Shown here in pieces: positions 1 to 64,000 of a DNA stretch of 64,000 nt. A program made the position numbers and the translations under genes. The stretch lies in contig NZ_JACIEU010000025.1 of assembly GCF_014197035.1 (NCBI RefSeq), positions 1 through 64,000 of the forward strand, in the 5' to 3' direction. Origin of the DNA: Sphingobium scionense (GTDB taxonomy: Bacteria > Pseudomonadota > Alphaproteobacteria > Sphingomonadales > Sphingomonadaceae). Positions within the stretch are counted from its first letter, which is position 1, and each line of letters begins with the position of its first letter. The notes under the pieces were generated by a model. It did no database searches, had not been told where the DNA came from, and saw nothing but the letters and a program-made list of their open reading frames with translations.

Positions 1-188
1 CGACCCGACGCCGCATCCGCCAGCCGATCCCGGTCGATCACCACAGACCCATAGGCCGGCGTCCCCGGCGGCAGGGCGAGGCCCGTGCCGGTCACGATGA
101 TCGACGCGGCCTGGTCCGCCGTCACATCGGGTGTCTGGGCAGCGGCGACGCCGGGCAAGGCGCATAGTATCAACGGCAGGATTTTCAT
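1..188 (-). CDS. TonB-dependent receptor, N-terminal fragment (runs off window start)
   Basis: Only the first 62 codons lie in the window; the rest continues beyond base 1. The protein opens with a Sec signal peptide (MKILPLILCALPGVAAAQ) and continues into a segment with IIVTGTGLALPPGTPAYGSV, which looks like the start of a TonB plug domain of an outer-membrane receptor. The start is the ATG at 188 on the minus strand. A truncated siderophore or vitamin receptor is the likeliest reading, but the substrate cannot be guessed from this piece. It lies 59 bp beyond the end of the paoC gene on the same strand and could be the distal gene of that unit. Confidence 0.6.
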   Translation of the reverse strand, partial: MKILPLILCALPGVAAAQTPDVTADQAASIIVTGTGLALPPGTPAYGSVVIDRDRLADAASG

Positions 189-247
189 GAAGCGCGTCCC
201 CTTGGTCCGATTTTGCATCGGGGACTAGGAAGTGCGCCCCTTCACTG

Positions 248-2464
248 TCAAGCCGCGACCACCGGCATGCCCGCATGCAACAGCTTGTCGATCGTCAGCG
301 GATAGTCGCGCAACCGGATTCCGGTCGCATTGTAGACCGCATTCGCCACTGCGGCGCCAGCGCCGCATATACCCAGCTCGCCGACGCCCTTGGCCTTCAT
401 CGGCGAGCTTTTGTCGTCCAGTTCCTCGATGAACAGCACATCCTGCTCGGGAATATCGGCATGCACCGGCACCAGATACTCGGCCATGTCATGATTGACG
501 AAGAAGCCGAAGCGGGTGTCCACGTCGAGCGCCTCCATCAGCGCCGCGCCCGCGCCCATCGTCATCGCCCCGATCACCTGGTTGCGCGCCGATTTGGGAT
601 TGAGGATACGACCGGCGGCAAAGGCGCCGCCCATCCGGCGGATGCGCACCTCGGCCGTGTCGATATCGACCCCGACCTCGCAGAAATGGGCACCGAAGGT
701 CGCCTGGGCATAACGCTTGGCAAGATCACCAAACTCGATCCTGTCCTCGACCCACAGCCCGTCGCGTCCAGCCAGCGCGCCCAAAGGTTGCGACTGGTTG
801 CCCATCTTAACCAGCCCATCCTCGAACCGCGCATCATCGATCGGATAGCCGGCCTTGTCCGCCAGCTTCGCCCGCATCGCCATGGCAGCGGCATAAACGC
901 CCGCGGTCGAGCTGTTGGCACCCCATTGGCCGCCCGACCCGGCCGAAGCCGGAAAGCGGCTGTCTCCCAGTCGCACCGTCACCGCATCCACCTCGACGCC
1001 CAGCACCTCTGCGGCCGTCTGTGCCATGATCGTGTAGGTGCCGGTACCAATATCGGTCATATCGGTCTCGACCGTCACCCGTCCCTGCCCGTCGATGCCG
1101 ATACGTGCGCCCGAATCCGTCGTGATATTGTTGCGGAAGGCGGCGGCCATGCCCATGCCCACCAACCAGCGCCCGTCGCGCACCTGCCCGGGCTTGGGAT
1201 TACGCTTGGTCCAGCCGAACTGCTGCGCCCCGGCGCGCAGGCATTCCACCAGCTTGCGGCTGGAAAAGGGGCGCTGTGGCCCCGCTTCGGGATCGAACTG
1301 GACATCGTTGCGAATGCGCAATTCGACCGGGTCCAGCCCGCAGGCCTCGGCCAGTTCATCCATCGCCACTTCCAGCGCCAGCATGCCGACCGCCTCGCCC
1401 GGCGCGCGCATGGCGTTGCCTTCCGGCAGATCGAGTACCGCCAGCCGATGGGCGGTGATCCGGTTTGCGCCGCGATAGAGGAGGCGGGTCTGCTGTGCCG
1501 CCGTTTCCGGACCGCCACCGGGCAGGTCGCCCGACCAGACCTCATGTGCGATCGCATCGATCACACCATCCTTGCCCGCCCCTAGCCGGATGCGCTGGAT
1601 CGTCGCCGGGCGATGGGTGGTGTTGTTGGGAATTTGGGGCCGGGCGATCGCGACCTTGACCGGTCGCCCGATCTGCTTCGCGCCCAGCGCCGCCAGCAGT
1701 GCATCCGCGCGCAGGAACAGCTTCGCGCCGAACCCTCCGCCAATATAGGGGGCAACCAGCCGGATATTCTCCTTGGGGATGCCCAGCGTCTTTGCCATCT
1801 CGCCCACGCTCCAGGCGATCATCTGGTTGGCGGTCCACAGGGTCAGCTTGTCGCCATTCCAGGCCGCCGTGGTGGCGTGTGGCTCCATCATCGCATGGCT
1901 ATGGTCGGGCGTGCTGTAGCTCTGGTCGATCTTCACCGCCGCCCGGGCAAAGGCACCATCGAAATCGCCGACCCTGGTGTCGGCCGGCGACCCGAAGCTG
2001 GCGGGGGGCATGGTGCCGTGCAGCCGTTCCGCCTTCAGGTCGAACCGGCCCTGTTCGGGTGCATAATCGATCCGCACCAGCTTCGCCGCGTCGCGCGCAT
2101 TTTCCAGCGTGTCGGCAATCACCAGCGCCAGCGCCTGCTCATAATGCTGGATCGCCGGGCCGCCAAGCAGATGGGCGGTGTTGAACTGGCCTTTGCCCAG
2201 CGCGCCGGCATTGGCATGGGTGACGATGCCCAGCACGCCCGGCGCCGCCTCGGCCGTGCGCAGATCCATCGACCGTATCTGCCCCTTGGCGATCGCGCTG
2301 CCGACGATCCAGCCATAGGCGGCGTTCGGCGCGACATCGTGCCGTTCATAGGCATAGGGTGCCGTGCCGGTGACCTTGGCGGCGCCGTCGATCCGGTCGT
2401 GCGGGATACCGACCACGCGGCCGCGGTCGATCGGGTTTGGGCCGGCTGGCGTGTCGAACTTCAT
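248..2464 (-). CDS. paoC: Periplasmic aldehyde oxidoreductase, molybdopterin-binding large subunit (PaoC/YagR-like)
   Basis: This is the 738-residue catalytic subunit of a xanthine-dehydrogenase-family molybdoenzyme that oxidises aldehydes to carboxylic acids. Seen in the sequence: the conserved YIGGGFGAK Moco-contact loop at about residues 239-247, and GVGELG at about 691, whose Glu matches the catalytic glutamate of the family. The length fits PaoC. The ATG overlaps the stop of the paoB-like gene by 4 bases, and the three subunits are in the PaoA-PaoB-PaoC order. By family knowledge the heterotrimer sits in the periplasm, exported through the Tat signal on the small subunit. No paoD/XdhC-type maturation gene lies beside it. 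A general aromatic-aldehyde detoxifying role is inferred; the substrate is unknown. Confidence 0.9.
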
Positions 2465-3417
2465 GCCTGTGCCTCCTGCTGACGATAGAGCGACGCCAGC
2501 GTCTGACGCAGCAACGCCTTCTTGAAGTCATTATGCGGGGTAGTGCGGGCGCCTGCCAAAGCAGCTTCCGCAACGGCCTTCGCCCCTTGCGATGCGGCCG
2601 CGTCGGCGCCGTCCGTCCGCCAGGGTTTGGGCGCGACCCCGCCAAAGGCGAAGCGCGCCTGCCCGTTCTGGCCGAACACCGCCGCCACCGACACCAGTGC
2701 GAAGGCATAGGAAGCACGATCGCGCACCTTGCGATAGACATGGATGCCGCCGATCGGTTTGGGCAGCGTTACCGACAGGATCATCTCGCCGGGCTGCAGC
2801 GCATTGTCGACCTGGGGCGTATCGCCGGGCAGGCGATGGAAATCAGCGAGCGGGATGGTACGCTTTGCGCCACCCTGTGCCATCGTCTCCACCTGTGCAT
2901 CCAGCAAGCGCAGCGCCACCGCCATGTCGCTGGGGTTCTGGGCGATGCAGGCGTCGCTGACCCCGACGATCGCCAGGCTTCGGCTCATCCCCTGCATAGC
3001 GCCACAACCGCTGCCCGGCCGCCTTTTGTTGCAGGGCATGCGCGTGTCGTAGAAATAGGGACAGCGGGTCCGCTGCAGCAGATTGCCGCCGGTCGTCGCC
3101 TTGTTGCGCAACTGGCCCGATGCGCCCGCCACCAGCGCTCGGCTGAGCACCGCATAGTCGCGTCGCACGCGCTGGTCAGCGGCAAGATCGGTATTGCGCA
3201 CCAGCGCGCCGATCCGTAGCCCGCCCTCCTGCGTCGGCTCGATTTTATCCAGCCCCAGATGATTGACGTCGATCAGATGCGCCGGCGTCTCGATCTGCAG
3301 CTTCATGAGATCCAGCAAATTGGTCCCGCCGGCGATGAAGCGGGCGCTCTGGACCGATGCAGCCGCCTTGACCGCCGCTTCCACGCTGCGCGCGCGCTCA
3401 TAGGTGAAGGCCTTCAT
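2461..3417 (-). CDS. paoB: Aldehyde oxidoreductase FAD-binding subunit (PaoB/YagS-like)
   Basis: This 318-residue protein belongs to the CO-dehydrogenase/xanthine-dehydrogenase medium-subunit family and carries the FAD that passes electrons from the iron-sulfur clusters. The pyrophosphate-binding segment [11 protein letters not shown] is near residue 30. A cysteine-rich insertion at about residues 118-140 ([11 protein letters not shown], then GSGCG) matches the extra [4Fe-4S] loop typical of PaoB-type subunits and absent from many relatives. Its start overlaps the paoA stop by 4 bases, and its stop overlaps the paoC start in the same way, so the three are translated as one coupled unit. Confidence 0.9.
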
Positions 3418-4049
3418 GCCTTATCCTCCCCCGCGACGTCGCGCATCGCAGCGATGATGTTGGGATAGGCGGCGCAGCGACAGATATTGCCGCTCATCCG
3501 CTCGCGCGCCTCCGCGTCGGACCAGCCGACATGATCCAGGTCCTGCGTCACATGGCTCGGCACGCCGGCCTCGATCTCCTCCAGCACGGCGACCGCCGAA
3601 CATATCTGTCCAGGCGTACAATAGCCGCACTGATAACCGTCATGGACAATGAAGGCGCGCTGCATCGGGTGCAGCCGCTCGGGCGTGCCCAGCCCCTCGA
3701 TCGTCGTCACCGTCTCGCCCTCGTGCATCACCGCCAGGGTCAGGCAGCTGTTGATGCGCCGCCCCTCGACGATCACGGTGCAGGCGCCGCACTGACCATG
3801 GTCACAGCCCTTCTTGGTGCCTGTCAGGTGCAGATGCTCGCGCAGCGCGTCCAGCAAGGTGGTGCGCGGATCGAGTTGCAGATGCACGTCGCGCCCGTTC
3901 ACCTTCATATCGAGTGCCATCATGCGACTGCCCTCCTGTGCCGATACGGATCGGGCGGGGGGGGCAGCCTGTGTCAGGCCGGGCACCACAGCGGTCGCCG
4001 CGGCGCTGCCCTGCAGAATGTGGCGACGCGTAAAACCATCGGACGTCAT
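3414..4049 (-). CDS. paoA: Aldehyde oxidoreductase [2Fe-2S] subunit with Tat signal (PaoA/YagT-like)
   Basis: This 211-residue small subunit carries two [2Fe-2S] clusters. A twin-arginine motif (FTRRHILQG) lies at residues 6-14, followed by an Ala-rich hydrophobic stretch, so the complex is exported folded by Tat. The first, plant-ferredoxin-like cluster is [10 protein letters not shown] at about 81-90; the second uses CGYCTPGQ at about 139 and GNICRC at about 186. The ATG at 4049 was chosen over an upstream in-frame start because AGGAGGAGGG lies just before it and because it puts the RR motif at the N terminus. It is the first gene of the paoABC unit. Confidence 0.92.
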
Positions 4050-4245
4050 GGATGACCCTCCTCCTGATCCGCATGTCATACGAAGGGCGACGGCAATCGA
4101 TCCCCGCATGACGCAGAAATGCCGGACCGGAGAAGAGTGACAGATCGCAGGGGTAGGTCAAGCGGGACATGATTCGACGAATCGTTTCCCGCATATCCGC
4201 AGCATCAAACCAGGCCGCGCACCGCATGATTTTATCGACATGGCC

Positions 4246-4271
4246 AAAACCCCCGGAAAACGGGGGATTTT
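4246..4271. terminator. Orphan bidirectional Rho-independent terminator-like hairpin
   Basis: CCCCCG at 4250-4255 and CGGGGG at 4261-4266 form a perfect 6-bp stem with a five-base GAAAA loop, flanked by AAAA on the left and TTTT on the right. It would therefore terminate in either direction. No annotated gene runs into it: paoA starts to the left and reads away, and tRNA-Gly starts to the right. It may close a small untranslated transcript or be a remnant. Confidence 0.5.
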
Positions 4272-4313
4272 CTCCCCTTCCGAAAAGTTTTTCATTTTTC
4301 TGCAAATCAGCCC

Positions 4314-4342
4314 TTGCCGACTTTGGAAACCACTGCTAGTTC
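4314..4342 (+). promoter_or_regulatory. Candidate sigma-70 promoter of tRNA-Gly
   Basis: TTGCCG at 4314-4319 and TAGTTC at 4337-4342 are separated by 17 bases. This would place transcription start near 4349, about 35 bases before the mature 5' end of the tRNA. The -10 is a weak match, so the call rests mainly on spacing and position. Confidence 0.4.
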
Positions 4343-4385
4343 GCCGCCACCCGCCGAGAGGGACACACTCTCCCGGCCGCCAAGA

Positions 4386-4460
4386 GCGGGCGTAGCTCAG
4401 GGGTAGAGCACAACCTTGCCAAGGTTGGGGTCGAGGGTTCGAATCCCTTCGCCCGCTCCA
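4386..4460 (+). tRNA. tRNA-Gly (anticodon GCC)
   Basis: A full cloverleaf can be drawn. The acceptor stem pairs GCGGGCG (4386-4392) with CGCCCGC (4450-4456). The D-arm contains AGCTCAGGGGTAGAGC, the anticodon arm is AACCTTGCCAAGGTT with anticodon GCC, and the T-arm contains GGGTTCGAATCCC. The discriminator base is T and the CCA end (4458-4460) is encoded. The gene stands alone, without neighbouring tRNAs, and a run of A/T-rich sequence precedes it. Confidence 0.97.
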
Positions 4461-4661
4461 GAATTCTTCCTAGCGAAGAACAGAAAAGCGCATCATGGAT
4501 GCGCGACTGTCTCTCAAAGAGGGCAATGTCCACGAAACATCCAGGCAGAAGCAGGGCATCATGCCCCGCATATCATTCCTGCCTTTTGACTCGAAAGCCG
4601 CTCTCCCATCCAATGGAAGAGGAAGGGAAGCACAGCGGGTCCACCGCGCTCCCCTTTGTCA

Positions 4662-5807
4662 TCAGTGCGCGGCGTGCTTCTTGGGCAACAGCGGGTTGAT
4701 CGTCTGGATGCTGCCATCGGCATTGTAGCGCAGCTCCGTCACCTTGACGTTGCGCAGGCGGGTCTGCCCCGACAACTGGCTGTCGGCGTAGAAGAGCCAG
4801 GACTTGCCGCCCCACTCGATGATCGAATGATGGGTGGTCCAGCCTTCGACCGGCTCCAGGATGCGGCCCTTGTAGGTGAAGGGGCCATAGGGGGAATCGC
4901 CGACGGCATAGACCAGATAATGGGTGTCGCCGGTCGAATAGCTGAAATAATATTTGCCATCATGCTTGTGCATCCATGACGCCTCGAAGAAGCGGCGGTC
5001 ATGGTCGCCGCCCAGCAGCGGCTTGCCCTTGTCGTCCAGGATCTGGATCTCACGCGGCGTTTCGGCAAATTCCAGCATGTCGCCGTTCAGCCTGGCGACG
5101 CGCGGCGCGATCGCCGGCTTGTCATTCTGTTTCAGGTCGGTCTTCGACCCGCTGGCATCATATTTCCCGCCGATGTTGCGCTGCAACTGACCGCCCCAGA
5201 TGCCGCCGAAATAGATATAGCTCTGCCCGTCGGCATCGGTGAAGACGGCCGGATCGATCGAATAGCTGCCCTTGATCGGCTGCGGCTGCGCCTTGAACGG
5301 CCCCATCGGATCCTTCGAGGTCGCCACACCGATGCGGAAGGCGCCTTCCTTGTCCTTGGCCGGGAAGTAGAGATAATAGGTGCCATTCTTGTAGGCCGCG
5401 TCGGGCGCCCACATCTGCTTGTCGGCCCAGGGCACATCCTTCACGTCCAGCGCCACCGGCCCGACCGTCACCGGCCCGCCGATCTTGTCCATCGACAGGA
5501 CATGATAGTCGCGCATTTCGAAATGGCTGCCCAGGTCATCCTCGGGCGTCGGCCCGTCAATGTCATGGCTGGGATAGACATAGATCTTGCCGTTCCACAC
5601 ATGGGCGGACGGATCGGCGGTGTAGATGTCGCTGACCAGCGGCTGGGACAGATATTCGGACGCATCGCGCTTGCCGCTCGCGGCATTGGCGGCCGCCTGT
5701 TCAGTGTTCTGATCGGCCTTCTGTTCCGGCGCCTGCTGGCAGGCGGCAAGCGCCAGTCCCAAGGTCAGCGGCCATGCGTGCAGCCACGCCCCGCGCTTGA
5801 TCGTCAT
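4662..5807 (-). CDS. GH43-family glycoside hydrolase, lipoprotein
   Basis: This 381-residue five-bladed beta-propeller enzyme is likely an arabinofuranosidase or beta-xylosidase acting on plant-type oligosaccharides. A lipoprotein signal peptide ends in LALAAC, with Cys23 as the lipidation site, so the enzyme should be membrane-anchored. GH43 marks: IYTADPSAHVW at about 61 with the likely general-base Asp65, SIDPAVF near 182 for the pKa-tuning Asp, and FFEASWMH near 272 with the likely acid Glu. The start has AAGGAGAGG just upstream. It is the last gene of the receptor/SapC/cupin cluster but has its own promoter overlapped by a palindrome, suggesting sugar-responsive repression. The exact glycosidic linkage cannot be read from sequence. 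Confidence 0.85.
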   Translation of the reverse strand: MTIKRGAWLHAWPLTLGLALAACQQAPEQKADQNTEQAAANAASGKRDASEYLSQPLVSDIYTADPSAHVWNGKIYVYPSHDIDGPTPEDDLGSHFEMRDYHVLSMDKIGGPVTVGPVALDVKDVPWADKQMWAPDAAYKNGTYYLYFPAKDKEGAFRIGVATSKDPMGPFKAQPQPIKGSYSIDPAVFTDADGQSYIYFGGIWGGQLQRNIGGKYDASGSKTDLKQNDKPAIAPRVARLNGDMLEFAETPREIQILDDKGKPLLGGDHDRRFFEASWMHKHDGKYYFSYSTGDTHYLVYAVGDSPYGPFTYKGRILEPVEGWTTHHSIIEWGGKSWLFYADSQLSGQTRLRNVKVTELRYNADGSIQTINPLLPKKHAAH

Positions 5808-5834
5808 ATCATCCTCTCCTTACGATTTGCGCTA

Positions 5835-5863
5835 TTGATAGCGTTATCATAAATCGCGTGCAA
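5835..5863 (-). promoter_or_regulatory. Candidate promoter of the GH43 gene
   Basis: On the minus strand TTGCAC (5858-5863) and TATCAA (5835-5840) are 17 bases apart, 28 bases upstream of the GH43 start codon. The -10 and most of the spacer are covered by the palindrome at 5836-5849, which would let a repressor block the promoter directly. Confidence 0.5.
5836..5849. promoter_or_regulatory. LacI-type operator-like palindrome upstream of GH43
   Basis: TGATAGCGTTATCA is palindromic at 12 of 14 positions around a central CG, the shape typical of LacI-family operators. It overlaps the candidate GH43 promoter. A related sequence occurs at the start of the TonB receptor gene in the same cluster (10813-10826), which supports a shared regulator; no such regulator gene is in this window. 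Confidence 0.5.
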
Positions 5864-5884
5864 CGATGGAATGGCACCGCCGCC

Positions 5885-6898
5885 TCAGCGGTTGAGGCGC
5901 TGCATCACCATCGCCCGCAGGCGTCTCGCCTCCAGCGGGGTCAGCGGCGCCAATGGTCCCTGCGCATGATCGGGCAGATGGTCGCGCGCCTCCTCCGTCG
6001 GTCCGAACAGATAATGGTCGAACAGCGCGCGCCAGGCCTCGCGTTCGGCTGTCGGTCGCTCACGGATGCTGAGCAGCCCGTGCAGCAGCGTCGCCATCGG
6101 CGTGTCGATGAAATCGGGAACGCTGTCCCACCAATAGTTCATCATGATGTTGAAGCCGTCACGCGCCTCGACCTGATGCCACCACAGCGCCGGGTAGAAG
6201 AGCGCGTCGCCCGGCTCCAGTTCGGCCACCTCGCCGGCTGCCAGCGCTTGCGCAAAGCGCGGATAGCGCGCCAGGTCGGGCGCAGCCGGATCGACCATGC
6301 TGACCACCTGGCCGCCGGGCGTCGGCGACAGCGGGCCGGGATAGAGATTGCCCACCTGATCGGGCGGAAACAAAGTGAATCGTCGCCGCCCGACCAGGCA
6401 ACAGGCCAGATTGTGCGAGCTGTCATAATGGGTCGCGGCGACCGTGCGGTTGCCGATCCACAGGCTGACGGTCGGCACCGCCGCACCGAACAGGCCGGGC
6501 AGGTCATGGTCGGCGCGCAGACCGGGGAAATAGCGGTCGACATCGGTCGATCCGATATAGATGGCCGGCCCCTCGCCGCGCGCATCGGCCCGAATCCTAT
6601 CGAGATAATGGGGCAGCGGCGCCTGCCCGCGATCGAAATTGAAGCCGGTCAGTTCCGCATTGTAGAAGAAGCGGCCCCCGGCATCCCGTGCCCCGACATA
6701 GCCGGTGACCGGCGCGCCGCCATAATCGGCCAGCAGGCGTTCCATCGCCGCCTGCGCCGATAACCGCCCGGCAGCGACCAGCGGCCAGCCATGGACCAGC
6801 CCACCGATCACGACCGGCCTCTGCGCCGCCATCAGATCGTCGAGCCAGCCAGGCGTCAGGTCGCTGGCGGCAATCCGCCGGGTCTGGCGCAGCGTCAC
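5885..6898 (-). CDS. Cupin-like / JmjC-domain 2-oxoglutarate oxygenase family protein
   Basis: This 337-residue protein of the Cupin_8 (JmjC-like) group is a likely Fe(II)/2-oxoglutarate-dependent oxygenase. THYDSSHN at about 152 supplies the H-x-D iron ligands, followed by the core strand with RRRFTLFPP, and ALWWHQVEA near 240 supplies the distal His. It starts with GTG at 6898, overlapping the SapC-type gene stop as GTGA, so the two are translationally coupled. Members of this group are regularly found beside TonB receptors, SapC and tryptophan-halogenase-like proteins in sphingomonads and Caulobacter relatives; their substrates are unknown to me. Whether it hydroxylates a protein (perhaps the receptor) or a small molecule is open. 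Confidence 0.82.
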   Translation of the reverse strand: MTLRQTRRIAASDLTPGWLDDLMAAQRPVVIGGLVHGWPLVAAGRLSAQAAMERLLADYGGAPVTGYVGARDAGGRFFYNAELTGFNFDRGQAPLPHYLDRIRADARGEGPAIYIGSTDVDRYFPGLRADHDLPGLFGAAVPTVSLWIGNRTVAATHYDSSHNLACCLVGRRRFTLFPPDQVGNLYPGPLSPTPGGQVVSMVDPAAPDLARYPRFAQALAAGEVAELEPGDALFYPALWWHQVEARDGFNIMMNYWWDSVPDFIDTPMATLLHGLLSIRERPTAEREAWRALFDHYLFGPTEEARDHLPDHAQGPLAPLTPLEARRLRAMVMQRLNR

Positions 6899-7605
6899 GC
6901 CGCCTGCCGCGCCCGCTTGCGCACGATCAGATCCTCGATATTGGCGAGCGAGGAGCGGATCGCATAGGCCAGTTGCAACAGGCCCGCCTGATGCAGCGCC
7001 TGCAGCGTCGGACCATCCAGCGCCTCCAGCCGATCGGCATCGATGGTGAAGCGCCCGGCAATGTCATAGCGCTGACCGTCATCGATCGCGATCTCCAGCG
7101 CGACCGGTGCCAGCAGCCCGGCCTGCTCGAACGCGGCGAACATCGGCGCGCTCAGGCCATGGCCTTCATGAATGGTGCGCAGCGCATCGGCGACATGATC
7201 CAGATAGGGCGCGTTGCCGCCATGGGGCAGGAACAGCGCTTCGCCTGCCGCGCCGACGCGCGGATCGTTCAGGTCGACATGGATCACCGGATGATCCTCA
7301 CCGTCGCGCTGCTGCATGCCGATCAGGAAAGGGCCGCGCCGATGGACGGCGGGCACATAGCGTGCGGTCCAGCCTCCGGCGTCGAGAAACAGATTTTCGT
7401 CGCGATCGAACCCCAGCAGCGCGGTGAGCTGCCAGGCGCCCTGGCCATCGCGCTGGATCAGGATCGGATATTCCCGCTGGATTGCGTCGATCTCGGTCGG
7501 GAAGATCAGGGTCTGGTTGACGGCATCCCCGAAAGCGGCGCCATTGCCCGGTGCGACCCGAAGCGCGGCATGGGTGATGGGATCGAGTATCATCGTGCTG
7601 GTCAT
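6895..7605 (-). CDS. SapC-family protein
   Basis: This protein of about 236 residues resembles the SapC family, named from the Campylobacter S-layer secretion locus. In alphaproteobacteria its members travel with TonB receptors and glycan-use genes. The recognisable part is the N-terminal domain (ALRVAPGNGAAFGDAVNQT onward, with FPTEIDAIQREYPILIQRD), which is typical of the family. No signal peptide or membrane segment is obvious. Two in-frame ATGs are possible, 7605 and 7626, neither with a strong Shine-Dalgarno; 7605 is preferred because MTSTMILDP looks like the usual family start. The stop overlaps the cupin gene start. The molecular role is not established. Confidence 0.8.
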   Translation of the reverse strand: MTSTMILDPITHAALRVAPGNGAAFGDAVNQTLIFPTEIDAIQREYPILIQRDGQGAWQLTALLGFDRDENLFLDAGGWTARYVPAVHRRGPFLIGMQQRDGEDHPVIHVDLNDPRVGAAGEALFLPHGGNAPYLDHVADALRTIHEGHGLSAPMFAAFEQAGLLAPVALEIAIDDGQRYDIAGRFTIDADRLEALDGPTLQALHQAGLLQLAYAIRSSLANIEDLIVRKRARQAA

Positions 7606-7720
7606 GGAATATCCGGCGTGCCGCATGAACGGGCGGCCATAGTAGGGCGTCAGCGGCGCAGGAAAAGCCCTTTGCGAGACCCGCCCAGATGCAATTCTGC
7701 CCGACGCAATGCTGAAAGTC

Positions 7721-7744
7721 GGGGCCGCCCGGCAGGACGGCCCC
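7721..7744 (-). terminator. GC-rich hairpin between TonB receptor and SapC genes
   Basis: GGGGCCG (7721-7727) and CGGCCCC (7738-7744) pair perfectly around a 10-base loop, just past the stop of the TonB receptor gene. No U-run follows, so it may slow or partly terminate transcription, or stabilise the 3' end of the receptor message, rather than stop it outright. Confidence 0.4.
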
Positions 7745-7755
7745 GGCTCACCCCC

Positions 7756-10700
7756 TTAGAAGCGGAAGCGCCCACCCAACAGGAAGCGACGATCCAGCTC
7801 CTGCGCGTACCACAGGTTGCTCTTGTCGCGGCCATAGGTGCGGATGTCGCTCTCGGTCAGGTTGATCGCCTCGAACGAGACGGCAAACTGTTCCGACACA
7901 TCCCAGCTGATGTTGAGATCGAGCTGGCCGAACGGGCGCACGAACACCGGATTGCGATCACCGCCGCCACGGTTGGACGACTGCAGGAACTTGTCGCGCC
8001 AGTTATAGGCGAGACGGGCCGACAGGCCGTTCTTGTCATAGATCAGCGTGGCGTTGGCGGTATCCGACAGGCCGACCAGCGCGAACTGGTCCTCACTCGG
8101 ATCGGCGCCGACATCGATGCCCACGTCACCCCGGACCAGCGTATAGGCCGCCGACACACCGAAACCGGTATTGCCGAAGAAATGCTGGGCCGCGAGTTCG
8201 AAGCCCCAGATCTTGCCCTGCCGGTTGTTGATCGGCTGCGTAACCTCGAAATCATAGAGCGGGTCATTGGCGTCGGCGACCAAATCCACTCGGCGCAAAA
8301 CCTGATCTGCAAAATCCTGGTCCAGCGCGCCATTGACGACATTCGCCTGGAATTGTTGCGACGCCGCCTGGATATTGCCGCCGGCCTCCTGCAACAATGC
8401 CGTCATGGTGAACAGGTTGACGTCGGTTGGATCGTAGCGAAGCCGCTGCAATTCCGCCAAGGCGGTGCCGGAACGCGATCCCGCCGCACCCGAACTGACG
8501 TCGCGCAGCCCGAACAGGTTGCGGGTCGTCTGACCGGTGCCGACGAAATTCTGCACCCGCTTTTCGAACACGCCCGCCGAGATGTAGCTCGACGGCTTGT
8601 AATACCATTCGAACGACAGATCGAGATTGTCGGAAATCAGCGGCGCCAGACGGGCATTGCCAGTCGACCCGCTGGCGACGCCGCCGAGCGCGATCGGACG
8701 CGGCGGCGTGCCGACCGACGTGGCGACGAACAGATTGCCATAATCGGGCCGGGCGATGGTCTTGCTGAACGAGAAGCGACCGATGAAATTCTTCGCCAGC
8801 TCGATCTGGAAATCCATTGCCGGCAGGAAGTTGTTGTAACTGCCGCTGTCGGAGATGGGTTCCACCTGGTCGGAGACGGACACGACGAAGTCATTGTCTG
8901 CCGTCCAGGTGATGCCGTTGGGTATGGCGATCAGAGACGTCGACTTGACCTTCGTGCGTTCATAGCGTGCGCCTACGACCAGGGTGGCATTGCGGCCGGC
9001 CAGTTCGCCCTTCCACGTCAACTGGCCATAAGCAGACCAGATGTCTTCTTTGACGCGATTATCTTCCCGGTTGGTGATGCCCACCGCGTTCCCGCGCGCC
9101 GTATAATAGGGCGACAGCGCATTATACAGGTCGACAGCATTGCCCTGGAACGCGACCAGTGTCGCCCCTTGGCCCTTGGCATCGAAATTGTCGAATTTGC
9201 AGACGAGGCAATAGGTCTGCAGGACGCCGGGCGCCTGGCTTTCAATGTCACCGACATTACCGATGCCCCAGTCACCCAGTGTCTGCTGCGTCTGGGTGCG
9301 GGCCTGCCGCATCTTGGACGTGCGATAATTGCCACCGACATCGAACCGGCTACCCAGATCATCCAGTTCCCAGCCGAGATCGGCCCGGATTTCGTTGAGC
9401 CGCTGGCGTTGCGAAGACGATACCGTGCGCCCCATCTGCGATCCGAGGTCGCCAAGATCGAGCTGGCCGTTCCCATTGGGGCCACGGCCCGGCACCGCAT
9501 CATTGATGACAATCGACTGGACGGGAATGACACCGCTGAAATCCGCCGACTGCGACGCAACGACGGGCGCGCCTAGGCCGACCAGCGTCGAACTGACGCC
9601 ATTGGGATTGTTCGGGGAGCTCTGCGCCAGGCCGGTATGGCCGTCGATCGACAGGGTGACGCGGTCGTTAATCTCCCACTTCGCGTTCAGGCCATAATCC
9701 TGGAGCCGGTTGCGTACCCCGCGATATGCCTGTTCGAAGGCCGCGTCCTTAACGCCCGCAATATTTTCCTGCAGAAATGTGGTGGTCGCAATGACGGGAT
9801 TGCCGTCGAACTCCACCTGCGCGAACGGACGGTTGAACCAGTTGCCCTGGCTCGCCCGCTGTTCGCTCTGCTTATTCTGCGCAAACAAGGCATCGGCGGT
9901 GAACGTCAGCGTCTCGGTCGGACGGAATTGCACGACCGCCGATCCGTTGATGCGCTCACGCGAACCCTGCGAATAAAAATAGCTGCTGTCATTGGGCACC
10001 GACACCAGGGTATTCGGGTCGGTCGGCGCGTTTTTGATCTGGGTATTGGCGTTGACAAAGCCATTGGCCGGATCGGCAAACTGGCTGTAGCGGCGGATGT
10101 TCCAGCCATTGACCGTCGCGCCGCGACTCGAGAAATTGCGCTTCTGATAGCTGCCGAAGATCGACACGCCGAACACTTCATTCTCGTCGCGCCAGCTCAA
10201 CAGGCCCGATGCTTCGGGCGTGATCTTGGCCGGATCGCTCAGGCTCTTCTCGACGCTGGTGTCATAGAGCGCCTTGACGCCGATCGTGCCGCTGAAGCCC
10301 GCCTCGCGCGCGTCGAGCGGCTTGCGGGTGATGACGTTGATCGATGCACCGATGCCGCCAGACGGGATCGCGGCGCGACCGGTCTTGTAGACTTCCAGCG
10401 TGCTGACGCCTTCCGACGCCAGGTTGCCGAAGTCGAAGGAGCGGCTGGTGCCCGACGAATAGTCGGCATTGGAGTCGCCGCCGACGGTGGTGACATTGGC
10501 CGAGGGGAGTGCCCGCCCGTTCAGCGTCACCAGGTTGAAGCCACCGCCAAAGCCGCGAACCGTGACCTGCGATCCTTCGCCATTGACGCGGTCGATCGAC
10601 ACGCCGGTGATACGTTGCAGCGATTCCGCCAGGTTCGTGTCTGGGAACTTGCCGATATCTTCGGCCGAAATGGCATCGACGACGCCGCTCGAATTGCGCT

Positions 10701-10866
10701 TGATGTCGATCGCGCGATCAAGGCTGGCGCGCACGCCGGTGACGATGATGTCGGCTTCGGCATTCTGTACGGCGGCGTCCTGCGCCTGCGCCATCGTTGG
10801 TGTAACGCTATACGTTAGCGCTATCAGAGACGCGCAGCGCATGAATCTGGAATATGGTAAACCCAT
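7756..10866 (-). CDS. TonB-dependent receptor (large Xanthomonas/Caulobacter carbohydrate type)
   Basis: This 1036-residue outer-membrane active transporter has a signal peptide cleaved after TMAQA, then DIIVTGVRASLDRAIDIK, the start of the plug domain. DAISAEDIGKFPDTNLAESL and RITGVSIDRVNGEGSQVTVR are hallmark segments of the large receptor subfamily common in Xanthomonas, Caulobacter and sphingomonads. The barrel ends in the expected aromatic residue (GGRFRF). The ATG at 10866 is preceded by GGGAGG at a good distance. The neighbouring GH43, SapC and cupin genes suggest uptake of a plant-derived oligosaccharide. A sigma-70-like promoter lies about 55 bp upstream, and operator-like palindromes overlap the signal-peptide codons. 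Confidence 0.93.
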   Translation of the reverse strand: MGLPYSRFMRCASLIALTYSVTPTMAQAQDAAVQNAEADIIVTGVRASLDRAIDIKRNSSGVVDAISAEDIGKFPDTNLAESLQRITGVSIDRVNGEGSQVTVRGFGGGFNLVTLNGRALPSANVTTVGGDSNADYSSGTSRSFDFGNLASEGVSTLEVYKTGRAAIPSGGIGASINVITRKPLDAREAGFSGTIGVKALYDTSVEKSLSDPAKITPEASGLLSWRDENEVFGVSIFGSYQKRNFSSRGATVNGWNIRRYSQFADPANGFVNANTQIKNAPTDPNTLVSVPNDSSYFYSQGSRERINGSAVVQFRPTETLTFTADALFAQNKQSEQRASQGNWFNRPFAQVEFDGNPVIATTTFLQENIAGVKDAAFEQAYRGVRNRLQDYGLNAKWEINDRVTLSIDGHTGLAQSSPNNPNGVSSTLVGLGAPVVASQSADFSGVIPVQSIVINDAVPGRGPNGNGQLDLGDLGSQMGRTVSSSQRQRLNEIRADLGWELDDLGSRFDVGGNYRTSKMRQARTQTQQTLGDWGIGNVGDIESQAPGVLQTYCLVCKFDNFDAKGQGATLVAFQGNAVDLYNALSPYYTARGNAVGITNREDNRVKEDIWSAYGQLTWKGELAGRNATLVVGARYERTKVKSTSLIAIPNGITWTADNDFVVSVSDQVEPISDSGSYNNFLPAMDFQIELAKNFIGRFSFSKTIARPDYGNLFVATSVGTPPRPIALGGVASGSTGNARLAPLISDNLDLSFEWYYKPSSYISAGVFEKRVQNFVGTGQTTRNLFGLRDVSSGAAGSRSGTALAELQRLRYDPTDVNLFTMTALLQEAGGNIQAASQQFQANVVNGALDQDFADQVLRRVDLVADANDPLYDFEVTQPINNRQGKIWGFELAAQHFFGNTGFGVSAAYTLVRGDVGIDVGADPSEDQFALVGLSDTANATLIYDKNGLSARLAYNWRDKFLQSSNRGGGDRNPVFVRPFGQLDLNISWDVSEQFAVSFEAINLTESDIRTYGRDKSNLWYAQELDRRFLLGGRFRF
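10801..10826. promoter_or_regulatory. Paired LacI-like operator motifs inside the receptor signal-peptide codons
   Basis: CGTTAGCGCTATCA at 10813-10826 matches the GH43 palindrome at 11 of 14 positions and has a perfect AGCGCT core. The adjacent TAACGCTAT (10803-10811) repeats nine bases of the same operator in the opposite sense. Both lie inside codons of the receptor signal peptide, roughly 90-110 bases downstream of the predicted start site. A repressor bound here would act as a roadblock, or the motifs could be coincidental codon use. Confidence 0.35.
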
Positions 10867-10920
10867 TTCAGAATCCTCCCTTTTTTACAGCTCGCCCACA
10901 TCGAGCCTTATTGGACGTTC

Positions 10921-10948
10921 ATGCTAGCCTAATGGCCAGCGTTGTCAA
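10921..10948 (-). promoter_or_regulatory. Sigma-70 promoter of the large TonB receptor gene
   Basis: On the minus strand a perfect TTGACA (10943-10948) and TAGCAT (10921-10926) are 16 bases apart. Transcription would start near 10914, giving a leader of about 48 bases before the ATG. The promoter sits at the edge of a clearly A/T-rich stretch (about 10950-11080) that separates the receptor from the halogenase-like gene. Confidence 0.6.
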
Positions 10949-11075
10949 TTAAGATGCTATGATCGGTTAAAGTCCCTAAGGGTTTGATTTACAGATTTAT
11001 ATTTAACTGAAAATAATAGTTTTTTAGGTTTTATTGTGCATTGCAAAAAATATTCTACCAATGAGCATTTTTTGA

Positions 11076-12596
11076 CTAAGCCAATTCTGCCCGACAATAT
11101 TGCCGCAGAAATTCCCGGTGGCTGGGCATCTCCGCCACGACCCCGGCAATGTCCTTGCGCATGCGCGCCAGTTCCTCGCGCAGCTGCGGTTCGGGCATCA
11201 TCGCCGCGACATGATGATAGCCGCGCGGGTGCATGCCTTGCCCCAGCAGCACCGACGACCAGCTGTCGACGCGGAACAGCTCATGCCCCAATTGATAGGC
11301 GCGACCATTGTCCTGCCACAGCGCCAGCCTTTCCTTCAGGCTGTCGGGTATCTCCATCGTCCGGCAATGATCCCAGAAGGGGGAATCGTCGCGCTGGGTC
11401 ACATGATAATGAAGGATGATGAAGTCGCGGATATTCTCGAATTCCAGCCGTGACTTGCGGTTGAAATGGTCGAGCAGCGCGTCGTCGAACCCGTGGAAGG
11501 GGAAATCCTCGATCAGCCGCGTCACCGCCGCCATCATCAGGTGGATGCTGGTCGATTCGAGCGGTTCGATGAAGCCGCCGGCCAGCCCCAGGCCAACGCA
11601 GTTCTTGTGCCAGGCCCTGGTCCGCGTGCCGGTCTTGAACCGCACCAGCCACGGGTCGACGATCGGCTCCCCCTCAATCTCCGCCAGCAGGCGGGCATGC
11701 GCCTCATCGTCGGACATGAAATCGCTGGCGAAGACGAAGCCGTTGCCGTCACGATGTTGCAGCGGAATGCGCCAGCGCCAGCCCGCCTCATGCGCAATCG
11801 CCGAGGTATAGGGCTGGGCTGGACCATCGGAGGTGGACTGGACCGCGACCGCGCGGTCGGTGCGGATCCAATGGCCCCAATCCTCGAAGCCGACGCCCAG
11901 CGCCTCGCCCAGCAACAGCGATCGAAAGCCGGTGCAATCGATGAACAGGTCACCCTCGATCCGCGTGCCCGATTCCAGCACCAGCGCCGCGATATGGCCG
12001 CTCTCTGGCGCCAGTTCGACATTACGGATCTTGCCTTCGACCCGCTTCACCCCCGCCGGCTCGGCCAGGCTGCGCAGGAAGCGGGCATAGCGCGCCGCGT
12101 CGATATGATAGGCATAGCTGGGCGCGACCGAGCTGCTGAGCGACATGCGATTGGCCTCGCCCGCGACCCATTCCAGGCAATAGTCACCCAGTTCACCGCC
12201 AAAGCCCTGCGCCTTGGCATGTAGCCAGAAATGGTGGAAATCGGCCATCCAGCTCCATTGCAGCCCGATCGTACCGAACGGATGGATATAGCGGTCGCCG
12301 ACCTGCCCCCAATTCTTGAACTCGATGCCCAGCTTCACCGTCGCCTGCGCCTCGGCCATGAAGCGGTCTTCGCGGATCTTCATCAACTGGTGGAAACCGC
12401 GGAAGGTCGGCACGGTGGATTCGCCCACGCCGATGGTGCCGATCGCGTCGGATTCGACCAGTGTGATGTCGATCAGCGGCCCCAGATGGCGGACCAGCGC
12501 GGTCGCCGTCACCCAGCCGGCAGTACCGCCGCCGGCGACGACAACCCGCTTCACCACCCGGTCGGACGTCGGAAAATCTGCATGCATGTCGGTCAT
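11076..12596 (-). CDS. Tryptophan-halogenase-family flavoprotein
   Basis: This 506-residue flavin-dependent halogenase-like protein has an N-terminal FAD-binding VVVAGGGTAGWVTA at residues 19-32, GVGESTVPTF at about 57-66, and the family's WxWxIP motif as GWRWRIPLQH near 268. Conserved C-terminal stretches include GGFIEPLESTSIH. By family knowledge these enzymes use FADH2 and oxygen to halogenate aromatic or other substrates. Many sphingomonad and Caulobacter copies sit beside TonB receptors without any natural-product cluster, and their substrate is unknown. No flavin reductase gene is next to it. It starts 38 bp after the stop of the antiporter gene, so the two may share a transcript. Confidence 0.85.
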   Translation of the reverse strand: MTDMHADFPTSDRVVKRVVVAGGGTAGWVTATALVRHLGPLIDITLVESDAIGTIGVGESTVPTFRGFHQLMKIREDRFMAEAQATVKLGIEFKNWGQVGDRYIHPFGTIGLQWSWMADFHHFWLHAKAQGFGGELGDYCLEWVAGEANRMSLSSSVAPSYAYHIDAARYARFLRSLAEPAGVKRVEGKIRNVELAPESGHIAALVLESGTRIEGDLFIDCTGFRSLLLGEALGVGFEDWGHWIRTDRAVAVQSTSDGPAQPYTSAIAHEAGWRWRIPLQHRDGNGFVFASDFMSDDEAHARLLAEIEGEPIVDPWLVRFKTGTRTRAWHKNCVGLGLAGGFIEPLESTSIHLMMAAVTRLIEDFPFHGFDDALLDHFNRKSRLEFENIRDFIILHYHVTQRDDSPFWDHCRTMEIPDSLKERLALWQDNGRAYQLGHELFRVDSWSSVLLGQGMHPRGYHHVAAMMPEPQLREELARMRKDIAGVVAEMPSHREFLRQYCRAELA

Positions 12597-12634
12597 TCCA
12601 GCGGAAGGGAAAACAGGATGTGGCGCCGCATCGG

Positions 12635-13936
12635 TCAGGCAGCACCGGGCGTGGCGACGGGGCGCGCGGCTGGGTCATCGTCCGGCCCTTCGGCAATCGG
12701 GCCACCCAGCCCCTTCCGGCGCGCCAGCCGGTCGATCGCCGGAACCGTCATCATCGTCGTCACGATCGTCATCAGCGCCAGCATCGCGAACAGTTCCGGC
12801 CCGATGATGCCGCGCTGCAGGCCGATATTGATGACCAGCAATTCCATCAGTCCGCGCGCATTCATCAGCGCGCCGACGGCGAGCGCAGTGACATTGTCCT
12901 GCCCGGTCAGCCGCGCCGCCGCCCAGCAGGCGCCCCCCTTGGCCAGGATCGATGCCGCCAGGATCGCCAGCGCGACCAGCGCCAGCGACAGGTTGCTCAC
13001 CATCGTCAACTGCGTATTGAGGCCGGAAACGGTAAAGAAGATCGGCACCAGCAGGCCGATGGTCATCGGCTCCAGCCTGCGGGCCAGCCCCTGCGACAGG
13101 ATGCCGCGCGGCATCGCCACCCCCAGCAGGAAGCCGCCGAACACCGCATGCAGCCCGGCCATGTCCATCGCCCAGGCGCAACCGCCGAACAGCAGCAGCA
13201 CGATCAGCAGCATGGCCGGCGTGACCCGCCCTTCCCGCTCCGCCCAACGCGCCAGCGGCGCCAGCAGCCGGCTGCCCAGGAACAGCATGACGATCGCGAA
13301 CAGCCCGCCGCCGCCCAGCGCCCGGACCGCGATCATCCCGTCGGCGCCGATGCAGGCGAGCAGGATCGCCAGGATCGACCAGGCGATCGCATCGTCGATC
13401 GCCCCGGCCGACAGTGTCAGCGCGGCGAGCGGCGTGCCGCCCAGCCCTCGTTCGCGGATGATCCGCGCCAGCACGGGAAAGGCGGTAATGGAAATGGCGA
13501 CGCCGACGAACAGGGTCGCCTCGAACGGCGTGACCGTCGGCCCGAACAACCCCATCCCCGACAGCCAGGGGGTCAGCGCCACCGCGACCAGGAAGGGCGC
13601 GATGATGCCGCACAGCGATACCGCAATGGCGCTGCCCGCCTGAAGATGGAAATGCGCGCGGCGAAAGCCGAGGCCGACCAGGAACATGTAGAGGCCGATG
13701 CCGGCCTGCGCGACAAATTGCAGCAGCGGCCGGGTCTCGATCGGGAAGAGCAGCGCCTGGGCCTGCGGCGCCAGCCAGCCGAGCAGCGAGGGACCGAGCA
13801 GGATGCCCGCGATCATGTCGCCGATCACCCGTGGCTGGCGCAGGAACCGGCCGACCAGCCAGCCGGACAGGCGACAGGCGCCAAGAATGACGACTATCTG
13901 CACCGCCAACGCCGCGCCAACATGGACCAGATCCAT
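12635..13936 (-). CDS. Cation:proton antiporter (CPA2 / Kef-like)
   Basis: This 433-residue inner-membrane protein is dominated by hydrophobic helices (roughly 11-13 by eye). QPRVIGDMIAGILLGPSLLG near residue 32 and the FVAQAGIGLYMFLVGL segment are typical of the sodium/hydrogen exchanger family; SAGAIDDAIAWSILAIL around 155 carries the paired acidic residues of the ion-binding site. The start at 13936 was preferred over an upstream in-frame ATG because AAGGAGGGG precedes it. There is no C-terminal TrkA-N domain, so it is a pore-only member. A role in pH or monovalent-cation homeostasis is inferred. Confidence 0.85.
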   Translation of the reverse strand: MDLVHVGAALAVQIVVILGACRLSGWLVGRFLRQPRVIGDMIAGILLGPSLLGWLAPQAQALLFPIETRPLLQFVAQAGIGLYMFLVGLGFRRAHFHLQAGSAIAVSLCGIIAPFLVAVALTPWLSGMGLFGPTVTPFEATLFVGVAISITAFPVLARIIRERGLGGTPLAALTLSAGAIDDAIAWSILAILLACIGADGMIAVRALGGGGLFAIVMLFLGSRLLAPLARWAEREGRVTPAMLLIVLLLFGGCAWAMDMAGLHAVFGGFLLGVAMPRGILSQGLARRLEPMTIGLLVPIFFTVSGLNTQLTMVSNLSLALVALAILAASILAKGGACWAAARLTGQDNVTALAVGALMNARGLMELLVINIGLQRGIIGPELFAMLALMTIVTTMMTVPAIDRLARRKGLGGPIAEGPDDDPAARPVATPGAA

Positions 13937-14061
13937 GCACCCCTCCTTGCCCCTGTCCGGTGCATGGGAATCCCCGTTCCCCGCATCCGACCCGCTGGAC
14001 AATGGCAGGATGGCGCAGGGGGACAAGTGTTTTTCGCACCCCGCCGCAAAAAATGGGAGCG

Positions 14062-14601
14062 CTACCCTCGATCGCGCCGGATCGCGGCCAGATCATCGGG
14101 CCGGTTGATATTGGGCAGGACCAGCCCCGGCAGCGTCACGGTGCGCGCACCAATCCGCGCCAGCCAGCCCCTGATCGACCGGTTATTGTCCTCCGCCAGA
14201 TGCGCGTCCAGTTCGGGCGCCAGCGCGGCCGGCCACCAGCCGAGCAGTTGCTGCCCGTCGAGGATCGCCGCCCGCTCGCCGATCAGCAACGCGGGCAGGT
14301 CGGCGGGATAGAAGGGCATGTCGCATCCCGTGCTCAGCACCCCGGCAAAGCCATGGGCCTGGGCATGATGCAGCGCGGCGTTGAGGCCGCCCAGCGGCCC
14401 CATGTCCGGCCCCGGCCGGTCGGGCAGACAGAGTTGTCCGTCTTCAATCCGGCCACAGATCGCGATCGCCGCGACATGGGGAGAGAGCGCGTCGATCGCA
14501 TGGTCGATCAGCCGCCGACCGTCGAGCAGCGCCGCCGCCTTGTCGCTGCCGAAGCGGGTCGCGCGTCCGCCCGCCAATATCGCGCCCAACAGCCTGGCCA
14601 T
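14062..14601 (-). CDS. mobA: Molybdenum cofactor guanylyltransferase (MobA-like)
   Basis: This 179-residue nucleotidyltransferase adds a nucleotide to molybdopterin. The signature LAGGRATRFGSDKA occupies residues 9-22, followed by DMGPLGGLNAAL and the metal-binding STGCDMPFY. The open frame extends far upstream, but the ATG at 14601 is set by AGGAGGGG just before it and by family alignment at MARLLGAILAGG. The same window holds a molybdenum oxidoreductase (paoABC), which by family knowledge uses the cytosine form of the cofactor, so a MocA-like cytidylyl activity is a possible alternative. It is divergent from the L16 hydroxylase gene. Confidence 0.85.
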   Translation of the reverse strand: MARLLGAILAGGRATRFGSDKAAALLDGRRLIDHAIDALSPHVAAIAICGRIEDGQLCLPDRPGPDMGPLGGLNAALHHAQAHGFAGVLSTGCDMPFYPADLPALLIGERAAILDGQQLLGWWPAALAPELDAHLAEDNNRSIRGWLARIGARTVTLPGLVLPNINRPDDLAAIRRDRG

Positions 14602-14718
14602 GCCCGCCCCTCCTGCCGATCCGGTCCCATCCGCTTTGACATTGGCAGGGCATAGGGGCAAGGGTTCGCGCCGATGGCAGGCGCGCCCCGCGCGCCGCCC
14701 CTTCCCGGCGAGACCCCG

Positions 14719-15888
14719 ATGCATCTGCATGATTTCGATATAGACCTGTTCCTGCGCGACTATTGGCAGCAAAAGCCGCTGCTGATCCGCAATCCCTGGG
14801 CGCAATGGAGCAATCCGCTGGCACCCGAGGAACTGGCAGGCCTGGCCTGCGAGGAAGGCGTCGAGTCGCGGCTGGTGGTGCAGGTGGACGGCGACTGGAC
14901 AATGGAGCAGGGGCCGCTGGCCGAGGATCGCTTCGCCTCGCTCGGCGCCAGCCCCTGGACCCTGCTGGTGCAGGCGGTCGATCATCAGGTGCCCGATGTC
15001 GCGACACTGATCGCCCCGTTCCGCTTCATCCCCGACTGGCGGATCGACGATGTCATGGTCAGCTATGCCAGCGACGGCGGCGGCGTCGGCCCGCATTTCG
15101 ACCAATATGACGTCTTCCTGATCCAGGGCGCGGGCCGCCGCCGCTGGCGCATCGGCCAGGCGTGCGACGATACCAGCCCGCTGCGCCCGCATGCCGACCT
15201 GCGCCTGCTCGCCACCTTCGACGCGACCGACGAATGGGTGCTGGAGCCCGGCGACATCCTCTATGTTCCGCCCGGCATCGCCCATGACGGGGTCGCGGTG
15301 GGCGACGACTGCATGACCTATTCGGTCGGTTTCCGTGCGCCGGCGCGCAGCGAACTGATCGAGGGCTGGACCGACCGGCTGCTCGAAGGTCTGGGCGAGG
15401 ATGACCGCTATGCCGACCCCGCTCTGGCGCGCCAGGCCAATCCCGGCGAGATCGTGCCGGCCGCGCTGGCCCGGTTGCAGGCGATGGTGCTGGAGCAATT
15501 GGGCGATCCCGCCGGCTTCGCCCGCTGGTTCGGCGAATATAGCAGCACCCGCAAATATCCCGAGATCGACTGGTCGCCCGAAGCGGCGATCGACCCGGCC
15601 GCGATGCAGGCGCTGGTGGCGGAGGGCGCACCCCTGCGCCGCAATCCGGCCAGCCGCTTCGCCTTCGTCCGGGCGGAAGACGCCATATGGCTGTTCGTCG
15701 ATGGCGCGTCGCATGACTGCACCGGCGCCTGCGCGGCGCTGGCGCAGCAATTGTGCGCGGACGAGGCGCTGGAGATCGACCCAGCGCTGGCCGACGACGA
15801 TGCCGTGATCGCCCTGCTGGTGCTGCTCCACAATCAGGGCAGCATCGCGTTTGAGGATGATGAGGAGGACGACGCATGGGACGACTGA
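14719..15888 (+). CDS. 50S ribosomal protein L16 arginine 3-hydroxylase (RoxA/YcfD-like cupin)
   Basis: This 389-residue JmjC-type 2-oxoglutarate oxygenase should hydroxylate a conserved arginine of ribosomal protein L16. The iron site is visible as H126-x-D128 within [13 protein letters not shown], with the distal H192 in [19 protein letters not shown] near the N terminus matches the YcfD start, which is why the ATG at 14719 is preferred over the one 45 bases upstream. The length fits the family, which has a C-terminal dimerisation and winged-helix part. It overlaps the RluE gene by 13 bases, linking two ribosome-modification functions in one transcript. Confidence 0.85.
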
Positions 15889-16442
15889 TCCTCCTCAACA
15901 AGCCCTATGGCGTGCTGTGCCAGTTCAGCGACGAGCGCACCGGCCCGCCGCGTCCGACCCTGGCCGACTATGTCGACCAGCCCGGCGTCTATCCCGCCGG
16001 TCGGCTCGACCTCGACAGCGAGGGGCTGCTGCTGCTGACCGATGATGGCCGGCTGCAGGCGCGCATTGCCGATCCGCGCTTCAAGACGCCCAAAACCTAT
16101 CTGGTCCAGGTGGAGGGCGACCCGGACGATGCGCCGCTGGCGGCGCTGCGGCGCGGCGTGCAGCTGAAGGACGGCATGACCCTGCCGGCGGAGGTCGAGC
16201 GGATCGACGATCCCGCGCTCTGGCCGCGCGACCCGCCAGTGCGGTTCCGCAAGAGCGTGCCCGATTGCTGGCTGCGCCTCACCATCCGCGAAGGGCGCAA
16301 TCGCCAGGTCCGCCGCATGACCGCGGCGGTCGGCCTGCCGACCCTGCGCCTGGTCCGCTGGCGCATCGGCGACTGGACGATCGACGACATCGCGCCGGGC
16401 ACCTGGCGGGAAGCGCCGGCGATCCTACGCCAGGGCCGATAG
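15876..16442 (+). CDS. rluE: 23S rRNA pseudouridine synthase (RluE-like)
   Basis: This 188-residue member of the RsuA/RluE family would isomerise a uridine in 23S rRNA helix 89 (U2457 in E. coli numbering). The catalytic Asp45 lies in [14 protein letters not shown], and the C-terminal KTYLVQVEG and [11 protein letters not shown] segments are characteristic. There is no N-terminal S4 domain, as expected for RluE. A strong GAGGAGGA precedes the ATG inside the end of the L16 hydroxylase gene, so translation is coupled. RluE is favoured over RluF or RsuA by size and the missing S4 domain. Confidence 0.88.
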
Positions 16443-16453
16443 AAGGCGCCCCT

Positions 16454-16640
16454 CCCGAAGTTCACAGTGTAAACGGGCTTTCGGGGCCTTTTGCACCGGC
16501 TTTGCGCCTGCGACGCGCCGGTCATGCACCTGGAACGCCTCCCCTCCAACAGAGGATGGGTCCGCGTGCCGCGCGCCGATCGCCCCCGCCACGCGCCCCT
16601 GACGCGACACCCACGCGCCGGTTGCGCACCGGACAGGCGC
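16454..16640 (+). repeat. Dispersed intergenic element, copy A (in the 301-bp gap 16443-16743)
   Basis: The gap between rluE and the next receptor gene holds no gene. It opens with CCCGAAGTTCACAG, followed after about a dozen bases by TTTCGGGG and then a series of GCACCGG / GCGCC motifs ending around ACGCGCCGGTTGCGCACCGG. The same order of motifs occurs at 37762-37934. The match is patchy after the first 40 bases. The stem-capable CCCGAA...TTCGGG pair at its start could form a hairpin in RNA or DNA. It lies between convergent genes, so a terminator role is possible. Confidence 0.45.
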
Positions 16641-16743
16641 CGGGACGAGAAGCCGGGCAAATAGGAAAGCGCGCCGCCACAGGCCATCCAGACCCGCCCC
16701 GGCGGGCCGGCTTCACGCTCCAGTCCGGTTCAAGCCGACGCGA

Positions 16744-18855
16744 TCAGAATGTCCCCTTGACCATATAGGTGAAGGTCGGCCCGATCAGGCGGTCGCGGCT
16801 TTCCGTCGACAGGATCGGCGACGCCCCCCGCACGCCTTCATAGATGGTGCGCTCCCGGCGCGAACGGGCGTTCAGCATGTTGCCGACCGTGAAGCGCATG
16901 GTCAGCCCCATCACATTCTTGTTCTCGATAAAGGCCGAGGCGAAGACCGGCCCCTCCCAGATGCGGTCGACCTGGTTGCGGCGATAGCCTGCCTGCTGGT
17001 GCATATAGGATGCGGACACGCCCGTCGCCCAACTGGTGGCGGGCACGTCATAGCGGAAATCGCCTTCAAATTCCCAGTCGACAAACTCGCTCCAGTTGCG
17101 CGTCTGCCCGGTGAAGGGATCTTTCAGCCCCGACGTCTGGTAGACGATCGAGGTATCGAGCCGCGCCCCCTTCCAGCCGATCGGATCGAGGTTGAGCGTA
17201 TTGGTGGACACGATCGCCCAGGCCCATGCCTTGTCGATATTGCCCACCGCTTCGCCGGTCGCGCCGACGGGGATGATATCGACCCGGTCCTGCACATCGC
17301 GATAGATGAACTCCACCTTGGTCGAGCCCCATCGGCCCAGCCGCTTGTTCATCTCGGCGGTCCATGACCAATCCTGCTGCGGCCGCAGGTCGGCATTGCT
17401 GGCATTCTGGTTATTGTCGTCCAGGAAGGCACGCGCCAGAAAATCATAGAAATCGAGCTGCAGCACGCGCCGTTCCAGCTTGGCCGACAGGTCGAAGCTT
17501 TTGGTCGGCTTCCATGCCAGCGAGATCGATCCCTTGGGCCGGTCGAACACGCGGGTGATCCCGGCCGGGCCGGTCTGGGCGATCCGGGAATGTTCGGCAC
17601 CCAGTGCGACCTGCACCGACAGCGACTTTGCCAGCGGGCGCCCGAAGCTCAATATGGCTTCATAACGATCCTCCTTCACCCCGCCGCTCGCCTCGGGGAA
17701 AGGCTGCGACGTGAAGCCGCCCTCGGTCGGATCGAACGTGCCGAGCGAGGCGATATTGTCGAGCGAATTATAGGCCGCCTCTGCCGCCAGCTGCCAGTCG
17801 CCGCCCAGCATCTTCCAGCTATATTCGCCGCGCGCGATCGTTTCCTCCAGCGTGCCGACCTGCGCATAGCGATCCCCGCTCGCGGCGCGGCCATCCAGCG
17901 GCGTGTCGATCACTTCCGAGGAATAGGGTTCATGGCTGCGCCGTTCGAGGCCGATCAGCTTCAGGCGGCCGGGTCCGGCGGCGAATTCGAAATCGCCGCT
18001 GAACTGATAATTCCAGCTGTCATTATCCTCGCTGATCCGGCGCAGACGATCGGGATAGACCGGCGAACCGGTCCGTTCGCTGCGTTCCCGATAATGATGC
18101 CAGATCTGCTGATAGCTCGCGCCGAAATGGGCGACCGAACTGCCCGGCCCGTCCCAGGTGAACTGCCCCGAAATCTTCGGCGCATCATGGTTCGACGTCC
18201 ACACATCGTCACGCAGTTCGATCGCATCGCCGTTGCGCCCGCGGATCACCGTCTGGCCACCGGCGGCACTGCGCCGCGCCTCGTCATTGTTCAGCGCCAC
18301 CTCATATTGCAGCGCCCCCGTGCTGCCGCTGACCGAAACATTGCCCCGCGTATAAAGTTCGTCAGCAAAATGCGCCCGCATCACCGGCCGCCACTCGAAC
18401 TGGCCCGTCGTGCGGCCAGCCTTGTAGGTCAGATTGGCCACCTGGCCGCTCAGCCCCGGTATATCCAGGCTGGCGCCATCGACAATCTCGATGCGCTCGA
18501 CATTGGCGGCCGGAATACGGGTGAGCTGGGTTTCCAGATCGTCCGACTTGTTGGATGGGCGCGCGCCGTTGAACAGCACATTGCTGGTCGCCTGACCCAG
18601 GCCGCGCCGTTCCTGGCTTTCCTTGATCGCGAAGCCCGGCACCCGCAGCAACATGTCCCAGGCATTGCGCGGGGCAAAGCGCTGGAAATCGGCCGGCGTA
18701 TAGACGGCGCGTTCAGCCGGTCGGTTGGCGGCCGGATTTTCGACGATGGTCGGCTGCGTTTCGTCGCCGGACGCGGTCACATCCTGCGCGCGAACCGGTG
18801 ATGACGCCAGCGCCGCCCCGATGGCGACGGCTGTTGCATGAATCTTGATCTGCAT
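16744..18855 (-). CDS. TonB-dependent receptor
   Basis: This 703-residue outer-membrane receptor has a signal peptide (cleavage after SPVRA), then a plug domain containing TPADFQRFAPRNAWDMLLRV and NVERIEIVDGASLDIPGLSG, and a beta-barrel whose repeated aromatic strands end in KGTF. The plug is of the shorter type seen in sphingomonad receptors of unknown substrate. GAGGGGA stands before the ATG at 18855. No enzyme or regulator of clear specificity is adjacent, so the ligand cannot be assigned; a siderophore, vitamin or oligosaccharide are all possible. Confidence 0.85.
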   Translation of the reverse strand: MQIKIHATAVAIGAALASSPVRAQDVTASGDETQPTIVENPAANRPAERAVYTPADFQRFAPRNAWDMLLRVPGFAIKESQERRGLGQATSNVLFNGARPSNKSDDLETQLTRIPAANVERIEIVDGASLDIPGLSGQVANLTYKAGRTTGQFEWRPVMRAHFADELYTRGNVSVSGSTGALQYEVALNNDEARRSAAGGQTVIRGRNGDAIELRDDVWTSNHDAPKISGQFTWDGPGSSVAHFGASYQQIWHHYRERSERTGSPVYPDRLRRISEDNDSWNYQFSGDFEFAAGPGRLKLIGLERRSHEPYSSEVIDTPLDGRAASGDRYAQVGTLEETIARGEYSWKMLGGDWQLAAEAAYNSLDNIASLGTFDPTEGGFTSQPFPEASGGVKEDRYEAILSFGRPLAKSLSVQVALGAEHSRIAQTGPAGITRVFDRPKGSISLAWKPTKSFDLSAKLERRVLQLDFYDFLARAFLDDNNQNASNADLRPQQDWSWTAEMNKRLGRWGSTKVEFIYRDVQDRVDIIPVGATGEAVGNIDKAWAWAIVSTNTLNLDPIGWKGARLDTSIVYQTSGLKDPFTGQTRNWSEFVDWEFEGDFRYDVPATSWATGVSASYMHQQAGYRRNQVDRIWEGPVFASAFIENKNVMGLTMRFTVGNMLNARSRRERTIYEGVRGASPILSTESRDRLIGPTFTYMVKGTF

Positions 18856-18935
18856 TCCCCTCTTCGCGCCGCTGTCTTATGCCGACAGTTGCACGCTCCC
18901 CCTGCTGTGCCTGTGCGGACCGGACAGCCGCTCTT

Positions 18936-18948
18936 GCCTGAGTCAGGC
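18936..18948. promoter_or_regulatory. Perfect short palindrome upstream of the second TonB receptor
   Basis: GCCTGAGTCAGGC is a perfect inverted repeat around a single central base, about 81-93 bases upstream of the receptor start codon. It could be an operator, but no matching copy elsewhere in the window was noticed, and no confident promoter was found next to it. Confidence 0.25.
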
Positions 18949-19069
18949 CCGGTCCTGCTCCGCTGCTGCTGGCCGCATTTTCAGCGCGTCGCACCAGCGG
19001 ATCGACGAACAACATTGCGACGACGACAAATGTAGTTGTGGGCGATCCGTGCAACGACGCGACAGCACT

Positions 19070-19390
19070 TCACCCCTCCCGTTCGCGCGCCTTGACCTTG
19101 CGTATCTCGGCCAGCTGGCCCATCAAAATCGTCAACGCATCGCGCTCCGCCTGCGGCAGATCCTTCATCTCGAAATGGCGGATCAGCACTTCCAGCGCGT
19201 CGCCGATCCGGCCGATCTGCCGGCCATAGCTGCCGACCTCGTTCAGCACCGTGCGCTCAATGTCCGGGCGCGCCGTCTGGCCGAGCGCGATATTGATGAG
19301 CCCCACCTGACCGCCGCTCTGCGTCCAGGTCAGGGGATTGATCGCCTGCCACAACCGTTCGGGGGCCAATGCTACACTGAAAGGTTCCAT
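19070..19390 (-). CDS. Small conserved hypothetical protein
   Basis: This 106-residue soluble protein of unknown function is probably all-helical, with charged amphipathic stretches in the C-terminal half (LEVLIRHFEMKDLPQAERDA) and no signal peptide. The start at 19390 is set by AAGGAG eight bases upstream; the open frame extends further but has no better site. It lies on its own between a TonB receptor gene (same strand, about 210 bp away) and the divergent Atm1-type exporter. A coiled-coil or adaptor role would be a guess. Confidence 0.65.
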   Translation of the reverse strand: MEPFSVALAPERLWQAINPLTWTQSGGQVGLINIALGQTARPDIERTVLNEVGSYGRQIGRIGDALEVLIRHFEMKDLPQAERDALTILMGQLAEIRKVKAREREG

Positions 19391-19661
19391 GCCGTGCTCC
19401 TTGTCGGGGAAGGATGACGGAGGCGAAGCCTGCCATGGCCGCCGCATCGGGGCAAGATGCTGTCCTACAGCAGGCCGTCCTGCTATCCTTGCCACCCAGC
19501 CCCCGACTTTTCGATAGGATCGGCGGGGCGCAAGAAAATGTCAGAATGTGCGGGAAATGTGCGAAGTTAAGCGGATCATCTCCAACAAGGGACGCTTTTG
19601 CGTGGCCGGCCAAATGCCCGTGCCACTGGATTGCCGCCGGTCATGCGCTAAATAGCAACAA

Positions 19662-21506
19662 ATGCCCCCAGCCACGCCCGATTCCACGCCCCTTCCGCCC
19701 GCCTGGGCCACGCTGCGGCGCTTCATCCCCTATCTCTGGCCGGCCGATGCGCCGGCCTTGCGGCGCCGGGTCGCGGTGGCGCTGGTGCTGGTCGCGCTGG
19801 CCAAGGTCATCACCCTCGCCATGCCCTTCGCCTACAAGGGCGCGATCGACCGGATGGCGCCGGGGCTGGAACCGGCCGCCGGCCTCGCCATGGCGCTGGT
19901 CGTCGCCTATGCCGGCGCGCGCTTTGGCGGCGTGCTGTTCGACAATCTGCGCAACGCCATTTTCGAGAAGGTCGGGCAGGAAGCGGGCCGGCGCCTGGCC
20001 GACGATGTCTTCGTCCATCTCCACCGCCTGTCGCTGCGCTTCCATCTCGACCGCCGCACCGGCGCCGTAACCAAGATCGTCGAGCGCGGCACGAAAAGCA
20101 TCGACACGATGCTTTATTTCCTGCTGTTCAATATCGCGCCGACGGTGCTGGAACTGCTCGCCGTCTGCGCCATCTTCCTGGTCAAGTTCGGCCCCGGCCT
20201 GGTCGCCGCGACGCTGGCCATGGTCGCCCTCTATATCTGGTTCACCCGGCTCGTCACCGAATGGCGCAACCAGCTGCGCCGCGACATGGTCGACATGGAC
20301 ACCAGCGCGGTCGCCCATGCCGTCGACAGCCTGCTCAATTTCGAGACGGTGAAATATTTCGGTGCGGAGGAGCGCGAGGCGCGGCGCTACGGCACCGCCA
20401 TGCGCCGTTATGCCAAGGCGGCGGTGAAGTCGGAAAACAGCCTCGCCTGGCTCAATATCGGCCAGTCGCTCATCACCAACCTGATGATGGGCGGGGCGAT
20501 GGCCTATACCGTCTGGGGCTGGAGCCGGGGGCAATTTTCTACCGGCGACGTGGTGCTGGTGAACACGCTGTTGTCGCAGCTGTTCCGCCCGCTCGACCTG
20601 CTCGGCATGGTCTATCGCACCATCCGCCAGGGCCTGATCGACATGGAGGCGATGTACAAGCTGATCGACACCCAGACTGAAGTTGCCGACGTTCCCGGCG
20701 CCCCGGCGCTGCAGGTGGCGGGCGGCGCGGTTCGCTTCGACAGCGTCCGCTTCGGCTATGATCCCGAACGCGAGATCCTCCATGGCGTCAGCTTCGCGGT
20801 GCCGGCGGGCAAGACGCTCGCCATCGTCGGCCCATCGGGCGCGGGCAAATCGACCATCGCCCGCATTCTGTTCCGCTTCTACGATATCCAGGGCGGCACC
20901 GTGTCGATCGACGGGCAGGATATCGCCGCCGTGACGCAGGCATCGCTGCGCGCCGCGATCGGCATCGTGCCGCAGGACATGGTGCTGTTCAACGATACGG
21001 TCGGCTATAATATCGGCTATGGCCGCGAGGGCGCGCGCCAGGAAGAGATCGAGGCGGCGGCCAAGGCGGCATCGATCCACGACTTCATCCTGAGCCTGCC
21101 ACAGGGCTATGACACCCGCGTCGGCGAGCGCGGCCTCAAGCTGTCGGGCGGCGAGAAGCAGCGCGTCGCCATCGCCCGCACCCTGCTGAAAGACCCGCCG
21201 GTGCTGGTGCTGGACGAGGCGACCAGCGCGCTCGACAGCCGCACCGAGACCGAGATCCAGACCGTGCTGCGCGACATCAGCCGCAAGCGCACGACATTGG
21301 TGGTGGCCCATCGCCTGTCGACCGTGGTCGATGCCGACGAGATCATCGTGCTGGACGCCGGCCGCATCGTCGAGCGCGGCCGCCATGCCGATCTGGTCCG
21401 CGCCGACGGCCTCTACGCCACCATGTGGACCCGCCAGGCGACCGAGCGCGACGACATGCCGCAGGAACCGGGGATCGAGGACATGTTCGAGGTCGCTCCG
21501 CAATAG
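19662..21506 (+). CDS. Atm1-type ABC exporter (ABCB7/HMT1 family)
   Basis: This 614-residue half-transporter has six membrane helices in the first 330 residues and then a nucleotide-binding domain. Walker A GPSGAGKST is at about 390, signature LSGGEKQRV at about 494, Walker B VLVLDEATSALD follows, and the H-loop is AHRLST. The membrane part, with FDNLRNAIFEKVGQEAGRRL and HLDRRTGAVTKIVERGTK, matches the mitochondrial Atm1 / bacterial heavy-metal exporter branch. By family knowledge, including the well-studied Novosphingobium homologue, it exports glutathione-linked sulfur species or metal-glutathione conjugates from the cytoplasm and helps metal tolerance. It ends 4 bp before the convergent bluB gene. 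Confidence 0.9.
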   Translation: MPPATPDSTPLPPAWATLRRFIPYLWPADAPALRRRVAVALVLVALAKVITLAMPFAYKGAIDRMAPGLEPAAGLAMALVVAYAGARFGGVLFDNLRNAIFEKVGQEAGRRLADDVFVHLHRLSLRFHLDRRTGAVTKIVERGTKSIDTMLYFLLFNIAPTVLELLAVCAIFLVKFGPGLVAATLAMVALYIWFTRLVTEWRNQLRRDMVDMDTSAVAHAVDSLLNFETVKYFGAEEREARRYGTAMRRYAKAAVKSENSLAWLNIGQSLITNLMMGGAMAYTVWGWSRGQFSTGDVVLVNTLLSQLFRPLDLLGMVYRTIRQGLIDMEAMYKLIDTQTEVADVPGAPALQVAGGAVRFDSVRFGYDPEREILHGVSFAVPAGKTLAIVGPSGAGKSTIARILFRFYDIQGGTVSIDGQDIAAVTQASLRAAIGIVPQDMVLFNDTVGYNIGYGREGARQEEIEAAAKAASIHDFILSLPQGYDTRVGERGLKLSGGEKQRVAIARTLLKDPPVLVLDEATSALDSRTETEIQTVLRDISRKRTTLVVAHRLSTVVDADEIIVLDAGRIVERGRHADLVRADGLYATMWTRQATERDDMPQEPGIEDMFEVAPQ

Positions 21507-21510
21507 CGGG

Positions 21511-22146
21511 TCAGCACGCGCTGATCTGGGCCAGCGGATCGAGCCGCGCCTGCCAGCCCAGCCGGTCCAGTTCGGGCGTGTCGGCGACCGCTTCGGGATG
21601 GCCCAGGCACAGCAGCGCGACGAAGGCCCAGTCGTCAGGCACCGCCAGCGTCCGCGCGACAAAGGCCGGATCGAGGATCGATACCCAGCCGAGCGCCAGC
21701 CCGCGCGCCCGTGCGGCCAGCCACAGCGTATGGATCGCCAGCACCACCGAATAGAGCCGGGTCTGCGGCATGGTCGCCGCGCCCAGCCCCGCGCCGGCCT
21801 GTGTCGTATCGTCGCAGAAGACGGCGATGATCTCCGGCGCCTCGCGCAGCCCGTGCAGCTTCAGCGCGCGATAGGCATCATGCCGGGTGGCGTCGGTGAT
21901 CTGCACGGTGGCCCGTTCCCGCTCGGCATCGACATGATCGGCCAGCGCCGCGCGCAGCGCGGGCGTGCGCACCCGGACAAAGCGCCAGGGCTGGCTGTTG
22001 CCGACCGACGGCGCCAGCTGCGCCAGCGTCAGCAGCTCCAGCACCATCGACTCATCCAGCGGATCGGTGCGGAAATGGCGCGCGTCGCGGCGCCAGGTCA
22101 GCAGGTCGGTCAGGGTCGCGCAGAAATCGGGGGCGAAGGCCTGCAT
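21511..22146 (-). CDS. bluB: 5,6-dimethylbenzimidazole synthase
   Basis: This 211-residue nitroreductase-fold enzyme breaks down FMNH2 with oxygen to form 5,6-dimethylbenzimidazole, the lower ligand of cobalamin. Family marks are LLTWRRDARHFR near the N terminus, LAQLAPSVGNSQPWRFV, and GLGWVSIL-like ALGWVSILDP near residue 150. The ATG at 22146 shares its last base with the cobO stop (TGATG), so translation is coupled; the TTG one codon upstream is less likely. It is the last gene of the riboswitch-controlled cob operon. Confidence 0.92.
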   Translation of the reverse strand: MQAFAPDFCATLTDLLTWRRDARHFRTDPLDESMVLELLTLAQLAPSVGNSQPWRFVRVRTPALRAALADHVDAERERATVQITDATRHDAYRALKLHGLREAPEIIAVFCDDTTQAGAGLGAATMPQTRLYSVVLAIHTLWLAARARGLALGWVSILDPAFVARTLAVPDDWAFVALLCLGHPEAVADTPELDRLGWQARLDPLAQISAC

Positions 22147-22751
22147 CAATATTCGATGCCGGCCTGCGCCTTCACCCCGCTGCGGAAGGGATGCTTGATC
22201 ATCGTCATCTCGGTCACCAGGTCGGCGGCCTCGATCAGCGCCTCGGGCGCGTTGCGGCCGGTGACGACGACATGCTTCATCTCGTCCTTGGCGGTCAGCA
22301 CCGCCAGCACCTCGTCCAGCGGCAGATAGTCATAGCGCAGCACGATATTGAGTTCATCGGCCAGCACCATCGCATAGTCGGGATCGGCGACCATGCGCTT
22401 CACCTCGTCCCACGCCTCGCGCGCCAGCGCGATGTCGCGGCTGCGATCCTGCGTGTTCCAGGTGAAGCCCTCGCCCATCGGCTTGAACTCGATTCTGTCA
22501 GGGAAGGCGTCGAACACCGCCTTCTCGCCGGTGGTCATCGCGCCCTTCACGAACTGGACTACGCCGACCTTCTTGCCATGGCCGATCATGCGCACGACCA
22601 TGCCCAGCGCCGCCGTGGTCTTGCCCTTGCCCTTGCCGGTATGGACGATCAGCAGGCCCTTCTCCTGGGTCTTGGTCGCCATGATCTTGTCATGGGCGGC
22701 CTGCTTCTTCTTCATCTTTTCCGCATGCTGTTCGTCGGTGCGTTCGGCCAT
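22146..22751 (-). CDS. cobO: Cob(I)yrinic acid a,c-diamide adenosyltransferase
   Basis: This 201-residue enzyme attaches the adenosyl group to the cobalt of corrinoids. The P-loop HTGKGKGKTTAALG is at about 36-49, followed by VVRMIGHGKKVGVVQFVKG and the MVLADELNIVLRYDYL core of the CobA/CobO family. A basic, charged N-terminal helix (about residues 1-28) is usual for CobO. The ATG at 22751 follows AGGAGAG and starts 2 bp after the cobN stop; an in-frame start 60 bases upstream would overlap cobN and lacks a site. Confidence 0.94.
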   Translation of the reverse strand: MAERTDEQHAEKMKKKQAAHDKIMATKTQEKGLLIVHTGKGKGKTTAALGMVVRMIGHGKKVGVVQFVKGAMTTGEKAVFDAFPDRIEFKPMGEGFTWNTQDRSRDIALAREAWDEVKRMVADPDYAMVLADELNIVLRYDYLPLDEVLAVLTAKDEMKHVVVTGRNAPEALIEAADLVTEMTMIKHPFRSGVKAQAGIEY

Positions 22752-22753
22752 CG

Positions 22754-25700
22754 TCACTCTCCTGCAAGCTGGGCGAGCAGCATGCCCGCGCTGTTCGATC
22801 TGGGTTTCCACAGGCCGCGCTCCAGCGCCTCGGCCAGCCGCGCGGCGGTCTCGCGCAGGGCGGCGGGATTGGCGTCGGCCATGAAGGCGCGCACCGCCTC
22901 ATCCTCGATGAAGGCGGCGTGGACGGCGTCGAATTGATGGTCGCGCACCGCATGGGTGGTGGCGGCGAAGGCGAAGAGATAGTCGACCGAGGCGGCGATC
23001 TCGAACGCGCCCTTGTAGCCATGGCGCATGACCCCGGCGATCCATTTGGGGTTGGTGACGCGGGCGCGGACGATGCGGCCGATCTCATCCTCCAGCGTGC
23101 GGATCACCGGCCGCTCCGGGCGGCTATGGTCATTGTGATAGCTGAGCGGCCTTGTGCCCTTCAGATATTCGATGGCGGCGGCGATGCCGCCTTCGAACTG
23201 ATAATAATCATCGCTGTCGAGCAGGTCATGCTCGCGATTATCCTGATTCTGGACGACCGCATCGGCCTGGCCCAGGCGGGTGGCGAACAAGGCGCGTTCG
23301 CTGTCGCCCTCCACCCCCGCGCCATAGGCATAGCCGCCCCAGTCGAGATAGACTTGCGCCAGATCGGCGCGGCTGTGCCAGATCTTCTCGTCGATCATCG
23401 CCTGCAACCCCGCGCCATAGGCGCCGGGCTTCGATCCGAACACACGGGCACCGGCGCGGCGCGCGGCCTCCGCCGCATCGGCACCATCCGCCACCAGCGC
23501 CGCCTGTTCGGCGCGATGCCGGGCAGCGGCGGGATTATCCTCGTCCGGCTCGTCGAGCGCCATCACCGCGCGGGCGGCGCTGTCGATCAGGTCGATCTGT
23601 TCGGGGAAGGCGTCGCGGAAAAAGCCGGAGACGCGCAATGTCACGTCGACGCGCGGCCGGCCCAGCTCGGCGAGCGTCATCATCTCGAAGCCGACGACCC
23701 GCCCCGAACTCCATTCCCAGCGCGGCCGCACCCCCATCAGCGCCAGCGCCTGGGCAATATCGTCGCCGCCGGTGCGCATGTTCGCCGTGCCCCAGGCGGA
23801 CAAGGCGATGGCGCGGGGATAGTCGCCCTCGCGCTGGAGATAATCGTCGACCAGCAATTGCGCCGATCGCTGGCCCAAGTCCCAAGCGACGGCGGTCGGC
23901 ACCGCGCGGGTATCGACCGAAAAGAAATTGCGCCCGGTCGGCAGCACATCGGGCCGGCCGCGCGTCGGCGCGCCCGATGGTCCGGGCAGCACGAACCGGC
24001 CGTCGAGTCCCGCCAGCAGGGCCGCCGCCTCGCGCGGGCCACAGGCATCGACGCGCGGCGCCAGATCATCGGCGATCGCCGCCAGCACGGCGGCGCTGGC
24101 CGGGCCGACCGGCGCCGCGCCATCGACCAGAGCCGCCGCCAACAGTTCCAGCCGCTCGACCATGTCGCCATGGGTACGCCAGGCATCTGTGGATAAGTCC
24201 GTCATCGCCGCCGGATGCGGTCCATCCCACGGCGCACCCAGCACGCAATCGAGCGGATCGAAACCCAGCCCCAGATCATCGGCCAGCGCCCGCAGCAATG
24301 ATGCCTGCCCCGGATGATCGAGGCCACGCGGCGTCCGCGCCAGCGCGATCAGCAGATCGCGCCGCAGTCGCCCCTGCGGCGAGGCGGTAAAGACATGCAG
24401 CCCGTCGCGGATCTGCAATTCCTTCAGTTCGCACAGATAATTGTCGATCGCGGCGAGCGCGTCGTCATCATCGCCGGCGGCCCCCGCATCCTTGTCCAAC
24501 CCCTGGCTGCGGGCGAGGTCGATGATATCGCGGCGCAGCCGGTCGAGCCGGCGCGGGTCCATGCCGGCGGCAAGATAATATTCGTCCACCAGCGCTTCGA
24601 GCTGCTTGAGCGGCCCATAGCTTTCCGCCCGCGTCAGCGGCGGGGTCAGATGGTCGATAATGACGGCGCCGATGCGGCGCTTGGCCTGCGTCCCCTCGCC
24701 CGGATCATTGACGATGAAGGGATAGAGTTGCGGCACCGGTCCCGCGCAGATTTCGGGGAAGCAATCGGCCGAAAGCGACACCGCCTTGCCCGGCAGCCAT
24801 TCCAGATTGCCATGCTTGCCGACATGGACCAGCGCCTGCGCGCCGAAATCCTGCGCCAGCCAGACATGGAAGGCGAGATAGGCGTGCGGCGGCGGCAGCG
24901 CGGGGTCATGATAGCTGCTCTTGGGATCGATATTATAGCCGCGCGCCGGCTGCACCGCGATCGCGACATGGCCGAAGCGATGGACGGCGAGGCGAAAGGC
25001 GCCGTCCCGCACGAAGGGATCGGCCTCGGGCGGTCCCCAGCGACCGACCATGGCCTCACGCGCGCTGTCGGGCAGAGCGGCAAGGGCGGCGCGATAGACA
25101 TCGAGCGACAGGCTGACCTCGCCCGGCCGGTCGATCGACGCCCGGTCATTGGTGACGCCGCCGGTCATCAGCCGCATCAGCGCGGCGCCCTCGCGCGGGG
25201 CGGCGCCGATCGCATAGCCGGCTTCGCCCAGTCGGCACAGGATCGCGGCGGCGCTGGCCGGCGTATCGAGACCCACGCCATTGCCGATCCGGCCGTCGCG
25301 ATTGGGATAATTGGCGAGCACCAGCGCGACCCGACGCTCGGTCGGCGCGGTGCGGCGCAACGCCGCCCAGTTGCGCGCCAGATCGGCGACGAAGGCGACC
25401 CGGTCGGGTGCCACGCGCGGCACGACGATACCGCACTGGGTCCGCGCGTCGAACCGCTCGGCCGCCTTGAAGGCGACGGCGCGGGTGAAGAGGCGGCCGT
25501 CCACTTCGGGCAGGGCGACATTCATCGCCAGATCCCGCGGGCCAAGGCCACGGGCGGACCCGCGCCAGCTGCCCTCCTCGACCCCGGCAAAGGCGGTCTG
25601 CAGGATCGGGCAGTCGGCCTGTTCCAATATGCCCGGCACGCGCGGCTCGGACGAAGAGGAAGCGGCGAAGCTGGTCGCATTGACGATGATATCGGGCGCG

Positions 25701-26473
25701 ATGTCGGCCAGCAGCCCGCCGAGCCAGTCGCGCACGAACGGCTCGCGCAGCGCGCGGACATGCACGGCGGCGACATTGAAGCCGCGCGCCTGCAAGGCCA
25801 CCACCATCGCATCGACCGCGCTCAGCGTGCCGGCCACCACCAAAGCGCGATAGAAGATCAGCAGCGCCACCGGCCGCCCCGGGATCCAGGTCGCGCGCAG
25901 TTCGGCCACGCCCGGCCGGTCATGGCCGGGCAGATAGATGCCCGCGTCGGCGATCGGCAGCGGATGGTCGGGTTCGCCCGCATCCGCACCGGTCAGCCGG
26001 GCGGCGCAGCGCAGGAAGGACAGCGCATTGGCGGTGCCGCCCTGGCGCAGATAGTCGCGCAACTGCTCGCGCATCGCTGCCGGCACGGTGGAGGCCAGAT
26101 CCAGCGCCGGGTCGCCCTCGCGCCCGTCGGCGATCGCGGCGAAGGCGATGCCCCGTTCGCGCGCGACCTGCGCAATCTCGTCCACGCCATAGGGCCAGTA
26201 GCTCTTGCCGCCGAGCAGGATGACGCAGACGAAGCGCGCCTTGGCGATCACCTTCTCGACATAGAGATCGACCGAATAGGGATGCTTGAGCTGCAGCAGA
26301 TTGGCCAGCCGCACACTCGGCGCATCATCGGGCAGGCGCGCGGCAGCGGCGGCGAAACAGGCGAGATCGCTGTCCGCCACGGTCAGGATGACAATGTCGC
26401 CGGGCGGCTGGTCGAGATCGATCGCTTCCTCGCCGTCGCTGATCGTTCCCGGCGTGGCGGACAGGAGATGCAT
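22754..26473 (-). CDS. cobN: Cobaltochelatase subunit CobN
   Basis: This 1239-residue large subunit of the aerobic, ATP-dependent cobaltochelatase inserts cobalt into hydrogenobyrinic acid a,c-diamide. The length and segments such as LVHVGKHGNLEWLPGKAVSL and YFLAAGMDPRRLDRL-like YYLAAGMDPRRLDRL are diagnostic for the CobN/ChlH family. CobN rather than ChlH is supported by its place between cobW and cobO. The partner AAA+ subunits CobS and CobT are not in the window. The start codon shares one base with the cobW stop, so the two genes are translationally coupled. Confidence 0.95.
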   Translation of the reverse strand: MHLLSATPGTISDGEEAIDLDQPPGDIVILTVADSDLACFAAAAARLPDDAPSVRLANLLQLKHPYSVDLYVEKVIAKARFVCVILLGGKSYWPYGVDEIAQVARERGIAFAAIADGREGDPALDLASTVPAAMREQLRDYLRQGGTANALSFLRCAARLTGADAGEPDHPLPIADAGIYLPGHDRPGVAELRATWIPGRPVALLIFYRALVVAGTLSAVDAMVVALQARGFNVAAVHVRALREPFVRDWLGGLLADIAPDIIVNATSFAASSSSEPRVPGILEQADCPILQTAFAGVEEGSWRGSARGLGPRDLAMNVALPEVDGRLFTRAVAFKAAERFDARTQCGIVVPRVAPDRVAFVADLARNWAALRRTAPTERRVALVLANYPNRDGRIGNGVGLDTPASAAAILCRLGEAGYAIGAAPREGAALMRLMTGGVTNDRASIDRPGEVSLSLDVYRAALAALPDSAREAMVGRWGPPEADPFVRDGAFRLAVHRFGHVAIAVQPARGYNIDPKSSYHDPALPPPHAYLAFHVWLAQDFGAQALVHVGKHGNLEWLPGKAVSLSADCFPEICAGPVPQLYPFIVNDPGEGTQAKRRIGAVIIDHLTPPLTRAESYGPLKQLEALVDEYYLAAGMDPRRLDRLRRDIIDLARSQGLDKDAGAAGDDDDALAAIDNYLCELKELQIRDGLHVFTASPQGRLRRDLLIALARTPRGLDHPGQASLLRALADDLGLGFDPLDCVLGAPWDGPHPAAMTDLSTDAWRTHGDMVERLELLAAALVDGAAPVGPASAAVLAAIADDLAPRVDACGPREAAALLAGLDGRFVLPGPSGAPTRGRPDVLPTGRNFFSVDTRAVPTAVAWDLGQRSAQLLVDDYLQREGDYPRAIALSAWGTANMRTGGDDIAQALALMGVRPRWEWSSGRVVGFEMMTLAELGRPRVDVTLRVSGFFRDAFPEQIDLIDSAARAVMALDEPDEDNPAAARHRAEQAALVADGADAAEAARRAGARVFGSKPGAYGAGLQAMIDEKIWHSRADLAQVYLDWGGYAYGAGVEGDSERALFATRLGQADAVVQNQDNREHDLLDSDDYYQFEGGIAAAIEYLKGTRPLSYHNDHSRPERPVIRTLEDEIGRIVRARVTNPKWIAGVMRHGYKGAFEIAASVDYLFAFAATTHAVRDHQFDAVHAAFIEDEAVRAFMADANPAALRETAARLAEALERGLWKPRSNSAGMLLAQLAGE

Positions 26474-27525
26474 CAGCCGAGCACGGCCTGGATGTCGGCC
26501 TCGATCGCGGCGCGGTCCAGCCCCTTCTGGCCGATCACCACCAGCTGGGTGCGGCGCGCTTCTTGCCCCTGCCAGGGGCGGTCGAAGAAATGCTGGATGC
26601 GCGGGCCGACCGCCTGCACCACCAGCCGCATCGGCTTGCCCGCGACCGCGACCATGCCCTTGACGCGCAGCACGTCATGGGCGGCGATCAGCGCGGACAG
26701 CGCCTGCACCAGCGTATCGGGATCGGCAACCGCATCGCCATTGACGACGAAGCTGTCAAAATCATCATGGTCATGATCTTCGCCCTCCGCCTCATGGTGT
26801 GAGGGGCGGGCGTCGAGATCATCCTCCGCCGCCGCGACGATGCCCAGCAGCGCGCCGATGTCGACCGCGCCATGGGCGGCGCGGACGATCTTCACGCCGG
26901 GCCGCGTTTCGGCATCGACCTGCGCCTCGACCGCGGCCAGCGTGTCGGCATCGACCAGGTCGCTCTTGTTCAGCACCACCATGTCGGCGCAGGCGAGCTG
27001 ATCCTCGAACAATTCCTCCAGCGGGCTGTCATGATCCAGATTGGGGTCGGCGGCGCGCGCCGCGGCCAGCGCCGCCTCGTCGGTGGCGAAGCGACCGGCG
27101 GCGACCGCATCGGCGTCGATCAGCGCGACGACCCCGTCCACCGTGGCGCGGGTGCGGATGTCGGGCCATTGGAAGGCCTTGACCAGCGGCTTGGGCAAAG
27201 CCAGCCCCGACGTCTCGATGATGATATGGTCGGGCGGGCTCGGCCGGTCGAGCAGGGCGGTCATGGTCGGCAGGAAATCGTCGGCCACGGTGCAGCAGAT
27301 GCAGCCATTGGCCAGCTCGACGATATCCTCTTCCGGGCATGCAGCGTCGTTGCAACCCTTCACCAGCTCGCCGTCGACGCCGACATCGCCAAATTCGTTG
27401 ATGATGAGGGCGAGGCGGCGCCCCTGCGCATTTTCGAGCAGATGGCGGATCAGCGTGGTCTTGCCCGCGCCCAGGAAGCCGGTGATGACGGTGGTCGGAA
27501 TCTTGGCAGATGCAGTGTTGGCCAT
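26473..27525 (-). CDS. cobW: Cobalamin biosynthesis GTPase CobW
   Basis: This 350-residue G3E-family GTPase is thought to deliver cobalt to the cobaltochelatase. Walker A GFLGAGKTTL begins near residue 15, the metal-binding GCICCTV lies near 73, VVLNKSDLVD is the base-recognition motif, and a His/Asp-rich stretch (HHEAEGEDHDHDD) around 243 is a typical metal-binding linker. The ATG at 27525 is chosen by family alignment; the 49 upstream in-frame codons are low-complexity Arg/Ala and lie in the riboswitch leader. It is the first gene of the operon, 189 bases downstream of the cobalamin riboswitch. Confidence 0.93.
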   Translation of the reverse strand: MANTASAKIPTTVITGFLGAGKTTLIRHLLENAQGRRLALIINEFGDVGVDGELVKGCNDAACPEEDIVELANGCICCTVADDFLPTMTALLDRPSPPDHIIIETSGLALPKPLVKAFQWPDIRTRATVDGVVALIDADAVAAGRFATDEAALAAARAADPNLDHDSPLEELFEDQLACADMVVLNKSDLVDADTLAAVEAQVDAETRPGVKIVRAAHGAVDIGALLGIVAAAEDDLDARPSHHEAEGEDHDHDDFDSFVVNGDAVADPDTLVQALSALIAAHDVLRVKGMVAVAGKPMRLVVQAVGPRIQHFFDRPWQGQEARRTQLVVIGQKGLDRAAIEADIQAVLG

Positions 27526-27713
27526 GACAAATACTCGCGCGCCGGAGCAACCGGGGCGGGAGCGAACCGGGCGCGCACGCACGGCCGGCCCGCATCGCGG
27601 ACGGGCGCTTGTTCGCCCGCAGATGCGTGACCGCGCGGCTCCAGCCGCCAACCTGTCGCTCAGACGGAACACCGTGCCCCGGCCATCCCCTGGACCAAAG
27701 CAAGAGCGACCTA

Positions 27714-27932
27714 AACGCCGGCAGGTCTCCTGGCTTGCGGGTCATAGCGGGAGGAACGGCCTTCCCAGGCCTCGCAGGATTTAGCGTCCGGCCCAGTGGC
27801 TGCTGATCCCGCAGCGGGGACAGCTTTGTTCATCACGCTCGCCGCTCACAGTTGCAGGGACAGCTGCGGACTTGGATGCCATGGCATCCGCACCGCCTTC
27901 CCATTTTAAGCCCCCGTGGGGGCACCGGCGCG
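27714..27932 (-). promoter_or_regulatory. Cobalamin (B12) riboswitch controlling cobW-cobN-cobO-bluB
   Basis: Read on the minus strand, the conserved pieces occur in order: GGTGCCCCC...GGGGGCTTAAAA then GGGAAGGCGGTG, the core CCGCAGCTGTCCCTGCAACTG, AGCCACTGGGCC, CTGGGAAGGC, and the B12 box AAGCCAGGAGACCTGCC at the 3' end (about 27718-27735). The aptamer is of the classic cobalamin class. The 189-base leader down to cobW is GC-rich and lacks a U-run, so control is probably on translation or by Rho rather than by an intrinsic terminator. Confidence 0.95.
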
Positions 27933-27971
27933 ATCATGTCGGGACGATGCGAAGCGCCGTCCCTGGGCCGG

Positions 27972-28000
27972 TTCCTAGTCGCTTTGGGCAGCGGTGACAA
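27972..28000 (-). promoter_or_regulatory. Candidate promoter of the cob riboswitch transcript, inside the Rieske gene end
   Basis: TTGTCA (27995-28000) and TAGGAA (27972-27977) on the minus strand are 17 bases apart. The -10 overlaps the stop codon of the Rieske gene, and the start site would be about 30 bases before the aptamer. Only 42 bases separate the gene from the aptamer, so the promoter must lie in or next to coding sequence unless the operon is reached by read-through. Confidence 0.35.
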
Positions 28001-28352
28001 TCCAGCCATCGGCGATGGCGAGCGGCCAGGGCGCAACGCGCTGGCCGACACAGGGTCCGCCGACACAGACTCCATCGTCGCGGCGGAACAGCGCGCCGTG
28101 CCAGCTACAGCGGATATGACTGCCATCCGGGGTCAGATAATCGTCCAACTGCTGCGCCAGCGGCAGGCCGGCATGGGGGCATTGGTCGACAAAGCCGGCG
28201 ACATGATCGCCATCCCGCACGGCAAAGCCATGGAAGCGACCGGCGCGCATCTGCAGCACGAAATTGCGCGCCTTGCCGTCGGCGATCTGGTCGATCGGGC
28301 AGAGGCGCACGCCCGCTGGCGTCGCGAACAGGCGCGTGTCACTGTCGCTCAT
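27975..28352 (-). CDS. Rieske [2Fe-2S] ferredoxin-like protein
   Basis: This 125-residue small Rieske protein has the cluster ligands CPHAGLPL (C-x-H) near residue 67 and CSWHGALF (C-x2-H) near 90. With no membrane segment or catalytic domain, it is a soluble ferredoxin-like electron carrier. The start at 28352 forms an ATGA overlap with the maiA stop, so it is the last gene of the phenylalanine/tyrosine catabolic operon. Its job there is not established: none of the six enzymes is known to need a Rieske partner. A dedicated oxygenase elsewhere or an unknown maturation role are possible. Confidence 0.85.
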   Translation of the reverse strand: MSDSDTRLFATPAGVRLCPIDQIADGKARNFVLQMRAGRFHGFAVRDGDHVAGFVDQCPHAGLPLAQQLDDYLTPDGSHIRCSWHGALFRRDDGVCVGGPCVGQRVAPWPLAIADGWIVTAAQSD

Positions 28353-28993
28353 GCGTCGGCGTCGGGCTGGCGATCGGGGTGCGCGGCGGCAAAGGCGGGG
28401 AGCGCGCATGCCGCCGCGTCCACGGCGCACAGCCGCGGAAAGGGTGTCAGGTCGACGCCGAAGCGCCGGGCATTGTAGAGCTGGGGCACGATATGGCAGT
28501 CGGCGAAGCTGGGGCTGTCCCCGAAGGCATGGGTGCCGCCATGGCGCGCGATCAGCATTTCGAGCGCGGCCAGTCCCTCGCCGGTCCAGCGGACGATCCA
28601 GGCGCGGACCTGATCCTCATCGGCGCCAAAATCGTGCCGCAGCGCCTGCAACACGCGCAGATTGCCGAGCGGATGAATGTCGCAGGCGATGATGGCGGCC
28701 ATGGCGCGAACGATCGCCGCATCGCCGGGATCGGCGGGCAGCAAGGGCGGCTGGGGCCAGCGCGCCTCGATCCATTCCAGGATCGCGCTGCTCTGCGTCA
28801 GCACGGTGGCGCCCGCGACCAGTGCGGGCACCAGCCCCAGTGGCGCGAGCGCCCGATAGTCGGGCGCGCGCTGCGCGCCGCTGCGCAGGTCATGGGCGAC
28901 CTGCGCATAGTCGACGCCCTTCAGGGCCAGCGCAATGCGCACGCGATAGCTCGCGCTCGATCGCCAATAGCCGTGAAGGGTGAGGTCGCTCAT
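28349..28993 (-). CDS. maiA: Maleylacetoacetate isomerase (zeta-class glutathione transferase)
   Basis: This 214-residue enzyme isomerises 4-maleylacetoacetate to 4-fumarylacetoacetate with glutathione as cofactor. YWRSSASYRVRIALALKG at residues 8-25 carries the zeta-class SSASYRVR active-site motif, and QSSAILEWIEARWP (around 64) is the usual N-terminal-domain end. The start at 28993 overlaps the fahA stop as ATGA and is preferred over an in-frame ATG 27 bases upstream. It sits between fahA and the Rieske gene, in pathway context. Confidence 0.93.
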   Translation of the reverse strand: MSDLTLHGYWRSSASYRVRIALALKGVDYAQVAHDLRSGAQRAPDYRALAPLGLVPALVAGATVLTQSSAILEWIEARWPQPPLLPADPGDAAIVRAMAAIIACDIHPLGNLRVLQALRHDFGADEDQVRAWIVRWTGEGLAALEMLIARHGGTHAFGDSPSFADCHIVPQLYNARRFGVDLTPFPRLCAVDAAACALPAFAAAHPDRQPDADA

Positions 28994-30282
28994 CGCGCCG
29001 GCACGACCGTCGCGCGGCATTCGCCAAAGCCGATCGACACATTGCCGGGGGCCGACGCCGTGGCGCGCAGGGTCACCTCGTCGCCATCTTCCAGGAAGCA
29101 GCGCGTCTCGCCCGATGGCAGGCTGATCGGCTCGCGCCCGCCGCTGCTGATCTCCATCAGGCTGCCATAGCCGTCACGGGTCGGGGCCGAGATGGTGCCA
29201 CTGCCCAGCAGGTCGCCCGGCATCAGGTTGCAGCCATTGGAGGCATGATGGGTGACGATCTGGCTGACGGTCCAGTACATGTTGCTCGCCGGCCCCTGGC
29301 TGAGCCGCATCGGCGACAGCTCCGCGTCGCGCATCGCCTGGGTGGAGAGATACACCTCCAAGGTCAGCGCCAACGCGCCATAAGCCTGATCGTCGGCATC
29401 GCTGAGGTAAGGCAGCGGCGCGGGATCCCCATCCGGCCGGGCCGGCTGGGCGATGCGGAACGGGGCCATCGCCTCGGGCGTCACCACCCAGGGCGAGATG
29501 GTCGAATGGAAATTCTTGGCCAGAAATGGCCCCAGCGGCTGATATTCCCACGCCTGGAAATCGCGCGCCGACCAGTCGTTGAGCAGGCAGAAGCCGGCGA
29601 CATGATCGGCCGCCTCGCCGATGGGGATCGGGCTGCCCAGATCATTGCCGGCGCCGATCCACACGCCCAGTTCCAGCTCATAGTCGAGCCGGGCGGTCGG
29701 GCCGACCAGCGGCACCTCGGCGTCGGGCGGCTTGCGCTGACCACGCGGCCGGACCAGCGGATCGCCGGACGGGCGGATCGAGGACGCCCGGCCATGATAG
29801 CCGATCGGCACATATTTATAATTGGGCAGCAGCGGATTGTCGGGCCGGAACTGGCGGCCGATATTGTTGGCGTGATGGATGCCGACATAGAAGTCGCTAT
29901 AATCGCCGATCCGCGCCGGCAGGTGCAGCGTGCAGTCCGCCGCCCGGTGCAGCAGCGGCTCGACCGCCGGACGATGGGCCGGGTCAGACAGCAGCGCGCT
30001 GATCCGGCGGCGCAGGGCGATGCGCTCCGCCACCGGCAGCGCCATCAGCGCATTGAGCTGGCCTTCCAGCAGCGGCGCGCAATCGATCAGCCCGGCGCCG
30101 ACACAGGCGGCCAGGTCCAATATCGCGTCGCCGATCGCGACACCGGCGCGCGGCGCCTCGTCCGCGGGCGAAAACAGCCCATAAGGCAGATTCTGGATCG
30201 GGAAGTCGCCATGATCCTGCGCGCTCGCAACCCAGCTGGTGCGGGCGGGATCATGGGTTTCGTCGGTGTGCCAATAGCTCAT
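28990..30282 (-). CDS. fahA: Fumarylacetoacetase
   Basis: This 430-residue enzyme cleaves fumarylacetoacetate to fumarate and acetoacetate, the last step of tyrosine breakdown. Family segments are [10 protein letters not shown] near the N terminus, [13 protein letters not shown] around 135, [12 protein letters not shown] around 205 with the metal-binding acids, [13 protein letters not shown] near 240, and the C-terminal [20 protein letters not shown]. The start at 30282 overlaps the hmgA stop as ATGA; longer in-frame starts lie inside hmgA. The length is normal for the family. Confidence 0.95.
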
Positions 30283-31595
30283 GGGGTCTCGTTCATCGGG
30301 GGAAGCTGGGCCTTGCGAAAGCCGGACCAGCAATCATCATAATCGGGTTGCAGCAGCGGGCTTTCCATCGCCCAGCGCGTCGGGCGCAGCACCATCCGGC
30401 TTTCGAACATGAAGGCCATGGTGTCGGCGATGCGCTGGGGCGCGAGGTCGGCGGCGATCGCCTTGTCATAGCTCGCCCGGTCGGGGCCATGGCCGGCCAT
30501 GCCATTGTGCAGCGACGCGCCGCCGGGCGCGAAGCCGCCCGCCTTGGCATCATATTCGCCCTGGATCAGGCCCATCAGCTCGCTCATCACATTGCGGTGG
30601 AACCAGGGCGGCCGGAATGTGTCCTCCGCCACCATCCAGCGCGGCGGGAAGATGACGAAATCGATATTGGCGGTGCCGGGCGTCTCGCTCGGCGATGTCA
30701 GCACCGTGAAGATCGACGGGTCGGGGTGGTCGAAACTGACCGTGTTGATCGTGTTGAACCGGGTGAGGTCATAGCGCAGCGGCGCCAGATTGCCGTGCCA
30801 GGCAACGACATCGAACGGGCTGTGATCCAGCATAGTTATCCACAGCCGTCCCATGAATTTCTGTACCAGCGTATAGGGCCGCTCGACATCCTCGAATGCC
30901 GCGACCGGCGCCTCGAAATCGCGGGGGTTGGCGAGGCCATTGGCGCCGATCGGGCCGAGATCGGGCAGGCGGAAGGGCGCGCCGTAATTTTCGCAGACAT
31001 AGCCACGCGCCGCGCCCTCGGTCAGTTCGACCCGGAAGCGCACGCCGCGCGGGATCAGCGCGATCTGCAACGGCGCAACGTCGATCACACCCAGTTCGGT
31101 GACGATGCGCAGCGTGCCCTGCTGCGGCACGATCAGCATTTCGCCATCGACACAGACGAAGGCGCGGTCGATCATCGAGGCGGTCGCGGCATAGAGATGC
31201 ACGGCGCAGCCCTGGCCCGCCGCGACATCGCCATTGCCGGCATAGCTGGTGAGGCCATCGATGAAATCGATATCGCCCGTAGGCAAGGGTAGCGGGTTCC
31301 AGCGCAGCCGGTTGGGCGATGGCGGCACGTCGTCGAACGGCGCACTGCGCAGCAAAGTTGCAGCATCATAGGGCACGAACGGCGGATGCGACGCCGCCGG
31401 CCGCATGCGATAGAGCCAGCTGCGCCGGTTCTCCGCGCGCGGCGCGGTAAAGGCGGTGCCCGACAGCTGCTCGGCATAAAGGCCATAGGGCACGCGCTGG
31501 GGCGAATTGCGCCCCACCGGCAGCGCTCCGGCCACCGCCTCGGTCGAAAAATGATTGCCGAAGCCGCTCATCATCGGGGGCAGCACATCATTCAT
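30279..31595 (-). CDS. hmgA: Homogentisate 1,2-dioxygenase
   Basis: This 438-residue Fe(II) enzyme opens the ring of homogentisate to maleylacetoacetate. [20 protein letters not shown] at residues 10-29 and [19 protein letters not shown] are the classic start of the family. The iron-binding region includes [14 protein letters not shown] and [12 protein letters not shown] in the C-terminal third. Its start lies 8 bases inside the end of hppD, and its stop overlaps fahA by 4 bases, so expression is tightly coupled. Confidence 0.96.
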
Positions 31596-32628
31596 CGACG
31601 GTGATCACGCCGCGACGGATCTGGTCCAGCTCGATCGATTCATAGAGCGCCTGGAAATTGCCATTGCCAAAGCCTTCGTTGCCCTTGCGCTGGATGATCT
31701 CGAAGAAGATCGGGCCGAACATCGTCTCGGTAAAGATCTGCAGCAAAATGCCCTCCTCGCCGACATTGCCGTCGATCAGAATGCGGTTGCGCTTCAGTCG
31801 TTCCAGATCCTCGCCATGGCCCGGCACGCGCTGGTCGACCAGCTCATAATAGGTCTCGATCGTGTCCTGCAGCCGCACCCCGCGCGCGCGCAGCCGCTCG
31901 ACCGTGTCATAGATATTGGCGGTGGTGAGCGCGATATGCTGGATGCCCTCGCCATTATAGTCGCGGATGAACTCCTCGATCTGGCTCTTGTCGTCCTGGC
32001 TCTCGTTCAGGGGAATGCGGATCGCCTTGTCCGGGGCGATCATTGCCTGGCTGAACAGACCGGTCGCCTTGCCCTTGATATCGAAATATTTCTGCTCCTC
32101 GAAGCCGAAGAGGGTGCGGTAGAATTCGCTCCACACCCGCATTTGGCCGCGCTTCACATTGTGAGTCAGATGGTCGAGCAGGTCGAGGCCGACATTGTTG
32201 CGCGCCTCCGCCTCCTGCCAGCCGGGAAATTCCGCCCAGTCGGCATAGGGATCGCCATCATCGGCCATGAAATAGAGATAGGAACCGCCAATCCCCTGGA
32301 TCACGGTGTCATTTTCGTCCGTCGGCTTGCCGCCATGGTCAAGCGCCCAGCGCAGCGCGGCGTCGGGATCGGCAACGCGAAAGGCCATGGCGCTGGCCGA
32401 GGGGCCATGTTCGCCGCGAAAGGCGGCAACGCGCCCGGCATCGTCGCGGTTCAGCATCAGGTTGATCCGCCCCTGCTTGTAGCGGGTGATATTCTTGGTC
32501 GGGTGCCGGTGGGTCGCGGTGAAGCCCAACTGCTCGAACTGGGCGGCCATCTTCTCGGGCTCGGGCGAGGTGAATTCGACGAACTCGAAGCCGTTGAGGC
32601 CCAGCGGGTTAGCGGGATCGATGGTCAT
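31588..32628 (-). CDS. hppD: 4-hydroxyphenylpyruvate dioxygenase
   Basis: This 346-residue two-domain vicinal-oxygen-chelate enzyme converts 4-hydroxyphenylpyruvate to homogentisate. The iron ligands are visible in [16 protein letters not shown] and the C-terminal FFEIIQRKG, and [15 protein letters not shown] closes the family core. The open frame runs on into tyrB, but the ATG at 32628 is right: [17 protein letters not shown] is the normal N terminus and GAGGACC precedes it. It begins 10 bp after the tyrB stop and overlaps hmgA by 8 bases. Confidence 0.95.
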
Positions 32629-32638
32629 GACAGGGTCC

Positions 32639-33850
32639 TCAGGCAGAAGGCAGATGCGGCGAAAGGCCGGCGACAAAGGCGGGGATGGCGTCGAGCCGCA
32701 GCCCGGCGATGTTGATGCGGCCATTGCCGGCCATGTAGATGCCATGGTCGGCGCGCATCGCGGCGACGGCGGCGGCACTGACCGGCAGCATCGCGAACAT
32801 GCCGCGCTGGCCGGCAATGGCGACAAGCTGCGGATGGGCCGCCACCAGCGCGGCACGCAGCGCATTGATGCGGGTGCGCATCTGGTCCAGCTCAGCCATC
32901 CATTCGGCGCGCATCGCCGGGCGTTCCAGGATGGTGCGGACGATCGCCGCGCCATGATCGGGCGGCATCGACCAGATGCCACGCGCCAGCGCGACGATGT
33001 TGGAAAAGGCGAGCGTAGTCAGCGCCACATTCGCCCCCTGCACCCACAGCGCGCCCACCCGCTCGCGATAGAGGCCGAAATTCTTGTCGCAGCTATAGGC
33101 GACCAGCGCATCGGGCACCGTGGCCAGCATCTGCCGCGTGGCGGCGGCGTCCGCCTCCAGCCCGTCGCCCAACCCCTGATAGGCGAGGTCGATGAACGGG
33201 ATCAGGCCGCGCGCCGCGCACAGATCGGCGATCGCCGCCCATTGTTCGGCGCTGAAATCGACGCCGGTCGGATTATGGCAGCAGCCATGGAGCAGCAGCA
33301 CGTCGCCGGCTTGCGCGGCGGCCAGATCGGCCAGCATCGCGTCGAAATCGACCGCGCCCGTGCCGTCCAGGAAACGGTGTGAGGCCAACGTCAGCCCGGC
33401 CTCGCGAAAGATCGGCGCATGATTGGGCCAGGTCGGATCGCCGATCCACACGGTGGCGCCGGGCCGGGCGCGGGCAATCAGGTCGGCGCCCAGCCGCAGC
33501 GCGCCGGTGCCGCCGGGCGTCTGCACCCCGGCGATCCGATCGGCCCCCGCCAGCGGACCAAAGACGATGCCGGCGAGCAGATCGACAAAGCCCGTGTCGC
33601 CCTCCGGCCCCAGATAGGATTTGCTGCCCTGCTCGGCCAGCAGCACCGCTTCGGCCGCCTTCACCGCGCGCATCACCGGGGTCGCGCCCGCTTCGTCGCG
33701 ATAGACGCCGACGCCCAGGTCAATCTTGTCGGCGCGCGGATCGGCGCGATACTGCGCGATCAGTCCCAGCAGCGCGTCGGGCGCCTGGCGATCGAGCGCA
33801 CCGAACAGGGACCGGCCGGGCGCCGGGGCAAGAAGGGTCGTGTCTGTCAT
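32639..33850 (-). CDS. tyrB: Aromatic amino acid aminotransferase (class I)
   Basis: This 403-residue PLP enzyme is expected to transaminate tyrosine to 4-hydroxyphenylpyruvate. Its class I alpha-aspartate-aminotransferase marks are IDLGVGVYRDEAG near 45, SKSYLGPEG around 75, HGCCHNPTGVD near 190 and the PLP-binding Lys at about 256 in SCDKNFGLYRERVG. The family also includes aspartate aminotransferase, but its place between phhA and hppD argues for an aromatic substrate (also called phhC). The start overlaps the phhA stop as ATGA. Confidence 0.9.
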   Translation of the reverse strand: MTDTTLLAPAPGRSLFGALDRQAPDALLGLIAQYRADPRADKIDLGVGVYRDEAGATPVMRAVKAAEAVLLAEQGSKSYLGPEGDTGFVDLLAGIVFGPLAGADRIAGVQTPGGTGALRLGADLIARARPGATVWIGDPTWPNHAPIFREAGLTLASHRFLDGTGAVDFDAMLADLAAAQAGDVLLLHGCCHNPTGVDFSAEQWAAIADLCAARGLIPFIDLAYQGLGDGLEADAAATRQMLATVPDALVAYSCDKNFGLYRERVGALWVQGANVALTTLAFSNIVALARGIWSMPPDHGAAIVRTILERPAMRAEWMAELDQMRTRINALRAALVAAHPQLVAIAGQRGMFAMLPVSAAAVAAMRADHGIYMAGNGRINIAGLRLDAIPAFVAGLSPHLPSA

Positions 33851-34713
33851 ATAACCTCGGGAGCGCGGGCACGGGCATAGGCCTGGGTGCCCTGTGTGTA
33901 GATGATGTCGGTGTCGGCGATCGCGTCGGTCGCAAAATCAGGCTGCCCCGCCAATTGCGCATAGAGCGGGGCGAAGTCGGTCTCGACCGTCTGGCGCAGC
34001 AGATCCTCGAAACTGTCGATGACGAAATAGCTCTGCTGATAATCGTCGATGCGATAGCGGGTGCGCATCAGCCGCCTGAGGTCGAAGCCGAGGCGATGGG
34101 GCGAGGGATCGTCGAGCGCGAAGACGGATTCGCCATAGGAGGAGACGATGCCCGCGCCATAGAGGCGCAGCCCCTCGGGTCGGCGGATGAGGCCGAACTC
34201 GACCGTGTACCAGTAGAGCCGGGCCAGCCGCTCGATCGCGCCCAGATCGGCGGCGCGCAGGCCCCCCTGGCCATAGGCCTGCATATAGTCGGCAAAGACC
34301 GGGTTGGCGAGCAGCGGCACATGGCCGAAGACATCGTGGAAAATGTCCGGCTCCTGCAGATAGTCGATCTGGTCGGGGGTGCGGATGAAGCGGCCGGCGA
34401 CGAAGCGGCGATTGGCCAGATGCTCGAAGAAGACCCGATCCGGCACCAGCCCCGGCACGGCGACCACCTGCCAGCCGGTCGCCCGCATCAGCCGATCGGA
34501 CAGTTCCTCGAAATTGGGGATGCCGGGGCGGTTGATGCGCAATATGTCGAGCCCGGCCATGAACTCGGGCACCACCCGGTCGGGCAGCATGGCGGACTGG
34601 CGCGCGAAGAGCGTGTCCCACATCGCATGTTCAGCCGCGCTGTAGCGGCCCCACGCCTGCGAGATCGTCCAGTCGGCCGCAGCGCCTGCGGGTGGCTCAA
34701 GCTCCTCTACCAT
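33847..34713 (-). CDS. phhA: Phenylalanine 4-monooxygenase
   Basis: This 288-residue tetrahydropterin-dependent iron hydroxylase turns phenylalanine into tyrosine. The two iron-binding His residues are in HDVFGHVPLL at about 125-134 and the Glu in YWYTVEFGLI near 171. RFIRTPDQIDYLQEPDIF precedes the site, as usual. ATG at 34713 is preferred over GTG at 34716. It is the first gene of a seven-gene catabolic operon and faces an Lrp-type regulator across a short gap. No pterin carbinolamine dehydratase (phhB) gene lies nearby. Confidence 0.95.
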   Translation of the reverse strand: MVEELEPPAGAAADWTISQAWGRYSAAEHAMWDTLFARQSAMLPDRVVPEFMAGLDILRINRPGIPNFEELSDRLMRATGWQVVAVPGLVPDRVFFEHLANRRFVAGRFIRTPDQIDYLQEPDIFHDVFGHVPLLANPVFADYMQAYGQGGLRAADLGAIERLARLYWYTVEFGLIRRPEGLRLYGAGIVSSYGESVFALDDPSPHRLGFDLRRLMRTRYRIDDYQQSYFVIDSFEDLLRQTVETDFAPLYAQLAGQPDFATDAIADTDIIYTQGTQAYARARAPEVI

Positions 34714-34771
34714 CACGCCAATCTCTCACAGACCGGGCGTAATTGCCTTTCAATCGGGCAGGATTTACAAA

Positions 34772-34791
34772 GAATTTTGGAAAGCCAATTC
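34772..34791. promoter_or_regulatory. Candidate Lrp-family operator between phhA and its regulator
   Basis: GAATT (34772-34776) and AATTC (34787-34791) form the arms of a 20-bp inverted repeat, and an inner TTGG-N4-CCAA repeat (34777-34788) lies inside it. The segment is A/T-rich relative to its surroundings and sits 17 bp from the regulator start and about 60 bp from phhA. Lrp-type sites are degenerate, so this is a pattern-based guess. Confidence 0.35.
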
Positions 34792-34807
34792 ACCGATCGG
34801 CGATATC

Positions 34808-35293
34808 ATGAACAAATCCGTCAATCTCGATGCACTCGACCGCCGCATCGTCGCAGAGCTTCAGCGCGACGCCTCGCTCAGCAATGCGGACCTGGCCGAA
34901 CGGGTCGGCAGCACCGCCCCGTCCTGCTGGCGGCGGATCAGGGCGCTGGAGGAAATGGGCGTGCTCAAGGGCGCGGTGCGCCTCGCCGATGCCGAGAAGC
35001 TCGGCCATGCCGTCAACATATTGTGCAGCGTGCGGATGAAGAGCCACACCAGCGAAAGCGTCGACGCCTTCCACGCCTTTGTCGAGGCGCATCCCCAGAT
35101 CATGGAATGCTACCTCATGTCGGGCGAATGGGATTATCTGATGCGGGTCGTGGCCTCCGACGTCGCCGATTACGAGCATTTCCTGATGCGCAACCTGCTC
35201 AAACACCCCTCGGTCGGCGGCGCCTCCTCCCACTTCGCCCTGTCGGTGACCAAATTCACCACCGTCCTGCCGGTGGGGGAGGTCGGGCGCTAG
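34808..35293 (+). CDS. Lrp/AsnC-family transcriptional regulator
   Basis: This 161-residue regulator has an N-terminal helix-turn-helix (LDALDRRIVAELQRDASLSN, then LAERVGSTAPSCWRRIRALE) and a C-terminal RAM ligand-binding domain (CYLMSGEWDYLMRVVASDVA). It is divergent from phhA across a 94-bp gap, the usual arrangement for an amino-acid-responsive local regulator. It is therefore likely to sense phenylalanine, tyrosine or a pathway acid and switch the catabolic operon, while regulating itself. It ends 9 bp from the convergent lipoprotein gene. Confidence 0.9.
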   Translation: MNKSVNLDALDRRIVAELQRDASLSNADLAERVGSTAPSCWRRIRALEEMGVLKGAVRLADAEKLGHAVNILCSVRMKSHTSESVDAFHAFVEAHPQIMECYLMSGEWDYLMRVVASDVADYEHFLMRNLLKHPSVGGASSHFALSVTKFTTVLPVGEVGR

Positions 35294-35302
35294 GCAAGGT
35301 GC

Positions 35303-35842
35303 CTAGTTCGACACATCAGGGCATTGGCCCGGGCGCTTTTCTTCCTGGCCGGCCTTGAACCAGCGGGTCGACTGGGCATCGACGGATTCGTCATAATAGC
35401 AGATTTCGGCGGTGCCGCTGGCGGGATCGACCAGGGTGAGCCATTGGTGCGGGCCGCAATTATGGGTTTCGCAGGACCAGGCCGCGACCTTGCCATCGAC
35501 GGTGGCGATCGGCGAGGACGGGCCGCCATCCTCCAGCACCCATGTGCGCACCGCCTTGTCCGCAACCGCCGCCTTCACCGCCGCGACTACGGCGGGATCG
35601 TCGTTCCAGCTATGCGCGCCGACCTTGTCGAAGGGATATTTGCCGACATATTTGCCAAAGGCGTCCGCCGCGGGCGCGGCAGCATCGGTCGTGTTGGCAT
35701 GGGCCATGGCATTTTCGACAGAGTTGACCGCATTGTCGGCGGCATTGTCGGCCGGGCTGCTCTTTTCGCTGCTGCAGGCGGCCAGCGCCGCAGACAGGAT
35801 GACCGGCAGGGTCAGGACGGTCCAGAGGCGGTGGCGGGTCAT
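35303..35842 (-). CDS. Ivy-like periplasmic lipoprotein (possible lysozyme inhibitor)
   Basis: This 179-residue protein has a lipoprotein signal (VILSAALAACSS, lipidated Cys near 23) followed by a low-complexity Asn/Ala/Asp linker. The mature part contains VAAWSCETHNCGPHQWLTL, a paired-Cys loop (C-x2-H-x-C) resembling the CKPHDC loop by which Ivy-family proteins block lysozyme. The assignment is by motif likeness only; the rest of the sequence is too divergent for me to be sure. AAAGGA precedes the ATG at 35842, chosen because the longer open frame has no other plausible site. It is divergent from the next small secreted protein. Confidence 0.65.
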   Translation of the reverse strand: MTRHRLWTVLTLPVILSAALAACSSEKSSPADNAADNAVNSVENAMAHANTTDAAAPAADAFGKYVGKYPFDKVGAHSWNDDPAVVAAVKAAVADKAVRTWVLEDGGPSSPIATVDGKVAAWSCETHNCGPHQWLTLVDPASGTAEICYYDESVDAQSTRWFKAGQEEKRPGQCPDVSN

Positions 35843-35956
35843 CGGCGGTCCTTTGCTGGAGGAGAATGAACCCATGGTGGGGTGGGACGCGACGGGGAGC
35901 AAGCGCGATTGCGCGGCGGGCGCGGAAAACGCCGGCTGATCCGTCTGGAGGGGCAG

Positions 35957-36433
35957 ATGCCCCCCCCCTTGCGAAAGGCCCCCTGCCCGATGCGTTTGCC
36001 CCCTGCCCTGATCCTGCTCGCCAGCCTGGCCGCTGCGCCGGCCACCGCCCAGACGGCAGCGCCCGCCGACGGTCCGCTGAAAGTCGAAAATTATTATCGC
36101 GTCAAATGGGGCGGAATGGGCCAGTTCCTGACCGCCTATCACAAGCAGCATGAGGCGTTGCTGCGCGAGATGATGCGGCAGGGCTATATTACGCAAGTGA
36201 CGGTCGAGATGCCCTTCACCCATATGGGCGGCGGCACGCGATGGGATGTGCGCACCACCATCGTCTACAAACATGGCGCCGACGGCGTGGGCGCGGGCGA
36301 AGCCTATAAGGCCGCGATGGCCGCGGCAAAGGCGCGGATGTTCCCCGACAAGGCGGCGTTCGATGCCGAGGAAGCCAGGCGCATGGCGGTGACCGAGGAT
36401 CATTGGGACGTGGTGCTGGAACCCGCGCCATAA
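35957..36433 (+). CDS. Secreted hypothetical protein
   Basis: This protein of about 158 residues has a signal peptide (MRLPPALILLASLAAAPATA, preceded by a short basic stretch) and a mature domain of about 120 residues of unknown function, rich in aromatic and charged residues (VENYYRVKWGGMGQFLTAY, then MPFTHMGGGTRWDVRTTI). The start at 35957 is chosen because GGAGGGG precedes it closely; ATG at 35990 would give a shorter, more standard signal peptide and is a real alternative. Its promoter lies in the 114-bp gap shared with the divergent lipoprotein gene. No enzyme motif is recognisable. Confidence 0.7.
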   Translation: MPPPLRKAPCPMRLPPALILLASLAAAPATAQTAAPADGPLKVENYYRVKWGGMGQFLTAYHKQHEALLREMMRQGYITQVTVEMPFTHMGGGTRWDVRTTIVYKHGADGVGAGEAYKAAMAAAKARMFPDKAAFDAEEARRMAVTEDHWDVVLEPAP

Positions 36434-36575
36434 GGATCGGCAGGCCATTTGGGGGCATCGCTGCGGCGGACCGTGAAGCTGTCGCGATTCATGGGTCAAT
36501 TGCCCCCTTTTCCTTTGCCCGAAGCCACGCCATGTTGGGGCGGAGTAAAGTGCATCGCGGGAGGCAGGCAAACGC

Positions 36576-37235
36576 ATGTTCGGCGCATTGTGGAATCGAA
36601 TCTTCGGCAAGACCAACGCCCCCGAGCAAGAAGCAGCCCTTCCCCCCTATGATCCGCTCGCGGCGCTGCGCGACCAGGTGTGGCGCGATGTCGCTGGCGG
36701 CTTTCACGACGATGATGCGGTCCTGACCGCCGCGCATGACGCGTTCGAGGAGGAACTGCCCGGCCCGACGCTGCGCCGCGAGGCTTCGGCAGCGCTGCGC
36801 CAGGCGCTGGCCGAGCATCGTGCCGCCGAAAAGGCCTGGCCCGACATGACCGATTGTGACCGGCTGGACGCGGCCTTTGCCGCGCTGGAGGCCGAGGGCG
36901 TGATCGCGCGGCAGAATTTCACCTGTTGCGGCAATTGCGGCGCGATCGAGATATGGGACGAGATCGAGGAAGCGATATGTGAAGGCCGCCCGGCCGAGGG
37001 CTATGCCTTTTTCCACATGCAGGACACCGAAGCGGCGGTCGAGGGCGAAGGACTGTATCTCAACTATGGCGCCTGCGCGGCGGGCGAAGCGGCGGCGCTG
37101 GAGATTGGTCGACGGATCGTCGCGCAGCTCGATGCCCATGACCTGGCGGTCGATTGGGACGGCAGCTGGAGCATGCGCATCCAGGTGGTGCTGGACTGGA
37201 AAAAGCGCCGCACCCTGCGCATGCTGGAGGCCTGA
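36576..37235 (+). CDS. DUF6891-like hypothetical protein
   Basis: This 219-residue soluble protein has no signal peptide or membrane helix. A helical N-terminal half with many Ala and acidic residues leads into NFTCCGNCGAIEIWDEI, a Cys-rich turn near residue 115, then GYAFFHMQDTEAAVEGEGLYLNYG, the block by which I recognise the DUF6891 family. The function is unknown. GGGAGGCAG precedes the ATG. Acidic, Cys-containing proteins of this kind can be redox or metal sensitive, but nothing here proves it. Confidence 0.75.
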   Translation: MFGALWNRIFGKTNAPEQEAALPPYDPLAALRDQVWRDVAGGFHDDDAVLTAAHDAFEEELPGPTLRREASAALRQALAEHRAAEKAWPDMTDCDRLDAAFAALEAEGVIARQNFTCCGNCGAIEIWDEIEEAICEGRPAEGYAFFHMQDTEAAVEGEGLYLNYGACAAGEAAALEIGRRIVAQLDAHDLAVDWDGSWSMRIQVVLDWKKRRTLRMLEA

Positions 37236-37263
37236 ACCGGCGGCGCCTGCTGCGCGCCGACCG

Positions 37264-37665
37264 TCACCATATCTCGATGCTCGGGTGGAAACCGCCCTCC
37301 TGCCCGCTATGGGTGGCATGCATGTTGATGCGCGCCGGCACGAAACTGGTGCCGCGATATTCGGGTATGATCTCCAGCCGGTCGACCAGTCCTTCACGGG
37401 TGAAGCGCTGCAGCGTGCCGGTAATCTGGTCGAGCGCCGCGCCGGCCTCCGGCGGAACATAGCTGATATTCGCCTTGCGCTTCGGCCCGCCCAGACGGAT
37501 CGGGAAGAGATAGATGCGCACCAGCGCCCCGGTCGCCACCAGTGCCTCCGCCTGATCGCGCGAGGTAACATGGGCAAAATCCGGTTTGGCGGATGCCGGA
37601 CCCGGCACGCCGACGAAGATCGCGGCGAGCAGCAGCGGCAAGAGCAACGTGAGACGATGAACCAT
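37264..37665 (-). CDS. Exported small hypothetical protein
   Basis: This 133-residue protein begins with a clear Sec signal peptide (MVHRLTLLLPLLLAAIFVG, cleavage near PASA) and has a short mature domain with ALVRIYLFPIRLGGPKRKAN and a Gly/His-rich tail. The function is not recognised. GGGGAGGAAG precedes the ATG at 37665. It converges on the DUF6891 gene with 28 bp between the stops. The upstream gap, towards the HTH gene, holds one copy of a dispersed intergenic element. Confidence 0.7.
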   Translation of the reverse strand: MVHRLTLLLPLLLAAIFVGVPGPASAKPDFAHVTSRDQAEALVATGALVRIYLFPIRLGGPKRKANISYVPPEAGAALDQITGTLQRFTREGLVDRLEIIPEYRGTSFVPARINMHATHSGQEGGFHPSIEIW

Positions 37666-37761
37666 GGACTTCCTCCCCTGAGGATGAATCATGTTCATTA
37701 TTTGTTCTCATATTTTCGGCGATCCTGCAAGGCAGATCTTGGCGAAAGGCTCAGGGTCACG

Positions 37762-37934
37762 CCCGAAGTTCACAGCGTTATCGACCTTTTCGGGGGATTT
37801 GCGCCGCTTTTGCACCGGTTGCGCGTCACCCAAGCGCCTGTCGTGCATCATAATGCGCCACCGGAGCGACGCATAACGCGCCCATGATGCCCCGGTGACG
37901 CGACAGTCACGCACCTGTTCTGCACCGATTTGCC
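37762..37934 (+). repeat. Dispersed intergenic element, copy B
   Basis: It begins CCCGAAGTTCACAG, identical to the start of the element at 16454, followed 12 bases later by TTTCGGGG and then TTTTGCACCGG / GCGCC / GTGCAT motifs in the same order as the other copy. In both copies the CCCGAA and TTCGGG arms can pair. The gap (37666-37934) holds no gene; it is the region upstream of the exported small protein and downstream of the HTH gene. Confidence 0.45.
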
Positions 37935-38231
37935 TCAACGACGCGTCGAAGCCTGGGGGCGAAGCTGGGTGGCGATCGGGTCGGCCATCGCCTGGGCATG
38001 CAGCGCCAGTGCGTTGCTCCAGTCCCGGTCGAAGGCGGTGCCGGCCAGCCGGCGGCGCAGGCGATGCGCGCTGGAGGGCGACATGCCGACCATGCGCGCG
38101 GCCTGGGCCACGCTGCCGCTCTGATAGAGGGCGGTCAGGAAGGTCCGCTGCCGGACCGGGGTCCAGCGGGCGGGGGTGAAGATCGCCGGCGCGGGCTGCG
38201 CGGGCGGGCGAGCGGGGAGGTTCTGTGTCAT
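37935..38231 (-). CDS. Small helix-turn-helix protein
   Basis: This 98-residue protein consists of a Pro/Ala-rich N-terminal tail, then a helix-turn-helix of the recruitable Fis/HTH type (RQRTFLTALYQSGSVAQAAR followed by MVGMSPSSAHRLRRRL, residues 28-62), and a basic, Arg/Gln-rich tail. It is probably a DNA-binding protein, either a mini-regulator or the HTH remnant of a larger one. There is no ligand or oligomerisation domain. CTGGGGA lies before the ATG at 38231. It is not obviously linked to its neighbours. Confidence 0.7.
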   Translation of the reverse strand: MTQNLPARPPAQPAPAIFTPARWTPVRQRTFLTALYQSGSVAQAARMVGMSPSSAHRLRRRLAGTAFDRDWSNALALHAQAMADPIATQLRPQASTRR

Positions 38232-38320
38232 TCCCCAGGGTAGATCAGAGGATCGCCGTGTAGGACAGGGGATATTGGCGCCGGAGTGTCAGGGGGCGAG
38301 ATGGTGGATATCTTGCAATT

Positions 38321-38340
38321 TTGTACATAATTTGGTACAC
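38321..38340. promoter_or_regulatory. YefM-type operator upstream of the toxin-antitoxin pair
   Basis: Two GTAC cores lie at 38323-38326 and 38335-38338, their centres exactly 12 bases apart. The first sits in a 12-of-14 palindrome (ATTTTGTACATAAT). The E. coli yefM-yoeB operator has paired TGTACA-core palindromes with the same 12-bp spacing, which supports autoregulation by the antitoxin/toxin complex. The site ends 8 bases before the antitoxin start codon. Confidence 0.6.
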
Positions 38341-38347
38341 AACTTTC

Positions 38348-38602
38348 ATGCAGACCCTCAGCGTTTCCGAAACCCGCGCCAATCTCAAGGCCGTGCTCGA
38401 CCGTGTCGTTGCCGACAAGGCGCCGATCCAGATCGTGCGGCCCAAGGGCGAAGGCGTGGTGATGATTTCGCAAAGCGAATGGGAAGGCATGCAGGAGACG
38501 CTGCACCTGTTGGCATCGCCCGCCAATGCCCAGCATCTGCTGGAGGGCATCGGGCAACTGGATGCCGGGCTCGGCGAGGAGCATGAGCTGATCGCGCCGT
38601 GA
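38348..38602 (+). CDS. yefM: Type II antitoxin, YefM/Phd family
   Basis: This 84-residue antitoxin has the Phd/YefM fold: MQTLSVSETRANLKAVLDRV opens the N-terminal DNA-binding and dimerisation part, and VMISQSEWEGMQETLHLL is the linker helix. The acidic C-terminal tail should wrap around and neutralise the toxin. The ATG at 38348 is chosen because it matches the family start; the extra nine codons upstream overlap the operator. It is coupled to the toxin gene by a GTGA overlap and should autorepress through the site at 38321-38340. Confidence 0.9.
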   Translation: MQTLSVSETRANLKAVLDRVVADKAPIQIVRPKGEGVVMISQSEWEGMQETLHLLASPANAQHLLEGIGQLDAGLGEEHELIAP

Positions 38603-38865
38603 AGATCGTCTTCGGGGGCCAGGCCTGGCGCGACTATGTCGCCTGGGCAGCGGATGATCCCAAGGTGTTGGCGCGGATCAACGCGCTGATCGAGGAATGC
38701 CGCCGCGATCCGTTTCGCGGCACGGGCAAGCCGGAGCCATTGCGGCAGAATCTGGCCGGCTGGTGGTCAAGGCGCATCACCGGCGAGCATCGGCTGGTCT
38801 ATCGGGTCAGCGGATCAGGCGACACGCAGGCGCTGGAAGTGCTGAGTTGCCGGTATCATTATTGA
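38599..38865 (+). CDS. yoeB: YoeB-family mRNA interferase toxin
   Basis: This 88-residue RelE/YoeB-type endoribonuclease cleaves mRNA at the ribosome when free of YefM. The family signature is strong: FGGQAWRDYVAWAADD at the N terminus, RRITGEHRLVYRV (residues about 57-69) with the catalytic Glu and Arg region, and the C-terminal SCRYHY carrying the conserved His-Tyr pair. It starts with GTG at 38599, the GTGA overlapping the antitoxin stop, and ends 72 bp before the convergent DUF2199 gene. The reading frame is intact, so an active module is likely. Confidence 0.92.
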   Translation: MKIVFGGQAWRDYVAWAADDPKVLARINALIEECRRDPFRGTGKPEPLRQNLAGWWSRRITGEHRLVYRVSGSGDTQALEVLSCRYHY

Positions 38866-38918
38866 GAGGGCATCTGAAGAAAGCAGGAACCAGCACGTAC
38901 ACGGGACATGCCATCCGC

Positions 38919-38940
38919 ATCAGGATCAGGATCAGGATCA
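38919..38940. repeat. Short tandem repeat (ATCAGG)3
   Basis: Three full ATCAGG units plus a partial one lie at the 3' edge of the DUF2199 gene and just beyond it. A run this short may change length by replication slippage, but it touches only the final codon and stop region. Probably of little consequence. Confidence 0.6.
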
Positions 38941-39536
38941 TACCTCCGGCCCATGGCCATAGTGCCGAAATATTGTCATGAGCTGATCCGCACTGATCCC
39001 GTTTTCCTGGGCAAGAGCCAGAGGATGATCGTTATCCATGGCCCAGAGAAGCGGGCGCTGCCTGCCGGGGCGAAGTTGAACCCATACGCCCAACGGATCA
39101 TCCTCGACAAAGTCTGCCATTCGATTGCAGAGCCAACCGCTCCATAATTCCTCCTGCGAGGGGCGCGGCGAATCGAAGGCGTCCACATATTTCTCGAAAT
39201 TTTGCCGGGACAGGGTCGACCAGCAGCCAAAGCCGAAATCATCGGCCATGCCATGAACGGGAATGGTCATCACGGCCCGAACGAAGAAATGCTCTCCGTT
39301 CAGAACGCAAAAATCCTCCGACAGGAAATCCCCGTCCATCCTGAGCGCACCGTTAGCCTCATAATCAGTGGCATGCGGCCAAGGGTCAGGGGCATTTGCG
39401 GCAAGATCGAAGGGCCAGCTATGTTCCCGGTCACAATTGACACAGCGCCAACGCCCCTGATGCAACTGTTCGGATGATGAGCGACTAGGCGCAGTCGGGC
39501 GCAGCCTATCCCAGAAACGCTGCGCCCAATTCGACA

Positions 39537-39537
<1 letters not shown>
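38938..39537 (-). CDS. DUF2199 domain-containing protein
   Basis: This 199-residue soluble protein has a Cys pair in WRCVNCDREHSWPF near residue 33 that resembles a zinc-binding knuckle, then the DUF2199 block GDFLSEDFCVLNGEHFFVRA with AVMTIPVHG, and FGFGCWSTLSRQNFEKYVDA. Its function is unknown. The ATG at 39537 shares one base with the thiC stop (TGATG), so it is translated together with thiC; a TTG one codon earlier is not favoured. This ties an unknown protein to thiamine synthesis genetically, though chance proximity is possible. Confidence 0.85.
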
Positions 39538-41592
<2,055 letters not shown>

Positions 41593-41704
41593 TGGGCAAT
41601 GGATAGCGCAAGCGTGGCGACAGGGGAAGCCCTTCGCGACCCGCTTGCCTTGCGCCGGGGCGATGGAGATCATAATTGGAAGCTGATCCAGCAAGAGGCC
41701 GATC

Positions 41705-41989
41705 GTGCAGAACAGCACCCAATCCCATCCTGATTCCGAAAAGACGCGGCGCAAGGCGTTGCGGCACGAGATGCGGATGGTGGCGGTGCGGCCGCGGCGC
41801 TGGGGATTGTGGCTGCTCACCCTGGGCGCGCTGCTGCTGATCCTGCCGTCGGCCTTTGGCGTTCACAGCCTGATGGGCTGGTCGCCGATGCTGCTGGGGC
41901 TGGTCGCCTGTGCCGCGTCGCTGCCCTTGCTGGTGGCGGGGGCGGTGTTGCGACGACGCTATCTGAAGGGACAGCTCGCGCGGGATTGA
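41705..41989 (+). CDS. Small two-helix membrane protein
   Basis: This 94-residue protein has a basic N-terminal arm (KTRRKALRHEMRMVAVRPRR) and two hydrophobic helices (LWLLTLGALLLILPSAFGV and MLLGLVACAASLPLLVAGAV). It starts with GTG at 41705, preceded by AAGAGG. By topology rules the basic arm should face the cytoplasm. Its function is unknown. It is transcribed towards, and ends 19 bp before, the prolyl oligopeptidase gene, so the two may form one transcript. Confidence 0.6.
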   Translation: MQNSTQSHPDSEKTRRKALRHEMRMVAVRPRRWGLWLLTLGALLLILPSAFGVHSLMGWSPMLLGLVACAASLPLLVAGAVLRRRYLKGQLARD

Positions 41990-42008
41990 GGACAATGAGG
42001 GGGGCGCA

Positions 42009-44111
42009 ATGAAGAGGTTTTTGACGATGGTTTCTGCTGCCCTGCTGACCGGCGCTGCTGCGCCCTCCCCCGCTTCTGAACTGGCGGACGATCCGTTCGT
42101 CTGGCTGGAGGACTGGACCGGGCCGCGCGCGATGCAGTGGGTGGAGGCGGAGAACAAGGCGACCGTCGCCACGCTGCAGGGCGATCCGCGCTATGCCGGC
42201 TATTACCGGGACGCGCTGGCGATCGCATCGGCCAAGGACCGGATCGCGATGCCGATGCTGATCCATGGCCGCATCTATAATTTCTGGCGCGATGCCGACC
42301 ATCCGCAGGGCGTGTGGCGTTATACCAGCGAAGGTGACTATGCGTCGGCCACGCCCAACTGGACGACCGTGCTGGACCTGGATGCGCTGTCTAGGGCGGA
42401 AGGGAAGAAATGGGTGTGGAAGGGCGCGACCATCCTTGACCCCGAGGAGCGGATCGCGCTGCTGGCGCTGTCGGACGGCGGCGAGGATGCGGTGCGGCTG
42501 CGCGAGTTCGACCTGGTCGACGGCAGGTTCGTGCCGGGCGGGTTCGACATTCCCAATGCCAAGCAGAATGCCGAATGGCTGGACAAGGATACGTTGCTGC
42601 TGTCCCGCGACTGGGGCGCGGATAGCCTGACCAAGTCGGGCTATCCCTTCGTCATCAAGACGCTGAAGCGCGGGCAGAAACTGGACGACGCACAGGAAGT
42701 GTTTCGCGGCGCGGCGAGCGACCAACTCATGTCGATGCCCATCCTGCTGAGCGATGGGCAGGGCAATCGGGCGGCCTTCCTGTTTCGCGGCGTCACCTTC
42801 TTCGGCAACGAGACCTGGCTGCTGACGGCGCAGGGGACGAAGCGGCTGGCGCTGCCGGCTAGGAGCCAGTTGCAGGGCATGGTCGACGGGCAGGTGCTGA
42901 TCCAGACCAGCGAGGCGTGGGAAAGCGGCGGCGTGACCGTGCCGGCGGGGGCGCTGGCGAGCGTGGCGCTGAAAGCGTTGCAGGCTGGCAGCGTGCTGAC
43001 GCCCGAGATAGTGTTCGCGCCGACGCCGCGCCAGTCGATCGACGGGGTGGTGGCGACGCGCAGCCGGGTCGTGCTGAGCCTCAACGACAATGTGCGCGGG
43101 CGGGTGCGGGTCTATGCGCGCGGGGCAAAGGGCTGGAGCGCGCAGCCGGTCGACCTGCCCGACAATGCGACGATCAGCACGGTCGCCGCGTCCGACAAGA
43201 GCGACCAGGTCTATCTGAGCGTCGCGGGCTTCCTGGCGCCGACGACATTATGGGCGATGGACGCGGCCGACCCGAAACCGGTGCAGGTGAAGGCGATGCC
43301 GGCGCGCTTCGATGCGGCGGGTTTGGTGGTCGAGCAATTCGAAGCCAGGTCGAGCGACGGGACCAAGATTCCCTATTTCATCGTCCACAAGAAGGGGATG
43401 ACGCCCGACGGCAGCACGCCGACGATCATGACCGCCTATGGCGGCTTCGAGGTGCCGATGACGCCCAGCTATGCCGCGATCACCGGCAAGCTGTGGCTGG
43501 AGCGGGGCAATAGTTTCGTGCTGGCCAATATCCGCGGCGGCGGCGAGTTCGGCCCGGCCTGGCATGAGGCGGGCCTCAAGACCAGGCGCCAGATCATCTA
43601 TGATGATTTCGCGGCGGTGGCGCAGGACATCTTCGCGCGCAAGCTGTCGAGCCCGCAGAAGTTCGGCATCTATGGCGGGTCCAATGGCGGGCTGCTGATG
43701 GGGGTGGAGTTCAACCAGCATCCCGATCTCTGGAACGGGGTGGTGATCCAGGTGCCGCTGCTCGACATGATCCGATACGAGCAGATCGCGGCCGGCGCGT
43801 CCTGGGTCGATGAATATGGCAGCGTGTCGGTGCCGGAGGAAAAGGCGTTTCTCGAAACAATCTCGCCCTATGCCAATATCCGCAAGGGGGTGGCCTATCC
43901 CACGCCCTATATCTGGACCACGACCAAGGACGACCGGGTCGGACCGCAGCATGCGCGCAAGTTCGCCGCGCGGCTGAAGGACTATGGCCTGCCCTATCTG
44001 TTTTACGAAGATACCGCCGGCGGCCATTCGGGCGACGCCGATATCGAACAGGGCGCGCGGTTGCAGGCGATGCAGATGGTCTATTTCAGCCAAAGGCTGG
44101 AGGGGAAATAG
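42009..44111 (+). CDS. Prolyl oligopeptidase-family serine peptidase (S9), exported
   Basis: This 700-residue S9A-type peptidase has a signal peptide ending near AAAPSPASE and a beta-propeller N-terminal domain that starts VWLEDWTGPRAM. The C-terminal alpha/beta-hydrolase domain carries the serine in YGGSNGGLLMG near residue 556, the Asp in TKDDRVGPQHA near 640 and the His in AGGHSGDAD near 673. By family knowledge it cleaves short peptides after proline and would act in the periplasm here. The rest of the sequence, including the GGEFGPAWHEAG block, fits the family length. Confidence 0.9.
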   Translation: MKRFLTMVSAALLTGAAAPSPASELADDPFVWLEDWTGPRAMQWVEAENKATVATLQGDPRYAGYYRDALAIASAKDRIAMPMLIHGRIYNFWRDADHPQGVWRYTSEGDYASATPNWTTVLDLDALSRAEGKKWVWKGATILDPEERIALLALSDGGEDAVRLREFDLVDGRFVPGGFDIPNAKQNAEWLDKDTLLLSRDWGADSLTKSGYPFVIKTLKRGQKLDDAQEVFRGAASDQLMSMPILLSDGQGNRAAFLFRGVTFFGNETWLLTAQGTKRLALPARSQLQGMVDGQVLIQTSEAWESGGVTVPAGALASVALKALQAGSVLTPEIVFAPTPRQSIDGVVATRSRVVLSLNDNVRGRVRVYARGAKGWSAQPVDLPDNATISTVAASDKSDQVYLSVAGFLAPTTLWAMDAADPKPVQVKAMPARFDAAGLVVEQFEARSSDGTKIPYFIVHKKGMTPDGSTPTIMTAYGGFEVPMTPSYAAITGKLWLERGNSFVLANIRGGGEFGPAWHEAGLKTRRQIIYDDFAAVAQDIFARKLSSPQKFGIYGGSNGGLLMGVEFNQHPDLWNGVVIQVPLLDMIRYEQIAAGASWVDEYGSVSVPEEKAFLETISPYANIRKGVAYPTPYIWTTTKDDRVGPQHARKFAARLKDYGLPYLFYEDTAGGHSGDADIEQGARLQAMQMVYFSQRLEGK

Positions 44112-44221
44112 GGGATGACGGTGGTGCGTTGAGGCGCTGACGCGAACGGAAATTGCGAGAATCTTTGGCGAAGCGACAGTTTCGCATTGCATTGCAGCAG
44201 AGCGTGGTTTCTGATCGCATC

Positions 44222-47200
44222 ATGCTCAAGGCCGCGCTGCACCACCTGACCGCCTATCGCTATAGCCGCCCGATCCGTCTGGGCCCGCAAGTGATAAGAT
44301 TGCGGCCCGCGCCGCACAGTCGCACCAAGGTGCCCAATTATGCGCTGAAGATCGAGCCGGCGAACCATTTCCTCAACTGGCAGCAGGACCCGCACGGCAA
44401 CTGGCTGGCGCGGATCGTCTTTCCCGACCCGGTCGATCATTTCAGTATCGAGGTCGACCTGCTGGCCGATCTCGACATCATCAACCCGTTCGACTTCTTC
44501 GTCGAACCCTATGCGGAAAATTACCCCTTCAGCTATGACGAGCAGCTGGAGACCGATCTGGCGGCCTATTATGATGTCGAGGCGCAGGGGCCATCGTTCG
44601 AGGCGCTGGTCGCGCAGCATGCGTCGTTCGAGGGGCGGACGATCGACTTCCTGGTCGATGTGAACAGCAAGCTGCAGCAGCGTATCGGCTATGTCATCCG
44701 CATGGAAACGGGGGTGCAGTCGCCCGAGGAGACGCTGGACATCGGCACCGGATCGTGCCGCGATTCGGCCTGGCTGCTGGTGCAACTGCTGCGCCGGCTG
44801 GGCTTTGCCGCGCGCTTCGTGTCGGGCTATTCGATTCAACTTGTCGCGGATGTCGAGCCGATCGAAGGGCCGAAGGGCGTTACCCAGGATGTGGTCGACC
44901 TGCATGCCTGGGCCGAAGCCTATGTGCCCGGCGCCGGCTGGATCGCGCTCGACGCGACCAGTGGCATGTTCGCGGGCGAGGGGCATATCCCGCTCTGCGC
45001 CACGCCCCATCATCGGTCCGCAGCCCCGATCAGCGGCATGGCCGAACCGGCCGAGGTCGATTTCACCTTCGCCATGAATGTCAGCCGCATTGCCGAGGCG
45101 GTGCGGATCACCAAGCCCTTTACCGAGGGGCGCTGGGCATCGCTGATGGCGCTGGGCGAACAGGTGGACGCGGACCTGATCGCGCAGGATGTGCGACTGA
45201 CCACCGGCGGCGAGCCGACCTTCGTCGCGGTCGACGACCCGCAGGCGGGTGAGTGGAATGGCGACGCAGTCGGGCCAACCAAGGCGGGCTATGCCGACCG
45301 GCTGATCCGGCGGCTGCGCGATCGCTTCGCGCCCGGCGCGCTGCTGCATCATGGCCAGGGCAAATGGTATCCGGGCGAAAGCCTGCCGCGCTGGGGCTAT
45401 TCGATCTATTGGCGGGCGGACGGCGTGCCGATCTGGCGCGATGCCGGGCTGATCGCGGGCGAGCCGGAGGCAGGCGACAAGACCATCAGCGCCGAGGATG
45501 CCGGCCGCTTCCTGACCGCCATGGCGGACGGGCTGGGGGTCGAGACGGATTTCGTCCAGCCGGTGTTCGAGGATGCGCTGGCCTGGTCGGTGAAGGAGGC
45601 GGAATTGCCCGCCAATACCGAGCCGGGCGACCCCAAGTTCGACAATCCCGAGGAGCGCAGCCGGATGGTGCGCGCGTTCGAGGGCGGCCTTAGCAAGACG
45701 GTCGGCTATGTGCTGCCGATCCAGCGCTGGCAGACGCAGGCGAGTGCGCCGCGCTGGCAGAGCGAGGTATGGAAGGTGCGGCGCAAGGCGCTGTTCGCGG
45801 TGCCGGGGGATTCGGCGCTGGGCTATCGCCTGCCGCTGGGCACCCTGCCCTATGTGCCGCCGTCCGATTTCCCCTATATCCACCCACAGGATACGAGCGA
45901 GCCGCGCGCGCCGCTGGCCGATTATCGTGCCGAGGCGGCAGCCGAAACCAGCGCGCCGGCGGAACGGTTCGAGCGGTCCGAAATCGCCGCCGCCGAGCAT
46001 CAGGACCGGCAGGAACAGGTCTTCATCGAAGGGGCCGTGCGCACCGCCGTCACGGTCGAGCCGCGCGGCAATTTCCTGTCCGTCTTCGTGCCCCCGGTGA
46101 AGACGCTGGACGATTATCTGGAGTTGATTGCGCAGGTCGAGAAGGTGGCCGAGGCGACGCGCATCCCGGTGCGGATCGAGGGCTATGCCCCGCCGTCCGA
46201 CCCGCGCGTCAACGTGCTGAAGGTGACGCCCGATCCCGGCGTGGTCGAGGTGAATATCCAGCCGGCGAAAAGCTGGGCCGAGACGGTGGCGATTACCCAG
46301 GGCGTCTATGAGGATGCCCGCGAAGTGAAGATGACCGCCGACAAGTTCATGGTCGATGGCCGGTCGGTCGGCACCGGCGGCGGCAATCATCTGGTACTGG
46401 GCGGGGCGAGCGTGAACGACAGCCCGTTCATCCGCCGGCCGGACCTCTTGAAGAGCTTCGTCCTCTACTGGCAGCGGCACCCGTCGCTCTCCTATCTGTT
46501 TTCCGGCCTGTTCATCGGCCCGACCAGCCAGGCGCCGCGCATCGACGAGGCGCGGCACGACAGCCTGTATGAGTTGGAGATCGCGCTGGCGCAGGTGCCC
46601 AATCCGGTGCGCGACGGCGCGGACAAGCTGCCGCCGCCCTGGCTGGTCGACCGGCTGTTCCGCAACCTGCTGGTCGACGTGACCGGCAACACCCATCGCA
46701 CCGAAATCTGCATCGACAAGCTGTTCTCGCCCGACGGGCCGACCGGGCGCCTGGGCCTCGTCGAGTTTCGCGGGTTCGAGATGCCGCCAGACCCGCAGAT
46801 GAGCCTTGCCCAGCAATTGCTGCTGCGCGCGCTGACCGCCTGGTTCTGGCGCGAGCCGCAGCAGGGCAATCTGGTACGCTGGGGCACGGCGCTGCACGAC
46901 CGTTTCTTCCTGGGTCATTTCGTCTGGGCCGATTTCCTGGAGGTGCTGAACGACCTGCGCCAGGCGGGCTATGACTTCGACCCCAACTGGTTCGAGGCGC
47001 AGCGCCAGTTCCGCTTCCCGGTGCATGGCAGCGTGGAGGCCGGCGGCGTCGGGCTGGAAATCAGCCATGCGCTGGAGCCGTGGAATGTGCTGGGCGAGAC
47101 CGGCGCGATCGGCGGCACGGTGCGCTATGTCGACAGTTCGACCGAGCGGTTGCAGGTGCGCGTGTCGGACCTGGTCGCCGGGCGCCATATCGTCAGCTGC

Positions 47201-47566
47201 AACGGTCGGCGGGTGCCGATGACGCCGACCGGCGTGCCGGGCGAGGCGGTGGGCGGCGTGCGTTACAAGGCGTGGGCGCCGGCCAATTGCCTGCACCCCA
47301 ATCTGCCCGCCAATGCGCCGTTGACCTTCGACATATTCGACAGCTGGAGCGGGCGGTCGCTGGGTGGCTGCGTCTATCATGTCGCCCATCCGGGCGGGCG
47401 CAATTATGACGATGTGCCGATCAACAGCTATGAGGCGGAGGCGCGGCGCAAGGCGCGGTTCCAGGATCATGGCCATACGCCCGGCCCCGTCGACATGCCG
47501 CCGGCCGAAAGCCCAAGCGAATTTCCGATGACGCTGGACCTTCGGTTCAGGCATCCCGAATATTAG
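44222..47566 (+). CDS. Large transglutaminase-like / DUF2126 fusion protein
   Basis: This 1114-residue protein begins with a bacterial transglutaminase N-terminal domain ([20 protein letters not shown]) and a transglutaminase-like core. The catalytic triad is visible: Cys179 in [10 protein letters not shown], His228 in [11 protein letters not shown] and Asp244 in [10 protein letters not shown]. The remaining ~800 residues are a DUF2126 region with [18 protein letters not shown] and [10 protein letters not shown]. The ATG at 44222 is chosen by family alignment; a TTG 69 bases earlier has no support. By family knowledge such proteins belong to predicted amide-forming/peptide-modifying operons whose substrate is not established. 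Its stop is 3 bp from the next gene. Confidence 0.9.
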
Positions 47567-47569
47567 ACG

Positions 47570-50053
47570 ATGACCGACTCGCCTGTCCTGCCGGGTCTCG
47601 AAGCGTCCGGCTGGGCCGGCGACTATCTGGCGCGCGCGTCGGGCGGCGACCTGTTCGCCGGGGCGCCGGCGGAGATGGCGCCACGCTGGCGGGCGATGCT
47701 GGATCGCCTGTCGGAACAGGGACAGGGTGATCCCGCGACGCTGGCCGGCAATGTCGAGCGGCAAGCGCAGGATCTGGGCCTGGCGTTCCGCCTGACCGGT
47801 GACGAGCAGGAGCGGCCCTGGCCGCTGAGCCCGATCCCGATGCTGATCGGCGCGGGCGAATGGACCCGGATCGAACAGGGGCTGATGCAGCGGGCCGAGC
47901 TGCTGGAGCGGGTGATCAGCGACATCTACAGCACCCAGAGCCTGGTGCGCGAGGGCAAGCTGCCCGCCGCCGTAGTGACCGGCAGCCCGCATTATTGGCG
48001 GGTGATGACCGGGGCGGCGCCACCGCGCGGCCATTATCTCCATTTCTATGCCGCCGATCTGGGGCGCGGGCCGGATGGCGAATGGCGGGTGCTGGCCGAC
48101 CGGGTCCGGACCCCTGTCGGCGTCGGCTATGCGCTGGAAAACAGGCTGGCGCTGTCACGGGCGACCGGCGACCTGCTGGGCGCGATGAACACAAGGCGGC
48201 TGGCGCCCTTCTTCGCCGACCTGCGCCGAGGCCTGGCGGTCGATTGCCAGCGCGCCGATCCGCGCATCGGCCTGCTGACGCCGGGCCGGTTCAACCAGAG
48301 CTATGCCGAACAGGCGCATCTGGCCCGTTATCTGGGCCTGATGCTGGTCGAGGGCGATGACCTGATCGTCAGCGACGGGCGCCTGTTCGTGCGCACGATC
48401 GAGGGGCTGAAGCGGATCGACGGGCTGTGGCGCTGGATGGACAGCCGCTTCCTCGATCCGCTGGCGTTCGACGGGGAATCGCGGATCGGTGTGCCCGACC
48501 TGTATGATGCCTGCGCGCGCGGCGGGCTGATGGTCAGTAACTGGCCGGGCGCGGGCGTCATCGAGGCGCGCGCCTTTGCCGCCTTCCTGCCGCAACTGGC
48601 CAAGGCCCTGCTGGGCACCGAATTGCTGCTGCCCAATATCGCCACCTGGTGGTGCGGGCAGGAACGCGAACGCGGCCATGTGACCGGCCATCTGGACGAA
48701 TTGCTGGTGGCATCGGCGTTCGACCGGGATGCGGCGGGGCTTGGCCCGGCGCGGTCGGTGCAGGGATCGACGCTGGACGCGGACCAGCGCGCGACCTTGC
48801 TGGAGGCGATGGCGCGGCGGCCGATGGACTATGTCGGGCAGGAAGTGGTGAAGCTGTCCACCACCCCGGCGATCGTCGGCGGACGACTGACTCCCCTGCC
48901 CTTCACCCTGCGCGTGTTCGTGGCACGGGACGGCCTCGGCCAATGGCGGATCATGCCGGGCGCGTTCGCGCGGCTGGCCGCCCATGGCGATATTCGTGCC
49001 GCTTTGATGGGCGAAGGCGACATGTCGGCCGACATGTGCGTGATCGACAGCCAGCCGGTGCCGCCCGATACGCTGTTGGGCGATGGCGGCGCGCCGGCGA
49101 TCCGGCGGATCGGCGGGCTGTTGCCGACCAAGGCGGCCGACAATCTCTATTGGCTGGGTCGCTATATCGAGCGGACCGAGATGACGTTGCGGGTGATCCG
49201 CGCGGTGGTGGGCGAATCGATCGAGGTCGATATGGGGCCATCGTCGGATTCGCCGACCATGGCGCGGCTTGCGGGGCAGCTTGCCCTGTGGGGCGCCACC
49301 GGAAACGCGGCGCAGCCGGTCGGCGCGCTATGCGCGCAGGCGCTGGGCGATGCGCGCCAGCCGGGCAGCGTGCGCGCGCTGATGGGCGTGGTCGCCAATA
49401 TCGGCGAGGGGCTGCGCGACCGGCTGGCGACCGATTTCTGGCGGCTGGTGCGCCTGCCCCTGCCGGCGTTCGACGGGGCGGTGACCGAGACGCTGCTGGA
49501 CGCGGCATCGCGCATGATCGAACGGATTTCGGCGCTGTCGGGGCTGGCGGCGGAGAATATGGCGCGCACCGAAGGGTGGCGCTTCCATGACATGGGACGA
49601 CGGATCGAGCGGGCGATCACCGGATGCCGGCTGACGCTGCTGCTGGGCAGCGATTGGGCATCGGCCGACGACCTGACCGTCCTGCTCGACCTGCATGACA
49701 GCCAGATCAGCTATCGCAACCGCTATTTGACCGGCCCGTCGCTGCCGCCGGTGCGCGATCTGGTGGCGCTGGAGCCGCAGAATCCCCGGTCGATCGCCTA
49801 TCAGTCGCAGCGCATCGCCGAGCATGTCGCTGCCCTGCCGACACTGCGCGGCGATGGGATGCCGGAGGAACCGCAGCGACTGGCCGGCGCGCTGGCGGCG
49901 ACGCTGGCGCCGCTGACCGGCGACATGCTGACCATGGCGGCGCTGACCGATATCGAAAGCCGGCTGCTCGCCTTGTCCGACGCGATCGGCCAGCGCTATT
50001 TCCTGCAGGTCCGCAAGACGGAAAAGGTCGAGGGCGCGGAGCTGCTGTCATGA
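47570..50053 (+). CDS. Circularly permuted ATP-grasp / alpha-E domain fusion protein
   Basis: This 827-residue protein contains two parts usually found as separate neighbouring genes. Residues about 60-460 are a circularly permuted ATP-grasp domain (RVISDIYSTQSLVREGKLPA; GVGYALENRLALSRA; QEVVKLSTTPAIVGGRL) expected to form an acyl-phosphate and ligate an amine. Residues about 510-820 are an alpha-E (DUF403) helical domain starting LLPTKAADNLYWLGRYIERT. It starts 3 bp after the transglutaminase fusion and ends overlapping the second transglutaminase by 4 bases. In related systems the ATP-grasp is thought to add amino acids or peptides to an unknown acceptor. Confidence 0.9.
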   Translation: MTDSPVLPGLEASGWAGDYLARASGGDLFAGAPAEMAPRWRAMLDRLSEQGQGDPATLAGNVERQAQDLGLAFRLTGDEQERPWPLSPIPMLIGAGEWTRIEQGLMQRAELLERVISDIYSTQSLVREGKLPAAVVTGSPHYWRVMTGAAPPRGHYLHFYAADLGRGPDGEWRVLADRVRTPVGVGYALENRLALSRATGDLLGAMNTRRLAPFFADLRRGLAVDCQRADPRIGLLTPGRFNQSYAEQAHLARYLGLMLVEGDDLIVSDGRLFVRTIEGLKRIDGLWRWMDSRFLDPLAFDGESRIGVPDLYDACARGGLMVSNWPGAGVIEARAFAAFLPQLAKALLGTELLLPNIATWWCGQERERGHVTGHLDELLVASAFDRDAAGLGPARSVQGSTLDADQRATLLEAMARRPMDYVGQEVVKLSTTPAIVGGRLTPLPFTLRVFVARDGLGQWRIMPGAFARLAAHGDIRAALMGEGDMSADMCVIDSQPVPPDTLLGDGGAPAIRRIGGLLPTKAADNLYWLGRYIERTEMTLRVIRAVVGESIEVDMGPSSDSPTMARLAGQLALWGATGNAAQPVGALCAQALGDARQPGSVRALMGVVANIGEGLRDRLATDFWRLVRLPLPAFDGAVTETLLDAASRMIERISALSGLAAENMARTEGWRFHDMGRRIERAITGCRLTLLLGSDWASADDLTVLLDLHDSQISYRNRYLTGPSLPPVRDLVALEPQNPRSIAYQSQRIAEHVAALPTLRGDGMPEEPQRLAGALAATLAPLTGDMLTMAALTDIESRLLALSDAIGQRYFLQVRKTEKVEGAELLS

Positions 50054-50955
50054 TCTACCATGTCCGTCACAGAAGCATATTGCGCTATGGCGCGCCGGTG
50101 CGGGTCGCCCGCTTCAATGTGCGGTTGCGGCCGATGGCCTGGGCCGGGCAATGGACCGCCGACTATGCCTTGAGCGTCGATCCCGCGCCGCTGTCGATCG
50201 AGGCGCGGCCGGGCGCCTGGCCGGTGCATGTCGAGCGGCTGGTGATCGACCAGCCATTGCGGCAATTGACGATCGAGAGCCGGTTCCGCGCCGGGGTGGC
50301 GGGCGGCGTGCCGATCCTGCCCCAGGCGGACGACCCCAGCATCGCCAGGGTGGCGCGCGCGGCGCTGGCCGATCGCGACATCAGCGCCTCTGCGCCCGCG
50401 CAATTCCTCTATGCCTCGCCCCGCGCGCCGATGCTGGACGCGATCGGCAGTTGGGCGGGCGACATGCTGGCACCCGACCGGCCGATCGTCGCGGCTGCAT
50501 GGGAACTGGCGCAGCGGATCAAGGCGGACTTCGCCTATGATCCCAGCGCCACCGATGCCGGCACGCCGGTGGCGGACGCCTTTGCCGCGCGCCATGGCGT
50601 GTGCCAGGACTTCGCTCATGTGATGGTGGTGGCGCTGCGCCTCGCTGGCCTGCCCACCGCCTATGTCAGCGGCTATCTGCGCACCTATCCGCCGCCGGGC
50701 ATGCCTCGGCTGGTCGGCGCCGACGCCATGCATGCCTGGGTGATGCTGTGGTGCGGGCCGACGCGTGGGTGGATCGGCTTTGACCCCACCAATGGCGTCA
50801 TCACCGGCGAGGATCATCTGTTCATCGCCATGGGCCGCGACTATGCCGATGTCGCGCCGATGGACGGGCTGTTCGTCGGCGGATCGGGCCAGAGCATCAG
50901 CGTCGCCGTCGATGTCGTGCCCGAGGACGAACAGGCAAAAGAGGAAGTCGCATGA
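50050..50955 (+). CDS. Transglutaminase-like cysteine peptidase-fold protein
   Basis: This 301-residue member of the same transglutaminase family as the large fusion protein is a standalone core. The catalytic residues are Cys185 in HGVCQDFAHVM, His228 in ADAMHAWVML and Asp245 in WIGFDPTNGV. The N-terminal part (HVRHRSILRYGAPVRVARFN) is the usual beta-rich domain. It starts in an ATGA overlap with the ATP-grasp gene. Enzymes of this kind can cleave or re-form amide bonds, so with the ATP-grasp partner a peptide-adding and peptide-trimming cycle is plausible. No secretion signal is seen. Confidence 0.92.
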   Translation: MIYHVRHRSILRYGAPVRVARFNVRLRPMAWAGQWTADYALSVDPAPLSIEARPGAWPVHVERLVIDQPLRQLTIESRFRAGVAGGVPILPQADDPSIARVARAALADRDISASAPAQFLYASPRAPMLDAIGSWAGDMLAPDRPIVAAAWELAQRIKADFAYDPSATDAGTPVADAFAARHGVCQDFAHVMVVALRLAGLPTAYVSGYLRTYPPPGMPRLVGADAMHAWVMLWCGPTRGWIGFDPTNGVITGEDHLFIAMGRDYADVAPMDGLFVGGSGQSISVAVDVVPEDEQAKEEVA

Positions 50956-51131
50956 TCGCCGCCATCATCCTGGTCCTGGCCGGCCTTTACTGCCTGGCGC
51001 GCGGCGTCATGGACCTGCGCGCGAAACGCTGGGTCTGGGGCGTGCTCGGGATCGTTGCGGGAATCGCGATCATGGCGGCGCCGATCCCGACGCAGGTGCA
51101 GGTGGAACTGCCGGCGGCGCAGGGCCGATAG
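50952..51131 (+). CDS. Small membrane protein coupled to the transglutaminase/ATP-grasp operon
   Basis: This is a 59-residue protein whose ATG overlaps the stop of the second transglutaminase (ATGA). It has two hydrophobic stretches (MIAAIILVLAGLYCLA at 1-16 and WVWGVLGIVAGIAIMAA at 28-44) joined by a basic linker, and ends in a short polar tail with TQVQVELPAAQGR. It is probably a two-helix inner-membrane hairpin. The tight overlap argues that it is a real member of the operon. No homologue is recognised, so its function is unknown; an anchor for the cytoplasmic enzymes or a modified target are possible. Confidence 0.6.
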   Translation: MIAAIILVLAGLYCLARGVMDLRAKRWVWGVLGIVAGIAIMAAPIPTQVQVELPAAQGR

Positions 51132-51147
51132 GGCGCAGCTAAAATCC

Positions 51148-51271
51148 ATCCTCCCCTGCAAGGGGAGGTGGCAGCGCGCAGCGCTGACGGAGGGGTATCC
51201 CCCTATCGAGAGCGTGACACCCCTCCACCATTTGCGATGCAAATGGTCCCCCTCCCCTTGCAGGGGAGGAT
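51148..51271. repeat. 124-bp palindromic intergenic repeat element
   Basis: The outer 21 bases are exact inverted repeats (ATCCTCCCCTGCAAGGGGAGG at one end, its reverse complement at the other, quoted here only to 21 by position 51148-51168 and 51251-51271). Inside lie GACGGAGGGGT / ACCCCTCC and a perfect ACCATTTGC-GAT-GCAAATGGT hairpin, so the whole can fold into one long cruciform. It resembles REP-like or MITE-like elements common in alphaproteobacterial intergenic DNA. It separates the transglutaminase operon from the convergent P450 gene and may serve as a terminator for both. Confidence 0.8.
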
Positions 51272-51289
51272 CAGTCAGCGATACGTTTC

Positions 51290-52657
51290 CTAAATCCGCT
51301 CGAACAGCAATTTCATGCCGGTCCTGGGGCGGATGGTCAGGCGGCTGATGGGTTCGGGCTTGAAGCCGGCGGGCATGGTGAGGCGGTAGCGGCGGATGAC
51401 CGAGGCGATCACGGTCATCACCTCCTGCTGGGCAAAGCCGGCGCCCACGCAGACGCGCGGGCCGCGGCCGAAGGGGAACCAGGCCTGTTTCACCATGTCG
51501 GCATTGGCCGGATCATCGAACCGGTCGGGATCGAAGGCGTGCGGGCAGGCCCAATTATCCTTGTTGCGCTGGGTCAGCCAGGGCGCGACGACCAGCATCG
51601 ATCCTTCTTCCAACTGCTTGTCGCGCATCTCCATCGGGCAGGTGACTTCGCGCGGGAAGAAGGCGACCGGCGGATAGAGGCGCAGCGTTTCGCGGAAGAT
51701 GTTGCGGACATGGCTCATATCCTTGAGCATCGGCGCGGTCAGCACTGCGTCGCCGGCGATGCCGGCCACTTCGGCGCGCACCCGATCCTGGATATGGGCA
51801 CATTCGGCGAGCATGTAGAGCGCCCAGGTCATGGTGCTGGCCGAGGTTTCATGCCCGGCGAGGAAGATGGTCGAGACCTGTTCCATCACCTGGTCGCAGG
51901 TGAAATGGGCCCCGGTCTGCGCGTCCTGCACCTCGATCAGCGACTGGAGAATGTCGCGATGGGGCGCCTCGCCCCGGCCATGATAGCCCTCGTAGCGGGC
52001 CTCGACGATCGGGCGGAACACGTCATGGATGGCGCGGGCCGGGCCTTTCGAGCGCTTCTCGAACCAGCCGGCGGGAATGCCGTAGAGGCGCAGCATCGAG
52101 GCCGAATGGGCGAGCCGCTGGAACCGGCCGAAGGCGGTGTGGATGATGTTGGAGCGTTCCTCGTCCAGCGTCTGCGAGAAGAGGGTGCGGAAGATGATGT
52201 CGGCCGCGACATGAGTCATCATCGGGTCGATATCGACCGGCTTTGACCGATCGGCGGCGTCGAGCCGGGCGAGCAGATCGTCGGCGGCGGCAACCATCAG
52301 CGGCATGGAGCGATTGAGCGCGGTATGGGCGAAGGCGGGATTGACCATCGCCCGCTGTCTCTCCCAATCCTCGCCATTGGCGGAGAAGACCGAATTGCCG
52401 ATCAGCGGATCAAGATTGCGGACCAGTTCGCTATGCTTGGGAAAGGCGGTGCCGCCCTTGAGGATGCGATCGACCAACGGCAGTTCGTTGGCGATATACA
52501 TGGTCTGACCCGGCATGCGGATCTCGCCCATCTTCATCGTGTAGCTCTTGTCGAACAGCACATGGATCCAGCTGTGCCAGCCACGCAGAAAGCGTTTGAC
52601 GAGGCCGCGCTTCGACCTGGGCGGCTCGGGATAGGGGGGCGTGAAGGGCGCGCTCAT
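51290..52657 (-). CDS. Cytochrome P450
   Basis: This 455-residue heme monooxygenase has the I-helix oxygen motif AGHETSAST near 266, the K-helix ETLRLYP near 318 and the heme-ligand loop FGRGPRVCVGAG with the proximal Cys near 396, all intact. No membrane anchor or fused reductase is present, so it needs external ferredoxin partners, which are not nearby. The overall sequence looks closer to the long-chain/CYP4-like type than to the small camphor type, suggesting fatty-acid or terpene substrates. Its start overlaps the stop of the hydrolase-like gene by 4 bases. Confidence 0.93.
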   Translation of the reverse strand: MSAPFTPPYPEPPRSKRGLVKRFLRGWHSWIHVLFDKSYTMKMGEIRMPGQTMYIANELPLVDRILKGGTAFPKHSELVRNLDPLIGNSVFSANGEDWERQRAMVNPAFAHTALNRSMPLMVAAADDLLARLDAADRSKPVDIDPMMTHVAADIIFRTLFSQTLDEERSNIIHTAFGRFQRLAHSASMLRLYGIPAGWFEKRSKGPARAIHDVFRPIVEARYEGYHGRGEAPHRDILQSLIEVQDAQTGAHFTCDQVMEQVSTIFLAGHETSASTMTWALYMLAECAHIQDRVRAEVAGIAGDAVLTAPMLKDMSHVRNIFRETLRLYPPVAFFPREVTCPMEMRDKQLEEGSMLVVAPWLTQRNKDNWACPHAFDPDRFDDPANADMVKQAWFPFGRGPRVCVGAGFAQQEVMTVIASVIRRYRLTMPAGFKPEPISRLTIRPRTGMKLLFERI

Positions 52658-53778
52658 GGGATCGTCCGGAAGGCGGCGACAGCCTCGTCCACGGTGCGGC
52701 GGCCGGCGGTCAGGCTCACGAAATCCAGCGGCGACAGGCGGTCGCCGACCCTGAGATAATCGAAATGCGCCTCATATTTGTTGGACCAGCCCCCGTGATA
52801 ATTTTCGGCCAAGTAGAAGAGATGGAAACGCGGCGATAGCATGTCCACCCGCGCGGCAAATTGATCGGCGACAAGGCGCAGCGGATTGACGTTGTAATAG
52901 GCCGCGCCGTCGGGCGGCGAGCTGATGTCGACATAGCGGAAAGGCTGGTCGGACAGGGCCTTGAGGTCGGCATGATACCAGCGCGCGTCGCGGCGCAGGC
53001 CGATGACCGGCACCACCTGCCCCATGCCGACCATGACGAAATGATCGGGCAACGCGCCACCGCGCAGCGCGAGGATGCGGCGCAGCAGGCTCATGCCCAG
53101 GATCGTGCCGGCGCTGTGGGTGAGGAGCTGGATCTCGTCCCAGTCGCCGTCCATCTCCGCCGCGATGCGGGCGGCGAACTGGTCGAGCCGGGCATTGAGC
53201 TCGTCGCCCGGCCCGTCGGCGGCGAGCGCGCCATGATAGGTCATGAAGCGCAGCAGCCAGGGCACGACCAGCTTGTCGAGGATGCGGCCGGAGAAGACGG
53301 CGCTGACGCCGATGCCGACCAGCGCGGCGATCCAGAAGGGCAGCAGCAGCGACAGCAGCAGCCCCGGGACCAGCGCCAGCAACAGCGGAATCAGCAGCGC
53401 CAGGATCGGCGGATAGAGGATGGTGATGACCGGGCCGCGCCGCAATTTGCGCATCCGGCCGAACTGCATCAGCCGGGCATGGCCGGCATAGGCGCGGGCA
53501 GCGCGCCAGGCGAGGGTGAAGGGATGGCGGATCCAGACCTTCCCGATCAGGTCTTCCCAGCGGAGATATTCATAGTCGGTCTCGACCTCGGCGCTGGCGT
53601 TGGTGACAGTCCAGATCGCGCTGTTGGCGGGGCCGGCGCGGCGCGCGCTGACCTCCACCGCTTCGCCGGTCAGCGCGGTGTAGCGGGCCGCCTGATCGCG
53701 ATAGAGCTGGTGATAGAAACGGACGCCGCGCGGGTCGAAACCACCCAGGTAAAAGACTTTACGCTTGAATTTCTGCAC
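52654..53778 (-). CDS. Membrane-associated alpha/beta-hydrolase-like protein
   Basis: This protein of about 374 residues is of uncertain family. A hydrophobic region in the middle (ITILYPPILALLIPLLLALV and LLSLLLPFWIAALVGIGVSA) suggests one or two membrane helices. The C-terminal half looks like an alpha/beta-hydrolase with THSAGTILGMSLL near 217, where the nucleophile elbow is T-H-S-A-G instead of the usual G-x-S-x-G. A start at GTG 53778 gives a protein beginning QKFKRKVFYLGGFDPRG. A lipase or esterase acting on lipids is the best guess; it is coupled to a P450 by a 4-base overlap. Confidence 0.65.
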   Translation of the reverse strand: MQKFKRKVFYLGGFDPRGVRFYHQLYRDQAARYTALTGEAVEVSARRAGPANSAIWTVTNASAEVETDYEYLRWEDLIGKVWIRHPFTLAWRAARAYAGHARLMQFGRMRKLRRGPVITILYPPILALLIPLLLALVPGLLLSLLLPFWIAALVGIGVSAVFSGRILDKLVVPWLLRFMTYHGALAADGPGDELNARLDQFAARIAAEMDGDWDEIQLLTHSAGTILGMSLLRRILALRGGALPDHFVMVGMGQVVPVIGLRRDARWYHADLKALSDQPFRYVDISSPPDGAAYYNVNPLRLVADQFAARVDMLSPRFHLFYLAENYHGGWSNKYEAHFDYLRVGDRLSPLDFVSLTAGRRTVDEAVAAFRTIP

Positions 53779-53799
53779 TGCCCCGGTCCTAATCGGGAC

Positions 53800-54093
53800 A
53801 TGACCACGCCCGAACGCGACTACTGCTATTTCATAGACCATCGCAAATACAACCGGAATGTCGGTTGCAGGAAGCATGACAATATGTACGGCATCAATGG
53901 CGGCGGCAGCGAGCGCGACCGCTGGCGCGCCGACATGACCTTCTATCGCCATATGAAGGCCAATGGCGATCCGATGGCGCTGCCCTCGCTGCTCGCCTGC
54001 CTGACCTTTGGCTGGTTCTGCTGGAATTATCATCCCGGCAAGGGGCTGTGGCGCGGACAATTGTTGCGCCGCTTCGCAAAGGCGCCCAAGTGA
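53800..54093 (+). CDS. Small phospholipase-A2-like protein
   Basis: This 97-residue protein carries [14 protein letters not shown] at residues 22-35. The C23-x2-H26-D27-x2-Y30 spacing, with D45 in [10 protein letters not shown], matches the C-x2-HD-x2-Y...D pattern of phospholipase A2 active sites, where His/Asp form the catalytic dyad. A hydrophobic, aromatic segment follows ([18 protein letters not shown]). No signal peptide is present, unlike most PLA2s. It starts 21 bp from the divergent hydrolase gene and ends 5 bp before kdsA, with which it may be co-transcribed. The PLA2 link rests on motif spacing only. Confidence 0.55.
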
Positions 54094-54098
54094 GCGGC

Positions 54099-54926
54099 AT
54101 GAGCGATCCCAAGCATGTGAAGGTCGGCCCGGTCACCTTCGGCAACGACCTGCCCTTCGTCCTGATTTCCGGCCCCTGCCAGATCGAAAGCCGCGATCAT
54201 GCGCTGTTCATGGCCGATGCGCTGGCCAAGTCGGCGACGGATGCGGGCGTGCCCTTCATCTTCAAGAGCAGCTTCGACAAGGCGAACCGCACGTCGGTAT
54301 CGGGCAAGCGCGGCGTCGGCATCGATGCGGGGCTGGCGATCCTGGCCGAAGTGAAGGCGAAGCTGGGCTGCCCGGTGCTGACCGACATTCACGGCCCCGA
54401 ACAGGTGGATGCGGCGGCCCAGGCGGTGGATATCCTGCAGATCCCCGCCTTTCTCTGTCGCCAGACCGACCTGCTGATTGCGGCGGGGAAGACCGGCGCG
54501 GTGATCAACGTCAAGAAGGGCCAGTTCCTGGCGCCCTGGGACATGGCGGCAGTGGCGCAGAAGGTCGCGTCGACCGGCAATGAGCGCATCCTGCTGACCG
54601 AGCGCGGGGCGAGTTTCGGCTACAACACGCTGGTGAGTGACATGCGCGCGCTGCCGGTGATGGCGGAAACCGGCTATCCGGTGGTGTTCGACGCCACCCA
54701 TTCGGTGCAGCAGCCCGGCGGGCTGGGTTCGGCGTCGGGCGGACAGCGCGACTATGCGCCGCTGCTCGCGCGCAGCGCGGTGGCGGCCGGCGTGGCGGCG
54801 ATCTTCGCCGAGGCGCATGAAGATCCGGACAATGCGCCCTCGGACGGGCCGGTAATGCTGAAGCTCGACTGGGTCGGGCCGATGCTGAAGCAGTTGAAGG
54901 CGATCGATAGGGTGGTGAAGGGGTAG
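54099..54926 (+). CDS. kdsA: 3-deoxy-8-phosphooctulonate synthase (KDO-8-P synthase)
   Basis: This 275-residue enzyme joins phosphoenolpyruvate and arabinose-5-phosphate to make KDO-8-phosphate for lipopolysaccharide core or related glycans. [16 protein letters not shown] near the N terminus, [14 protein letters not shown] around 50, [14 protein letters not shown] and [19 protein letters not shown] near 165 are family signatures. ATG at 54099 matches the usual start; a 17-codon extension lacks a site. It follows the PLA2-like gene by 5 bp and converges on proA with 27 bp between the stops. Confidence 0.96.
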
Positions 54927-54953
54927 GTTTCCCCCTTCACCCCGAAAAGCGCC

Positions 54954-56219
54954 TTAGGGTCGGGCCTGGCCGCGACCGCGCACGATCCATTTATAGGTGG
55001 TAAGCCCTTCGAGCGCGACCGGGCCGCGGGCGTGGAGGCGGCCGGTCGAGATGCCGATTTCCGCGCCCAAACCGAACTCGCCGCCATCGGCGAACTGGGT
55101 CGAGGCGTTCCACATCACGATCGCGCTGTCGACCGCGTTGAGGAAGCGTTCGGCGACCACCGCATCCTCGGTGATGATCGCGTCGGTATGATGGCTGGCA
55201 TGGGCGGCGATATGGGCGATCGCCTCTTCCACGCCATCGACCAGCCGGATCGAGACGATGGCGTCGAGATATTCGGTGTCCCAATCCTCGTCCGCCGCGG
55301 CGATGACGCGATCGTCCATCGCCTGCACCGCGTCATCGCCGCGCACTTCGCACTTGGCGTCGAGCAGCGCCTTCACCAGCGCGGGGGCATGGCCATAGGC
55401 GCGGTCGATCAGCACCGTTTCGGTCGAGCCGCAGACGCCGGTCCGGCGCAGCTTGGCATTGAGGACCAGGCTTTCCGCCATGGCGGAATCGGCCACGCCA
55501 TCGACATAGCTGTGATTGATGCCGTCGAGATGGGCGAGGACGGGCACCCGCGCCTCTTCCTGCACCCGCGCGACCAGGCTCTTGCCGCCGCGCGGCACGA
55601 TCAGGTCGACGAAATCCGATGCGCGCAGCAGCGCGCCGACCACGGCCCGATCGGTGGTGGGGACGAGCTGCACCGCGTCGGCGGGCAGGCCGGCAGCGGC
55701 GATCCCCTCCGCCATTGCGGTGTGGATGGCGCGGTTGCTTTCCTTCGCCTCGCTGCCGCCGCGCAGGATCACGGCATTGCCGGCGCGCAGGCAGAGGGCG
55801 GCGGCGTCCGCCGTGACGTTGGGTCGGCTTTCATAGATGATGCCGATGACACCCAGCGGCACCCGCACGCGGCTCAGCTCCAGGCCGTTGGGACGGACGC
55901 TGGAATCGATCACGCTGCCGAGCGGGTTTTCGAGCAGGGCGACCTGATCTACCCCATCGGCCATCGCGGCGATCCGGTCGGCATCCAGCCGCAGCCGGTC
56001 GAGCAGCGCGGCGGACAGGCCGTTGTCGATGCCATTGTCCATGTCGCGCGCATTGGCGGCGAGGATCGCAGGCGCCTGATCGCGCAAGGCCTGTGCCGCG
56101 CGCCGCAGCGCATCGGTCTTTTGCGCGTCCCCGGCTGGCGCGAGCAGGGCGGCAGCGCGGCGCGCGCGCGCGCCCATCTGCGCGATCAGCATTTCGGGGG
56201 TCTGCGTCAGGTCGTTCAT
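54954..56219 (-). CDS. proA: Glutamate-5-semialdehyde dehydrogenase (gamma-glutamyl phosphate reductase)
   Basis: This 421-residue NADPH enzyme reduces gamma-glutamyl phosphate in proline biosynthesis. [20 protein letters not shown] around 120, [14 protein letters not shown] around 150 and the active-site Cys in [13 protein letters not shown] near 260 are clear. The C-terminal [20 protein letters not shown] is diagnostic. The proB partner is not in the window. It is transcribed away from the LuxR gene. The gap 56220-56456 holds the two hairpins listed below and no gene. Confidence 0.96.
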
Positions 56220-56408
56220 TGGTAATCTCGCTTCAAATCCGGCAGCGGCTTAGCACGAAAATGTCGCAGGACGGAACCCTGACGAAGCATGAGATGGCGG
56301 GGGGAGAGATGCCGGCGGCCGACCCATGGGTCGCATATGGATCGGCCGTCGACGGACAGGATGATCCTGCCTTGCCGAATCACCTAGCCATTCGGCGGCG
56401 TCGGCGCA

Positions 56409-56443
56409 TACCCCGATAGGGGTAAATTACGAATTTATCGTAA
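56409..56443. terminator. Two adjacent hairpins between proA and the LuxR gene
   Basis: TACCCC-GATA-GGGGTA (56409-56424) and TTACGA-ATTTA-TCGTAA (56427-56443) are perfect inverted repeats placed three bases apart, just beyond the stop of the LuxR-type gene on the minus strand. They could form a terminator pair for that gene. The second hairpin is A/T-rich and weak, and a clear U-run is missing. An operator role upstream of proA is also possible. Confidence 0.35.
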
Positions 56444-56456
56444 TAAATTATGCCGT

Positions 56457-57557
56457 TCAGCTGCTCATCATCCCGACGATACGGACCAGCTGCGATTCCC
56501 GGCTGCAGCCAGTCTTGTCATAGATGGAGCGCAGTTGGGCTTTGAGCGTCTCGGCGGAAACCCCGCGTCGTTGGGCGATGTCCGCACGGGTGAGGCCCGC
56601 AGCCAGATGGATGGCAATGTCCGCTTCGGCCGGGGTCAGGCGGAAGGTCCGCATCAGCAGTCGGACATGGCGTTCGGTCGGTGCGCCGACCCGCGCCACG
56701 ATGATCGCATGCGGCGCGAAGGGCAGCGACCAGGGGCGGGCAGGCAGCGGGAAGAATTCCAGCATGATGCCGACGCCGCCATCGGCATCGGCAAGCGCCA
56801 CCGGATCGACCTCGCGCGCCGGCGCGTCTACCACCGCCCGCACGGAACGCAGGATTGCACGCGTCTCGTCGCTCCGCTCGCTCTGCAACCAGCCATCGCC
56901 GACCCGCAGCCGGCTAGTGGACAGCAGGGCTTCGGCGCGCGGCGTCATGCCCCCTACCCGTCCGGTAGCATCGAGCAGCCAGCAGGCACGATCCATGGTT
57001 TCGAAGGTGCCGGCCAGCAGCGCGAAGCCCTGCTGCTCGATCGCGCGCTGCAGCCGCACCGCGCCACGGGCATGACCGGCAAGATGGGCGAACAGGTCAC
57101 GCTGGTCCTGATCGGTGCGGCCGTCCTTGCCGCTGCGCAACAGCGCGAAGCCGATCATCATATTGTCGTCGGCAATCAGGCGCGTCTGGCAACCGTGGAA
57201 AATGTCATAATCGCTGCACAGATCGAGATAATCGTCCGCGCGCAGCGCCTGGCGCGCGATATCATAATGGGCTTCATGCACGATCGCGGGGCGCCCCGGC
57301 AACCGATCGGCCGCAACCCGGAAATTGAGGTCCGGCGCCGCACCGTCTATCATCGATGACTTTTCGATAATGTCCGGCTCAACGTCGCTGATCCAGTTGA
57401 AGGCGGCCGCCCCTGGACCGAAGCCGATCAATTGGCCATGGCGCGAACCGGTTGCCTGGGCCATGGCGCGCAGCGCCGCATCCCAGAGATGCGGTTCCAG
57501 CGCAGCCGACAAGAAGAGGTCGGCCCACGGATCGCTGCCTTCGGCGTAAGACGCCAT
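56457..57557 (-). CDS. LuxR-type helix-turn-helix transcriptional regulator
   Basis: This 366-residue regulator has a long N-terminal sensory region without a recognisable receiver or autoinducer domain; a PAS-like fold is conceivable (TFETMDRACWLLDATGRVGG). The C-terminal HTH is LTPAEADIAIHLAAGLTRAD continuing through IAQRRGVSAETLKAQLRSIY (about 307-352), typical of the LuxR/FixJ class. AAGGGGG precedes the ATG at 57557. Targets are not evident: proA (same strand, downstream) and the methyltransferase (upstream, same strand) are housekeeping-type genes. A stress or nutrient sensor is inferred. Confidence 0.85.
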   Translation of the reverse strand: MASYAEGSDPWADLFLSAALEPHLWDAALRAMAQATGSRHGQLIGFGPGAAAFNWISDVEPDIIEKSSMIDGAAPDLNFRVAADRLPGRPAIVHEAHYDIARQALRADDYLDLCSDYDIFHGCQTRLIADDNMMIGFALLRSGKDGRTDQDQRDLFAHLAGHARGAVRLQRAIEQQGFALLAGTFETMDRACWLLDATGRVGGMTPRAEALLSTSRLRVGDGWLQSERSDETRAILRSVRAVVDAPAREVDPVALADADGGVGIMLEFFPLPARPWSLPFAPHAIIVARVGAPTERHVRLLMRTFRLTPAEADIAIHLAAGLTRADIAQRRGVSAETLKAQLRSIYDKTGCSRESQLVRIVGMMSS

Positions 57558-57667
57558 ATAACCCCCTTGTCCCCATGCAATGGGTCGCTCAAGTCCAGCG
57601 CGGAGTCAAATGGGCAGCAGGCGAGAATACGTAATTTCTGCCAGATATTGATGCAGATCAGGAAAGA

Positions 57668-58315
57668 TCAGGCAGCCTTGGCCAACGCCTCTTCCTTGGC
57701 CGCGCGGAACAGGCGGCAGGGCGGAATGTTGCGCCATTCCAGTTCGTCGCTGACCTGACCGAACAGCGGGTCGATCAAGCGGCGGACATAGCGCGAATAT
57801 TGGTAGATGATGAAGCTACCGCCCGGACGCAGTACGGCGCGCGTCTCTTCGCAGATGGTTTCACCCACGCCTGCCGGCAGGGTGGAAAAAGGCAGGCCCG
57901 AAAGGACATAGTCGGCCTTCTGATAGCCCGCTTCCTTGACGAAACGACGCACGTCGGCGGCCGAGCCATGGACGACACGCAGGCGCGGATCGTCGATCGC
58001 ATCCTCCAGATAGGCGACGAAATCGAGATTGAGGTCGATTGCCAGCAAGATCGCGTCGGGATGAAGTCGATCGAGAATGGCCTGGGTGAAGGTGCCGACG
58101 CCCGGACCATATTCGACGAACAGACGGGTTCGCGCCCAGTCGACACCATCCAGCGAGCGCGCGACCAGCTGCGCCGAGGAAGGAATGACCGAGCCGATCA
58201 TGCCGGGATGCTTCATGAACTGGCGGAAGAACATGGCCCACTGACTGCGGAAGGAACGGCGTCGGCCGCGCGTCGAAATGCTATTCTTCTTATCTTTGAA
58301 GGGTATGGAGGCCAT
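57668..58315 (-). CDS. PmtA-like phospholipid N-methyltransferase
   Basis: This 215-residue SAM-dependent methyltransferase has a basic N-terminal arm (KKNSISTRGRRRSFRSQWAM) followed by FMKHPGMIGSVIPSSAQLVA, the membrane-binding start shared by PmtA/rRNA-dimethylase-like enzymes. SAM motif I VEYGPGVGTFTQ is near residue 68 and SGLPFSTLPAGV near 137 is a family-typical post-motif loop. By family knowledge it would make mono- to trimethylated phosphatidylethanolamine (phosphatidylcholine). The ATG at 58315 is preferred over TTG one codon earlier. It lies between the LuxR and Cdc48-type genes without overlap. Confidence 0.82.
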   Translation of the reverse strand: MASIPFKDKKNSISTRGRRRSFRSQWAMFFRQFMKHPGMIGSVIPSSAQLVARSLDGVDWARTRLFVEYGPGVGTFTQAILDRLHPDAILLAIDLNLDFVAYLEDAIDDPRLRVVHGSAADVRRFVKEAGYQKADYVLSGLPFSTLPAGVGETICEETRAVLRPGGSFIIYQYSRYVRRLIDPLFGQVSDELEWRNIPPCRLFRAAKEEALAKAA

Positions 58316-58450
58316 CAAAATCCGCCTGACTGACTAACAGAATCGGCCTCGCAAAATTGATGTCCGCTGGCAAGCGGCTTTGCGCGCCAGGGGATGGAAC
58401 GCGCGGCCAACGGATGGGTTCACCCGCCGCCGGCCGCGCAGCCCCACTCG

Positions 58451-60745
58451 TCAGCGTTCCCGCGCACGCAGCATGCCAGGCGACACGAAGCCGATCGGAT
58501 CGATCTGCATCGCGCTCTGCTTCAGCGTGGCCTGAATCTGCTCATATTCCCGTTCCATTTCCGGCGTGACCGAGGCGCGTGTCTCCTCCAGCGCCGCGTC
58601 GAAATGGGCCATGGTGACGGCGTCGATACGCAGCGACTGGCGCAGCGCGATCAGGCCGGCCCGGCGGGAAAGATCTTCCAGATCCGCGCCGGTGAAACGT
58701 TCCGTGCGTTCGGCCAGGGAGTCGAGATCGACGTCGCCAGCGAGCGGCATCTTCTTCGTGTGGATCGCCAGAATGCGCCGGCGTCCTGCCTGATCGGGCA
58801 CCGGAACATAGATGAGTTCATCAAAGCGACCGGGCCGCAGCAGCGCCGGATCGACCAGCGTCGGCCGGTTGGTGGCGCCGATGACGACCACCGACTGCAA
58901 TTCCTCCAGCCCGTCCATCTCGGCCAGGATGGTGTTGACCACCCGCTCCGTCACCGCCGGTTCGCCCAGGCCACCGCCACGGGCGGGAACCAGACTGTCC
59001 AGTTCGTCGATGAAGATGACGGTCGGCGCCACCTGTCGCGCGCGGGCGAACAGGCGGGCGATCTGCTGCTCGCTCTCGCCATACCATTTGGACAGGAGGT
59101 CGCTCGACTTGGTGGCGATGAAATTGGCCTGCGCTTCGCGCGCGACCGCCTTGGCCAGCAAGGTCTTGCCGGTGCCGGGCGGGCCATAGAGAAGGAAGCC
59201 CTTGGCCGGGCGGATACCCAGGCGCCGGAAGGCGTCGGGATCCTTGAGCGGCAGTTCCACCCCTTCCTTGAGGCGCATCTGCGCATCGTCGAGGCCGCCA
59301 ATGTCGGACCAGCCGATATTGGGCGCCTGCACCATCACCTCGCGCATGGCCGAGGGCTGGACCCGCTTGATCGCCGAAAGAAAATCCTCCCGCGTGACGG
59401 ACAGATCATCCAGCACGTCGGGCGGGATCGTACCCTCCTCCAGATTGAGACGGGGCATCAGGCGACGCACCGTCTCGATCGCGGCCTCGCGGGTCAGCGC
59501 GGCAAGATCGGCACCGACAAAGCCATAGGTCATGCGCGCCAGTTCGGCGAGTTCGACCCGGTCGCCCAGCGGCATGCCGCGGGTATGGATACCCAATATC
59601 TCGCGCCGGCCGCGCTCGTCGGGCACGCCGACGACGATCTCGCGGTCGAAGCGGCCGGGCCGGCGCAGCGCTTCGTCGATCGCCTCCGGCCGGTTGGTGG
59701 CGGCGATGACGACCAGATTGGTCCGCGGCTCCAGACCGTCCATCAGGGTGAGAAGCTGGGCGACGAGGCGTTTTTCCGTCTCGCCGGTGACCTGGCCGCG
59801 CTTGGGCGCGATCGAGTCGATCTCATCGATGAAGAGGATGGACGGCGCAGCCTTGGCCGCTTCCTCGAAAATGTCGCGCAGCTTCTTTTCCGACTCGCCA
59901 TAGGCAGAGCCCATGATCTCGGGACCGTTGATGAGGAAAAATTCGGCTTCCGATTCATTGGCGACGGCGCGCGCGAGCCGGGTCTTGCCGGTGCCCGGCG
60001 GGCCGTGCAGCATCACCCCCTTGGGCGGATCGACACCCAGCCGTTCGAACAATTCGGGATAGCGCAGCGGCAATTCGACCATCTCGCGCAGTTGGTCGAT
60101 GGTCTCCGCCATGCCGCCGACATCGTCATAGGTGACATCGGCGCGGCGGGATTCGCGCGGCTCCTCATATTCAGCGCGCAGTTCCACCTCGGTATCGGCA
60201 TCGATATGGACGATGCCCTTGGGCACGGTGGACACGACGATCAGGCGGATTTCCTGCAACGCATAGGCCGGCGCCGCCAGCATCTGGCGCAAATGCGGCG
60301 GCATGTCGCCGGGGGGCACCTGTTGCTGGCCGGCGGTGGCGATGACATCGCCCGCGACCAGCGGCCGCTGAAAGAAAACCCGCTTCAGCGCGTCGGGATT
60401 ACCCTGCAGCCGGAGATTATTTTGTGCAGGCGCGAACACCACGCGCTGTGCCGGACGAGGCTCGATCTTGTTGAGTTGGACAAAGTCCCCCGAGCCGACG
60501 CCGGCATTGGCGCGCTGCAGACCATCGAGGCGCAGCACGTCCAGCCCCTCATCTTCCTTATAGGGTCGAACGACCCGCGCCGGCGTTGCACGCTTGCCCA
60601 CAATCTCCACGACATCGCCTTCGGCCAGATGCAATTCGGCCATTACCGTCAGCGGAAGCCGCGCCAAACCGCGCCCGGCGTCCTCCGGCCGCGCATTGGC
60701 GACCTGAATCCTGCGTCCGCTGCTGTCCTGATCGGCCATGGTCAT
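58451..60745 (-). CDS. Cdc48/p97-type double AAA ATPase
   Basis: This 764-residue protein is built as an N-terminal double-psi-barrel domain ([20 protein letters not shown]) and two AAA domains. D1 holds [20 protein letters not shown] (from about 246) with Walker [15 protein letters not shown]2 holds [20 protein letters not shown] (from about 518) with [13 protein letters not shown]. Arg fingers occur in both. The design is that of archaeal VAT and eukaryotic Cdc48: an unfoldase hexamer. ATG at 60745, after AAGGAC, is the probable start. No protease or ubiquitin-like gene is adjacent, so its bacterial partner is unknown. Confidence 0.92.
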
Positions 60746-60825
60746 CCCCGTCCTTTTGGTTGCGAAACGAAGATAGGTAACGCCGAGGGTGAGGGAAAGG
60801 GGCCGTGCTTCGTTATGCCCGGAAC

Positions 60826-60854
60826 AAAAAAAGGGCCGGCCCGAAGGCCAGCCC
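60826..60854 (-). terminator. Strong intrinsic terminator on the minus strand with no annotated gene before it
   Basis: Read on the minus strand, GGGCTGGCC-TTCG-GGCCGGCCC (60833-60854) forms a nine-pair stem with one mismatch and a stable TTCG tetraloop, followed by seven T residues (60826-60832). This is a textbook Rho-independent terminator. It lies 81 bp upstream of the Cdc48-type start codon. The minus-strand transcript it would end must begin between here and the LysR gene. Confidence 0.75.
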
Positions 60855-61074
60855 TGAAAGTTTTAGGAGAGGATGCCTGAAAGGCCTTTTCTATGTGCGC
60901 TGCAGCGGGTATTTTTGCAAGTGCGAAAAGAATCGAGGAGTTGCATTTTTTGCATCTTGCCATTTGGCGCATTTTCCTGCTCATTGCAGTCAGGATGCTT
61001 GAACCGGGGAAGCGCGCCGCTTGATAATGACAGATGATGCGACGCAGCGGACCGGCTTATAGAATTTAACGATT
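60855..61074 (-). other. Intergenic region that may encode a small RNA ending at the terminator
   Basis: The 329-base gap between the Cdc48-type gene and lysR holds no credible protein; the only long minus-strand open frame reads straight through the terminator hairpin. The stretch just before the terminator contains CCTCTCCT, able to pair with Shine-Dalgarno-like sequences, and further upstream short repeats such as TGCAAAAAATGCAA. A small RNA of about 100-200 nt, starting within the gap, would explain the orphan terminator. No convincing promoter was identified. Confidence 0.3.
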
Positions 61075-61959
61075 ATGCGCAGATTGCCGCCTCTTACGGC
61101 CCTGGAGGCCTTTGTTCAGGTTGCCCGCCTTGGTTCGGTCAAGGCGGCTGCCGAAGAACTCGCCCTGTCGACCCCGGCGCTCAGTCGGCGCGTCCAGGCG
61201 CTGGAGCGCTTCATCGGCCGCCCGCTCTTCGACCGCAAGCATCAGGCGCTGGAGATCAATTCGGAAGGACAGCGGCTGCTGGACGACATCGCCCCGGCGC
61301 TGGATTCCCTCAGCCAGGCGCTGGAGAATATCCAGAGCGGCGGCAACCAGCTGCGCCTGCGCCTGGCGGTGATGCCGCTGTTCGCGACGCAGCGCCTGTT
61401 CCCGCATCTGGGCCGGCTACGCCAGCAGCATCCGCAACTGCATATCGACATCGAGACGACACCCCATGCGGTCGCGCGCCTGGGCGAAGGGCTGGATGCG
61501 GCGATCGTGCTGGCGAGCAAGGATATCGACCCGGCGCTCTATGCCTATGAACTGGACCATGAGCAGGTCTACCTGATCGGCCGCCGCGAGATGGCGGAGG
61601 GGCCGAACAGCCTGCATTCTCCGAGCGAACTGGCCCAGCAGACGATCCTGCTCCATCGCGACATGGCAATGTCTTTCGACGCGTGGAAGGATGTGGCCGG
61701 CATTCCCGACCTGCAACCGCTGGCGATCGACAATTATGATTCGGGCCAGTTGATGCTGGAGGCTGCAGCCCAGGGCCTGGGCGTGGCGGTCATGCATGCC
61801 AGCCATTTCGAACAATCGGGTGATCCGCGCCTGATCCGGCTATTCCCCAATATCCGCGTCGAAAGCCCCTATCGCTATTATTTCGTCTGCCGCCCGCGCG
61901 CGCTGCAGACCCGATCGGTGCGCATCTTCCGCGACTGGCTGGTTGCGGCGAATATTTAG
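61075..61959 (+). CDS. LysR-family transcriptional regulator (GcvA-like)
   Basis: This 294-residue LysR-type regulator has an N-terminal winged HTH (LTALEAFVQVARLGSVKAAA with LSTPALSRRVQALERFIGRP, residues 8-50) and a periplasmic-binding-protein-like effector domain. The start MRRLPPLTALEAF and the DNA-binding sequence resemble the GcvA/AmpR branch. It is preceded by the intergenic region with the orphan terminator, and its likely target cannot be told from neighbours: the Cdc48-type gene upstream is divergent, and a small methyltransferase gene follows on the same strand. Confidence 0.9.
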   Translation: MRRLPPLTALEAFVQVARLGSVKAAAEELALSTPALSRRVQALERFIGRPLFDRKHQALEINSEGQRLLDDIAPALDSLSQALENIQSGGNQLRLRLAVMPLFATQRLFPHLGRLRQQHPQLHIDIETTPHAVARLGEGLDAAIVLASKDIDPALYAYELDHEQVYLIGRREMAEGPNSLHSPSELAQQTILLHRDMAMSFDAWKDVAGIPDLQPLAIDNYDSGQLMLEAAAQGLGVAVMHASHFEQSGDPRLIRLFPNIRVESPYRYYFVCRPRALQTRSVRIFRDWLVAANI

Positions 61960-62112
61960 CACGCCGCCGTCTGTGCGGTGCCCCGCCTTGCCATGGACTG
62001 CATCTTCGCAACGTGAAATTGCCTGCCTGTGATAGAATAAACGAGTCCTGGTTGACTCCACACATCGCCGCAGCTTTCCTGCTCATCGATAATAGCAAGC
62101 AGGAGAGGCACA

Positions 62113-62703
62113 ATGCCCGAGGATTTTGCGAGCGGCGATTATTGGGCCAGGCGGGAGGATTCGCTCTACTATCGATATGTGGATTATATCGTCCGCACAG
62201 TAGGGCGAGAGGCCAAAACGCTTCTCGATGTAGGGACCGGCAACTGCCCCTATCTGGAATGGTTCTATTGGATCGATCGCAAGGTTTCTATCGACATGCG
62301 GGTCCCTTACCGATCCGAGACGGTCGAAGGCATGGTTGGCGACATCCATGAAATGGACTTTGGCGAAGGCTTCGATATCGTAACCTGCCTGCAAGTGCTC
62401 GAACATGTTCCCGACGCGAGCATCTTTGGCCGGCGCCTGCTAGAATTGGGCAAGATCGTCGTCGTTTCGGTACCCTATCGCTGGGACACTTCGCCCCGAA
62501 CGCTAGGACATATTCATGATCCGGTGACCTACAAGAAACTCACTGCGTGGATGGGGCGCGAAGCCAATTATCGAGAAGTCGTGCGCGAACCCTTTCATAC
62601 GCGCAAGAGCGAGCGCCTGATCGCGATCTATGACGTACAGGCGCCCAGTCGCAAAATCAGCAGTAATGATATCAAGGCCCGACGCGCACGAATGCCGTGC
62701 TGA
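62113..62703 (+). CDS. Small SAM-dependent methyltransferase
   Basis: This 196-residue class I methyltransferase has motif I LLDVGTGNCPYLEWF near 38, the acidic end of beta-2 in VSIDMRVPYR, and FDIVTCLQVLEHVPDAS as motif IV near 90, a pattern seen in UbiE/type-11 methyltransferases. A strong AGGAGAGG precedes the ATG. The gene looks somewhat less GC-rich than its neighbours by eye (many TAT/GAT/AAG codons), which can point to acquisition by transfer. The substrate is unknown; small methyltransferases of this kind often modify sugars or lipids. Confidence 0.8.
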   Translation: MPEDFASGDYWARREDSLYYRYVDYIVRTVGREAKTLLDVGTGNCPYLEWFYWIDRKVSIDMRVPYRSETVEGMVGDIHEMDFGEGFDIVTCLQVLEHVPDASIFGRRLLELGKIVVVSVPYRWDTSPRTLGHIHDPVTYKKLTAWMGREANYREVVREPFHTRKSERLIAIYDVQAPSRKISSNDIKARRARMPC

Positions 62704-62847
62704 ATGCAGGCCAACGCGCCAACGAAATGGAACCATAGTCGGAAGCCCAGCCTCCATTATCGATGAAGGCCATTACGGCCTGCCCAGCGCTCCATTTATT
62801 CGCCACCGGGCTCTTAACCTTGTTCTCCAAGGTCCGTTCTAGGGGAC

Positions 62848-64000
62848 ATGACTGGGGCAACCACATCCACCACCGGCTCGCATCAGGGGCTGACCGACCG
62901 CCTTTCCCGCTGGGCGAGGGGCCTGTCCGGCAAGCCGGACGAACCGCAGGCGACGAGCGAGCAGCGCGCACGGGCGGGCAGTGCCGCCAGCCGCGAGGTC
63001 AATCGCCGTCGCCGGCTCTATGAAGAGATTGGCGAATTTCTCTTCGCCCATGATCTGGACCTGACGCCGCTCAATTTCGGCGTAGCGCTCGACTATCTGA
63101 CCGGCGCCAATATCGGCGTGGAAAAGGCGGTGCAAGCGGTGCTGATGGAGCGCGGCAAGATCAGCAATGCGTGGATGGAATCGGTGGCCGCGAGCCAGCG
63201 CGCGGACGAGGTAACGCCCGACGCGCTCGCCTCCATGCTCGACAAGGTCGAGGAAAATCTGGACCAGTTCACCGGACTGATGACGGAATCGCGCAATTCC
63301 GCGAAGGATTATGGCGCCGCATTGCAGGAACAGGCCAAGGGCCTGGCCGTCGGCGGCGATAATGAGCCGATCCTGGCGCGCCTCGTCGGCCTGACCCGGT
63401 CGATGGTCGAGAAGACCCGGCAGGTCGAAACCCAGCTGCGCGAGAACCAGAAGCAGACCCAGGCGCTGAAATCGAGCCTGGAGACAGCACGCCGCGCCGC
63501 CGAACATGATCATCTGACCGGCCTGCCCAACCGCCGCGCCTTTGAAGGCGTACTGCGCGAGGAACTCGCACTGGCGAAGGAAGGCGACGAGCAATTGTCG
63601 GTCGCCTTCTGCGACATCGATCATTTCAAGCTGGTCAACGACACCCATGGCCATGAGACCGGCGACCGGGTGCTGAAGTTCGTCGCCGGCCTGCTCGCCA
63701 AGATTTCCGACGACCGATGCCATGTCGCCCGCCATGGCGGCGAGGAATTCGTCCTGCTGTTCCGCGGCAAGACGGCGGCGGAAACCTGCGAGGCGGTGGA
63801 TGCCGTGCGCGAGGATCTGGCGACGCGCAGCCTGGTCAACCGCACCAATGGCGAACGGATGGAGCGGGTGAGCTTTTCTGCCGGCGTCGCCAATGTCCTG
63901 GCCTATGAAGACCCCCGCGCCGCGCTGAAAGCCGCCGACCGCGCGCTCTACCTGGCCAAGGAACATGGCCGCAACCGCGTCTATCTGGCGGCAGAGGCGG
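62848..64000 (+). CDS. GGDEF-domain diguanylate cyclase (C-terminus beyond window)
   Basis: At least 384 residues lie in the window and the frame is still open at its end. The N-terminal half (about 1-215) is helical and charged, with a likely coiled-coil (KTRQVETQLRENQKQTQALK) before the catalytic domain that starts HDHLTGLPNRRAFEGV. The active site is GGEEF at about 296-300, in RHGGEEFVLLF. The preceding segment lacks the RxxD inhibitory site, so feedback inhibition by c-di-GMP is unlikely. There is no membrane helix, so it is a cytoplasmic enzyme. The ATG follows TAGGGGAC. Confidence 0.9.
   Translation, partial: MTGATTSTTGSHQGLTDRLSRWARGLSGKPDEPQATSEQRARAGSAASREVNRRRRLYEEIGEFLFAHDLDLTPLNFGVALDYLTGANIGVEKAVQAVLMERGKISNAWMESVAASQRADEVTPDALASMLDKVEENLDQFTGLMTESRNSAKDYGAALQEQAKGLAVGGDNEPILARLVGLTRSMVEKTRQVETQLRENQKQTQALKSSLETARRAAEHDHLTGLPNRRAFEGVLREELALAKEGDEQLSVAFCDIDHFKLVNDTHGHETGDRVLKFVAGLLAKISDDRCHVARHGGEEFVLLFRGKTAAETCEAVDAVREDLATRSLVNRTNGERMERVSFSAGVANVLAYEDPRAALKAADRALYLAKEHGRNRVYLAAEA

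Follow-up and report, generated by a model that had tools for sequence, protein, structure and literature searches.

The window, a 64,000-nucleotide stretch of a Sphingobium scionense contig, carries a four-gene operon (44222-51131) that belongs to a known family of DUF2126, transglutaminase, circularly permuted (CP) ATP-grasp, and Alpha-E clusters, the function of which has so far only been predicted. The ATP-grasp domain of its second gene has lost the VLEDN motif along with all compared copies of its type and is probably a pseudo-ligase, and DUF2126 is then the likely ATP-using enzyme of the cluster and its predicted ligase.

Operon layout and conservation

Four open reading frames, genes A to D, lie on the plus strand (Table 1), with a 3-bp gap between A and B and 4-bp overlaps between B and C and between C and D. 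A sequence-only reading of this DNA had proposed the same gene order, fusions, and spacings, and the open frames and Pfam domains above cut-offs confirm them. Gene A joins Bact_transglu_N (residues 6-81) and Transglut_core (142-245) to DUF2126 (275-1108; 1288.7 bits), the fusion that marks DUF2126-type clusters. Gene B carries CP_ATPgrasp_2 (90-470), along with CP_ATPgrasp_1, followed by Alpha-E (518-811; 214 bits) with its ER motif; W30, R33, Y34, E36, and R37 of Alpha-E are invariant among 53 sequences. Gene C contains Bact_transglu_N and Transglut_core. The two intact Cys-His-Asp triads of the earlier reading are likewise present, with C179/H228/D244 of gene A invariant across 14 aligned sequences and the counterpart residues of gene C across 12 (L104 was left out of this alignment), and we take these positions to be transglutaminase catalytic triads.

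Table 1. Features of the operon, with positions numbered from the first letter of the window
Feature	Coordinates	Strand	Description	Length or basis
Gene A	44222..47566	+	Transglutaminase (Bact_transglu_N + Transglut_core) fused to DUF2126, a predicted GS-like amidoligase	1114 aa; Pfam
Gene B	47570..50053	+	Circularly permuted ATP-grasp fused to Alpha-E; degenerate ATP-grasp motifs	827 aa; reference set of 27 unfused copies, plus PDB 3n6x
Gene B, residues 171-193	48080..48148	+	EWRVLADRVRTPVGVGYALENRL; VLEDN stands here in unfused copies and in the PDB 3n6x counterpart	
Gene C	50050..50955	+	Stand-alone transglutaminase-like protein, C185/H228/D245	301 aa
Gene D	50952..51131	+	Lineage-restricted accessory gene; protein with two hydrophobic stretches	59 aa

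The A-B-C order of the window recurs at 71 of 80 database loci, which were the top-ranking 80 among 580 confirmed loci and are biased toward close relatives; the other nine comprise five at contig ends, three with gene A alone, and one with unfused genes. Within Sphingobium the three-enzyme order is found at 62 of the 63 inspected loci (a 64th genome with gene C, G219, lies outside this set and has no gene D match). DUF2126 is strongly conserved, at 53-79% identity to the window across 64 loci, and Alpha-E ranges from 26 to 80% across 52. Three genomes encode the fused gene B and gene C with no DUF2126 match, which suggests that the B/C pair has some role independent of DUF2126.

The amide chemistry envisaged in the sequence-only reading had already been predicted in print. 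A transglutaminase-ligase fusion family of the Mycobacterium tuberculosis Rv2566 type, published in 2008 (Iyer, Burroughs and Aravind; PMC2588565), has the same N-terminal transglutaminase-like domain and predicted carboxylate-amine ligase as gene A, and the system is therefore not new. The Anbu operon (PMC5666114, PMC6376114) shares three domain families with the window operon in the same order but differs in that the window operon contains DUF2126, lacks Anbu, and encodes a degenerate ATP-grasp fused to Alpha-E. Excerpts of the same two papers, both from 2017, name no physiological substrate for this related cluster, and our literature search returned none for the DUF2126 cluster.

Degeneration of the fused ATP-grasp and the candidate ligase

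The E and N of VLEDN, presumably magnesium ligands by analogy with other ATP-grasps, are both kept in 27 of 27 unfused ATP-grasp domains (alignment A6 of the unfused set omits 2 of the 27). Among 165 copies of the window's type (163 fused and 2 at contig edges), 164 keep neither residue, one keeps E only, and none keeps N; the window itself reads VLADR. These copies, which represent 161 distinct sequences with some genomes included twice, were classed by whether the open frame continues into Alpha-E, and sorting by best-matching query gives the same split. Four additional fused copies, three of them from genomes with no DUF2126 match, also lack VLEDN. The glycine pattern of the GSGGYG loop, a region of uncertain alignment, appears in about 1 of the 165. 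PDB 3n6x, a putative glutathionylspermidine synthase of the CP-ATP-grasp type with homology to gene B over residues 67-473 (E 1.6e-61), retains VLEDN, GSGGYG, and NSSQGGGTKDTW, whereas gene B lacks all three. A check of titles and abstracts, with Iyer 2009 falling outside it, found no prior mention of a degenerate fused ATP-grasp, and the motif loss did not figure in the sequence-only reading.

These losses weaken the ATP-driven ligation that the earlier reading assigned to this domain, as part of a cycle in which the two transglutaminases trim or transfer what the ATP-grasp has joined. For gene B to be the active ligase of such a cycle its metal site would have to be rewired, and we consider this improbable given how completely N, E, and the glycine loop have gone. 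An active enzyme would fit the retention of gene B with gene C at nearly all loci having gene A, the conserved set that the fused-specific residues form of their own, and the release of phosphate from ATP by a purified unfused-type relative from the Anbu operon of Yersinia bercovieri (PMC6376114). Gene B shares 51 of the 157 columns invariant in the unfused set, including D181, R184, E208, and R210 (L275 numbering), and a Lys and a GG.SKDTW stretch are retained in some Pseudomonas, beta, and other fused copies; nucleotide binding by fused copies may therefore persist. Against activity in the window's own lineage, the Lys and the KDTW stretch are also gone from the sphingomonad copies compared.

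With gene B probably a pseudo-ligase, attention turns to DUF2126, which Pfam describes as a "putative amidoligase" and which the sequence-only reading did not count as a ligase. A glutamine synthetase (GS) fold has been assigned in print to the Rv2566-type family (PMC2588565). In our own comparisons, hmmsearch against PDB returned nothing credible for a GS-like fold in DUF2126, and hhalign of DUF2126 with glutamine synthetase gave a probability of 0.2%; a duplicated template that allows for circular permutation brought no improvement, the control of GS against a divergent GS reaching only 33%. Alpha-E similarly had no credible match in PDB, the best ones being designed proteins.

A lineage-restricted small membrane gene

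Gene D, the hydrophobic stretches of which were read from its sequence, matches no Pfam family above cut-off but is a real, selected gene, with dN well below dS, and an optional accessory of some Sphingobium. All 13 close copies (at least 78% identity, with two 19-residue fragments left out) lie directly 3' of gene C and overlap it by ATGA. They adjoin 13 of the 63 Sphingobium operons and none of the 30 from other genera, at two of which (L101 and L124) gene C is unreadable; at L098 the sequence runs merely 127 nt beyond gene C, and this genome has no gene D match. In the published description of the Rv2566 type (PMC2588565), no conserved small ORF resembling Pup is reported near the genes, which sets that family apart from the 13 Sphingobium loci with their small membrane gene. 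A paralogue of gene D in the same genome has a RecN/SMC-like gene and a DNA ligase gene close by, and no gene D was found in viral contigs or plasmids. Gene D was also considered as an invariant partner of the three enzymes and rejected as such.

The linkage that the sequence-only reading looked for among sphingomonads exists wherever a close copy does, but most operons do without the gene, and the membrane role it proposed through this protein is left weak rather than refuted. That gene D is a functional subunit anchoring a complex at the membrane appears quite unlikely to us: its fixed place after gene C and its purifying selection would be expected of a subunit, but it is missing beside 50 of 63 Sphingobium and 30 of 30 other-genus operons, and its paralogue keeps other company. 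The identical ATGA overlap and an 18-nt in-register remnant (E 0.009) in L146 and L148, loci close to a genome that bears gene D, lean toward repeated loss of gene D rather than gain, while equal-weight parsimony on a tree without L150, L153, and L178 gives seven changes and a root of "absent."

A second ATP-grasp locus, possible nitrogen control, and a proposed mechanism

The same genome encodes a separate ATP-grasp/Alpha-E/transglutaminase/Anbu operon (L275) with VLEDN intact. Proteasome-family matches in this genome fall on contigs C3 and C11 only, with none on C25. In seven other loci (L251, L252, L254, L258, L262, L265, and L330) the unfused module and the DUF2126 module stand in a single row. 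Co-occurrence gives no support for a partnership with the Anbu locus, since Anbu alone is not enriched in DUF2126-positive genomes of the family (29 of 33, versus 95 of 116 DUF2126-negative; p 0.6). The unfused set is present in 33 of 33 versus 97 of 116 (p 0.008), a comparison that ignores phylogeny, uses hand-merged lists, and was given no weight; a Fisher co-occurrence test that counted the fused Alpha-E was rejected as circular. We tentatively suggest, at somewhat less than even chances, a machine of two modules, where an intact ATP-grasp/Alpha-E/transglutaminase set would work with a family-wide pseudo-ATP-grasp/Alpha-E/transglutaminase set and a separate GS-like ligase, the fused ATP-grasp serving as an allosteric or substrate-presenting pseudoenzyme.

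Control by nitrogen starvation has been published in Burkholderia and is suggested in Pseudomonas, but not in sphingomonads, by sigma-54-like sites. In Burkholderia cenocepacia, a cluster of DUF404/407, DUF403, transglutaminase, and large transglutaminase genes depends on NtrC/sigma-54 (PMC5491218), and nitrogen limitation of Pseudomonas putida strongly induces three of four genes of an Anbu-type operon (PMC7801951), with PP_2685 and PP_2688 likewise induced (PMC8050072). A sigma-54-like site precedes gene A at 20 of 60 database loci versus 0.22 in shuffles, but 17 of the 20 belong to related Pseudomonas and are therefore not independent. Such observations could favor a function without amide ligation, in which DUF2126 and the transglutaminases act on proteins or peptides to free ammonia or glutamate under nitrogen starvation and gene B serves as substrate receptor. 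We regard this as unlikely: the site precedes gene A in 0 of 88 sphingomonad operons, and a looser pattern is found in 11 of the 88 (versus 2.15 in shuffles) at scattered positions, the window not among them. The looser pattern was also absent before the first gene of Burkholderia clusters L258 and L330 and before 20 sphingomonad unfused operons, and in the P. putida data (PMC7801951) the increase for Anbu was only 1.12-fold in the first strain column.

The explanation we favor, which as a whole we judge to have an even chance of being correct, keeps DUF2126 as the ligase. It would ligate an amine onto a carboxylate, the acid being probably glutamate-like and part of a peptide or small molecule, and the transglutaminase domain of gene A together with gene C would cleave this amide or transfer it. 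Gene B, as a catalytically silent ATP-grasp/Alpha-E protein, may hold the substrate or partners, perhaps acting with the intact set encoded elsewhere in the genome, and gene D would be an optional membrane accessory. Should the fused ATP-grasp prove inactive, assays directed at it would fail and would be better aimed at DUF2126 or at the intact ATP-grasp encoded separately. The comparison also maps how the modules of this family are arranged, joined in Burkholderia and split in the genome of the window.

Composition and distribution of the cluster

The four genes, with both fusions described in the sequence-only reading, are present as open genes, the first three with matching Pfam domains, and the Cys, His, and Asp of the transglutaminase domains, which are the catalytic residues, are invariant in alignments of relatives of genes A and C, bearing out both triads. 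A prolyl oligopeptidase gene lies upstream of the operon and a convergent P450 gene downstream.

Coordinates of the operon and of related features at other loci (L, locus; G, genome; C, contig)
Feature	Position	Strand	Content
Gene A	44222-47566	+	Pfam: transglutaminase + DUF2126
Gene B	47570-50053	+	Pfam: CP_ATPgrasp_2 + Alpha-E
Gene C	50050-50955	+	Pfam: transglutaminase
Gene D	50952-51131	+	Pfam: no family over cut-off
Anbu-type operon, own genome	L275:4151-8309, contig C11		complete; CP-ATP-grasp (intact VLEDN), Alpha-E, transglutaminase, Anbu-like
Gene D paralogue, own genome	L276:3618-3812		near RecN/SMC-like gene and DNA ligase gene
Short gene A (G093)	L125:6010-6924		only ~305 last residues; B and C intact behind
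Insert between A and B	L113:6321-7448		acyltransferase (Acyl_transf_3) gene
D fragments	G238:C1:4441888, G239:C1:4598917		19 residues, 79% identical to gene D residues 38-56, ~1.5 kb from D

Among the best 80 of 580 confirmed database loci, 71 show the order A-B-C, and most of the hosts are Alpha-, Beta-, or Gammaproteobacteria, joined by single MAGs that carry the names Pedosphaera, Bryobacterales, and Eremiobacterota. In five of these 80 loci the cluster runs into a contig end (L189, L192, L226, L235, and L260), three hold gene A alone (L207, L219, and L222), and one (L257) carries unfused genes behind gene A. All three genes are present in 62 of the 63 Sphingobium loci inspected, the one exception (L153) starting inside gene B, and all three are found in 28 of 30 loci from other genera of the family, where L101 has gene A alone and L124 ends inside gene B. 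DUF2126 was found in 33 of the 149 genomes of the family sample; fused B plus C occurs without a DUF2126 match in three genomes (G090, G127, and G139), and in another (G057) gene A is encoded away from the B-C pair. The shortened gene A of L125 has no contig end or N nearby, and L115 shows a 1.2-kb gap similar to the A-B insert of L113. Given the widespread A-B-C order and the 2008 description of a transglutaminase fused to a GS-fold ligase (available portion of PMC2588565), the cluster as such is not new, and the operon is a typical representative of a cluster that is known but still unsolved.

An optional small membrane gene

In whole-genome searches, 21 of 94 Sphingobium genomes and 7 of the 149 genomes of the family sample gave D-like matches. 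The proposed linkage of the small protein to the enzymes held in part: of the 63 Sphingobium loci inspected, 13 have gene D directly behind gene C, the two overlapping by ATGA, but it is missing there in the other 50 and in all 30 loci of other genera (gene C being readable in 28). Two 19-residue fragments aside, these 13 copies are the only ones with at least 78% identity, and by coordinates none of the weaker matches among the 94 Sphingobium genomes lies next to gene C. Over the first 44 codons, comparison with 12 relatives gave dN of 0 to 0.14 and dS of 0.15 to 0.69, which indicates that gene D is real and under selection. The genomes that carry it are dispersed across the A+B+C tree (60 loci; 7 changes), and L146/L148 retain an 18-nt in-register remnant. 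Repeated loss is our preferred reading, although parsimony alone does not favor it. Gene D is an optional small membrane gene.

A plausible link to nitrogen

Published data, taken from the accessible parts of each paper, suggest a link between the family and nitrogen. In a Burkholderia cenocepacia H111 ntrC mutant, a cluster of DUF404/407, DUF403, transglutaminase, and large transglutaminase genes is listed at -6.0 to -9.4 (PMC5491218), and from the gene order in Burkholderia locus L330 we infer that the large protein is a DUF2126 fusion. Pseudomonas putida PP_2686 to PP_2688 rise 11- to 15-fold under nitrogen limitation in the first strain column of PMC7801951, where the Anbu gene PP_2685 stands at 1.12; PP_2685 and PP_2688 are both up in PMC8050072, and in marine metagenomes the counts of these domains are tied to urea use (PMC3597751). 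Of 60 database loci, 20 have a sigma-54-like site, TGG[CT][AG][CT]N5TTGC, ahead of gene A (shuffles gave 0.22). It lies, near-identical, 59 to 60 nt before gene A in 17 Pseudomonas loci (among L224 to L264) and L237, and farther upstream in L241 and L208. A GCAC...GGTGC site was seen upstream of it in L237 and L264. The same pattern precedes gene A in 0 of 88 sphingomonad loci; a looser one occurs in 11 of the 88 at scattered positions (2.15 in shuffles) and is absent from the window. Expression data and site distribution together make the link plausible for the family and leave it unproven here.

A degenerate ATP-grasp and a second, intact locus

We compared 192 ATP-grasp domains from the collected loci, classed by whether the open frame continues into Alpha-E (27 unfused, 163 fused, and 2 at a contig edge). 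The E and N of the VLEDN motif are kept in all 27 unfused copies, with which PDB 3n6x agrees, and both are gone from 164 of the 165 fused and contig-edge copies, weakening the sequence-only reading of this ATP-grasp as the ligase. The one other copy (L201) retains E only, any acid occupies the E position in just 15 of the 165, and gene B of the window reads VLADR. Among 157 columns invariant in the unfused copies, 51 are at least 90% identical in the 165 and 43 are less than 10% the same; the GSGGYG loop pattern is left in about one, with alignment unsure at the loop. Among 22 of the copies, a Lys and a GG.SKDTW stretch persist in those of Pseudomonas, in part of the beta ones, and in a few others, and are lost from those of sphingomonads, which looks like stepwise decay. 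Loss of the E-x-N pair, which we take by analogy with other ATP-grasps to bind magnesium, makes it unlikely that gene B is a ligase. We found no earlier report of this degeneracy in the searchable literature, a scope outside which the 2009 prediction paper falls; two Anbu papers, in the portions available, summarize that prediction as peptide synthesis or tagging.

The genome also carries an unfused locus on contig C11, encoding an ATP-grasp of 495 aa, an Alpha-E protein of 310 aa, a transglutaminase of 287 aa, and an Anbu-like protein of 245 aa. An Anbu-like gene accompanies 19 of the 27 unfused copies. Both modules share one strand in Burkholderia L258, L330, and L252 (the last truncated at the start), as well as in L251, L254, L262, and L265, in the order unfused ATP-grasp, Alpha-E, transglutaminase-DUF2126, fused ATP-grasp-Alpha-E, and transglutaminase, with an extra transglutaminase after Alpha-E, ahead of transglutaminase-DUF2126, in Burkholderia. 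Within the family sample, 124 of 149 genomes have Anbu; among the 33 with DUF2126 it is present in 29, no more than expected. The ligase role should move from the ATP-grasp of the operon to DUF2126 and the separate intact locus.
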